This document shows positions 1 to 37,758 of a DNA stretch of 37,758 nucleotides, piece by piece. Source of the DNA: Gammaproteobacteria bacterium (GTDB taxonomy: Bacteria > Pseudomonadota > Gammaproteobacteria > QNFE01); the NCBI GenBank assembly GCA_003645455.1, contig QNFE01000017.1, forward strand, positions 1 to 37,758. Direction: 5' to 3'. The notes under the pieces are model-generated. The model searched no databases, was not told the origin of the DNA, and was given only the letters and a program-made list of their open reading frames with translations. A program made the position numbers and the translations under genes. Position 1 is the first letter of the stretch. The number at the start of each line of letters is the position of its first letter.

Positions 1-637
1 AGTCAGCTGTTGCATCATTATCTACTACGGTATAGGTAAATATAAGAGTTGCACCACCACTGCCACTAACATAATCAGCCTTAGTGTCAGGAGTATTGTT
101 GGTTTCCATCTCTAATTGTGGTGCGCCAGTTACTGTAACATTTTTATTAAATTCAACTGTAACAGCAACGCCATAACCTATGCCATAGGTGCCATCGGTT
201 GTGGTTGAGGTGACATTGATGACTTTTGGGATGTCTTCAACTGTAATATCAACAGCCCCAGTATCATTACCTGCTCCATTAGTGGCAGTTATAGTATATG
301 TTTTTGTGCCAAGTGTTGCACTGGCATTTACTGTGCCTGTTATTTGACAACCTGTGCCATTTATAGCAACATTTACATCTGCTAATGCCGGAGTCATACT
401 GCAATTTGTTGGAGTGCCACCTGATCCTATAAATCTTATAGCAGGATTTACATTATCTCCTCTTATTATGTTTTGATTGGTGCCATGGGCTATGATAGGA
501 GCGGATGGATTATCTTCGACCAATGAACCCTGTGATATATTTAAATCACTATCATCTTCTCCTGATGAACAGGATATAAACATAATTGAAGTAAAAAAAA
601 CTATTGTTAATTTTAAGGTTGTAATTAATATTTGCAT
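1..637 (-). CDS. Lipoprotein with Ig-like/SwmB-type repeats (3' end beyond window)
   Basis: Reading leftward from the ATG at 637-635, the frame stays open to base 1, so this is the first ~212 residues of a longer protein. The N-terminus is a lipoprotein signal: a hydrophobic stretch (TIVFFTSIMFISC) ends in a lipobox with Cys23, followed by an acidic, Ser/Asp-rich linker. After that come Thr/Gly/Asn-rich beta-type segments: one resembling a putative Ig fold (TYTITATNGAGN) and one of the kind seen in SwmB-like surface repeats (VTSTTTDGTYGIGYG, ADYVSGSGGATL). Such proteins are surface-exposed and often have many repeats, so a long gene is expected. Adhesion or surface structure is an inference. 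The lipoprotein call is stronger than any function. Confidence 0.75.
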   Translation of the reverse strand, partial: MQILITTLKLTIVFFTSIMFISCSSGEDDSDLNISQGSLVEDNPSAPIIAHGTNQNIIRGDNVNPAIRFIGSGGTPTNCSMTPALADVNVAINGTGCQITGTVNASATLGTKTYTITATNGAGNDTGAVDITVEDIPKVINVTSTTTDGTYGIGYGVAVTVEFNKNVTVTGAPQLEMETNNTPDTKADYVSGSGGATLIFTYTVVDNDATAD

Positions 638-821
638 GATCGCCTTCCATTTTATGGATTGTAATAATTTTTTATAGTTAGATGTATTTTCTAACAACAA
701 AATATCTGTGGTTTAATTCAATAAATCTGTTACACCAATTTATTCTAACTACAATATGCCTATTATAAGTCTTTGATAGTTATTTGTCAAATTTTTATCG
801 ACTCTGATTGTCTATCTATAA
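638..821. other. AT-rich intergenic leader
   Basis: This stretch separates the leftward lipoprotein gene from the first MITE. I see no convincing open frame, RNA gene or repeat in it. It presumably holds the promoter of the lipoprotein gene, but no clear -35/-10 pair stands out. Confidence 0.4.
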
Positions 822-980
822 GAGATCTTTGCATAATTCAAGCACAATTTATAAAAACAATAAAATGCGCCTATTTTGTCAAAAAACTCGTCAAATAACT
901 AGTTATTTTCCTCATTTTTTAACAAAATATGCGCTATTTTCTTATTATTCTAAACCGCACTTGAATTATGCAAAGGTCTC
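822..980. mobile_element. MITE copy 1 (GAGACCTTTGCA family)
   Basis: A 159-bp element with terminal inverted repeats: GAGATCTTTGCATAATTCAA at the left end, the complement TTGAATTATGCAAAGGTCTC at the right. It is flanked by a perfect 5-bp direct repeat, TATAA (817-821 and 981-985). The interior is AT-rich and similar to copies 2, 4 and 8, with no transposase frame. An apparent 92-codon frame across it is element sequence, not a gene. Confidence 0.9.
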
Positions 981-1052
981 TATAAGATTTAAAAAAAATA
1001 TAGTTAAATTTTTGAATAAAATAAAAAACTATCTTTCTTATTTAAAATCCAC

Positions 1053-1058
1053 TATAAT
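1053..1058 (+). promoter_or_regulatory. Possible -10 box for the endonuclease VII-like gene
   Basis: A consensus TATAAT lies 65 bp upstream of the ATG at 1124, downstream of MITE copy 1. I see no good -35 hexamer at the right distance, so this is a weak call in an AT-rich background. Confidence 0.25.
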
Positions 1059-1123
1059 GCAATTTTGGCGAAGATATTTTTATTGATAAATCATAAAAAT
1101 CAACAACAGCATAAAAAAAGAAA

Positions 1124-1396
1124 ATGGATAACCTAAAACCTCAAAATGGCAGTGTTTTTGAATGTCCTGTTTGTCAAAAAACCACCTTGGTGGGCATAAC
1201 AGCGAATTTGGTAAGAGACCATGACCATCAAACAGACAAGGGCAGAGAATGGATTTGCGATAGTTGTAATGCTGAGTTAGGAAGATTCAAAGACAATGTG
1301 AAGTTTTTAGAAAGAGTGATTGATTATTTAAAAAAACATGAACAAAAAATAAATATTTTTAAATTTGTGATAGGTAAAATTATATGTCGTGGTTAG
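1124..1396 (+). CDS. Small HNH/endonuclease VII-like zinc protein
   Basis: A 90-residue protein with the layout of recombination endonuclease VII (T4 gp49-like) HNH domains. It has a CPVC zinc knuckle near residue 14, then VRDHDHQTDKGREWIC with the His/Asp catalytic-type cluster, then a second CDSCN knuckle and a helix ending in VIDYLKKH. In the family, these four Cys bind structural zinc and the DHDH segment contributes to the metal-dependent nuclease site. The start ATG follows an AAAGAAA purine stretch. The last 13 bases overlap the start of the next gene, implying translational coupling. It is short for a full resolvase, so it may be a stand-alone nuclease module or a remnant. Its biological role is unknown. 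Confidence 0.65.
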   Translation: MDNLKPQNGSVFECPVCQKTTLVGITANLVRDHDHQTDKGREWICDSCNAELGRFKDNVKFLERVIDYLKKHEQKINIFKFVIGKIICRG

Positions 1397-2124
1397 GAGC
1401 AGGAATAGGAGCAGGGATAGGGCTGGCAATGGGTGGTCCGATAGGGGCAGCCTTTGGAGCATGGCTTGGTTCGTCTTTTGGTAATAAAAAATTAAATTCA
1501 AGCGAACATAAAATTACCAACCAAAGTATATTTTTTGTCACTTTATGTTCGATGCTGGCTAAACTTGCCAAAGCCGATGGGGTGGTGTCCCAAAGTGAGA
1601 TAAAAGCGGTGACAGGTTTTTTTGTTGAATTAGGTCTGGATGAAAATGACAAAAAATCTGCTATTATTATTTTTAATAATGCCAAAGATGACAACGTCTC
1701 AATTTATGAATATGCTAATCAATATGCTAATATAGCCGACATCAAAATGCGTGAAATGGTCTATGCAATGTTGTGGCAGGTGGCGATGGCAGATGGGGTT
1801 TTACACCCGCAAGAGCAGATAATATTAGAGCAAATTACTCATAATTTAAAAATAAATTCTTTTAAGTATCAAGAACATAAAACAAATTTTGGCTTAAGCT
1901 CAACAACAGATTCTGATATTGACGAGTCGTATAAAATCTTAGGGTGTCAAGCCTCTGATTCTGATAAAACCATCAAACAAAAGTATCGCCAAGCCGTCGC
2001 CGAATATCACCCTGATAAATTACAAAAAAAAGGCTTGCCTGCGGACTTTATCAAGTTTGCTAACGAGCAGATTAAAAACATCAATGTCGCTTATGACAAA
2101 ATTCAAAAACAAAGAGGAAAATAA
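1384..2124 (+). CDS. TerB-DnaJ (DjlA-like) co-chaperone
   Basis: A 246-residue protein. The N-terminus is a glycine-rich hydrophobic segment (residues ~5-35, GAGIGAGIGLAMGG...), probably a membrane-associated region. A TerB-like helical domain (~45-155) follows, with two acidic ADGVV/ADGVL metal-site-type motifs. The C-terminus is a J domain (~185-245) with the diagnostic HPD in YHPDKL. DjlA proteins have the same order (membrane segment, TerB, J domain) and stimulate the DnaK ATPase. The Gly-rich segment differs from a classic DjlA transmembrane helix, so I leave the symbol empty. It starts inside the preceding gene and its stop TAA shares a base with the next ATG (TAATG), so the three genes look co-translated. 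Confidence 0.8.
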   Translation: MSWLGAGIGAGIGLAMGGPIGAAFGAWLGSSFGNKKLNSSEHKITNQSIFFVTLCSMLAKLAKADGVVSQSEIKAVTGFFVELGLDENDKKSAIIIFNNAKDDNVSIYEYANQYANIADIKMREMVYAMLWQVAMADGVLHPQEQIILEQITHNLKINSFKYQEHKTNFGLSSTTDSDIDESYKILGCQASDSDKTIKQKYRQAVAEYHPDKLQKKGLPADFIKFANEQIKNINVAYDKIQKQRGK

Positions 2125-2564
2125 TGAAACCATCACTTAAAGTTGGCATAAAATACGAACATAAATTTGTCTTGCCAGATAATAAAACCGTGCCAGATTT
2201 ATATCCTGAATCGCCTGAATTTGTTGAAATGCCAAAAGTATTTGCCACAGGTTTTATGGTAGGTTTTGTTGAGTGGGCTTGTATAATGCTGATTAAACCA
2301 CATTTAAAGCAAGGCGAGCAGAGCTTAGGGATTGGGGTAAATCTGAATCATACTGCTGCCACCCCGATGGGTTTTAAGATAATATCCTATGCAGAACTTG
2401 TTAAAATTGACGGCAATAAATTAGACTTTAAAATAAAAACTTATGATAATTTTGATTTAATAAGTGCAGGAACTCATAGTAGGTTTGTAATTGACAGAAA
2501 AAGATTTGACGATTCACTGCAAAGAAAAATAAAAAAAACTTGTGAGACGTCTCTAACTAATTAA
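2124..2564 (+). CDS. FlK-like acyl-CoA thioesterase (hot-dog fold)
   Basis: A 146-residue protein matching the fluoroacetyl-CoA thioesterase (FlK)-like family: MKPSLKVGIKYEHKF at the start, TVPDLYPESPEF, then VFATGFMVGFVEWACI and an NLNHTAATPMG segment. The family hydrolyses acyl-CoA thioesters using a Thr/Glu/His set, and the E of VEW and the H of NHTAATP fit this. Most members have no known substrate, so fluoroacetate resistance should not be assumed. The last residues (KTCETSLTN) run to a TAA at 2562-2564, inside the 5-bp duplication made by MITE copy 2. The C-terminus may therefore have been reshaped by that insertion. Confidence 0.8.
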   Translation: MKPSLKVGIKYEHKFVLPDNKTVPDLYPESPEFVEMPKVFATGFMVGFVEWACIMLIKPHLKQGEQSLGIGVNLNHTAATPMGFKIISYAELVKIDGNKLDFKIKTYDNFDLISAGTHSRFVIDRKRFDDSLQRKIKKTCETSLTN

Positions 2565-2566
2565 CC

Positions 2567-2725
2567 GAGACCTTTGCATAATTCAAACACAATTTATAAC
2601 AACAATAAAATGCACCTATTTTACCAAAAAACTCGTCAAATAGCAGACTATGCACCTCATTTTTTGATAAAATATGCACTATTTTCTTATTGCTCTAAAT
2701 CACACTTGAATTATACAAAGGTCTC
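2567..2725. mobile_element. MITE copy 2 between two convergent genes
   Basis: A 159-bp copy with ends GAGACCTTTGCATAATTCAA and TTGAATTATACAAAGGTCTC, flanked by TAACC on both sides (2562-2566 and 2726-2730). It sits exactly between the 3' ends of the FlK-like gene (+) and the cyclo-ligase gene (-). The cyclo-ligase stop codon TAG uses the element's last base. Confidence 0.92.
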
Positions 2726-3258
2726 TAACCATAAAAAACAAAATCCAAATCAATATCAAATTTATGGGTTTTTATGTTTTTATTCAATTGAAAAGAGTGA
2801 GCCAAACCGATTAAAATTGGTCTATCTTTTTTTTGAAGTTGCCCCAGAGTTTTATCATAAAAACCACCTCCAAAACCCAATCTGTGACATTTTGTATCAA
2901 ATGCCACCAAAGGCACGAACATAATATCTATTTTTTTAAGCAGATATGATGTTTCTCTATAAGGCTCTGGAATTTTATATTTATTATTTTTCATAACTGA
3001 TGATGGTTTGTATTTAAAAAACTCTAATTTATCATCTTTTATTTTTGGCAAATAAAGATTTTTTTTTAATTTAAAAAGGTATGAGTGCAATGTTGCGGTT
3101 TCAATCTCTCCTTTAACGGCATAATAACTTGCAATATTTTTTGTTTTTTTGAGATATTTTTTTAAATTAGATATAATTTTATGCGAGTGTTTCGTGTGGC
3201 AAATTTTACTTATATTTTGTCGTTTTTTTATATTTTTTTGACGAATAACACTGTTCAC
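2725..3258 (-). CDS. 5-formyltetrahydrofolate cyclo-ligase
   Basis: A 177-residue enzyme of the MTHFS/YgfA family, which converts 5-formyl-THF to 5,10-methenyl-THF using ATP. The diagnostic loop is LGFGGGFYDKTL near residues 127-138, preceded by IDIMFVPLVAFDT and followed by ILIGLAHSFQ. The N-terminal Lys/Arg-rich region (RQKNIKKRQNISK) fits the family's usual start. The start is a GTG two bases after the stop of holA, which argues for an operon. The stop codon TAG spans the junction with MITE copy 2: its final G is the complement of the element's terminal C. The present C-terminus (DFVFYG) was therefore set by the insertion. Confidence 0.88.
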   Translation of the reverse strand: MNSVIRQKNIKKRQNISKICHTKHSHKIISNLKKYLKKTKNIASYYAVKGEIETATLHSYLFKLKKNLYLPKIKDDKLEFFKYKPSSVMKNNKYKIPEPYRETSYLLKKIDIMFVPLVAFDTKCHRLGFGGGFYDKTLGQLQKKDRPILIGLAHSFQLNKNIKTHKFDIDLDFVFYG

Positions 3259-3260
3259 TG

Positions 3261-4196
3261 TTATTTTTTTGCAAGCAGCATAATAACATTAGTTAATTCT
3301 TGATAATAGTCAAATCCATATTTTTTGCCCTTTAATATCCGATCCAATATTGCAACTTTGCAAGTTAATATTAACCAAAATTTATATGAATGTTGTTGTG
3401 ATAGATTTTTATACATAGCTTGTTTGGAGGGAAAAATATTATTAACACGACAAAAATTTGTAACATCTTTTCTGCCAGTTATGAGAGACGATAATCCTGT
3501 TAATTTTTTGATTTCATTTGTAATTGCCCAGTTTATGATAGGCTCTGCGACTCCATCCTCCTGCAATGTCCATAAAATCTTTATAGCCTGATCTTTTTTG
3601 CCCTCAATTATGGCGTCAACCATTGCAAAAATGTTAAATTTATTATTATCACTTATTCCAGATAAAACATCTTCCGTAGTAATATTTTTTTTATCAATAC
3701 TAAGGTTTATTTTGGTTATTTCGGTTGCACAAGATATAAGGTTGCCCTGAGTATGTTCGCTTAAAATAATAGCGGCCCCCTTATCTATGGTCTGGTTTAA
3801 TTTGGCAAATCTGTGGGTTATCCATTGAGGCATAAGGTGCATCTTTATTGGATGATAATCATAACACTTAGCATTTTGCTGCAATAATTGATACCATTTA
3901 GGGATTTTTTTTGAATACAAAGAAAATTCTAATTTACCGCTAATAATTAAAATCAACACATCTTTTAGGGGGTTAGATAGATATTTTTTTAAAAAATTTG
4001 CCCCTTTTATGCCAGGTTTTGCCGAGGGTAGCTTTAATACAAAGAATCTTTTGGGGCTAAATAATGATAGAGAGCTGAATTTTCCCTGTAAAGAATTCCA
4101 GTTAAAATTACCATCTATATCAATAATTTCTTTATCACAAAAACCTTGCTTTTTGGCGGTGGCATAGATAATATCTGTCATCTCCATAATTTGCAA
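3261..4196 (-). CDS. holA: DNA polymerase III delta subunit
   Basis: The clamp-loader delta subunit, which opens the beta sliding clamp. Recognisable features are KKQGFCDKEII, a central segment (LSLFSPKRFFVLKLPS), the helical region (HTQGNLISCATEITKINL), and FNIFAMVDAIIEGKKDQAIKIL with EDGVAEPIINWAITNEIK, typical of HolA domain III. The frame's first normal start is TTG at 4196, giving 311 residues. The same frame continues upstream without a stop to 4310 and encodes the conserved N-terminus (LPPLYFISGDEPLQ), but it holds no ATG, GTG or TTG before 4196. Either a rare start codon is used or the start was lost. Its usual neighbour lptE is not here; the cyclo-ligase gene follows instead. Confidence 0.85.
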   Translation of the reverse strand: MQIMEMTDIIYATAKKQGFCDKEIIDIDGNFNWNSLQGKFSSLSLFSPKRFFVLKLPSAKPGIKGANFLKKYLSNPLKDVLILIISGKLEFSLYSKKIPKWYQLLQQNAKCYDYHPIKMHLMPQWITHRFAKLNQTIDKGAAIILSEHTQGNLISCATEITKINLSIDKKNITTEDVLSGISDNNKFNIFAMVDAIIEGKKDQAIKILWTLQEDGVAEPIINWAITNEIKKLTGLSSLITGRKDVTNFCRVNNIFPSKQAMYKNLSQQHSYKFWLILTCKVAILDRILKGKKYGFDYYQELTNVIMLLAKK

Positions 4197-4487
4197 TGGC
4201 TCGTCACCTGAGATAAAATATAGTGGCGGTAGAGTTTTATTGTTTGTTGTTGTGTTGATAGCTGTGATATAAAAATCAAAAAATACTTCTAATCGTAGGG
4301 ATGATTTGAATTACAATAACAAGTCCTGTCATCCATTTTATGGCAACCAAAGCTGATTCAATCTTATATTGCAAATTTCTAGAACAAGAGCACTCATAAT
4401 TATTTCTCCAAAAATGATAAATTATAATATATTTTATAATATATTTTATAAAAATGTTAAAATTCATCTTTTTTTGAGAATTTTATT

Positions 4488-5045
4488 ATGGCAAGAACAC
4501 CATCTGTTATGTTAGATCTTGGCACACAAGCACCTTATTTTTCTCTCCCAGAACCCTATAATAATAACAAAATTATCTCTTTGGATGATTTTAAAGGCAA
4601 ACTATTAGTTGTTTTTTTTATCTGCAACCATTGTCCCTATGTTATAAAAATTCAAGAGCAAATTGCCAAATTTGGCAGTAATTATCAAAAAAAAAGTGTC
4701 GCAGTTGTCGCTATAAACTCCAATGATGTTACAAATTATCCAGATGATTCACCTGCAAAAATGATCGAAAAAATTAAAGAGGTAGGTTATAATTTCCCTT
4801 ATCTGTTTGATGAGAGCCAAGAGGTAGCAAAAGCCTATCGGGCAGCCTGCACTCCGGATATTTATCTATTTAACAAAAACCATAAATTAATATATCGTGG
4901 ACAATTTGATGATGCCCGTCCCCATAACGATGTTATATCTACAGGAGTAGATTTAAAAGAAGCAACTGATGCTTTATTATCAGACAAAAAAGTTACTACG
5001 AAGCAAAAACCAAGCTTAGGTTGTAATATAAAATTTAAACAATAA
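4488..5045 (+). CDS. Thioredoxin-fold protein (AhpC/TSA-like, CxxC)
   Basis: A 185-residue cytoplasmic protein of the small peroxiredoxin/thioredoxin-like family. Residues ~9-40 hold the usual N-terminal strand region (LGTQAPYFSLPEPYNNNK). The redox site is FICNHCPYV near residue 45, a CxxC followed by Pro. The middle has VVAINSNDVTNYPDDSP, the substrate-side Pro is in ACTPDIYLF, and the tail PSLGCNIKFK carries a further conserved Cys. These features match stand-alone thioredoxin-family proteins whose reductant and substrate are unknown. It heads a tight run with the MoaD-like gene (8 bp later) and uvrD. Confidence 0.82.
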   Translation: MARTPSVMLDLGTQAPYFSLPEPYNNNKIISLDDFKGKLLVVFFICNHCPYVIKIQEQIAKFGSNYQKKSVAVVAINSNDVTNYPDDSPAKMIEKIKEVGYNFPYLFDESQEVAKAYRAACTPDIYLFNKNHKLIYRGQFDDARPHNDVISTGVDLKEATDALLSDKKVTTKQKPSLGCNIKFKQ

Positions 5046-5053
5046 CTACAAAA

Positions 5054-5305
5054 ATGAAAATTAAATTATTATACTTTATCTCTTTGGTGGATGATCTGGG
5101 TAAATCTGAGGAGACTCTTGATATTCCATCTTCAATAAATACTATTGACAAATTATTAAAATACCTATCTAATCGTGATAAAAAATATCAAGATATAATG
5201 AAAATTAACCTTTTAAATATTACCGTTAATAAAAAATTTGCCAATGACGGTAATGTTATCCGTGATAATGATGAAATAGCCTTTATTCCCAAAACCATGT
5301 CATAA
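5054..5305 (+). CDS. MoaD-like ubiquitin-fold protein lacking the GG tail
   Basis: An 83-residue protein with the MoaD beta-grasp pattern: IKLLYFISLVDDLGKSEETLDIP, a helix (TIDKLLKYLSNRDKKY), LLNITVNKKFANDGNVI, then RDNDEIAFIP. In functional MoaD the chain ends FPPVAGG or similar, because the terminal Gly-Gly is adenylated and thiocarboxylated to donate sulfur to molybdopterin. Here the chain ends IPKTMS, and none of the nearby bases would restore GG by a simple frame change. It is one base away from uvrD, so it is co-transcribed. It is either a non-functional relic or a beta-grasp protein with another role. Confidence 0.65.
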   Translation: MKIKLLYFISLVDDLGKSEETLDIPSSINTIDKLLKYLSNRDKKYQDIMKINLLNITVNKKFANDGNVIRDNDEIAFIPKTMS

Positions 5306-5306
5306 A

Positions 5307-7517
5307 ATGAAAAATAATGATAGTGCAATCGAGCAACTAAACGAATCACAACAGCAAGCTGTGTTATCAGAGCAAAAATACAATCTTATTTTAGCAGGTG
5401 CAGGCTCTGGTAAAACACGTGTTTTAACCAACAGAATAACTCATTTATTGCAATCATCCATAACCCATCCATCGGCAATTTTTGCAGTAACATTTACGAA
5501 CAAAGCAGCCTCTGAGATGAAAAATAGAGTTTTTTACCAAATAGGCAACAGACCACCTGCTATGTGGATTGGCACTTTTCACTCACTGGCTTTGCGGCTG
5601 TTACGAACCCATTCACAGGCTGCTAAATTAAACCCAGATTTTCAAATTTTGGATTCCCAAGATCAGATACGTCTTGTTAAAAGAGTTATTATTGATTTGA
5701 ATCTAAACGATAAAATATATCAACCAAAATTCGTGGCAAATTTTATCAACCAAAACAAAGAAAATGGCAAAAGATCAAAAGATATCAAAGATTTTGGTGA
5801 TGGAAACCTTACCGAATATATAAAAATTTATCAAAAATATGAGCAAATTTGTCTGCGATCTGGTTTGGTAGATTTTGCGGAAATCCTCCTATTAGCATCG
5901 GAGACATTGCAAAATAATCCAGATCTGCAAGAGCACTACAATCAAAGATTTTCTCATATTTTGATTGATGAATTTCAAGATACAAATAAAATTCAATACA
6001 ATTGGATAAAACAACTTGCTGGGAAAAATAGCTGTGTTTTTGCCGTAGGTGATGACGATCAATCTATTTATGGTTGGCGAGGAGCAAAAATTGAAAATAT
6101 TTTAAATTTTTCCCATGATTTTGTTGGCACCAAAACAACAAGATTAGAGCAAAATTATCGCTCAACTTCAAACATCTTAAATGCTGCTAATAGTCTTATA
6201 GTAAAAAATACTGGCAGAATGGGTAAGAATCTATGGACAAAGGAAGGCACCGGAGAGCTGATTGATCTTTTTGTGGGAATGAATGAATTAGAAGAGGCAG
6301 AATTTGTCAGTAATTGCATTATGGAGTATAGAAATGATAAAGATATTGCTTATCAAGATATAGCAATTTTATACCGCACGAATGCTCAATCAAGAATTTT
6401 TGAAGAATTTTTTATCAACCGTAAAATTCCTTATCACATCTATGGGGGTTTACGATTTTTTGAAAGAGAAGAGATAAAAGATGCTTTGGGATATTTACGG
6501 CTTATCTCTAACAAAAATGAAGATGTATCTTTTGCTCGCATAATAAATCGTCCCACCAGAGGAATAGGTCAAAAAAGCCTACAACAAATTCAAGACTATT
6601 CTGCCCAAAATAATCTAAGTTTCTATCAATCTTTGCAACAGATGTTACAAGATAAAAATAGCCATAATTTTGCCACCAAGGCTTATAATTCTTTGCAAGC
6701 TTTTATCATAATGATTGACAATTTTACCCAACTTGCCAATAAAATTCCCTTATCTGATCTTATTCGTGATATGTTAAATGAAAGTTCTTTGTTAGATTTA
6801 TATTTACAAGATAAAACAGAAAAAGGCAAGTCCAAAACAGACAATCTCAAAGAATTTGTTAACACTGGTTTGCAAATTTTTATGTTTGATGAGGAGATTC
6901 CAGACACAGAAAATCAATTGCAATTATTCTTAAATCATATAAGTTTAGAACAGGGTGAAAAAAATAAACAAAAATCCGATTGTGTGCAAATGATGTCTTT
7001 GCACTCTGCTAAGGGTTTGGAGTTCCCTTATGTTTTTATGGTTGGTATGGAGGAGAATATTTTTCCTACCAGCCGCAGCATTGATGATAATAAAAAATTA
7101 GAAGAAGAGAGGAGGTTGTGTTATGTTGGTATCACTCGTGCCCGTTTGAAGTTGCACTTATGTCTTGCCCAAACAAGGCAATTATACGGTAAAACTAATT
7201 ATAACATTGCATCAAGATTTATCAAAGAAATATCTGAAACATATGTAAAGCAAGCCATGCAAAGTTCAGACTATGACAACTGCTTATCGGATGATTTTTC
7301 TGAGTCTTCTTCAGAAGATGCTGCGCCTGTCTCTTTTGATAAAAGTAATTTAGATTATTCTTTGGGGAGTTTTGTCAGACATCGAAAATTCGGTGAAGGG
7401 GTGGTAACCGAGTTTGCAGGATCAGGTGCACATAAAAGAGTTCAGGTTACATTTGGAACTTCTGTAAAATGGTTGGTTTGTCAATATGCTAGATTAATAC
7501 CAGAGACCTTTGAATAA
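5307..7517 (+). CDS. uvrD: DNA helicase II (UvrD/PcrA-type)
   Basis: A 736-residue superfamily 1A 3'-5' helicase for nucleotide excision and mismatch repair. Motifs in order: LNESQQQAV (Q motif), Walker A GAGSGKT (~30), FTNKAASEMKNRV (Ia), IDEFQDT (II, ~220), GDDDQSIYGWRGA (III), LEQNYRS (IV), ILYRTNAQSR, LHSAKGLEF (V) and EERRLCYVGITRAR (VI). The C-terminus keeps the Tudor-like RNA polymerase-binding fold (VRHRKFGEGVV...). The last four residues (ETFE) and the stop TAA at 7515-7517 come from MITE copy 3, which inserted within the final codons. Family members end only a few residues beyond this point, so activity is probably kept. It follows the MoaD-like gene by one base. Confidence 0.95.
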   Translation: MKNNDSAIEQLNESQQQAVLSEQKYNLILAGAGSGKTRVLTNRITHLLQSSITHPSAIFAVTFTNKAASEMKNRVFYQIGNRPPAMWIGTFHSLALRLLRTHSQAAKLNPDFQILDSQDQIRLVKRVIIDLNLNDKIYQPKFVANFINQNKENGKRSKDIKDFGDGNLTEYIKIYQKYEQICLRSGLVDFAEILLLASETLQNNPDLQEHYNQRFSHILIDEFQDTNKIQYNWIKQLAGKNSCVFAVGDDDQSIYGWRGAKIENILNFSHDFVGTKTTRLEQNYRSTSNILNAANSLIVKNTGRMGKNLWTKEGTGELIDLFVGMNELEEAEFVSNCIMEYRNDKDIAYQDIAILYRTNAQSRIFEEFFINRKIPYHIYGGLRFFEREEIKDALGYLRLISNKNEDVSFARIINRPTRGIGQKSLQQIQDYSAQNNLSFYQSLQQMLQDKNSHNFATKAYNSLQAFIIMIDNFTQLANKIPLSDLIRDMLNESSLLDLYLQDKTEKGKSKTDNLKEFVNTGLQIFMFDEEIPDTENQLQLFLNHISLEQGEKNKQKSDCVQMMSLHSAKGLEFPYVFMVGMEENIFPTSRSIDDNKKLEEERRLCYVGITRARLKLHLCLAQTRQLYGKTNYNIASRFIKEISETYVKQAMQSSDYDNCLSDDFSESSSEDAAPVSFDKSNLDYSLGSFVRHRKFGEGVVTEFAGSGAHKRVQVTFGTSVKWLVCQYARLIPETFE

Positions 7518-7598
7518 TTCAAGTGCGATTTAGGGAGGACAGAAAATAGTGCATTTTATGTGTTTTATAAATTGTGCTTGAATCATGCAAAGGTCCTC
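7503..7598. mobile_element. MITE copy 3, internally deleted, at the uvrD 3' end
   Basis: A 96-bp short form flanked by TACCA (7498-7502 and 7599-7603). The left end reads GAGACCTTTGAATAATTC, one base different from the consensus; the right end has one extra C (GGTCCTC). It overlaps the last 15 bases of uvrD and separates it from the convergent zapD. Confidence 0.9.
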
Positions 7599-7630
7599 TA
7601 CCAATACAATAACTTTTTACAATCAAAAAT

Positions 7631-8383
7631 TCAAAGAATAGAGCATGCCATTTTTATGGGTACATCATCTGTATACTGATATGCCTTGGTATCAATATTT
7701 TCTCTTTTAAAGAATCTTATTGAAAATGTTCTTTTGCTGGCACTTATTTCAGGATATATGCCAATATCCTGACTTATTTTAATCATAATTAATTGCAACT
7801 CTTCTTTACCTGTTATAGCCTGTTGGTAGTAACCGTCTTTGGCGATAATTTTTTTAAACTTAGCTTTTTTGCGAACAACTCCTAAAACAGCAATTATGGC
7901 CTGACGGATATTGCTAAATGGCTCCATCCAATTTAAGATATCACGATTTTTTTCATCAAAACTCAAATTTAACCAATGGTGGTAACCTGTTAAATCAAAA
8001 CTATTAGCACATCCTCCGAGCAACCCTCTTTGTTTGATATTGTTTAAAAATTCATTGCGTCTTATATGGTTACCTATTTGTCCGTGTTGCGACAGCAATT
8101 TTTGTTTTAAGATTGCATGTTTAGCAAAATTCTTATTAGTTTTATTATCTTCGTTGTTTGTATCATTAAGAGTAATTTGTTTTTCTAACTCTTTAATTAT
8201 CTCAGATCGCAAATCACCACGAGATAGGATATTCATAACATCAAAAATAGCAGATACCGCTGAGTGAATATCAAACTCATTATTGTTCTTGCCATAATAG
8301 TCTATTTTGGAAAATAATAAATCCAATCTTAATAAATTCCTAATTCTTTCAGATAGTGGCTGTTCAAAAACTATGTCGCTCAT
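7631..8383 (-). CDS. zapD: Cell division protein ZapD
   Basis: A 250-residue cytosolic protein that cross-links FtsZ filaments at the division ring. The family signature is clear: VFEQPLSERIRNLLRLDLLF at the N-terminus, a helical region with IFDVMNILSRGDLRSEIIKELEKQ, HIRRNEFLNNIKQR near the middle, and the beta-rich C-terminal part with YHHWLNLSFDEKNRDI. Its length matches the family (~250). Its presence is a useful taxonomic marker, as ZapD is known from gamma- and betaproteobacteria. The usual neighbours coaE and yacG are absent. It is convergent with uvrD, across MITE copy 3. Confidence 0.9.
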   Translation of the reverse strand: MSDIVFEQPLSERIRNLLRLDLLFSKIDYYGKNNNEFDIHSAVSAIFDVMNILSRGDLRSEIIKELEKQITLNDTNNEDNKTNKNFAKHAILKQKLLSQHGQIGNHIRRNEFLNNIKQRGLLGGCANSFDLTGYHHWLNLSFDEKNRDILNWMEPFSNIRQAIIAVLGVVRKKAKFKKIIAKDGYYQQAITGKEELQLIMIKISQDIGIYPEISASKRTFSIRFFKRENIDTKAYQYTDDVPIKMACSIL

Positions 8384-8459
8384 AACAATAATTATTATAA
8401 AAAAAGAAAGTATCTTAACATAATCAATTTTAAATATAATTATAATTTTGATTTTATTG

Positions 8460-8465
8460 TATAAT
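8460..8465 (+). promoter_or_regulatory. Possible -10 box of purB
   Basis: TATAAT, preceded by TTG, lies 35 bp upstream of the purB ATG and would give a short leader. No convincing -35 is visible, and the region is very AT-rich. Confidence 0.3.
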
Positions 8466-8499
8466 ACTTGTTTCCACTTGTTTTTTAAAAATTAATACC

Positions 8500-9876
8500 A
8501 TGAAAAATAATAAGAATCCGTTACTATCAATTAGCCCATTAGATGGTAGATATTTCTTAACATCATCTGTGCTTGAAAATATTTTTAGTGAGTATGCTTT
8601 GATTTATCATAGAGTAATAGTTGAGATAAAATATTTGATAACTCTTAGCGAAGATAATGATATCCATGAGGTTAAAAAACTTAATAAAAATTCTTTAATT
8701 TTTTTGGACAGCATTATTAAAAATTTTTCTCTTGATGATGCTATACGAATTAAAGAAATTGAAAAAATCACCAATCATGATGTAAAAGCTGTTGAATATT
8801 TTTTACAAGAGAGATTAAAAAATAAGATTGAATTAAAAAATAAAATTGAATTTATTCATTTCGCTCTTACATCAGAGGATGTTAATAATTTATCCTATGC
8901 TTTGATGTTAAAACAAGCCAAAGAAACAATAATAATTCCCCAAATAAAAGACTTAAAAAAACAACTTGTCAAGATGGCGCACAAATATTCATCTTTTGCG
9001 ATGTTATCTCGCACTCATGGACAGCCTGCTACAGGAACCACAATGGGAAAGGAGTTAGCAAATACTGCTTATAGATTAAAAAGACAACTGAAACAACTCA
9101 AAAAATGTCCTATTATGGCAAAAATTAACGGTGCTGTTGGCAACTATAATGCTATGTTGTCAGCATATCCTCAAAAAAATTGGCAGAAATTTAGCAAAAA
9201 TTTTATTGAAAATATGGGATTAGATTTTAATCCCTATACAACTCAAATTGAACCACACGACTATATAGCAGAATTATTCCATAACCTAATAAGAATAAAT
9301 AATATAATCATTGATTATGATCGCGATATATGGTCTTACATCTCAATCGGATACTTTAAACAAAAACGCCAAGAAGGTGAGGTTGGATCATCAACCATGC
9401 CCCATAAAATAAACCCAATTGACTTTGAAAATGCTGAGGGCAACTTAGGAATTTCAAATGCTTTATTAGGATTTTTTGCCGACAAGTTATGTAAATCACG
9501 AATGCAAAGAGATTTAACGGATTCAACAGTTTTAAGAAATATAGGGGTAGGGGTAGGGCATAGTTTGTTGGGATACATATCAACACAAAAAGGTAACAAT
9601 AAACTTGAATTAAATGCCACGGTATTAAAAAAAGATCTTGATGATAACTATCAAATTCTTGCCGAACCGATTCAAACAATTATGCGAAAAATTGGCATAT
9701 CAGACCCCTATGAAAAATTAAAAAAATTCACTCGTGGCAAGCAAATTACCAAACAAGATATAGAAAATTTTATCAAATCATTAGATGGCATAACAGAATC
9801 TCAAAAACATAGTTTGTTGCAATTAAGCCCCCATAATTATATAGGGGCAGCAACGGAATTAGCTAGAAAAATATGA
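8500..9876 (+). CDS. purB: Adenylosuccinate lyase
   Basis: A 458-residue fumarase/aspartase-superfamily enzyme that acts twice in purine synthesis: SAICAR to AICAR, and adenylosuccinate to AMP. It is the long gammaproteobacterial (E. coli-like) form. It begins LLSISPLDGRY, has TNHDVKAVEYFL (~90), the HFALTSEDVNNLSYAL block, the catalytic-His region SRTHGQPATGTTMGKE, and the flexible signature loop GSSTMPHKINP near residue 295 with the catalytic Ser. The C-terminal LSPHNYIGAATELA is also typical. It overlaps gmhB by four bases (ATGA), so the two are translationally coupled. Confidence 0.97.
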   Translation: MKNNKNPLLSISPLDGRYFLTSSVLENIFSEYALIYHRVIVEIKYLITLSEDNDIHEVKKLNKNSLIFLDSIIKNFSLDDAIRIKEIEKITNHDVKAVEYFLQERLKNKIELKNKIEFIHFALTSEDVNNLSYALMLKQAKETIIIPQIKDLKKQLVKMAHKYSSFAMLSRTHGQPATGTTMGKELANTAYRLKRQLKQLKKCPIMAKINGAVGNYNAMLSAYPQKNWQKFSKNFIENMGLDFNPYTTQIEPHDYIAELFHNLIRINNIIIDYDRDIWSYISIGYFKQKRQEGEVGSSTMPHKINPIDFENAEGNLGISNALLGFFADKLCKSRMQRDLTDSTVLRNIGVGVGHSLLGYISTQKGNNKLELNATVLKKDLDDNYQILAEPIQTIMRKIGISDPYEKLKKFTRGKQITKQDIENFIKSLDGITESQKHSLLQLSPHNYIGAATELARKI

Positions 9877-10424
9877 AATTTGTGATATTAGATAGGGATG
9901 GAGTAATAAACAAAGATTCAGATAATTATATCAAATCAGCTGATGAATTTATACCCATCAAAGGAAGCATCGAAGCCATTAAAAAATTAAAAGACAATAA
10001 TTATAAGGTGGTTGTGTGGACTAATCAATCTGGCATAGGTCGTGGATTATTTTCTATGCAAGAATATAAGAATATATCAGCCAAATTGACAAAACTTTTA
10101 AAAAATTGTGGGACAAAAATAGACGGCACTTTTTTCTGCCCCCACACACCTGATTATGGTTGTAAGTGTCGTAAACCAAAAACCGGACTGTTAATAGATA
10201 TAAAAAATAAATTTAACATAGATCTTAATAAGACAATTATAATAGGAGATAGCATCACAGATATGCAAGCGGGACGAAGGGTAGGAGCTAAACTTATAAT
10301 GGTTAAAACTGGCAAGGGCAAAAATCATATCATAATTCATAAAGATAAATTAAAAAATATATCAATATATAAAAATTTATCATATGCTGTTGATGACATT
10401 TTAATAAATAAGGAGTTGTTATGA
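9873..10424 (+). CDS. gmhB: D-glycero-beta-D-manno-heptose 1,7-bisphosphate 7-phosphatase
   Basis: A 183-residue HAD-family phosphatase that removes the C7 phosphate in the ADP-heptose pathway for the LPS inner core. HAD motif I is LDRDGVIN (nucleophile Asp plus acid/base Asp), then VVWTNQSGIGRGLF, the GmhB zinc-binding loop FCPHTPDYGCKCRKP (Cys-His-Cys-Cys), and motif IV IIGDSITDMQAGRRVGAK. Lengths and motifs agree with E. coli GmhB. It overlaps purB (ATGA) and the following lipoprotein gene by four bases, consistent with one transcript. A heptose pathway implies a Gram-negative outer membrane with LPS. Confidence 0.94.
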   Translation: MKFVILDRDGVINKDSDNYIKSADEFIPIKGSIEAIKKLKDNNYKVVVWTNQSGIGRGLFSMQEYKNISAKLTKLLKNCGTKIDGTFFCPHTPDYGCKCRKPKTGLLIDIKNKFNIDLNKTIIIGDSITDMQAGRRVGAKLIMVKTGKGKNHIIIHKDKLKNISIYKNLSYAVDDILINKELL

Positions 10425-11122
10425 AATTTTTTTCTATTCTATTGTCAATCTGTATTTTGTTTTTTTTAGGTTGCATGCAAAATATCCAAAAAAATACCAA
10501 CAATGAAAGCTGTTTTTTAAAGCCAGATACAGGTATGTGTAAAGCAGCATTTACAAAATATTATTACGACAATAAATCCATGCAATGTAAAAAATTTATC
10601 TGGGGTGGTTGTGGTGGCACAATACCATTTCACAGCAAATATGAGTGTAAAAAAAGTTGTGTAGCAGAAGATGTATCTAATATGTTAAAAAAATTACAAC
10701 AAAGTTATGTCGTATGGCAACAACACAAAAAGAAACACCATGATTCATATCAATACACTAAGTATTTTTCAAGTTGGGTAGGGTTTGGTGAGCAAACCAC
10801 TATTACCGTTAAAAATAACAGAATAATTGGTAGGCAATATCTATCTTGGAATGACAAACAGGAGACGACGGCACAATACAGCGAATCATCCCAACAACAA
10901 CTTGGTAAAAATAAAAAAGGCTCATCTTTGGCAACAATGAACGATCTGTATGATAATTGCCATCATATCTTAACAAACAAAGACCCAGAAACAAACCATC
11001 TAACTCTTGGTTTTGATGAAATTGGAATTCTGAAAACGTGTCTTTATTCTCCAAAAAACTGTGCCGATGACTGCTCACAGGGCGTGAGAATAAAAAAAAT
11101 AATTTTAACAAACAGAAATTGA
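10421..11122 (+). CDS. Lipoprotein with a BPTI/Kunitz domain plus DUF6174-like domain
   Basis: A 233-residue lipoprotein. The signal ends in FFLGC with acylation Cys18. A Kunitz domain spans ~31-80, with six Cys at 31, 40, 56, 64, 76 and 80. Spacings of 9, 16, 8, 12 and 4 nearly equal those of BPTI (9, 16, 8, 13, 4). The reactive-site stretch is TGMCKA with Lys41 at the P1 position, as in BPTI (GPCKA), and the core WGGCGG matches the family YGGC. This predicts inhibition of trypsin-like serine proteases. The C-terminal part (~90-233) resembles DUF6174 lipoproteins, with a conserved Cys pair. An AAGGAG ribosome site precedes the ATG. It overlaps gmhB by four bases and plsC follows after 11. 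Confidence 0.85.
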   Translation: MKFFSILLSICILFFLGCMQNIQKNTNNESCFLKPDTGMCKAAFTKYYYDNKSMQCKKFIWGGCGGTIPFHSKYECKKSCVAEDVSNMLKKLQQSYVVWQQHKKKHHDSYQYTKYFSSWVGFGEQTTITVKNNRIIGRQYLSWNDKQETTAQYSESSQQQLGKNKKGSSLATMNDLYDNCHHILTNKDPETNHLTLGFDEIGILKTCLYSPKNCADDCSQGVRIKKIILTNRN

Positions 11123-11133
11123 GGTAGGTATCT

Positions 11134-11847
11134 ATGAAAAACACAATAAAATTTATTAGGTCTTTGATTTTTTGGCCGGGTTTTCTTTTTTCTATTATTG
11201 CGATTCAACTGGTTTTGATGTTCGCCTGGTTTTTGCCATACGATAAAAGATATAGAGTTTTGCGATATTGGAATCGTTTTGTGTTATGGTGGTTAAAAGT
11301 ATCGGTAAACCTGGACTATAAAATTATCGGGGCAGAAAATTTACCAAATAAACCTGTCGTTTTTATGATAAAACACTCATCAACATGGGAGACAATTGCC
11401 ATGACAGTATTTTTGCCACCACTTACCTGGATACTAAAAAAAAGTATTTTATATATTCCATTTTTTGGTTGGGGGGTTGCCGCTATGGAACCTATTACCA
11501 TTGATCGTAACAAAAAAAGAACTGCCATGAAAAGCATAGTGATTCAAGGGGTAAAAAAATTAAAAAACAACACCAATATTTTAATCTTCCCCGAAGGCAC
11601 TCGTGTGGCGTCCCACGAAAAAGGCACATATAAAAAAGGAGGAGCGGTTCTGGCAATAGAGGCAGGAGTTGATATTGTGCCGATTTGTCATAATGCAGGT
11701 CTGTTTTGGCCCAAACACAAATTCACTAAAAACTCCGGCATAATAACTGTAATGATTGGTAAAACAATAAAAACAGCTGGTAAAAATCGTAACACCATAA
11801 CCTGCGAGGTTGAAAACTGGATTGAGAATACATTAGCGAATCTTTGA
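11134..11847 (+). CDS. plsC: 1-acyl-sn-glycerol-3-phosphate acyltransferase
   Basis: A 237-residue inner-membrane enzyme that acylates lysophosphatidate to phosphatidate. One or two hydrophobic N-terminal helices (~10-35) anchor it. The acyltransferase motifs are KHSSTWETI (block I; here H-x4-E instead of the textbook H-x4-D, a variant seen in some proteobacterial members), EPITIDRNKK (block II), LIFPEGTR (block III) and a VPICHNAG segment (block IV). Its length is normal. It sits 11 bp after the Kunitz lipoprotein gene with a GAGGTAGG ribosome site. Together with gmhB it gives this operon an envelope-lipid flavour. Confidence 0.92.
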   Translation: MKNTIKFIRSLIFWPGFLFSIIAIQLVLMFAWFLPYDKRYRVLRYWNRFVLWWLKVSVNLDYKIIGAENLPNKPVVFMIKHSSTWETIAMTVFLPPLTWILKKSILYIPFFGWGVAAMEPITIDRNKKRTAMKSIVIQGVKKLKNNTNILIFPEGTRVASHEKGTYKKGGAVLAIEAGVDIVPICHNAGLFWPKHKFTKNSGIITVMIGKTIKTAGKNRNTITCEVENWIENTLANL

Positions 11848-11943
11848 AAAGATCTCCTGTAATTAACAATGTAAAAATAAAACTTGACATTAAGTCTAAC
11901 TATCTTTATAATTTTATTTTTTAACTTTATTAAGGAATATATT

Positions 11944-12093
11944 ATGAGTGTAGATCAACATTTAAAAGTTGCCCAATGGCACATTGAAAAAGCCCGCAAA
12001 CATGCCGAATCCTCGGATTTTAGTTGTGGTTGTCCGATCAATGATGATTTTAAAAAAGAAATTGCAGAAATTGAAGAAAAATTAGAGCAGTAA
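11944..12093 (+). CDS. 49-aa hypothetical protein
   Basis: A very small acidic protein: MSVDQHLKVAQWHIEKARKH followed by a short CGCPINDDF segment and a terminal helix rich in Glu/Lys. A longer frame exists from 11884, but the ATG at 11944 has a good ribosome site (AAGGAA) and removes a meaningless hydrophobic leader. The paired Cys (CGC) could bind metal. I do not recognise the family. It lies between plsC and a repeat-rich gap and may have its own promoter. Confidence 0.55.
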   Translation: MSVDQHLKVAQWHIEKARKHAESSDFSCGCPINDDFKKEIAEIEEKLEQ

Positions 12094-12243
12094 GTTTCTG
12101 TTTGTTTGTGCAGCAACTTACAATCACATTTTTAATGTTTTAATATGGTCGCAGGCCTTGTTATGTTTATTTTTACGGAGAGTTATTGCTCTGCAAAAAA
12201 ACAATTTAAAGAAATCAACCAAATCAGAATAAAAAGTTTTTAG

Positions 12244-12270
12244 AGTCCGCTTTTTTTTAAAGAGCGGACT
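12244..12270. terminator. Hairpin, possible terminator
   Basis: A perfect 8-bp stem (AGTCCGCT with AGCGGACT) closes an 11-base T/A-rich loop. No T-run follows on the plus strand, so it is not a textbook intrinsic terminator. AGTCCGCTATTAAT near 32988 and GAGTGGGCTAAT near 12527 are related pieces, so it may instead be a fragment of the nearby repeat family. Confidence 0.35.
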
Positions 12271-12309
12271 AATACTATTTTCAAAAATAAACTAAATCTT
12301 GCATATTTA

Positions 12310-12456
12310 CCGAACAAAAAAAATAATCCGTCATAACGAGGCGGACGGATAAAAACAATACAATACACAAAAAAATTGCCATATCTCTTTTGGTGTCCGT
12401 TTGCCCCCACAAGATTGCTTCGTTCCTCGCAATGACGGATTCTTTGTTTTGTTCGG
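12310..12456. repeat. Nested palindromic element, copy A (CCGTCATnnCGAGG family)
   Basis: Inverted repeats of ~32 bp bound this element: CCGAACAAAA...ATCCGTCATAACGAGG on the left pairs with CCTCGCAATGACGGAT...TTTTGTTCGG on the right. The inner part has GGCGGACGG and TGTCCGTTTGCCCCC. It fills the gap between the 49-aa gene and xseA, which otherwise holds only the hairpin at 12244. Related copies occur near 26302 and 32930. No frame in it looks coding. Confidence 0.75.
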
Positions 12457-12536
12457 CTGTGTTTTATAAAAATTAGTTATTTCACAGTCTTACAGAGTGA
12501 GAACGAGCTCTATTATATCTTTTTTCAAAGAGTGGG

Positions 12537-13997
12537 CTAATCCGTCACAGCCTCTATTTTACCATCAGAGAATTTAATTATTATATTTGTTTTTGGCGGT
12601 GTTTGATGTGCTCGCAAAATGGGCTTGTTGTCTTTCTTGGTTATTACTATCGCATAACCTCGTTGTAAAATATTATAAGGGTTGAGAGATGATAAAATAT
12701 CATCTAATCTTTTTATGTTATTTTTATGTTGTTGATGTATAAAATTAAACCTATCTTGTAGGTTTTTGTTGTTGTTGTTTGATTGTTGTTTTTTTATTTT
12801 TACTTTATTTTTTGGATGATTGTTAAATAGATTTATCTCGTTGTTTTTAATCTTATTTTTTGCCTCATAAATGTTTTTGTTAATTGTGTCTTTCAGGTAA
12901 ATTAGATTTTGCTCTATTTTTTTAATATTATTATAAATTAGAGTAATCGGTTTTAGGTTTGATAATTTATTATTTAACTGTATTAAATCTTGTTGTCTGC
13001 CCCTTATAATCTTATGTTGAATAATATCTTGCAAGGATTTAAGGTTATAATCTATTTTTTGCATATTATGATAAAATTTCATAATTGGTTTTTGTTGGTG
13101 TAATTTATTATCTAATTCTGTTTTTTGACCTCGTTTTTTTTGAAAATTAAATAACAACGATTGATATAAATTTTTTGATAATTTTGCAAAATTTTCAATA
13201 ATTTGTTCCTCAGTATGTGTAATAATTAAGATAGAAGCAGATGGAGTAGGGACCAGGATATCTGCTACTATATCTGCTATGGTGGTATCACTCTGATGCC
13301 CTATTCCGGTTATGACAGGAATTTCACTTTTAAATATAGCTCTTGCTAAATTTTCATCATTAAAGCTTTGCAAATCTTCATAACCACCACCACCACGGGT
13401 TAGCATTATTATATCCTCTCTATTTTTTTTGTTAGAATTTTCAATTTGTTGAATAATGTTCAAAGAGGCAGCATTACCTTGCACTGCGGTAGGATATATG
13501 ACAATTTTAATCCATTTTGCCCTCTCTTTGAATACCTTAATTACATCTTTGATAGCAGCTCCTGTCGGTGAGCTTATCAAAGCAATTGAGCGGATTGATT
13601 TTGGGAGAGTTTTTTTGTGAATATTGTCAAATAATCCTTCGTTTTTTAATTTTAGCTTTAATTTTTCAAATTCTCGTTGTAATTGCCCCTCACCAAAGGG
13701 CTGCATATTTTTTATAATTAAGCTAAAATCACCTCTTTGGATATATATATTTGGGATAGCAACAATCAAAATCATATCGCCGATTTGTGGGTTAAATTTT
13801 AATCTCCTATTGTCAGGTAAAAACATAACACAATTTACTTGTGACTTTTTATCTTTTAAAGTTAAATAAATGTGTCCTGAGCTATGGACTCTGATGCTAC
13901 TTATTTCAGCTTGCATGTTAACTTGTCGGTATTTATCTGTTATGAGGGAAGATATTTGATTTAAAAAATCAGATACTTGCCATATTTTATTGTTCAT
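12537..13997 (-). CDS. xseA: Exodeoxyribonuclease VII large subunit
   Basis: A 486-residue catalytic subunit of exonuclease VII, which degrades single-stranded DNA. The N-terminal OB fold (~5-100) has WQVSDFLNQISSLI and ISSIRVHSSGHIYLTLKD. The catalytic core holds ALISSPTGAAIKDV, LTRGGGGYEDLQSFNDE, ARAIFKSEIPVITGIGHQSD and DILVPTPSAS. A long Lys/Asn-rich coiled coil (~270-430) follows, and the tail (LQRGYAIV...) closes with the usual beta segment. The length is normal. The small subunit xseB is not in the window. The gene is divergent from the efflux operon, with only ~70 bp between the start codons for both promoters. Confidence 0.95.
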   Translation of the reverse strand: MNNKIWQVSDFLNQISSLITDKYRQVNMQAEISSIRVHSSGHIYLTLKDKKSQVNCVMFLPDNRRLKFNPQIGDMILIVAIPNIYIQRGDFSLIIKNMQPFGEGQLQREFEKLKLKLKNEGLFDNIHKKTLPKSIRSIALISSPTGAAIKDVIKVFKERAKWIKIVIYPTAVQGNAASLNIIQQIENSNKKNREDIIMLTRGGGGYEDLQSFNDENLARAIFKSEIPVITGIGHQSDTTIADIVADILVPTPSASILIITHTEEQIIENFAKLSKNLYQSLLFNFQKKRGQKTELDNKLHQQKPIMKFYHNMQKIDYNLKSLQDIIQHKIIRGRQQDLIQLNNKLSNLKPITLIYNNIKKIEQNLIYLKDTINKNIYEAKNKIKNNEINLFNNHPKNKVKIKKQQSNNNNKNLQDRFNFIHQQHKNNIKRLDDILSSLNPYNILQRGYAIVITKKDNKPILRAHQTPPKTNIIIKFSDGKIEAVTD

Positions 13998-14067
13998 TTG
14001 TTATAAAAAGTTGATTTTTTGTTGCAAATATAATAAAATTACATTTTTTTATTATTTAACAGCAAAT

Positions 14068-15249
14068 ATGAAAATTTCAAATCCCAAGACAATTCTATCA
14101 TTTTTTATCATAAGTTTCCCTTTTTCTGCTTTTTCTTGGAATATTGAAACTGTAACTACGGCTCCATTGGGGAAGATAATCACAATTGGAGGCACAGTAA
14201 TTCCGTTTAAAAAAGTGCAATTATTAGCGCAAATGCCAGGCAGAGTAGAGTTTATATCCAATCAAGAAGGAGAGAGCATAAAAAATAAAAGTGTCTTAAT
14301 TGTCATTGATGATGATGATTTGCTTGCTAAACGAGCCCAAGCCATTGCATCTTTGAAAGCCGCCGAGGCAAATTATTCGAATGCTATTGAGTTATATAAT
14401 CACGAACTATACTATCCACGCACTGATGATACCAACTCTATGTCTGGCATGGGAATGCCATCTTTATTTGATAAATTTTTTACCCGTCGTTTTAGCCGTG
14501 GAATGGGTTATGGTGACTACCGTGCTGATAGATTTATGGATTTAAATAATCAAGAAACTAATCGTTCCAAAGCATGGGCTGCCATCCAAAAATCTCGTTT
14601 TGCCATAGAGGAATTAAATGCCAAATTAAAAGATACCCGCTCATTTGCTCCATTTGATGGGGTAATTACTAAAAAAATGGTAGAGATCGGCGACACAATT
14701 CAACCTGGAATGCCGATGATGGAAATCGCCCAGACTAAATTTTTAAGAATTGAGGCTCAAATTCCTGCAAGATTAGTGCCAAACCTAAAAAGAGGATCAT
14801 TCGTTGATGCTAAATTAGATGTAGGAGACACTTTTGTAAAAGCAAGAGTGGCACAAATTTACCCTATTGCTGATATTCTGCGACACACAGTAACTGTTAA
14901 GTTTGATTTGCCAAAGGGAGTCCCTGGTGGCCCTGGTATGTATGCCGAGGTTTTTATTAAAGATACATTACAATCTATTAAAAAATCTGTGCCTATTATC
15001 AGTGCTGATTCATTAATTTACCGTGGTAGCCTCCCTTATGTTTTTGTGATAAATAATAACGAGAAAATACAACTTAGAATTGTTAGGGCTGGCAAAAAAA
15101 TAGGCAATAATAAGGTTGCAATCTTATCAGGCTTGGTTCAAGGAGAGAGAGTTGTTACTAACCCACCATTAAATCTTCGTTCTGGAATATTAATTGACGA
15201 CATCAAAGATAAACAATCTACCAACAACAACCAAAAAAATAAAAAATAA
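14068..15249 (+). CDS. RND efflux periplasmic adaptor (membrane fusion protein)
   Basis: A 393-residue periplasmic adaptor. The frame opens at 13990, but the ATG at 14068 begins a proper signal sequence (ISNPKTILSFFIISFPFSAFS), so I use that start. The lipoyl half-motif PGRVEFISNQEGESIKNKSV (~55) and its partner DTRSFAPFDGVITKKMVEIG flank a helical hairpin of AEANYSNA type. Beta-barrel and membrane-proximal domains follow. An unusual glycine/Met/Arg-rich insert (SGMGMPSLFDKFFTRRFSRG) lies in the hairpin. It is two bases upstream of the RND pump gene. The pair exports an unknown substrate; no outer-membrane channel is encoded in the window. Confidence 0.9.
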   Translation: MKISNPKTILSFFIISFPFSAFSWNIETVTTAPLGKIITIGGTVIPFKKVQLLAQMPGRVEFISNQEGESIKNKSVLIVIDDDDLLAKRAQAIASLKAAEANYSNAIELYNHELYYPRTDDTNSMSGMGMPSLFDKFFTRRFSRGMGYGDYRADRFMDLNNQETNRSKAWAAIQKSRFAIEELNAKLKDTRSFAPFDGVITKKMVEIGDTIQPGMPMMEIAQTKFLRIEAQIPARLVPNLKRGSFVDAKLDVGDTFVKARVAQIYPIADILRHTVTVKFDLPKGVPGGPGMYAEVFIKDTLQSIKKSVPIISADSLIYRGSLPYVFVINNNEKIQLRIVRAGKKIGNNKVAILSGLVQGERVVTNPPLNLRSGILIDDIKDKQSTNNNQKNKK

Positions 15250-15251
15250 CC

Positions 15252-18200
15252 ATGTCTAAAAAAATAAACAGGGATCAACATTTAGGATTAGCAGGCAAAA
15301 CTGCAAGATCTTTTATAAACTCACCACTATCACCACTGTTATTGATAGTATCATTGTTAATTGGTATTATTGGTTTGATTCTTACTCCACGCCAAGAAGA
15401 TCCCCAAATATCCGTGCCTATGGTTGATGTATTTGTGCAATATCCAGGAGCATCAGCATCACAGGTTTCATCTCTTGTGTCAGACCCATTGGAGAGGATG
15501 TTATCTGAAATAACAGGCATAAAACATGTATATTCTGCCTCACAAAAAGAGCAAGCCTTGGTAACGGTTGAATTTGATGTAGGAGAAGAGACAGAAAATT
15601 CTATTTTAAAAGTCTATGATAAAATTCACTCCAATATGGACAAAATGCCGCCTGGGGTTAAAGGAGCACTCGTCAAACCCAAGGGAGTTGATGATGTCCC
15701 TGTAGTAACATACACTTTATGGTCAGAGGATATTGATGACTCACAGCTTCGTTTGCTTGCTTTGGATGTGTTGCAAGAAATAAAGGGAATCCCCAACACG
15801 AGTCAGAGCTTTATAGTTGGAGGCAGATCTCAACAAATAAAAATTGAGCCATCCCCTGAGAGGTTATCAGGTTTTGGTATAAGCCTTGATCAGCTTGCCA
15901 ATACCATCTCAACTGCCAATAGCCAATATGGTATAGGCAGCTTTGAATCATGGGATAAAACTTTTTATCTGTATGCAGGTAGTTTTTTAAAAACTGCCGA
16001 AGATATTGAACAATTAGTAGTAGCTATCGCCGATGATGCTCCGGTTTATGTAGGTGATGTCGCCACAATTAGCAACAGTCCTGCTGATACCACTAATATA
16101 GTCCATTATTATACTGGTGAATCTCATAAAAACCAGTCCATAAAAACCCATGGAGCAGCTGCTATAACTATCGCCATCGCTAAGAAAAAAGGTAGCAACG
16201 GGGTAAGTGTAGCACAGGATATTGTCAATAAAGTAGAGAGTTTAAAAGGGCAGTTAATCCCAGATAATGTCCATACAGAGATAACTCGTAATTATGGAGA
16301 AACTGCTGATAATAAAGTAAACGAATTAATTTTTAAATTATTTATGGCAACAGGAATAGTAACTATTTTAGTTTGGTTATTTTTAGGGTTTAGAGCTTCT
16401 TTGGTGGTTTTAATTGTAATTCCAGTAGTGATTCTGATCACAGTTTTTGCAGCCCTTATCTTAAACATGACAATTGATAGAGTATCTTTATTTGCTCTTA
16501 TTTTTTCAATCGGAATATTAGTGGATGATGCGATAGTTGTGGTGGAAAATATTTATCGCCGATGGCTTGATGAGGGAAAAATTAGCACCAAAATTTCCAT
16601 CGAAGCTGTGGCAGAGGTAGGTAACCCGACAATTCTTGCAACCTTTACTGTAATCGCCGCCCTTATGCCGATGGGTTTTGTGCGTGGTATGATGGGTCCT
16701 TATATGGCACCAATCCCCACCTTAGGATCAGTTGCGATGCTTTTTTCATTGTTTGCCGCTTTTTCTTTTACTCCATGGCTTGTTATGCGGATTCGTCCAT
16801 CAATGGACTACCTTAAAAAAGCTCAGAAAAAAGAGCACAAACAAGAGCAATTTTTTAACAATCTATACAAAAAGACGATTATACCATTAGTAAGTAACCC
16901 ATTAAAGGGTAAACTATTCTTAGGATTTTTGTTTTTTATATTCTTTGCAAGTTGTTTCTTGTTTTATACCAAATCAGTCAAGGTTAAAATGTTGCCACTT
17001 GACAACAAACCTGAGTTTAATGTTTTGGTAAATTTTCCAGCAGGTAGTGCTTTGCCAAAAACAGCAAATTTTAATCACTTAGTGGCAGATGAATTGTTAA
17101 AAATGCCAGAGGTGGCTGCGATTCAAACCTATGCTGGCACCGCATCCCCATTTAACTTCAATGGTTTGGTGCGTCATTTTTATTTAAGATCGCAGCCCTG
17201 GCAAGGAGATATCCAAGTTCAATTATCTGATAAAAACCAACGAGAGGCAACCTCACAACAGCTTGCTATTAAAGCCCGTGCTGTTTTGCGACCTATTGCC
17301 CAAAAACATGGAGCCAAAATTCAAGTTATCGAAATGCCACCTGGTCCACCTGTTTTACAATCAGTTGTAGCAGAAATTTACGGTCCAACCGCTGAGATTC
17401 GTCGTGCAGTTGCCAAAGATGTTGAAAAAATGTTTGACAAGGCTGAAAACTTAACAGATGAAGATACTTTTATTCAACACAATTACGACACATGGCACTT
17501 TAAGGTCGACGTTGAAAAGGCTCTTAGAAAAGGTGTATCCACTGAAACTATCAATCGTAATCTAAAAATGGCGATGGGCGGACACTCGCTGGGAGATGTA
17601 AAGGTCAAAAATATATTAGAACCACGGCATATAATCTTACAGTTACCATTTGAGAGGCGATCAGAAATAGCAAACCTTGGTAATTTGCCAATCCCCAGCA
17701 ACACAGGTGGCACAGTTCCTTTGTCAGAGCTTGGTAGTTTTATCAAAACAAAACAAGAGCCCATAATTTTTCACAAAGACTTACGTCCGGTTGAGTTTGT
17801 AACAGCAGAGGTGCAAAATCCCTATCCTGCTCCGGTATATGGAATGTTTGAAGTGCAGGATATGTTGAAAGACTATATCTCCCCTGATGGTGTTAAAATT
17901 GAGCCCTCTTGGTTTGGTGCTCCTGACTCATCACAAAAATCAACTATGGAATGGACCGGCGAATGGACTGTAACCTATGAAACATTTCGTGATATGGGAC
18001 TGGCGTTTGCTATTGCTATTATTTTAATCTATATATTAGTTGTGTGGGAGTTTCAAAATTTTATGTTGCCGGCGATTATTATCTCACCTATTCCTTTAAC
18101 CCTAGTCGGCATTATCCCAGGACACTGGCTTTTAGGAGCAGAATTTACTGCCACCTCAATGATAGGTTTTATAGCGCTGGCAGGAATTATCGTGCGTAAT

Positions 18201-18878
18201 TCAATCTTGCTCGTGGACTGTGGCAAAAAACAAATTGAGGAGGGCAAGGATGTTTTGGAGGCCATTATTTACTCTTGTCAAGTGCGAACACGCCCGATAT
18301 TAATTACCGCCTTTGCTTTGATGGGTGGTGCTACGGTTATTATGTCAGATTTAATATTTCAAGGCATGGCGATTTCGCTATTCTTTGGTATTTTTGTCTC
18401 AACAATCCTTACTTTGATAATAATTCCATTGGGATGTATTTCAGCACGAGAGAGTTTCTGTCCTCCTAATAATGGTTTTGAAAAATCAGATATAAATTGT
18501 GAAAAAATAAGAGGCAAGATTATATCTCCTAAACAAAGAAAACTAAAATTTAAAATTAACAAAACTACAAAAAATAAAATTAATAATTTTATAGAAGATT
18601 TTAAGGATATAGTGCTTATTCTTGTTGGCGGCATTATAGTTTCTATTAAATCACTTATTCCGAATAAGATTAAAAATATCAGAATAAACATAGAACACAG
18701 CAACCAAAAAATCAATAAAAAAGAAAAAATTAAAAAAGAAAAAATTACTGGGAAAAGTAAAACAACAAATAGAGATGATAAAAAGAAAAGCACCAAAGAA
18801 AAAATTAAAAAAGAAAAACAAGATAACAAAAAAACAGTGATTAAAAAAACTCGTGGGATTAGGTTAAAAAAATTATGA
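15252..18878 (+). CDS. RND-family efflux pump with Lys-rich C-terminal extension
   Basis: A 1208-residue inner-membrane proton-driven pump. It has the RND layout: one N-terminal helix (SPLLLIVSLLIGIIGLIL), a large periplasmic loop, a helix bundle with the GILVDDAIVVVENIYRR proton-relay motif (two Asp), a second periplasmic loop, and the closing bundle with GFIALAGIIVRNSILLVDC. The core ends near residue 1060. About 150 extra residues follow: one more possible hydrophobic helix (~1118-1136) and then a tail of Lys/Asn-rich low complexity. Such a tail is unusual for RND pumps. The gene overlaps the next by four bases. Confidence 0.93.
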   Translation: MSKKINRDQHLGLAGKTARSFINSPLSPLLLIVSLLIGIIGLILTPRQEDPQISVPMVDVFVQYPGASASQVSSLVSDPLERMLSEITGIKHVYSASQKEQALVTVEFDVGEETENSILKVYDKIHSNMDKMPPGVKGALVKPKGVDDVPVVTYTLWSEDIDDSQLRLLALDVLQEIKGIPNTSQSFIVGGRSQQIKIEPSPERLSGFGISLDQLANTISTANSQYGIGSFESWDKTFYLYAGSFLKTAEDIEQLVVAIADDAPVYVGDVATISNSPADTTNIVHYYTGESHKNQSIKTHGAAAITIAIAKKKGSNGVSVAQDIVNKVESLKGQLIPDNVHTEITRNYGETADNKVNELIFKLFMATGIVTILVWLFLGFRASLVVLIVIPVVILITVFAALILNMTIDRVSLFALIFSIGILVDDAIVVVENIYRRWLDEGKISTKISIEAVAEVGNPTILATFTVIAALMPMGFVRGMMGPYMAPIPTLGSVAMLFSLFAAFSFTPWLVMRIRPSMDYLKKAQKKEHKQEQFFNNLYKKTIIPLVSNPLKGKLFLGFLFFIFFASCFLFYTKSVKVKMLPLDNKPEFNVLVNFPAGSALPKTANFNHLVADELLKMPEVAAIQTYAGTASPFNFNGLVRHFYLRSQPWQGDIQVQLSDKNQREATSQQLAIKARAVLRPIAQKHGAKIQVIEMPPGPPVLQSVVAEIYGPTAEIRRAVAKDVEKMFDKAENLTDEDTFIQHNYDTWHFKVDVEKALRKGVSTETINRNLKMAMGGHSLGDVKVKNILEPRHIILQLPFERRSEIANLGNLPIPSNTGGTVPLSELGSFIKTKQEPIIFHKDLRPVEFVTAEVQNPYPAPVYGMFEVQDMLKDYISPDGVKIEPSWFGAPDSSQKSTMEWTGEWTVTYETFRDMGLAFAIAIILIYILVVWEFQNFMLPAIIISPIPLTLVGIIPGHWLLGAEFTATSMIGFIALAGIIVRNSILLVDCGKKQIEEGKDVLEAIIYSCQVRTRPILITAFALMGGATVIMSDLIFQGMAISLFFGIFVSTILTLIIIPLGCISARESFCPPNNGFEKSDINCEKIRGKIISPKQRKLKFKINKTTKNKINNFIEDFKDIVLILVGGIIVSIKSLIPNKIKNIRINIEHSNQKINKKEKIKKEKITGKSKTTNRDDKKKSTKEKIKKEKQDNKKTVIKKTRGIRLKKL

Positions 18879-19324
18879 AAAACATATTTATAGCAATTAT
18901 TTTTTATGGGCTTTTATCATCCATAGCCTTGTCTGATAACACGGATCATACTTTTGGCGCAGAGCAACAACAATACCCAAATGTAATTGAGTATAATAAT
19001 TCTGATGATTCTAATGAGCATAAAAGGAGGCATACTTTTGGGTCGACGAATCCACAAGATAACTTACAAGATTATCCACCAATCCCAGGATTGGATTATC
19101 AAGTAGAGCAAAATGCTCCTAAACTGCCAAACAATGACGAATATAATTATCAACAACAAAATTCAAGACAAACATATAACCCTCGTGGCGGTTTTGTGTA
19201 TCCTCCATTTAACTATAACTCACCATCAAATATTTGGCAATATGCACCACAGCCTAATAATTTTGATGATTTTGATTTAAATCCTGCGAATCCATGGCAG
19301 GATCCTAAACGTAAAAGGTATTAA
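18875..19324 (+). CDS. Secreted Asn/Gln/Pro-rich hypothetical protein
   Basis: A 149-residue protein. An N-terminal signal peptide (MKNIFIAIIFYGLLSSIALS) is followed by a low-complexity, probably disordered chain rich in Asn, Gln, Pro, Tyr and Asp. HTFG occurs twice (near residues 25 and 53), and there are runs such as NYQQQNSRQTYNP and NPANPWQDPKRKR. I recognise no domain. It overlaps the end of the RND pump gene (ATGA) and is followed five bases later by the ParA-like gene, so it is probably made with the efflux system. A periplasmic accessory role is only a guess. Confidence 0.65.
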   Translation: MKNIFIAIIFYGLLSSIALSDNTDHTFGAEQQQYPNVIEYNNSDDSNEHKRRHTFGSTNPQDNLQDYPPIPGLDYQVEQNAPKLPNNDEYNYQQQNSRQTYNPRGGFVYPPFNYNSPSNIWQYAPQPNNFDDFDLNPANPWQDPKRKRY

Positions 19325-19329
19325 AATAT

Positions 19330-19947
19330 ATGATAACTATTATTGGTAACCTCAAAGGAGGCACAGGAAAAAGCACTATATCTTTTAACTTAGCAATTTG
19401 GCTATTAACAAACAAAAGAAAAAAAGTAGATGTTTTTGATCTTGATCCGCAAAAAACTCTGAGTGATGTTGGTGATGTCCGCACCGAAGAGTCTTATTTG
19501 CCAGTTTTAAAAATCAAAACTGAGGTAAAAAATATTAAAAAATCAACAGCAGATGAAGTGTTAGTTGATATAGGTGTATCGGATATGTCATCGCTTGAAA
19601 AAGCGATATCAAAAGCTGATAGAGTTATAATCCCCGTGCAACCTAGCCAAGCTGATGTTTGGTCTACTCAAAGATTTTTAAAAATTATCAAAAAACACCA
19701 AAAACCAAAATTAGAAATTTTATGTTTTATCAATCGTGCCGATACTCATATTGGGGTAAGGGAAACTGCTGAGACACGCGAGGCATTAAACACATTAAAA
19801 GGAATTACACAAATACAGCCTATGATCCATCAACGCACAGCATTCAGAAGATCTTTTAGTGAGGGTCTGGCAGTTTTTGAGATGAATCCCAATAGCAAAG
19901 CACACAAAGAAATAGAGCATCTTGCTAAGGTTTTATTCACAAAATAA
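19330..19947 (+). CDS. ParA/MinD-like ATPase (orphan)
   Basis: A 205-residue P-loop ATPase of the ParA type, which positions DNA or protein cargo. The deviant Walker A KGGTGKST (with the signature Lys two residues after the start of the loop) is at ~9-16, VFDLDPQ (Walker A') near 37, and RVIIPVQPSQADVWS matches the switch II/effector region. It is short and has no N-terminal HTH, like small orphan ParAs that act without a chromosomal parB beside them. No parB-like gene or parS cluster is visible here. It closes the efflux transcript and is convergent with tRNA-Asn and lipB. Confidence 0.85.
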   Translation: MITIIGNLKGGTGKSTISFNLAIWLLTNKRKKVDVFDLDPQKTLSDVGDVRTEESYLPVLKIKTEVKNIKKSTADEVLVDIGVSDMSSLEKAISKADRVIIPVQPSQADVWSTQRFLKIIKKHQKPKLEILCFINRADTHIGVRETAETREALNTLKGITQIQPMIHQRTAFRRSFSEGLAVFEMNPNSKAHKEIEHLAKVLFTK

Positions 19948-19962
19948 ATGGGAGAGATTAAA

Positions 19963-20038
19963 TGGCTCCCCGGGACGGGCTCGAACCGCCGACCTAGTGA
20001 TTAACAGTCACCCGCTCTACCAACTGAGCTACCGGGGA
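19963..20038 (-). tRNA. tRNA-Asn (GTT)
   Basis: A 76-base cloverleaf with encoded CCA. The acceptor TCCCCGG pairs with CCGGGGA, the D arm is AGCTCAGTTGGTAGAGC, the anticodon loop CTGTTAA gives GTT, and the T arm is GGCGGTTCGAGCCCGTC. It lies on the lipB strand between the convergent ParA and lipB genes. Confidence 0.97.
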
Positions 20039-20089
20039 ATAAAACCTGCATATTATACCTAATAAATTTTTTCTTTGCAACTTTTATTT

Positions 20090-20707
20090 TTAAACAAAAG
20101 TTGTTATCGCTGATATTAAGTTTTTTTTCAGGTAACTTTTACAATACAGCATACTAATGTCTGGGTTTAAATCACTCGTTTGAGTTATAATTAAATTGTT
20201 ATATCCGCAAGGATTTATATTGTCATAGGGTTTTAAATCCATAGCTATGTTTAATGACAATCCGTGATAAGTGCAGCCCTTTGATACTCGCAAACCCAAA
20301 GCCGCTATTTTTTTATTATTCACATAAACCCCTGGCATTGCCTCTCTTCTATGCCCTATAATATTTTTAGTTGCCAATAAATCAATAATTACCTGCTCTA
20401 ACAAAAAAACCAGCGATTTTATGCCCAGATTATATCTTTTTAATTGTAGCAGAGGATAGATGATAAGTTGTCCGATATTGTGGTAGGTAATTTGCCCACC
20501 ACGATTAGATTGAATTATGGGAATGTTGTCATTATTGACGGGAATGTTTTTTTTATCTGTTGCTTGTCCCAGAGTATAAACCGCAGGATGCTCTAAGAAC
20601 CAAATCTCATCATTGCTATCAATTTGTCTCTTGGTATTAAAATTTATCATTTTGTCCATAACTATCTTATATTGCATAATTGATAAATCTTTTGTTATAA
20701 TAGTCAT
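20090..20707 (-). CDS. lipB: Octanoyltransferase LipB
   Basis: A 205-residue enzyme that moves octanoyl from acyl-carrier protein to lipoyl domains, the first step of protein lipoylation. The signature is complete: WFLEHPAVYTLGQ, RGGQITYHNIGQLIIYPL (~69-86), EAMPGVYVNNKKIAALGLRV with the catalytic Lys, then CTYHGLSLNIAMDL, and NPCGY holding the catalytic Cys. The ATG at 20707 is the natural start. The partner lipA is not in the window. tRNA-Asn lies just downstream on the same strand. Confidence 0.95.
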   Translation of the reverse strand: MTIITKDLSIMQYKIVMDKMINFNTKRQIDSNDEIWFLEHPAVYTLGQATDKKNIPVNNDNIPIIQSNRGGQITYHNIGQLIIYPLLQLKRYNLGIKSLVFLLEQVIIDLLATKNIIGHRREAMPGVYVNNKKIAALGLRVSKGCTYHGLSLNIAMDLKPYDNINPCGYNNLIITQTSDLNPDISMLYCKSYLKKNLISAITTFV

Positions 20708-20737
20708 TTTTTTTAATTTTTTTTGAGGTTGTGTTAT

Positions 20738-21466
20738 ATGAAGTTTTTTAAAATGTTTATTATAGGGCTTTTATTTTTTTCTGTCAATCTTTTTGCGGCC
20801 AATGATGATTGGGATGATGTAAATTTTTCATCACAAGCAGAATTCGATGATTTTGCCAAAGATCTCGGAGGCACTTTAAACTTTAATGCTTTGGGTCCTG
20901 CTGCTCCCTTGGGAATCTTAGGGTTTGATGTTGCAGCCGGCATGAGTGTGACATCTTTTAGCACAGGATACTTAGATAAAGTGGGAGCAGAGCATAGCGA
21001 CACTTTGGTTTTTGCAAAAGTGCAGGTGCAAAAAGGCTTGCCGCTTGGAATTGATATCGGTTTATCAAGAAGTTCAGCGATAAATTCAAATGTCGTTAAA
21101 ACTGGTGGTTTTATAAGTTATGCAATTTTAAAAGGTGGCATCGCAACTCCTGCTATCAATACTCGTTTTTCAATGTCAAAATTATCAAATGTTGATGTTT
21201 TAGAGTTTTCATCTCAAACCTTGGAGGTATCAATTTCAAAAGGCATAACAATCGTAACTCCTTTCGTAGGGGCAGGTGCCGTGAGATCAAAAACTCGTGC
21301 CACAGTTGCCAATAGGGGCGGTGTTGATTTAAAAGAATCATCAAGCACTCAGGGAAAATATTTTGCAGGCATCAATATGAATTTATTATTTATGGATATT
21401 TTGGTTCAATATACAAAAGTGGGTGAAAGTTCTACCTCAGCTTTGAAGTTAGGTTTTAGGTTCTAA
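20738..21466 (+). CDS. Predicted outer-membrane beta-barrel protein
   Basis: A 242-residue exported protein. The frame opens at 20723, but the ATG at 20738, with GAGG upstream, starts a standard signal peptide (FFKMFIIGLLFFSVNLFA). The mature part begins with an acidic segment (NDDWDDVNFSS), then alternating hydrophobic/polar strands rich in Gly and Ser (GFDVAAGMSVTSFSTGYL, VGAGAVRSKT, GKYFAGINMNLLFMDI). It ends in LKLGFRF, with the C-terminal Phe expected for BAM-inserted barrels. I cannot name the family or substrate. MITE copy 4 lies four bases after the stop codon. Confidence 0.7.
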   Translation: MKFFKMFIIGLLFFSVNLFAANDDWDDVNFSSQAEFDDFAKDLGGTLNFNALGPAAPLGILGFDVAAGMSVTSFSTGYLDKVGAEHSDTLVFAKVQVQKGLPLGIDIGLSRSSAINSNVVKTGGFISYAILKGGIATPAINTRFSMSKLSNVDVLEFSSQTLEVSISKGITIVTPFVGAGAVRSKTRATVANRGGVDLKESSSTQGKYFAGINMNLLFMDILVQYTKVGESSTSALKLGFRF

Positions 21467-21470
21467 CAGT

Positions 21471-21630
21471 GAAACCTTTGTATAAATCAAGTGTAGCTTA
21501 GAATTATAAGAAAATAGTGCATATTTTATCAAAAAATTAGGAGAATGGCTTGCTATTTGACGATTTTTTTGGTAAAATGGGTGCATTTTATTGTTGTTAT
21601 TAAGGTTTGTTTGATTTATGCAAAGGTCTC
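21471..21630. mobile_element. MITE copy 4
   Basis: A 160-bp element, left end GAAACCTTTGTATAAATCAA, right end TTGATTTATGCAAAGGTCTC, flanked by ACAGT (21466-21470 and 21631-21635). The first base of that duplication is the last base of the preceding gene's stop codon. The element forms the entire gap before the damaged PP-loop gene. Confidence 0.9.
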
Positions 21631-21637
21631 ACAGTAT

Positions 21638-21684
21638 ATGAAAAAACGCCGTGCCTATGCTTTAATTTCTGGTGGGCTGGATTA
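21638..21684 (+). pseudogene. Frameshifted N-terminal piece of the PP-loop gene
   Basis: From the ATG at 21638 the frame encodes MKKRRAYALISGGLD and then hits TAA at 21683. This is the expected start of a PP-loop ATPase, whose motif is SGGxDS. The rest of the protein continues in the next frame from 21685. A single missing base in the Ser codon of SGGLDS explains both. It could be a real mutation or a read error. Confidence 0.75.
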
Positions 21685-22677
21685 ATGTTGGCAGTCAGAG
21701 TTATCCAAGATCAAGGAATTGAGGTTGAAGGGATAAATTTTTACACTGGATTTTGTGTTGAAGGTCATACCGCGATTTTACATAACAAAGACAAAATTAA
21801 AAGAAACAATGTTCTGTGGGTTGCCGAGCAACTTGGCATTAAATTGAATATTGTAGACATAAGCAATAAGTATAAAAACATTCTACTAAATCCTAAATAC
21901 GGTTATGGTAAAAATCTAAATCCCTGCCTGGATTGCAAAATTTTTATGGTTCAACAAACATATGAATTGTTACAAAAAAATAATTTTGATTTTATTATAA
22001 CAGGCGAGGTAGTAGGTCAACGTCCTATGTCCCAACGAGCTGATACCATGCCTGTGGTCGCCCATCAATCTGGTGCCGCTGATTTATTGGTTCGTCCTCT
22101 ATCTGCGAGAAATTTACCGCCGACAAAACCAGAGATAGAAGGTTGGATAAAAAGAGATAAAATGTCAGATTTTTCTGGAAGATCCAGAGCAGGACAGATG
22201 GCATTGGCAAAAAAATTCAATATCAAAGAATATGCCCAGCCTGCTGGAGGTTGTTGTTTTTTAACAGATGCTAACTACTCCGCAAAATTATCTGATATGT
22301 GGCAACATCGTGGTAGCCGAGATTATGAATTAGATGATATAATAATGTTAAAAGTCGGTCGCCATCTGCGTCCTGCCAAAAATTATAAAATAATTGTCGC
22401 CCGTGATGAGGCAGAGGGCAATTATATGGCAGGATATAAAAATAATCATATCAGTTTAGAAGCAGAAGATAAAATTCCAGGAGCGCTGTGTTTAATCGAG
22501 GGACAACCTAATGATGATGATTTACAACAAGCTGCTAGTATATGTGCTTATTTTGGTAAAGGCAGAGATCTATCCCAGGTAACAATAAATATTCAACATT
22601 TAGATGGCAAGAGACAGCAATTGAAAGTTGCTCCGATAAAGATAAACAAAAACTGGTTTATTATCAACAAATCTTAA
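21685..22677 (+). CDS. PP-loop tRNA thiolation/MnmA-ThiI-like protein (5' end frameshifted)
   Basis: The main part of a PP-loop ATPase related to tRNA 2-thiouridylases (MnmA/ThiI-like, with a C-terminal NFACT-R-like RNA-binding part). Visible are MLAVRVIQDQGIEVEGINFY, LDCKIFMVQQTYELL (the first catalytic-type Cys), ITGEVVGQRPMSQR, and AQPAGGCCFLTD with the second Cys cluster. The latter part (LKVGRHLRPAKNYKIIVAR, LEAEDKIPGAL) belongs to the extra domain. The ATP-binding SGGLDS lies upstream in another frame, so the protein made from 21685 would lack its P-loop. A frame from a TTG at 21607 also reaches this part but starts inside MITE copy 4 and does not restore the motif. Confidence 0.75.
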   Translation: MLAVRVIQDQGIEVEGINFYTGFCVEGHTAILHNKDKIKRNNVLWVAEQLGIKLNIVDISNKYKNILLNPKYGYGKNLNPCLDCKIFMVQQTYELLQKNNFDFIITGEVVGQRPMSQRADTMPVVAHQSGAADLLVRPLSARNLPPTKPEIEGWIKRDKMSDFSGRSRAGQMALAKKFNIKEYAQPAGGCCFLTDANYSAKLSDMWQHRGSRDYELDDIIMLKVGRHLRPAKNYKIIVARDEAEGNYMAGYKNNHISLEAEDKIPGALCLIEGQPNDDDLQQAASICAYFGKGRDLSQVTINIQHLDGKRQQLKVAPIKINKNWFIINKS

Positions 22678-22695
22678 TTTTTTATGGTTGCTTAA

Positions 22696-22777
22696 GGAAG
22701 CTCTGAATAACTGCCAAGAACAAATGCAGTTATAGCAAGGGGACATATCATCTTGTTAGCAGTCAATCAGAACTTCC
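22696..22777. mobile_element. IS5-type MITE with TTAA duplication
   Basis: An 82-bp element with inverted ends GGAAGCTCTGA and TCAGAACTTCC, flanked by TTAA (22692-22695 and 22778-22781), which fits the YTAR target of IS5-group elements. The second TTAA contains the psiE stop codon. Inside is a near-match to the methylase-associated palindrome (CAAGGGGACATATCATCTTG, 22736-22755). It has no transposase frame. Confidence 0.7.
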
Positions 22778-23245
22778 TTAATTGGCGTCTTTTACTTGTT
22801 TTTTTTTATTCAAGAATTTTGATTTTTCAATATCATCTTCTGGTCGCCCATACTTAAAAGCAGTAAATGTCAATATAAATGATGCCACACTTAAAACAAC
22901 TATTGACAACGATATAATAATCAACAAATACAAATGAAAATCATCAGATACACTTTGCACATCAATTACGAGATGACGAGATAAAGCCGTAATAGCTATA
23001 AATATTAAAAACTGCACTGGCAGACGATGAGTCTTAAAATAAATCCCGATCATCGCTCCTAACTCTAAGTATATAAACAACAAAAGTATGTCTTTTAATT
23101 GAGCATGTCCTGCACTCATAATTTCCAAATATTCAAAAAATGCCGACCATACAACTGTGCCTCCTATGACAAACAAGGCAAGGTAGTGAAAGATATCAAC
23201 AAATATATTGCCAATATGTTGAATTTTTTTAGGATCTACTTTCAT
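22778..23245 (-). CDS. psiE: PsiE-family membrane protein
   Basis: A 155-residue inner-membrane protein with four predicted helices, matching PsiE (phosphate-starvation-inducible E). Typical segments are HYLALFVIGGTVVWSAFFEY, LKDILLLFIYLELGAMIGIYFKTHRLP and FLIFIAITALSRHLVID. Its molecular role is unknown. A longer frame begins at 23284 with MQRSHNK, but that ATG lies in the end of MITE copy 5. The ATG at 23245 (MKVDPKKIQHIG) fits the family start. The stop TAA lies in the TTAA duplication of the IS5-type MITE. MITEs therefore flank both ends, and the native promoter may have been displaced. Confidence 0.85.
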   Translation of the reverse strand: MKVDPKKIQHIGNIFVDIFHYLALFVIGGTVVWSAFFEYLEIMSAGHAQLKDILLLFIYLELGAMIGIYFKTHRLPVQFLIFIAITALSRHLVIDVQSVSDDFHLYLLIIISLSIVVLSVASFILTFTAFKYGRPEDDIEKSKFLNKKKQVKDAN

Positions 23246-23271
23246 ATGCTTTTTATTTAAAATTTTATTAT

Positions 23272-23431
23272 GAGACCTTTGCATAATTCAAGTGCTGTTT
23301 AGAGAATACAGAAAATAGTGCATTTTTATAGCAAAAATGAGGAATATGGTAATTCCCTTTGACGAATTTTTGCTATGAGCATATGCAATCTATTTGTTTT
23401 ATAAATTGTGCTTTAATTATGCAAAGATTTC
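23272..23431. mobile_element. MITE copy 5 upstream of psiE
   Basis: A 160-bp copy, left end GAGACCTTTGCATAATTCAA, right end degenerate (TTAATTATGCAAAGATTTC). The flanks share TATTAT (23266-23271 and 23432-23437), one base longer than the usual five. Its outward-facing ATG is in frame with psiE and adds 13 residues. Confidence 0.85.
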
Positions 23432-23626
23432 TATTATACATAAAAAAAATATTAATGTCAATTTTTCCAATTTTTTTTGGATGTTATTAAGCTGCCAATA
23501 ACAAACTTTTCTCTATTGCAAGATCTGAATAATCACCATAATTCCATCATACGGAACCTCCAATCATTCATATCTCTACATCATCATGCCAAACCCCAAA
23601 AACCAGTTATACTACCCCAACACCTT
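23432..23626. other. Unassigned gap between MITEs 5 and 6
   Basis: This stretch has no frame of useful length, no RNA gene and no repeat I can recognise. It may hold decayed coding sequence, for example of a gene that once stood before iorB, but nothing in it can be identified by eye. Confidence 0.3.
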
Positions 23627-23724
23627 GAGACCTTTGCATAATTAAAGTGTGGCCCAGAACAATAAGAAAATAGTGCATATTTTATTGTTATTATAAAGTG
23701 GGACAAAGATTATGCAAAGGTCTT
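23627..23724. mobile_element. MITE copy 6, internally deleted
   Basis: A 98-bp short form, left end GAGACCTTTGCATAATTAAA, right end ATTATGCAAAGGTCTT, flanked by ACCTT (23622-23626 and 23725-23729). It lies ~80 bp upstream of iorB. Confidence 0.88.
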
Positions 23725-23805
23725 ACCTTATATTTTTTTATAAAAAGATTGAAAAATATTACAAAAAAAAGTAGAATAGTGTTTGTTTTTTAAAAATAAA
23801 TTAAA

Positions 23806-24396
23806 ATGATAAGCAAAAAAATAACAAATATTTTGGTATGTGGAATAGGCGGTCAAGGAGTTATGACAGCAGCAGAAATAATAGCTCAGGCTGCTGTATC
23901 AATTGGATTAGATGCCAAAAAAACAGAGGTTGCCGGTATGGCACAACGAGGCGGAGTAGTAACCTCTCATATTCGGTTTGGTGAAAAAGTTTTAAGTCCT
24001 GCTATAAACTGTGGTGAGGCAGATATTTTGTTGAGCTTTGAATTGGCAGAGGCATATCGCTGGTTACATTGGTTAAAAGCAGACGGTCAAGCATTGATAA
24101 ATAATAATTGCCAAGAGCCACCTGTGGTAAATTTAGGCTTGTATGATTATCCAGATAATGCTTTGAATGAGATGAAAAAAAGCACCCAAAAAATTAAAAC
24201 TTTTGATGCTACTTCTGTTGCTCGTGATCTGGGTAATCCAAAATTAGTAAATACTGTAATGCTCGCCGCAGCCTCTGCATTTTTGCCATTTGAGCCTGAT
24301 ATTATTAAAAATATAATAGTTAACAAATTCAAAGCATACAAACCGCATTTGGCTCAAATAAACTCAAATGCTTTTGATAAAGGCATACAGTTATAA
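23806..24396 (+). CDS. iorB: Indolepyruvate ferredoxin oxidoreductase beta subunit
   Basis: A 196-residue gamma-type subunit of a 2-oxoacid:ferredoxin oxidoreductase, of the IorB kind that oxidises arylpyruvates to aryl-acetyl-CoA with the thiamine-dependent IorA. The signatures are ILVCGIGGQGVMTAAEIIAQ, KKTEVAGMAQRGGVVTSHIR (the AQRGG motif), and EADILLSFELAEAYR. The large subunit iorA usually lies directly upstream, but here the upstream 560 bp hold only MITEs 5 and 6 and a featureless gap. Either iorA is elsewhere or this is an orphan. The downstream neighbour is a convergent tRNA-Ser. Confidence 0.88.
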   Translation: MISKKITNILVCGIGGQGVMTAAEIIAQAAVSIGLDAKKTEVAGMAQRGGVVTSHIRFGEKVLSPAINCGEADILLSFELAEAYRWLHWLKADGQALINNNCQEPPVVNLGLYDYPDNALNEMKKSTQKIKTFDATSVARDLGNPKLVNTVMLAAASAFLPFEPDIIKNIIVNKFKAYKPHLAQINSNAFDKGIQL

Positions 24397-24436
24397 GGGT
24401 TTAGGTGGTTTTGATGGAGGTTGATAAAAGGGCTTA

Positions 24437-24526
24437 TGGTGGAGAGGCAGGGATTCGAACCCTGGGAGGGGATAAACCCTCGCTGGTTTTCAAGACCAGT
24501 GCTTTCGACCACTCAGCCACCTCTCC
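24437..24526 (-). tRNA. tRNA-Ser (TGA)
   Basis: A 90-base class II tRNA with encoded CCA. The acceptor GGAGAGG pairs with CCTCTCC, the D arm is GGCTGAGTGGTCGAAAGC, the anticodon loop CTTGAAA gives TGA, there is a long variable arm (GAGGGTTTATCCCCTC), and the T arm has GGTTCGAATCC. It is convergent with iorB. Confidence 0.97.
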
Positions 24527-24659
24527 TACTTGAAAACATTAAATTTAACCGCATATTATAATCACTTTTTTATTTTTTTGTCAATTATTTTGAACTTTTT
24601 TGTTTTTTTGTTTTCAAAAAACATTATAATTATCTTTTTTATTTTTGGAATTTTACATC

Positions 24660-25328
24660 ATGTCTTACATTAACACAACTACCTCTACTGATAATGGCGT
24701 CTTGGCAACTAATAAAGTTTTACGCAATACTTATATGTTGTTATCGGCAACTTTAATTTTCAGTGCAATTTCAGCTGGCATATCAATGGCTTTAAATATG
24801 CCTTATCCTGGTTTAATTATCTCTTTGGTGGGGATGTTAGGTTTATTGTTCTTGGTGCATAAATTTGCTAACTCTGCATTGGGGCTATTATTTGTCTTTT
24901 TGTTCACAGGCTTTATGGGTGCAATTTCAGGACCAATTTTAAGTATGTATATCAATAATCTTAGCAACGGACCACAATTAGTTATGACGGCTTTAGGTGG
25001 AACCGGAGTAATATTTTTATCATTATCTGCTTATGTTTTAACCACCAAAAAAGATTTTTCTTTTATGGGCGGTTTTTTGATGGCAGGTTTTGTGGTAGTT
25101 TTTATCGCTATTATCGCTAACTGGTTTTTACAGTTATCAGCCTTACAATTAGTTATTTCATCGGCAATTATTTTATTAATGTCAGGTTTTATATTATGGG
25201 ATACCAGCAATATTGTGCAAGGCGGTGAGACAAATTATATTCGTGCGACCGTGAGCCTATATATTTCTATTTATAACATATTTTTTTCATTATTACATTT
25301 ATTGGGTATTTTTGGTGGCGATGATTGA
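24660..25328 (+). CDS. yccA: Bax inhibitor-1/YccA family membrane protein
   Basis: A 222-residue protein with seven predicted helices, of the BI-1/TMBIM family (E. coli YccA, an FtsH modulator). NKVLRNTYMLLSATLIFSAI at the first helix, then the central helices, and ILWDTSNIVQGGETNYIRAT near the C-terminus with the conserved Asp and the HLLG end match YccA. The frame opens at 24645, but the ATG at 24660 gives the natural MSYINTT start. The stop TGA overlaps the next ATG by one base. Its usual neighbour tusE is absent. Confidence 0.9.
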   Translation: MSYINTTTSTDNGVLATNKVLRNTYMLLSATLIFSAISAGISMALNMPYPGLIISLVGMLGLLFLVHKFANSALGLLFVFLFTGFMGAISGPILSMYINNLSNGPQLVMTALGGTGVIFLSLSAYVLTTKKDFSFMGGFLMAGFVVVFIAIIANWFLQLSALQLVISSAIILLMSGFILWDTSNIVQGGETNYIRATVSLYISIYNIFFSLLHLLGIFGGDD

Positions 25329-25516
25329 TGGGTTTTTTTGAGAGCTTAGCTTTATTGTTAGTAGGTGGCGGTATCGTGTATTTATTATTTAACAATTACC
25401 GCCATTTTAAAGAAAATAACCATGAAAAAACAACGCCTGCTATGTGGCAATCTGCATTACTACCTATTAGTTTTGTAATTATATTTGTTATATTTCTTAT
25501 TTTTTTAATCCGTTAG
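25328..25516 (+). CDS. Small two-helix membrane protein
   Basis: A 62-residue protein: one N-terminal hydrophobic helix (LALLLVGGGIVYLLF), a polar middle (NNYRHFKENNHEKTTPAMWQ), and a second helix (ALLPISFVIIFVIFLIFLI). The ATG overlaps the yccA-like stop by one base and yciB follows 9 bp later, so it is part of this transcript. I do not recognise a named family. It may be a small partner of YciB or YccA. Confidence 0.65.
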   Translation: MGFFESLALLLVGGGIVYLLFNNYRHFKENNHEKTTPAMWQSALLPISFVIIFVIFLIFLIR

Positions 25517-25525
25517 TTTTTATAT

Positions 25526-26194
25526 ATGAAACTTCTCTTTGATTTTTTTCCGATAATTTTATTTTTTGTAGCTTATAAACTGTATAGCATTTATGTCGCC
25601 ACGGCGGTGGCTATTGTTGCCTCAATTTTGCAGGTATCATATAGTTATTATAAAAATAAAAAAATTGAAAAAATGCACTTGGTGTCAATGGCAATTATTT
25701 TGGTTATGGGTGGGGCAACACTTATCCTCCATGATAAATCCTTTATAATGTATAAACCATCAATTATAAATTGGCTATTTGCCGCAGGCTTTTTTGTTAG
25801 CGAATTTATTGGCAAGAAACCTTTGATTGAAAGAATGCTCTCATCCCATATTGTTTTGATTGAAAACAAATGGCGAGTGATAAATCGCCTATGGATTGGA
25901 TTTTTTATCATATCTGGGTTGGCAAATTTATATTTTGTTTATGATTATAATTTGGTGGAGTCTCAACTTTTGCCATTAGTTGCCGGGATTAAAGATTTTA
26001 ATGTAGCGGATTTAAATTGTCTTGCTTTGGTGGATGAGAGTGCCAAAAATTTATGTGCTGTTGCCAAAGACAAAGAATCTATTTGGGTAAATTTTAAACT
26101 CTTTGGTCTGTTGGGAATGACGCTAATTTTTATCTTGTTACAAGGATTGTATTTATCAAAATACATTCAACAAGAAAATCAAGATAACAAATAA
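25526..26194 (+). CDS. yciB: Inner-membrane septation/envelope protein YciB (extended)
   Basis: A 222-residue polytopic membrane protein of the YciB/IspZ family, involved in cell-envelope spanning complexes and septation. Diagnostic segments are MKLLFDFFPIILFFVAYKLY, a second-helix ATAVAIVASILQ, and FIGKKPLIERMLSSHI near residue 100, then NRLWIGFFIISGLANLYF. Family members are ~180 residues. This one has ~40 extra before the last helix (DFNVADLNCLALVDESAKNL and on) with two Cys, giving a larger loop. It ends at the TAA three bases before MITE copy 7. Confidence 0.87.
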   Translation: MKLLFDFFPIILFFVAYKLYSIYVATAVAIVASILQVSYSYYKNKKIEKMHLVSMAIILVMGGATLILHDKSFIMYKPSIINWLFAAGFFVSEFIGKKPLIERMLSSHIVLIENKWRVINRLWIGFFIISGLANLYFVYDYNLVESQLLPLVAGIKDFNVADLNCLALVDESAKNLCAVAKDKESIWVNFKLFGLLGMTLIFILLQGLYLSKYIQQENQDNK

Positions 26195-26197
26195 TAT

Positions 26198-26282
26198 GAG
26201 ACCTTTGCATAATTCAAGTGCCGTTTAGAGAATGCGCATTTTGTGTGTTTTATAAATTGTGCTTGAATTATGCAAAGGTCTC
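26198..26282. mobile_element. MITE copy 7, shortest form
   Basis: An 85-bp copy, left GAGACCTTTGCATAATTCAA, right TTGAATTATGCAAAGGTCTC (perfect 20-bp ends), flanked by AATAT (26193-26197 and 26283-26287). It starts three bases after the yciB stop codon. Confidence 0.92.
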
Positions 26283-26301
26283 AATATGTTATAGTTCGTT
26301 C

Positions 26302-26664
26302 CAACTCGCAGAGACTGTGAAATAACTATTTATTGCAATTCGGATGGGACGGACAGACTCAAAAAAGAATCTCCGTCATGGCAACAGGCGGACGGAGAAA
26401 AAAGAGAAACACAAAACAATAAAAAACCCCGTCATTGCGAGGCGGACGGGGAAAACGATGCAACATCAGGAAATTAAACCGCCGTGGCAATCTCGTGGCA
26501 GAGCCGTTTTCTTGTTGGTTTGTTGTTTTGCAGGAGAGGTGGAACAGGATGGAGATTGCTTCTGTATTCGCCTTGTGGCGAATTCCTCGTAATGACGGGA
26601 TTCTCTTTTTTTGTTCAGCAGTTGTTTGAGTTTTATTTATTTCATAGTTTCGCAGAACAGGAGT
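26302..26664. repeat. Nested palindromic element, copy B
   Basis: The largest of the CCGTCAT-family elements. The outer arms are CTCGCAGAGACTGTGAAATA on the left (about 26311-26330) and TTATTTCATAGTTTCGCAGA on the right (about 26637-26656). The inner arms are CTCCGTCATGGC and CCTCGTAATGACGG. A further CCCCGTCATTGCGAGGCGGA lies within. The ~360 bp has several open frames on both strands, but they follow the repeats and none looks coding. It fills the gap between MITE copy 7 and the parvulin gene. Confidence 0.7.
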
Positions 26665-26771
26665 GATGGAAAAAAGTTTTACCGCAAGTTTAAAAAAGAC
26701 TTTTTTATAAATAGTTTTTATTTTTAAAGAAGTTTTTATTTTTATTTTTATTTTTTTTATGGAGATTATGT

Positions 26772-27557
26772 ATGAAAACAAAATTATTGATATTATTATC
26801 ACTAATCATTGGACTTTCTTTATCTGTTGTTAATGCTAATGAAAGTGATTCAGCGGCGACAGTAAATGGAGTTGTAATTACCAAGACACAGGTAGATATT
26901 CAGGCCGCATCCGTGCCAGATGCCACAGAAGCACAAAAAAAAGCTATTTTAGTGCAATTGATTGATTTAGAAATTTTAAGACAAGAGGCAATTGCCCAAA
27001 AAATAGATAAGGATCCTGTGGTAGCTAATCAAATATCTCATCAAATCGCTCAAACCTATGTATCAGAGTTATTAAAAAAAGAGTTCAAAGATTATAAAAC
27101 ATCAGATGAAGATCTTGTCAAAGCCTATCAAGCAAAAATTAAAGATATGCCAAAAATTGAATATAAAGCATCGCATATTTTATTAAAAAAAGAAGATGAA
27201 GAAAAGGCAAAAAAAATAATAGAAGATTTGGAATCTGGTAAAGATTTTGCGGCACTTGCCAAAGAGCATTCAACAGGACCAACTGGCAAAAATGGTGGCG
27301 ATTTAGGTTGGTTTCCATTAAAAACTATGGTTAAGGAATTTTCAGATTCATTGAAAGTTATGAAAAAAGATGGACATTCTAAGACTCCGGTTAAAACTCA
27401 ATTCGGCTGGCACATCATAAAACTCATTGATAAAAGAGATTTAGAGCCACCAAAAATGGCAGATATGAAAGATCAATTAACACCTGAAATCTTAAATAAT
27501 GCTGTAGGTGAGTATATCAAAAAAATTAAAAATAAAGCAAAAATTACTATTAAATAA
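26772..27557 (+). CDS. Periplasmic parvulin-type peptidyl-prolyl isomerase
   Basis: A 261-residue exported foldase. A signal peptide (KLLILLSLIIGLSLSVVNA) precedes a SurA/PrsA-like N-terminal helical region with VNGVVITKTQVD and ATEAQKKAILVQLIDLEILRQE. The parvulin domain (~130-225) has YKASHILLKKEDEEKAKKII, FAALAKEHSTGPTGKNGGDLGWF and KTQFGWHIIKLIDKR, typical of PpiC/Rotamase. It is shorter than SurA, with a single isomerase domain, and resembles PpiC-like periplasmic chaperones. A purine-rich GGAGATT site precedes the ATG. The next gene begins 38 bp later. Confidence 0.88.
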   Translation: MKTKLLILLSLIIGLSLSVVNANESDSAATVNGVVITKTQVDIQAASVPDATEAQKKAILVQLIDLEILRQEAIAQKIDKDPVVANQISHQIAQTYVSELLKKEFKDYKTSDEDLVKAYQAKIKDMPKIEYKASHILLKKEDEEKAKKIIEDLESGKDFAALAKEHSTGPTGKNGGDLGWFPLKTMVKEFSDSLKVMKKDGHSKTPVKTQFGWHIIKLIDKRDLEPPKMADMKDQLTPEILNNAVGEYIKKIKNKAKITIK

Positions 27558-27595
27558 TTTTATATCAAGACTCTTGTATTGATAAATAACCTCTG

Positions 27596-28180
27596 ATGAA
27601 AATTTTTAGTAGTCTTTATAAAACTATGATATCTCTTGCAAGACATCGTTTTGCAGAGAGATATTTATATGGTATAACTTTTGCAGAATCCTCATTTTTT
27701 CCAATTCCTACGGATATTATGTTAGGTCCTATGTGTCTATCACAACCTGCAAAAGCATTAAAGTTTGCCTGGTGGACTACATTTTTTTCAGTATTAGGCG
27801 GTATATTAGGTTATGCAATCGGCTTTTTTTTATTTGATTTAATTGAGCCTTTTTTGCACAGTTTGGGAGTATGGAGCAAATATCAACAAGTAGGCAGTTT
27901 ATTTAACGAATACGGAATTTGGATAATTTTTATTGCAGGTTTCACCCCCATTCCTTATAAGTTTTTTACAATTGGTGCAGGGGCTATGGTTTTAAATTTG
28001 CCAATTTTTATCATCAGTTCTTTTGTGGGCAGAGGCTTAAGATTTTTTCTGGTAGCTTGGTTGTTATCAACCTATGGGGCAAAATATGAAGACAAAATTA
28101 TAAAATACATTGAAATTATCGGTTGGGTGTTGGTGGCAATTTTTGTTGTGCTTTTGCTTTATATTAAAATTGTGCTATAA
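27596..28180 (+). CDS. DedA/YqaA-family membrane protein
   Basis: A 194-residue protein of the SNARE-associated (VTT/DedA) family, YqaA subgroup: RHRFAERYLYGITFAESSFFPIPTDIMLGPM at the N-terminus, then WTTFFSVLGGILGYAIGFFLF, and the conserved GFTPIPYKFFTIGAGAMVLNLP re-entrant loop. These proteins are linked to lipid scrambling or flippase function in the inner membrane. It is followed by the NlpD-like gene with 25 bp between. Confidence 0.88.
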   Translation: MKIFSSLYKTMISLARHRFAERYLYGITFAESSFFPIPTDIMLGPMCLSQPAKALKFAWWTTFFSVLGGILGYAIGFFLFDLIEPFLHSLGVWSKYQQVGSLFNEYGIWIIFIAGFTPIPYKFFTIGAGAMVLNLPIFIISSFVGRGLRFFLVAWLLSTYGAKYEDKIIKYIEIIGWVLVAIFVVLLLYIKIVL

Positions 28181-28205
28181 TAACGATTTTTTATCCAAAA
28201 AAATA

Positions 28206-29099
28206 ATGAAAAAAATTATAATAGTTAGTCTGATCTTGCTTCTAAATTCCTGTGTAAATAATGGCGGTAGTTTTCGTCACGATCAACATACAGTGCAACC
28301 TGGAGAAACTGTTTATTTTATCGCTTGGAAATATAAACAAGATCCTCAAAAAATAATTCAATGGAATCAATTAGACGATACTGCAAAAATTTATCCAGAT
28401 CAAAAATTATGGATTAGCAGACCACCTAACTACACTGATAACAGCTATTCTCCACCGCCTCCACAGAATAACATCAAGCCTGTATATAATCCTGCCTCAT
28501 CAACACAAAACAAGAATCCTGTGTATGTAGACAACAAACTAAGGTTACCTGTAGGATCAGGTGCAAGTAATAATGAGGCAACCGAAGAGCCCATTGCCTA
28601 CAAAGAGCATTCAACAGAAAATCCTGCACCAAAAACTTCTAAACAAAAAGCACCTTTTCCCGTGCCCAACAAAAGAATTGGCATAACAACACCACAACCT
28701 AAAAAATCTGCCACAAAAACATCAGCAATGTCTAAAATATGGGGATGGCCACATAAAGGCAAGGTTGTCAAAAAATTTTCAATCTCAAAAGTTAATGCCA
28801 GAGGCATAGGTATAACAGGCACCGCAAATAATAAAATTCTTGCTGCCAACAGTGGCACGGTGGTATATAGTGGTGATGGCATAAAAAACTATGGTAATCT
28901 TATTATCATCAAGCACAATAAAACATTTTTAAGTGCCTATGCTCATAATAAGATTATTAAAGTAAAAGAAGGGCAAGCCGTTAATAAAGGCCAGGTTATA
29001 TCAACCATGGGGCCTAAAAAACCATACAATGGGTATCTGCATTTTGAAATTCGCAAACTTGGAACTCCTGTTAACCCCTTAATTTATTTACCGAAATAA
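28206..29099 (+). CDS. NlpD-like lipoprotein: LysM plus degenerate M23 domain
   Basis: A 297-residue lipoprotein. A longer frame opens at 28110, but the ATG at 28206 starts a lipoprotein signal (MKKIIIVSLILLLNSC, Cys16). A LysM domain follows (~27-70, HTVQPGETVYFIAWKY), then a Pro/Lys/Asn-rich linker, and an M23/LytM domain (~180-297: GWPHKGKVVKKFS, ANSGTVVYSGDGIKNYGN, YLHFEIRKLGTPVNP). The first zinc-ligand position reads NARGIGITG instead of HxGxD, so the peptidase site is degenerate as in NlpD and EnvC, which activate amidases at the septum. YqaA lies upstream; MITE copy 8 follows seven bases after the stop. Confidence 0.88.
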   Translation: MKKIIIVSLILLLNSCVNNGGSFRHDQHTVQPGETVYFIAWKYKQDPQKIIQWNQLDDTAKIYPDQKLWISRPPNYTDNSYSPPPPQNNIKPVYNPASSTQNKNPVYVDNKLRLPVGSGASNNEATEEPIAYKEHSTENPAPKTSKQKAPFPVPNKRIGITTPQPKKSATKTSAMSKIWGWPHKGKVVKKFSISKVNARGIGITGTANNKILAANSGTVVYSGDGIKNYGNLIIIKHNKTFLSAYAHNKIIKVKEGQAVNKGQVISTMGPKKPYNGYLHFEIRKLGTPVNPLIYLPK

Positions 29100-29106
29100 T
29101 TAATGT

Positions 29107-29253
29107 GAGACCTTTGCATAATTCAAGTGCGGTTTAGGATAATAAGAAAATAGTGCATATTTTATTAAAAAAAGAGGAGAACAACTTGCTATTTGACGAA
29201 TTTTTTAATAAAATAGGTTGTTATAAACTGTGCTTGAATTATGCAAAGGTCTC
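29107..29253. mobile_element. MITE copy 8 between nlpD-like and cas6-like genes
   Basis: A 147-bp copy with ends GAGACCTTTGCATAATTCAA and TTGAATTATGCAAAGGTCTC. The flanks read AATGT (29102-29106) and AATAT (29254-29258), a 5-bp duplication with one change. Its outward ATG (ATGCAAAGGTCTC) is in frame with the cas6-like gene. Confidence 0.9.
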
Positions 29254-29258
29254 AATAT

Positions 29259-29918
29259 ATGTTTTGGAGTGAGGAACAAAAAACTAACCACAACACATCA
29301 TCAGATGTGATTGATGTTATATTTAAAATAAAAGCTACAAACATACCGTGTGATCATATTTTTTATTTACAGCAAGAAATATTAAGAATAATTCCAGAAT
29401 ATAAAAAACAAAGTCAAAATAGCATTCAAAATATCCATATTAGTGAGCAAGCTTGTGGATGGGTGCGAGACGATAACAAACCATTGCAAATCTCCAAAAG
29501 AACTCACTTAAATCTAAGATTGCATAAAAAATCTATTGATTTAATTGATAATCTAACCCAAAAAACACTGAATATAAACTCTTATCCGTTGCAAATTTTA
29601 AGTTATAAAACTCGTCCATTAAAACCTGCAAAAACTCTACTGTCAAGATTCGTTTATAGCGAAATTGAAAACGAAGAAAATTTTTTAATATCTGTGGCTC
29701 AAGAATTAAAAAAATTAAATATTGATGTTAAAAAAATGCTGTGTGGCAAAACTCGTTTTATCAAAACTTCTCCAAAAATACTCAAAACTCGCAGTCTTTT
29801 AATTGCCGATTTAAAAGCAGTTGATTCTATTAAGATTCAACAAGAAGGCATAGGAGATTACAAATTAGCAGGTTGCGGCATATTTATTCCTTATAAGAAT
29901 CTTGATGCTGTTCGTTAA
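29259..29918 (+). CDS. Orphan Cas6/Cmx6-like endoribonuclease (type I-MYXAN family)
   Basis: A 219-residue protein that fits the Cas6/Cmx6 family: MFWSEEQ at the start, DVIDVIFKIKATNIPCDHIF, HISEQACGWVRDD, HLNLRLHKKSIDLIDNLTQK, then VKKMLCGKTRFIKTSP and TRSLLIADL. The glycine-rich loop near the C-terminus, GIGDYKLAGCGIFIPYK, is the Cas6 mark for RNA binding. Cas6 cuts pre-crRNA in CRISPR repeats. There is no array or other cas gene in this window, and this subfamily is also found apart from CRISPR loci. The frame also opens at 29241 in MITE copy 8, adding MQRSQY; the ATG at 29259 fits the family start. Confidence 0.85.
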   Translation: MFWSEEQKTNHNTSSDVIDVIFKIKATNIPCDHIFYLQQEILRIIPEYKKQSQNSIQNIHISEQACGWVRDDNKPLQISKRTHLNLRLHKKSIDLIDNLTQKTLNINSYPLQILSYKTRPLKPAKTLLSRFVYSEIENEENFLISVAQELKKLNIDVKKMLCGKTRFIKTSPKILKTRSLLIADLKAVDSIKIQQEGIGDYKLAGCGIFIPYKNLDAVR

Positions 29919-29923
29919 AAATA

Positions 29924-30784
29924 TCATACAATCCGAAGAATGCGATATTTTTTAGCAAGGTTTTGATAGATTTTTATTTTATCTAATTTATCTCTTTTTA
30001 TTGCCCCCTTGATTAAAATATTTAACCTATATTGCATATTCTCTATTGTAAGATTATAGTTTTTAGGGGACAAGGTTTTAGATTTTAACATTTTATCTAA
30101 GGAATAAATCCGATACTCATCCATTTTTGGATATTTTTTTGATAACTGGTCCGAATGTCCGCCATATTTATCAATCAATGGATCGTTTATAAATGATACA
30201 GGTTTTGCAGAGCAAAAACGCAACCAATAATCGTAATCCTCACAGGCTGGCATAGTTTCATCAAAAAAACCTATCTCGTAAAAAACTTCTTTTTTTATCA
30301 ATACTGCTGATGGAGATATACAACATAATTTAAGGCATTTATCATAAATCAAGCCACCATATTTTTGGTGTTTTTTTTGTTGATTTAATATTGCATTGTC
30401 TCTATACCATACTTCATTGCTGTGGATTAGTTCTATGCTTAAATCATCTTTAATTTTTGCCACTTGTTTTGATAATTTGTCCTTATGCCACCTATCATCC
30501 GAATCAAGTAAAGCTATATAATCCGATGTAGCCTTTTTTATGCCGTTGTTGCGTGCAGAGCTTACCCCTTGATTTTTTTGGTGTAAAATTTTTATAGTTT
30601 TTACATTAGAATATTTTTGTTTTAATGTTTGGGATAAATTATCAGTTGAGCCATCATCCACTATTATAATCTCATTAGCGGATAGTGTTTGTTGCAACAC
30701 AGAATCTATGGCACGGACAATTATTGTTGCTCGATTAAAAACTGGAATTATGACACTAACTGTTATTTTGTTGTTATTTTTCAT
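29924..30784 (-). CDS. GT2-family glycosyltransferase
   Basis: A 286-residue GT-A fold transferase. TVSVIIPVFNRATIIVRAID and EIIIVDDGSTDN form the nucleotide-sugar site, ALLDSDDRW gives the DxD-type metal motif, and ACEDYDYWLRF matches the ED-acceptor region. There is no clear membrane helix. It probably adds a sugar to LPS or a surface glycan, but the sugar and acceptor cannot be read from the sequence. It stands alone, convergent with the cas6-like gene (5 bp between stop codons) and divergent from obgE. Confidence 0.88.
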   Translation of the reverse strand: MKNNNKITVSVIIPVFNRATIIVRAIDSVLQQTLSANEIIIVDDGSTDNLSQTLKQKYSNVKTIKILHQKNQGVSSARNNGIKKATSDYIALLDSDDRWHKDKLSKQVAKIKDDLSIELIHSNEVWYRDNAILNQQKKHQKYGGLIYDKCLKLCCISPSAVLIKKEVFYEIGFFDETMPACEDYDYWLRFCSAKPVSFINDPLIDKYGGHSDQLSKKYPKMDEYRIYSLDKMLKSKTLSPKNYNLTIENMQYRLNILIKGAIKRDKLDKIKIYQNLAKKYRILRIV

Positions 30785-30841
30785 ATTTTTTTATTTATTA
30801 GAGTATAATATAACAGATTTTTATTTTTTTTAAGTTATTAA

Positions 30842-32927
<2,086 letters not shown>

Positions 32928-32929
32928 AA

Positions 32930-33195
32930 AGAATCCGTCATAACGAGGCGGAATAGAATAATTAATAATTAACAGTTATTAGTTTAAAGTCCGCTATTAA
33001 TTTTTAACTATTAACTAATAACTATATAGACTGCCGTGGTTATTTCTTTTTACTATCGTCATCACGAGGAGCGGTAGCGACAAAGTGATCTCTTTGGGTG
33101 TGTCCGTTTGCCCCAGGAGATTGCCACGGCTGTAAATGCTTGGTATTACATCATTTTTCAGTCCGCCTCGCCATGACGGGTTTTTTTTGAGCTTG
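32930..33195. repeat. Nested palindromic element, copy C
   Basis: Bounded by GAATCCGTCATAACGAGGCG on the left and CGCCTCGCCATGACGGGTTT on the right. Inside are two AT-rich inverted segments (AATTAATAATTAACAGTTATTAGT against ACTATTAACTAATAAC, shown here only in part), then CGTCATCACGAGGAGCG and TGTCCGTTTGCCCCAGGAGA, shared with copy A. It occupies the gap between proB and mlaC. Nothing in it looks coding. Confidence 0.7.
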
Positions 33196-33338
33196 TTTTT
33201 CTATAAGATGATGTTATTTTCTAACGAGCAGCAGTTTCGGTATAAACCACACCTCGTTTTTTGGTAAAATATACCCTCGCAAAAAACTCTATAATAGCAA
33301 AAAAAAACGATTGTCAAGTCGTCTATGTTAAAAAGTTT

Positions 33339-33959
33339 TTATTTTGAAACAGCTGTGATTGTTTTATTTTTCAAACTCTTTATAAGTCCGTCAACTCCAT
33401 GAGTTTTTATCTCGTTCTTAAAAGTTGTGCGATAACTCGTAATCAAACTTACACCATCCACTAAAATATCATATATCAGCCATTTATTTTTTTTTAATAA
33501 TAGTTTATAATGCACGGGGATGGCAACTGTGCTAGTTTGTGAGATATTAGTTTTTACAAGTGCACGATTTTCTTTTGCTGATTTTTGATACGGATCATAT
33601 AAAATCCTCTCATTCGTATATTTATTCATCGTTTTGGCATAGGTTTTTACCAATAAAGTTTTAAAAGCTGTGGTGAGCTCTTGTTTTTTTGCCTCATCCA
33701 ATTTTTTAAAATCGCGACCCATCGCAAGATATGTCATAGATGTAAAATCAATGTGGGGCACTAATAATTCCACTGATTTTTTTTCTATTTTTATCTCACG
33801 AACCTCATCTTTTTCACTCTTGTCAAGAGTTGTGATAAATTCTAACATTGCATCACTTTGTTTTTTAATAAGATCAAATGCTTCGTTTGAGGCAAAGCTT
33901 TGTTGAGTTATAAAAAAAATACCCAACACTAAACCCAAACTAATTTTTAATAATTTCAT
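33339..33959 (-). CDS. mlaC: Phospholipid-binding protein MlaC
   Basis: A 206-residue periplasmic carrier that shuttles phospholipids between the outer-membrane MlaA complex and the inner-membrane MlaFEDB transporter. A signal peptide (LLKISLGLVLGIFFITQQSFA) is followed by LVPHIDFTSMTYLAMGRDFKKL, the typical pattern of a Tgt2/MlaC fold, then LLVKTYAKTMNKYTNERI and VHYKLLLKKNKWLIYDILVDGVSLITSYRTTF. A frame continues upstream to 34043, but that part overlaps the previous gene and is not a signal; the ATG at 33959 fits. It overlaps yjdF by four bases. The other mla genes are not in the window. Confidence 0.92.
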   Translation of the reverse strand: MKLLKISLGLVLGIFFITQQSFASNEAFDLIKKQSDAMLEFITTLDKSEKDEVREIKIEKKSVELLVPHIDFTSMTYLAMGRDFKKLDEAKKQELTTAFKTLLVKTYAKTMNKYTNERILYDPYQKSAKENRALVKTNISQTSTVAIPVHYKLLLKKNKWLIYDILVDGVSLITSYRTTFKNEIKTHGVDGLIKSLKNKTITAVSK

Positions 33960-34558
33960 TTCTTTTCTCCAAAAATATAAAATAAAAACAGGGCTAAAAT
34001 TGCCCCCAGCGTATCGGCTAATATATCTTTTTGAGCGTCCCATATATCACCCTGCGAGCCTAAAAATTCAATTCCTGCATCTCCTCCTGCTAAAACTGCA
34101 TACCACCATTCTATCACCTCATAACCACCTGCCACACTCATAACAGCAAATAAAGCGAATAAATATGCCACAATTTTCGTGCATAGTTTTTTTACAAGCA
34201 GCCATTCAGCCACGGCATAGGCATAAAAACCGACACTAAAATGGGCTATTCTATCAAAATGATTGCGGTCCTCTGACAAAAAATTACTCACCCATTCAAA
34301 CGGTACACTATCAAAAGTCCAATGACCGCCGATGGTATGTAAAAACAACCAAAAAGCCATCATCACCAAAGCAAAACGGCTAAATTGATAATATTTTAAA
34401 TATATCAACACCACAATAACAAACACAACAACAACAGGAATTATCTCTGCTACCCATACCTCACGGTGAACAGGATTTATACCCATTGCAATAAAAAACA
34501 GGACGAATATCAACGATAGATAAAATGCAAATTTATTATTTTCAGTATCTTTTGTCAT
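33956..34558 (-). CDS. YjdF/DUF2238-family membrane protein
   Basis: A 200-residue inner-membrane protein with about six helices. Family marks are NPVHREVWVAEIIPVV near the N-terminus, LHTIGGHWTFDSVPFEW, DRIAHFSVGFYAYAVAEW and SVAGGYEVIEWWYAVLAGGDAG, with the YEVIEWW and GSQGDIWDAQKDILADTLGA blocks at the end. Function is unknown. The frame also opens with a TTG at 34576; the ATG at 34558 gives MTKDTENNKFAF. It is followed by mlaC with an ATGA overlap, suggesting an envelope context. Confidence 0.88.
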   Translation of the reverse strand: MTKDTENNKFAFYLSLIFVLFFIAMGINPVHREVWVAEIIPVVVVFVIVVLIYLKYYQFSRFALVMMAFWLFLHTIGGHWTFDSVPFEWVSNFLSEDRNHFDRIAHFSVGFYAYAVAEWLLVKKLCTKIVAYLFALFAVMSVAGGYEVIEWWYAVLAGGDAGIEFLGSQGDIWDAQKDILADTLGAILALFLFYIFGEKK

Positions 34559-34576
34559 ATTCAAGCAATTATACAA

Positions 34577-34844
34577 CTTTTTAAGAAAAAGTCAAATAAA
34601 TTTATACTAAAACATCTCTCTATTGAAGCATCTTAATGATTCACAAAATTGGAAGTAGTGCTTTATCTCCGCCATTTTATCCCATAAAAACAAAGATTTA
34701 CAAAGCAGGACTGAAGTTCCGCTTCCAAGGCTCGGAGGTTATTTAAAACTTTCAAAAGCGAAGCTCTTAACTGCCGAGTTAATAATGATAGGCAATTTTG
34801 AAAAGGTGGATTCGCATCATAAACGCACCACCCCCAATTTATAC
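34577..34844. other. Gene-free gap
   Basis: No gene is visible. There are short inverted pieces (AAGCGAAGCTCTTAACTGCC and nearby AAGTTCCGCTTCCAAGGCTC), but I can assign none to a family. It lies between the divergent ends of the yjdF-like gene and the methylase locus. Confidence 0.35.
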
Positions 34845-34922
34845 TTAGTTCACGACTGATAGTTGTGTGTGGGTTACACCAACATCTTCTGCAATAGCTC
34901 TAAGAAAATCTCTGCCCCTAAT
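34845..34922 (-). pseudogene. Remnant of a protein C-terminus behind the methylase gene
   Basis: Just after the methylase stop, in a different frame, the strand encodes IRGRDFLRAIAEDVGVTHTQ followed by LSVVN and a stop. The amphipathic, well-formed helix-turn-helix-like text is unlike random AT-rich sequence and suggests the end of a lost gene, perhaps a transposase or DNA-binding protein. I cannot name the parent. Confidence 0.4.
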
Positions 34923-34923
34923 T

Positions 34924-37758
34924 TTAATTTTCAATTGTTTTAATCTCATCATCTGTGAGCTTGTATAGTTTATAAACCATCTGGTCTATTTCTTGGTCGG
35001 TTTGGTTTATTTGTTCTTGTAATTCGCAGGTGGTTTTTTTATCTTGTTCAAATAACTCTTGCCATTGGTCGGCAAGTTTTCTTTGTTCTAATTTGCTGTT
35101 GAATTTTATTTTGTGGGCTCTGGCATATTCGTTTATAAATTCGTCAAAGTTTAAGTTTTCAAAGTTTTTAAGTTTTTTGGGGACTTTTTCTAACTCTAAA
35201 TCTTTGATGAATTTTTGTTTAACACTTGATAATTTTTTATTTAATTCCAACATTGTGTCGGCTTTTTGTATGAATGGCTCTTTTTGTTGTTGGGTTATTG
35301 TTGGCATGGGAACATTTACCATTTTATTATAATCTAATTTTGCTCGTCCTTTTGTGCTTGAATCGCCATAGGCTACAAAATTTAATTTTTTGTAAAATTT
35401 AAAAATATTTGAGTTTAACCAAACACTTAAAAACTTATCTGCATTTGAAATAAAATATGATGAATTGTTTATATAATAACCATCTTCATCATAATAAAAT
35501 TTATGCTCTACTGCTGTATGGATATAAAGAATTTTCGGATTTTCAAATTGATTGTGATAAGAAATGCTGTCTTGTGTTTCAAACCACTTATTTGATGTCT
35601 TCTTTCTGCTGCCAGTTTTTCCAGATTGTTCTAATCTTTTTTTGCCAAAATTTTCTAAATAATTTTTAATGCCAATATATTTTTCTATGTCAATTTGTTT
35701 TGACGGAAAAGTGGTAATTATGAATTTATTGTTAAAATCAACAGTCCATTTATTTATCTCTGTCCCTGAAAGGTAAGGTTTTAGCAATTCTGCACTTTTT
35801 ATATCTTTTTTAATTAACTCATCTCTCGTAGTTTTGTCAATAATAAAAGCTTCGTTTAATCCTGTTTTAATGCCATATTCAATTCCATTTTTAGAGTATT
35901 CTTGCAATGTAATTGAATTGTTTTTCATTTTGTTGAGAATGTTTAATTCATCTTTGGTGTTAAAAACCCAAATATCAGGGTTTAAATCATTTTGATTGAC
36001 TAATATTTTTTGATATTTGTTGTTTATAAAATCATCAATTTGTTTGATTGGCGAATAATAAAATTCATCATTTTGTTTCGTTTTGCACAATAGCATAATT
36101 TGAGAATCAGTTGAGGCATCTTCAAAAACATTTAATTCAAAAAAATCAATGAGTTTTAATATTTTATGTTTTGAGGTAAACTGCCTTAACTCTTTTCCGT
36201 ATTTTGTTTTATAAAATTTATTTGGTGTAATAAAACCTAACAAACCATCATCTTTTAAAACACTTATTCCAACTTCATAAAAATATACATATAAATCTGC
36301 TGTGCCATTACCAACTTGAAAATTGTTGACAAAATATTGTTTATCGGTTTTTTGCAATAATTCCTGTCTCACATAAGGCGGATTGCCTATGACTATATCA
36401 AAACCACCGTTGTATTCTGGCACAAATGCTTGCTCATATTTAATTATAAATCTTGCAATGATTTTTTCTAATTTTATGTTTTTTGGTAACTCATGTTTTA
36501 TCCTGTTGTTTTGGATGTATTCTGCTGTGTTTGTTATTTGTTCCTCTGTTTGAATTAGTTTTTTGCCAAATTTTTGTGTCCACATGGCTACATATGGTTT
36601 TGACAAGGGGACATGTCCCCTTGTTAGTTCTACGGTGGATTTATTTTTTTCTTTTGACAAGGGGACATGTCCCCTTGTTAGTTCTACGGTGGATTTATTT
36701 TTTTCTTTTGACAAGGGGACATGTCCCCTTGTTAGTTCTGTTGTGTTTGTTGTTCTGCCCATAGTTTTATTACAAATTTTTGATGTCATAGCTTTAATTT
36801 TCCCTACTATTTTAGATACCTCCTCTTCTTCACAAACAAGCAACATATGCAAATGATCGCCACAAACATTAAAAGCCAATATATTTAATTTATCTTTTTG
36901 GGTAATATCATAAATTGTCTTGCAAATAACAACCTCTTCTTTTTGGGTAAAATATATGGGTTTTCCTGTTTTAACTTTATAATCTACCATTCTCTGCGAA
37001 TATCTTGAATTATGAGTTGCAGTTGTTATATGCCATACTTGTTTTTTCTTTTGTTTAAATATCTCTGGGAACTCTGCTTGCCAGTTAAAAGCATTGGCTG
37101 TTATTGTTTTGTCATCTATCAATGAATTACCACATTTTATTTTGTTGGCAAGTTTTGTCAGTGGTCGCCGGTTATCGGCGGTTTTCAGCCATAGGGATAG
37201 TTTGGCGATCTCGGTGGCAGATTCGTTTATATCTACTCCGTATAGGTTGTTTTCTAAGATGGATTTGTTTATATCGTGTTGGTTAAAAATATCACGGAAT
37301 AATAAAAAATCCTCTTGCAATGTTTTATGTTCGGTTACTAAAAACTCTAATGCTTGATTTAAAAAAGCACCACTACCGCAGGCGGGGTCTAATATTTTAA
37401 GGTTCAGCAACCAGTTTTTATATTCTGTTAGATTTTCTTTTGTTTGGATCTCTTGAAGGTTAAGCTTTTTATGATTTTTTGGTTTTATGATATTGGTTAT
37501 TTTTAACTGCTGTTTTTTGTTTTGGCAAAGTGTGCCTATTGTGTTATCAACTATATATTTGGTTATATACTCTGGGGTATAAAATATACCGTCCTTTTTT
37601 CTTTTTGATACGATTTTTTGTCTTAGCAAGGGGACATGTCCCCTTGTCAGTTCTGTCGTATGTCCCCTTGTCAGTTCTGTCGTATGTCCCCTTGTCAGTT
37701 CTGTCGTATGTCCCCTTGTCAGTTCTGTCGTATGTCCCCTTGTCAGTTCTGTCGTATG
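34924..37758 (-). CDS. Eco57I-like N6-adenine methylase with embedded HUH/Y1 transposase domain (5' end beyond window)
   Basis: At least 901 residues counted from a TTG at 37629, but that frame stays open to the window edge (43 more codons of TELTRGHT repeats), so the start is outside or uncertain. The methylase part has GIFYTPEYITKYIVDN, motif I DPACGSGAFL (~81) and motif IV IGNPPYVRQ (~414), then a TaqI-like target-recognition region (~540-800, AYGDSSTKGRAKLDYNKM). Between them, ~195-400, is a Y1 domain: WHITTATHNSRYSQR, FNVCGDHLHMLLV with the HUH His (259, 261), and EYIQNNRIKHEL with Tyr371 as the candidate nucleophile. Three TRGHVPLS repeats (~300-343) lie inside it. Related methylases go straight from a FPEIF segment to GGFDxVIGNPPY, so the domain is an in-frame insertion. 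Confidence 0.8.
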   Translation of the reverse strand, partial: HTTELTRGHTTELTRGHTTELTRGHTTELTRGHTTELTRGHVPLLRQKIVSKRKKDGIFYTPEYITKYIVDNTIGTLCQNKKQQLKITNIIKPKNHKKLNLQEIQTKENLTEYKNWLLNLKILDPACGSGAFLNQALEFLVTEHKTLQEDFLLFRDIFNQHDINKSILENNLYGVDINESATEIAKLSLWLKTADNRRPLTKLANKIKCGNSLIDDKTITANAFNWQAEFPEIFKQKKKQVWHITTATHNSRYSQRMVDYKVKTGKPIYFTQKEEVVICKTIYDITQKDKLNILAFNVCGDHLHMLLVCEEEEVSKIVGKIKAMTSKICNKTMGRTTNTTELTRGHVPLSKEKNKSTVELTRGHVPLSKEKNKSTVELTRGHVPLSKPYVAMWTQKFGKKLIQTEEQITNTAEYIQNNRIKHELPKNIKLEKIIARFIIKYEQAFVPEYNGGFDIVIGNPPYVRQELLQKTDKQYFVNNFQVGNGTADLYVYFYEVGISVLKDDGLLGFITPNKFYKTKYGKELRQFTSKHKILKLIDFFELNVFEDASTDSQIMLLCKTKQNDEFYYSPIKQIDDFINNKYQKILVNQNDLNPDIWVFNTKDELNILNKMKNNSITLQEYSKNGIEYGIKTGLNEAFIIDKTTRDELIKKDIKSAELLKPYLSGTEINKWTVDFNNKFIITTFPSKQIDIEKYIGIKNYLENFGKKRLEQSGKTGSRKKTSNKWFETQDSISYHNQFENPKILYIHTAVEHKFYYDEDGYYINNSSYFISNADKFLSVWLNSNIFKFYKKLNFVAYGDSSTKGRAKLDYNKMVNVPMPTITQQQKEPFIQKADTMLELNKKLSSVKQKFIKDLELEKVPKKLKNFENLNFDEFINEYARAHKIKFNSKLEQRKLADQWQELFEQDKKTTCELQEQINQTDQEIDQMVYKLYKLTDDEIKTIEN
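36602..36739. repeat. 54-bp tandem repeat with REP-like palindrome inside the methylase gene
   Basis: Two full 54-bp units and a 30-base partial third, at 36602, 36656 and 36710. Each begins with the palindrome ACAAGGGGACATGTCCCCTT plus GT. As 54 is a multiple of three, the coding strand gains an 18-residue unit with ELTRGHVPLSK each time. It lies between the HUH and the Tyr segments of the Y1 domain. Confidence 0.92.
37627..37758. repeat. REP-like palindrome followed by a 24-bp tandem array (runs off the edge)
   Basis: A perfect 20-bp palindrome (CAAGGGGACATGTCCCCTTG, 37627-37646) followed by 24-bp units starting at 37659, 37683, 37707 and 37731, and beginning again at 37755. Each unit keeps the right half of the palindrome (ATGTCCCCTTGTCAG) and adds TTCTGTCG. 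In the methylase frame they read TELTRGHT. The array continues beyond the window. Confidence 0.92.

Follow-up and report, generated by a model that had tools for sequence, protein, structure and literature searches.

A stand-alone Cas6 subfamily linked to rDsr sulfur oxidation in Gammaproteobacteria

CRISPR guide RNAs are produced by the enzyme Cas6. What, then, might a Cas6-family protein do at a locus with neither a CRISPR array nor any other recognised cas gene? The question is raised by a gene on contig QNFE01000017.1 of a Gammaproteobacteria bacterium, all 37,758 nucleotides of which were analysed and are referred to here as the window. The original prediction had read the gene as a solitary Cas6/Cmx6-like ribonuclease that may process hairpin RNAs other than CRISPR transcripts, speculatively those of the MITE or palindromic repeats abundant in the window. 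We approached the question through the protein itself, the CRISPR systems of the source genome, the distribution and neighbours of homologous genes, and the RNAs that might serve as a substrate.

A Cas6-family gene behind nlpD and a MITE

The features at the locus are as follows.

29107-29253, strand not assigned: MITE bounded by terminal inverted repeats GAGACCTTTGCATAATTCAAG; 5 bp separate its end from the conserved start codon.
29241-29258, plus strand: N-terminal extension of the mechanical open reading frame, a MITE-derived reading; the family alignment starts at M-F/Y-W.
29259-29918, plus strand: stand-alone protein of the Cas6/Cmx6 family, 219 aa when read from the start that the family conserves (PF09559, TIGR02807, AlphaFold, Foldseek).
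29355-29357, plus strand: codon of His33 (IPCDHIF), the probable catalytic residue by conservation, located where the first helix begins.
29847-29885, plus strand: C-terminal glycine-rich loop GIGDYKLAGCGIF, with G197, G199, G205 and G207 nearly invariant.

The mechanical call gives an uninterrupted open reading frame of 225 aa (29241-29918, plus strand). Its ATG at 29241 falls within the terminal inverted repeat of the MITE, and the ATG at 29259 is the start kept across the family (M-F/Y-W...); the intervening extension is probably untranslated, judging from the alignment. The gene had been placed behind nlpD and a MITE, and indeed nlpD ends at 29099 and the MITE follows directly. The element is real, with 15 matches to its terminal inverted repeat in the window where 0 were expected, and its end may supply the gene with a Shine-Dalgarno-like AAAGG. 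About eight MITE copies with the end GAGACCTTTGCATAATTCAAG are spread over window positions 822-29253, the 15 end matches being found within 37.8 kb. Among 202 loci, those of the source genome alone contained the exact end sequence of the MITE, and the adjacency of MITE and gene is a local insertion.

In a profile search the window protein matched the Pfam family PF09559 (Cas6) at 168.7 bits (E 1.9e-49, cut-off 26.7) and the NCBIfam family TIGR02807 (cas6_cmx6) at 106 bits (E 2.4e-30), above the curated cut-off of 98.85. Matches of this strength put the Cas6-family assignment far from chance, and nearly all relatives tested also pass the TIGR02807 cut-off. By sequence, 8fcj chain B (E 2.7e-10), a Cas6 from the Cascade of a type I-B CAST, was the sole PDB relative found. 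Similarly, an AlphaFold model built from a 55-sequence alignment (pLDDT 85.8, pTM 0.82) had a CAST Cas6 (8fcu_B, TMq 0.79) as its top Foldseek match, followed by Pyrococcus Cas6 (PfCas6) and Cse3, and a double-ferredoxin RAMP fold is predicted. The protein thus carries the marks of the Cas6 superfamily in its sequence profile, its fold, its glycine-rich loop and the histidine of its N-terminal ferredoxin domain; the identification as a Cas6/Cmx6-like protein with a conserved glycine-rich loop was correct. The source genome, 2.06 Mb in 83 contigs and 98.4% complete, has one PF09559 gene.

In the family alignment, 142 of 143 main-clade members have His33, as do four cyanobacterial homologues, three of which lie beside other cas genes. 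Asn takes its place in one gamma member (L050) and in the CAST Cas6, and Tyr in one beta-type member (L196). His33 lies where the first helix begins, which is also the place of the catalytic histidine in other Cas6 enzymes, and is probably catalytic itself. The pair G67-W68 is present in 143 of 143 main-clade members and missing from the CRISPR-side sequences. All of the clade motifs W3, G67-W68, R81 and K213 are found in the window protein, which departs from the clade at N66 (Cys) and H212 (Tyr).

CRISPR systems of the source genome and CRISPR-side relatives

Apart from a REP-type tandem at 36598-37758, the window showed no CRISPR array, and on reading its open reading frames of at least 100 aa by eye we recognised no further cas gene, in agreement with the earlier view that neither lies near the gene. 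Arrays in the rest of the genome were sought around Cas1 and Cas6 matches, and this search revealed two CRISPR systems. A type I-F variant on contig C28 has Csy4/Cas6f in its operon together with a Cas5fv-type protein, a Cas2-Cas3 fusion, Cas1 and about 37 repeats. A type III-A system on contig C3 comprises Cas10, RAMP proteins, an interrupted Cas1 and an array, and a separate Cas6 of family PF10040 lies on contig C70 directly upstream of an array with the same repeat (the repeat is shared by locus L094 on C3, with the interrupted Cas1, and locus L104 on C70, behind the PF10040 Cas6). Since both systems have their own unrelated Cas6, the window Cas6 is probably tied to neither. The gene is stand-alone at its locus and belongs to a large group of stand-alone homologues, but the genome is not free of CRISPR, as it carries the I-F variant and III-A systems. 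The genome search for arrays and cas genes that had been proposed as a check showed no type I system using the window Cas6, the I-F variant having Cas6f. The type I-MYXAN setting (Cas3, Cas8/Cmx1 or Cmx8, Cas5 and an array) was likewise absent from the window and 61 neighbourhoods, and no CRISPR array was present in 64 homologue neighbourhoods.

A tree of 78 rows, 73 of them dsr-linked and only five from the CRISPR side, separated the two sets with support of 100/99, the bootstrap being not fully settled. The window row is a long branch (1.71), and the window Cas6 does not group with CRISPR-associated TIGR02807 members. Three of the four cyanobacterial rows adjoin cas3 and cas8-type genes. The fourth, L198 (7974-8765), is a Cmx6-labelled gene on a Gloeobacter plasmid, with PAPS-reductase-family genes nearby and no cas gene annotated at a distance of up to 8 kb. 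A search of plasmids for close relatives returned only four distant cyanobacterial matches.

The nearest described proteins are the Cas6 proteins of type I-MYXAN and I-B CAST systems (Cmx6; TIGR02807, PF09559; 8fcu/8fcj chain B), which belong to the same family, resemble the window protein in fold (TMq 0.79) and have in common with it the histidine of the DH motif (in cyanobacterial members), the C-terminal glycine-rich loop and Arg87. Unlike them, the subfamily of the window protein has no cas operon or array and is linked to the genes of reverse dissimilatory sulfite reductase (rDsr), a sulfur-oxidation system; the W3, G67-W68 and PHK motifs are its own, and the CAST Cas6 has Asn in place of His33. 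The canonical PfCas6, Cas6e/Cse3 and Cas6f/Csy4 share the RAMP fold (PfCas6 and Cse3 by Foldseek) but belong to different families, and in the source genome it is the Csy4 and PF10040 proteins, not the window Cas6, that accompany actual CRISPR arrays.

Co-occurrence and gene linkage with dsr genes

To describe the distribution of the family we used an evenly drawn sample of 369 Gammaproteobacteria genomes (in the GTDB sense, thus including the former Betaproteobacteria), in which DsrA was counted by TIGR02064 at E < 1e-30. PF09559 was found in 117 of the 369 genomes, with a single match in all but one, where one gene is split in two pieces; DsrA was found in 118 and Cas1 in 136. Cas6 and DsrA occurred together in 110 genomes, Cas6 only in 7, DsrA only in 8 and neither in 244, an odds ratio of 479, with a Fisher p of 1.5e-74 that overstates the strength of the association because genomes are treated as independent. 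There was no association of Cas6 with Cas1 (both in 50, Cas6 only in 67, Cas1 only in 86, neither in 166; p = 0.13), so that 67 of the 117 Cas6 carriers are without a Cas1 match. Indeed, reduced genomes of 1.0-1.1 Mb (G039, G141, G254, G286 and G350) retain Cas6 without Cas1.

The exceptions to the pairing of Cas6 and DsrA are more telling than the p-value, and those inspected were mostly at contig ends. Seven of the eight dsrA-only genomes were opened, and there the contig stops at or just upstream of dsrA, in the place of the gene module described below (L223-L229); for example, dsrA-only genome G122 retains the 62-aa open reading frame of this module ahead of the contig break. Similarly, the "Cas6-only" genome G317 has a dsrA fragment beside Cas6, and other Cas6-only genomes have the gene on short contigs or at contig ends. 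A second sample, drawn across the phylum, contained five dsrA-bearing genomes of the class, identical with its five Cas6 carriers, and the four new Cas6 genes adjoin dsr genes. Cas6 was found in none of the 48 DsrA-bearing genomes of other classes, whose dsr clusters differ in being rDsr without Cas6. The link is therefore class-specific, and rDsr chemistry as such needs no Cas6; being lineage-specific, the link owes part of its statistical strength to shared ancestry. Distances among Cas6 and DsrA sequences were correlated in a Mantel comparison (r = 0.34, a value reached in 4 of 2000 permutations); genes that travel together should show this, and shared species history would give the same result. 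Named relatives are mostly from sulfur-oxidiser lineages, including Thiohalobacter, Thiogranum, Thiomargarita, Parabeggiatoa, Marithrix and Thioploca, together with many Gammaproteobacteria bins; one relative's bin is labelled as archaeal, probably through faulty binning or naming.

We then compared segments of about 14 kb containing the gene from 60 genomes, as a rule a single genome for each family, together with the window, and clustered the neighbours. This survey of stand-alone homologues, which had also been proposed as a check, revealed a recurrent rDsr context: in 40 of 61 families, Cas6 and dsrA or dsrB are no more than 4.1 kb apart, with a median distance of 1.7 kb. The dsrAB genes are transcribed away from Cas6 and are followed by dsrEFH, dsrC, dsrM and dsrK. 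DsrEFH beside dsrAB is a mark of the oxidative, reverse type. Thus the sulfur-oxidiser dsr cluster (dsrABEFHCMKL...) is both linked to Cas6 and co-occurs with it, and a further partner belongs to the DsrC family.

On the Cas6 side, the genes form a module of a TauD-like oxygenase, a conserved 62-aa open reading frame, a protein of about 227 aa, Cas6 and a DsrC paralogue without cysteines. The oxygenase (TauD/TfdA family, PF02668) is upstream of Cas6 on the same strand in 40 of 61 loci. In four out-of-class genomes without Cas6 (L203, L205-L207), a TauD-like gene is also found divergent from dsrA, so the TauD-like gene is dsr-linked more widely. The 62-aa frame (MLxLSEILLQ...DVKPPFxDTPEDWEDRLEAAF) is upstream of Cas6 in 46 of 60 loci (L033-L092); the gap between the TauD-like gene and Cas6 had been considered as a noncoding RNA, a candidate that we rejected since the gap encodes this conserved small protein. 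Between the 62-aa frame and Cas6, the protein of about 227 aa is present in 17 loci and has no Pfam match. Directly downstream of Cas6, 28 loci among L033-L092 have a DsrC-family paralogue (PF04358) with an invariant RKGGY end and without the two C-terminal cysteines of the operon DsrC. DsrC homologues without these cysteines have reportedly been named RspA and proposed to be regulators; the module partner is likewise a PF04358 protein with the RKGGY end, and differs in its link to a Cas6 homologue.

In the source genome the parts of the module are on separate contigs. A dsrABEFHCMK operon is on C4, a TauD-like gene (35% identity) on C22 and RKGGY-type DsrC paralogues on C80 and C31; the 62-aa frame was not found in this genome, and the window Cas6 is beside neither dsrAB nor module genes. 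The lack of informative neighbours in the window is a peculiarity of this rearranged genome. Taken with the wider distribution, we are nearly certain that the window Cas6 is a member of a non-CRISPR, rDsr-linked Cas6 subfamily, one that is large, mostly vertically inherited and a companion of rDsr sulfur oxidation in Gammaproteobacteria.

The protein family and its label were known already; the stand-alone subfamily with its metabolic context appears to be new. A literature search, mostly outside subscription journals, found no report linking the Cas6/Cmx6 family to dsr genes; in the papers found, the term cas6 was used for CRISPR loci only, and none dealt with a non-CRISPR stand-alone Cas6/Cmx6. 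A subfamily labelled "type I-MYXAN CRISPR-associated" thus accompanies a central energy pathway in about one third of the sampled Gammaproteobacteria genomes, and adds a false signal whenever CRISPR genes are counted in sulfur oxidisers.

Candidate RNA substrates and competing readings

We searched the dsr operons for hairpins that might be cut. Hairpins with z < -3 were present in 11 of 24 dsrA/dsrB gaps and in 8 of 18 dsrC/dsrM gaps, and five control gaps had few or none. In genomes outside the class that lack Cas6, only 2 of 16 dsrA/dsrB gaps had such a hairpin (Fisher p = 0.04), a comparison confounded by phylogeny. The dsrC-dsrM gap of the source genome itself (L095:14920-15086, C4) holds a strong hairpin (z = -8.0), a REP-like palindrome that is the same as in the window. 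The hairpin sequences in dsr gaps are not conserved, and no dsr-gap hairpin was found in the reduced genomes L079, L091 and L042 despite their Cas6, nor in the dsrA/dsrB gap of the source genome, though Cas6 is present. The intercistronic hairpins are therefore a weak lead to the substrate. An Rfam scan of the window and the source genome's dsr locus yielded two tRNAs only, and no known RNA element.

The reading we prefer, at a probability of about 0.6, is that of an rDsr-linked, non-CRISPR Cas6 that probably cuts a host RNA. Its computed support consists of family, fold, single copy, co-occurrence with dsrA, the lack of an association with cas1, a module divergent from dsrAB, separation in the tree and conservation of the histidine. 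The chance that the protein is an active RNase on a host transcript we consider even. The protein would still bind, and probably cut, one particular host RNA, and this cutting would tune or mature the expression of sulfur-oxidation genes; the module partners, namely the TauD-like oxygenase, the 62-aa protein, the protein of about 227 aa and the cysteine-less DsrC paralogue, would act together with Cas6. We suggest tentatively, at somewhat less than even odds, that Cas6 was recruited early in Gammaproteobacteria as a dedicated RNA-processing regulator of rDsr, forming a new five-gene module that has been kept in highly reduced genomes.

An alternative that stops short of cleavage is a regulator that binds RNA or protein and keeps the Cas6 fold to recognise a dsr mRNA or small RNA, catalysis being dispensable. 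The clade-specific G67-W68, the two members without His33 and the presence in the module of a non-catalytic relative of another protein, the cysteine-less DsrC paralogue, are consistent with such a role, but the retention of His33 in all but one main-clade member is more than binding alone would demand, and we consider this alternative rather unlikely. A more specific version of the preferred reading, in which Cas6 processes the dsrA/dsrB and dsrC/dsrM hairpins and so sets subunit mRNA ratios, seems improbable at present: the excess of hairpins over control gaps and over genomes without Cas6 speaks for it, but the lack of sequence conservation, the Cas6-bearing genomes and gap without hairpins and the confounding by phylogeny speak against it, and the hairpins may do no more than stabilise mRNA in the usual way.

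Borrowing of Cas6 is common among type III systems, and the source genome has III-A arrays; together with a score that passes the cut-off of a curated CRISPR family, this would fit a trans-acting Cas6 that processes crRNA for arrays elsewhere in the genome. Such a role is very improbable, given the many carriers without Cas1, the 64 neighbourhoods without an array, the Cas6f within the I-F variant operon and the position of the III-A repeat array on C70 directly behind its PF10040 Cas6. Cleavage of MITE or REP hairpin transcripts, as originally proposed, might be favoured by the abundance of MITEs in the window, by the copy abutting the gene and by the REP-like hairpin in the source genome's dsrC-dsrM gap, but it is scarcely credible for a subfamily kept over 61 sampled families when the exact MITE end is confined to loci of one genome. 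The idea of a role on other RNAs therefore survives in part: the protein probably acts on a non-CRISPR RNA, but MITE or REP cleavage is unsupported for a gene kept across those families in an rDsr context. Finally, the CRISPR family label and the long branch of the window protein might suggest a vestige, now decaying, of a CRISPR system that has been lost; this is practically untenable for an intact, single-copy gene, and for the subfamily, retained in genomes of 1.0-1.1 Mb with its active-site histidine conserved, it is already refuted.

If the RNase reading is true, the rDsr-linked Cas6 would be a clear case of a CRISPR component shifted to housekeeping work, and would reveal a hitherto unrecognised layer of RNA-level control over sulfur oxidation, a process underlying many animal symbioses and a large part of the sulfur cycle. 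Which RNA the subfamily binds becomes a simple, testable question.

The far end of the window is also rich in repeats. The tandem at 36598-37758 is built of 54- and 24-bp units carrying REP-like palindromes (AAGGGGACATGTCCCCTTGT), and the contig ends inside the 24-bp array. Overlapping it, on the minus strand at 34924-37629, is a 901-aa open reading frame of the Eco57I restriction-modification type that contains an in-frame segment of an IS200-like transposase (Y1_Tnp) and REP-derived repeats (TELTRGHVPLSKEKNKS).
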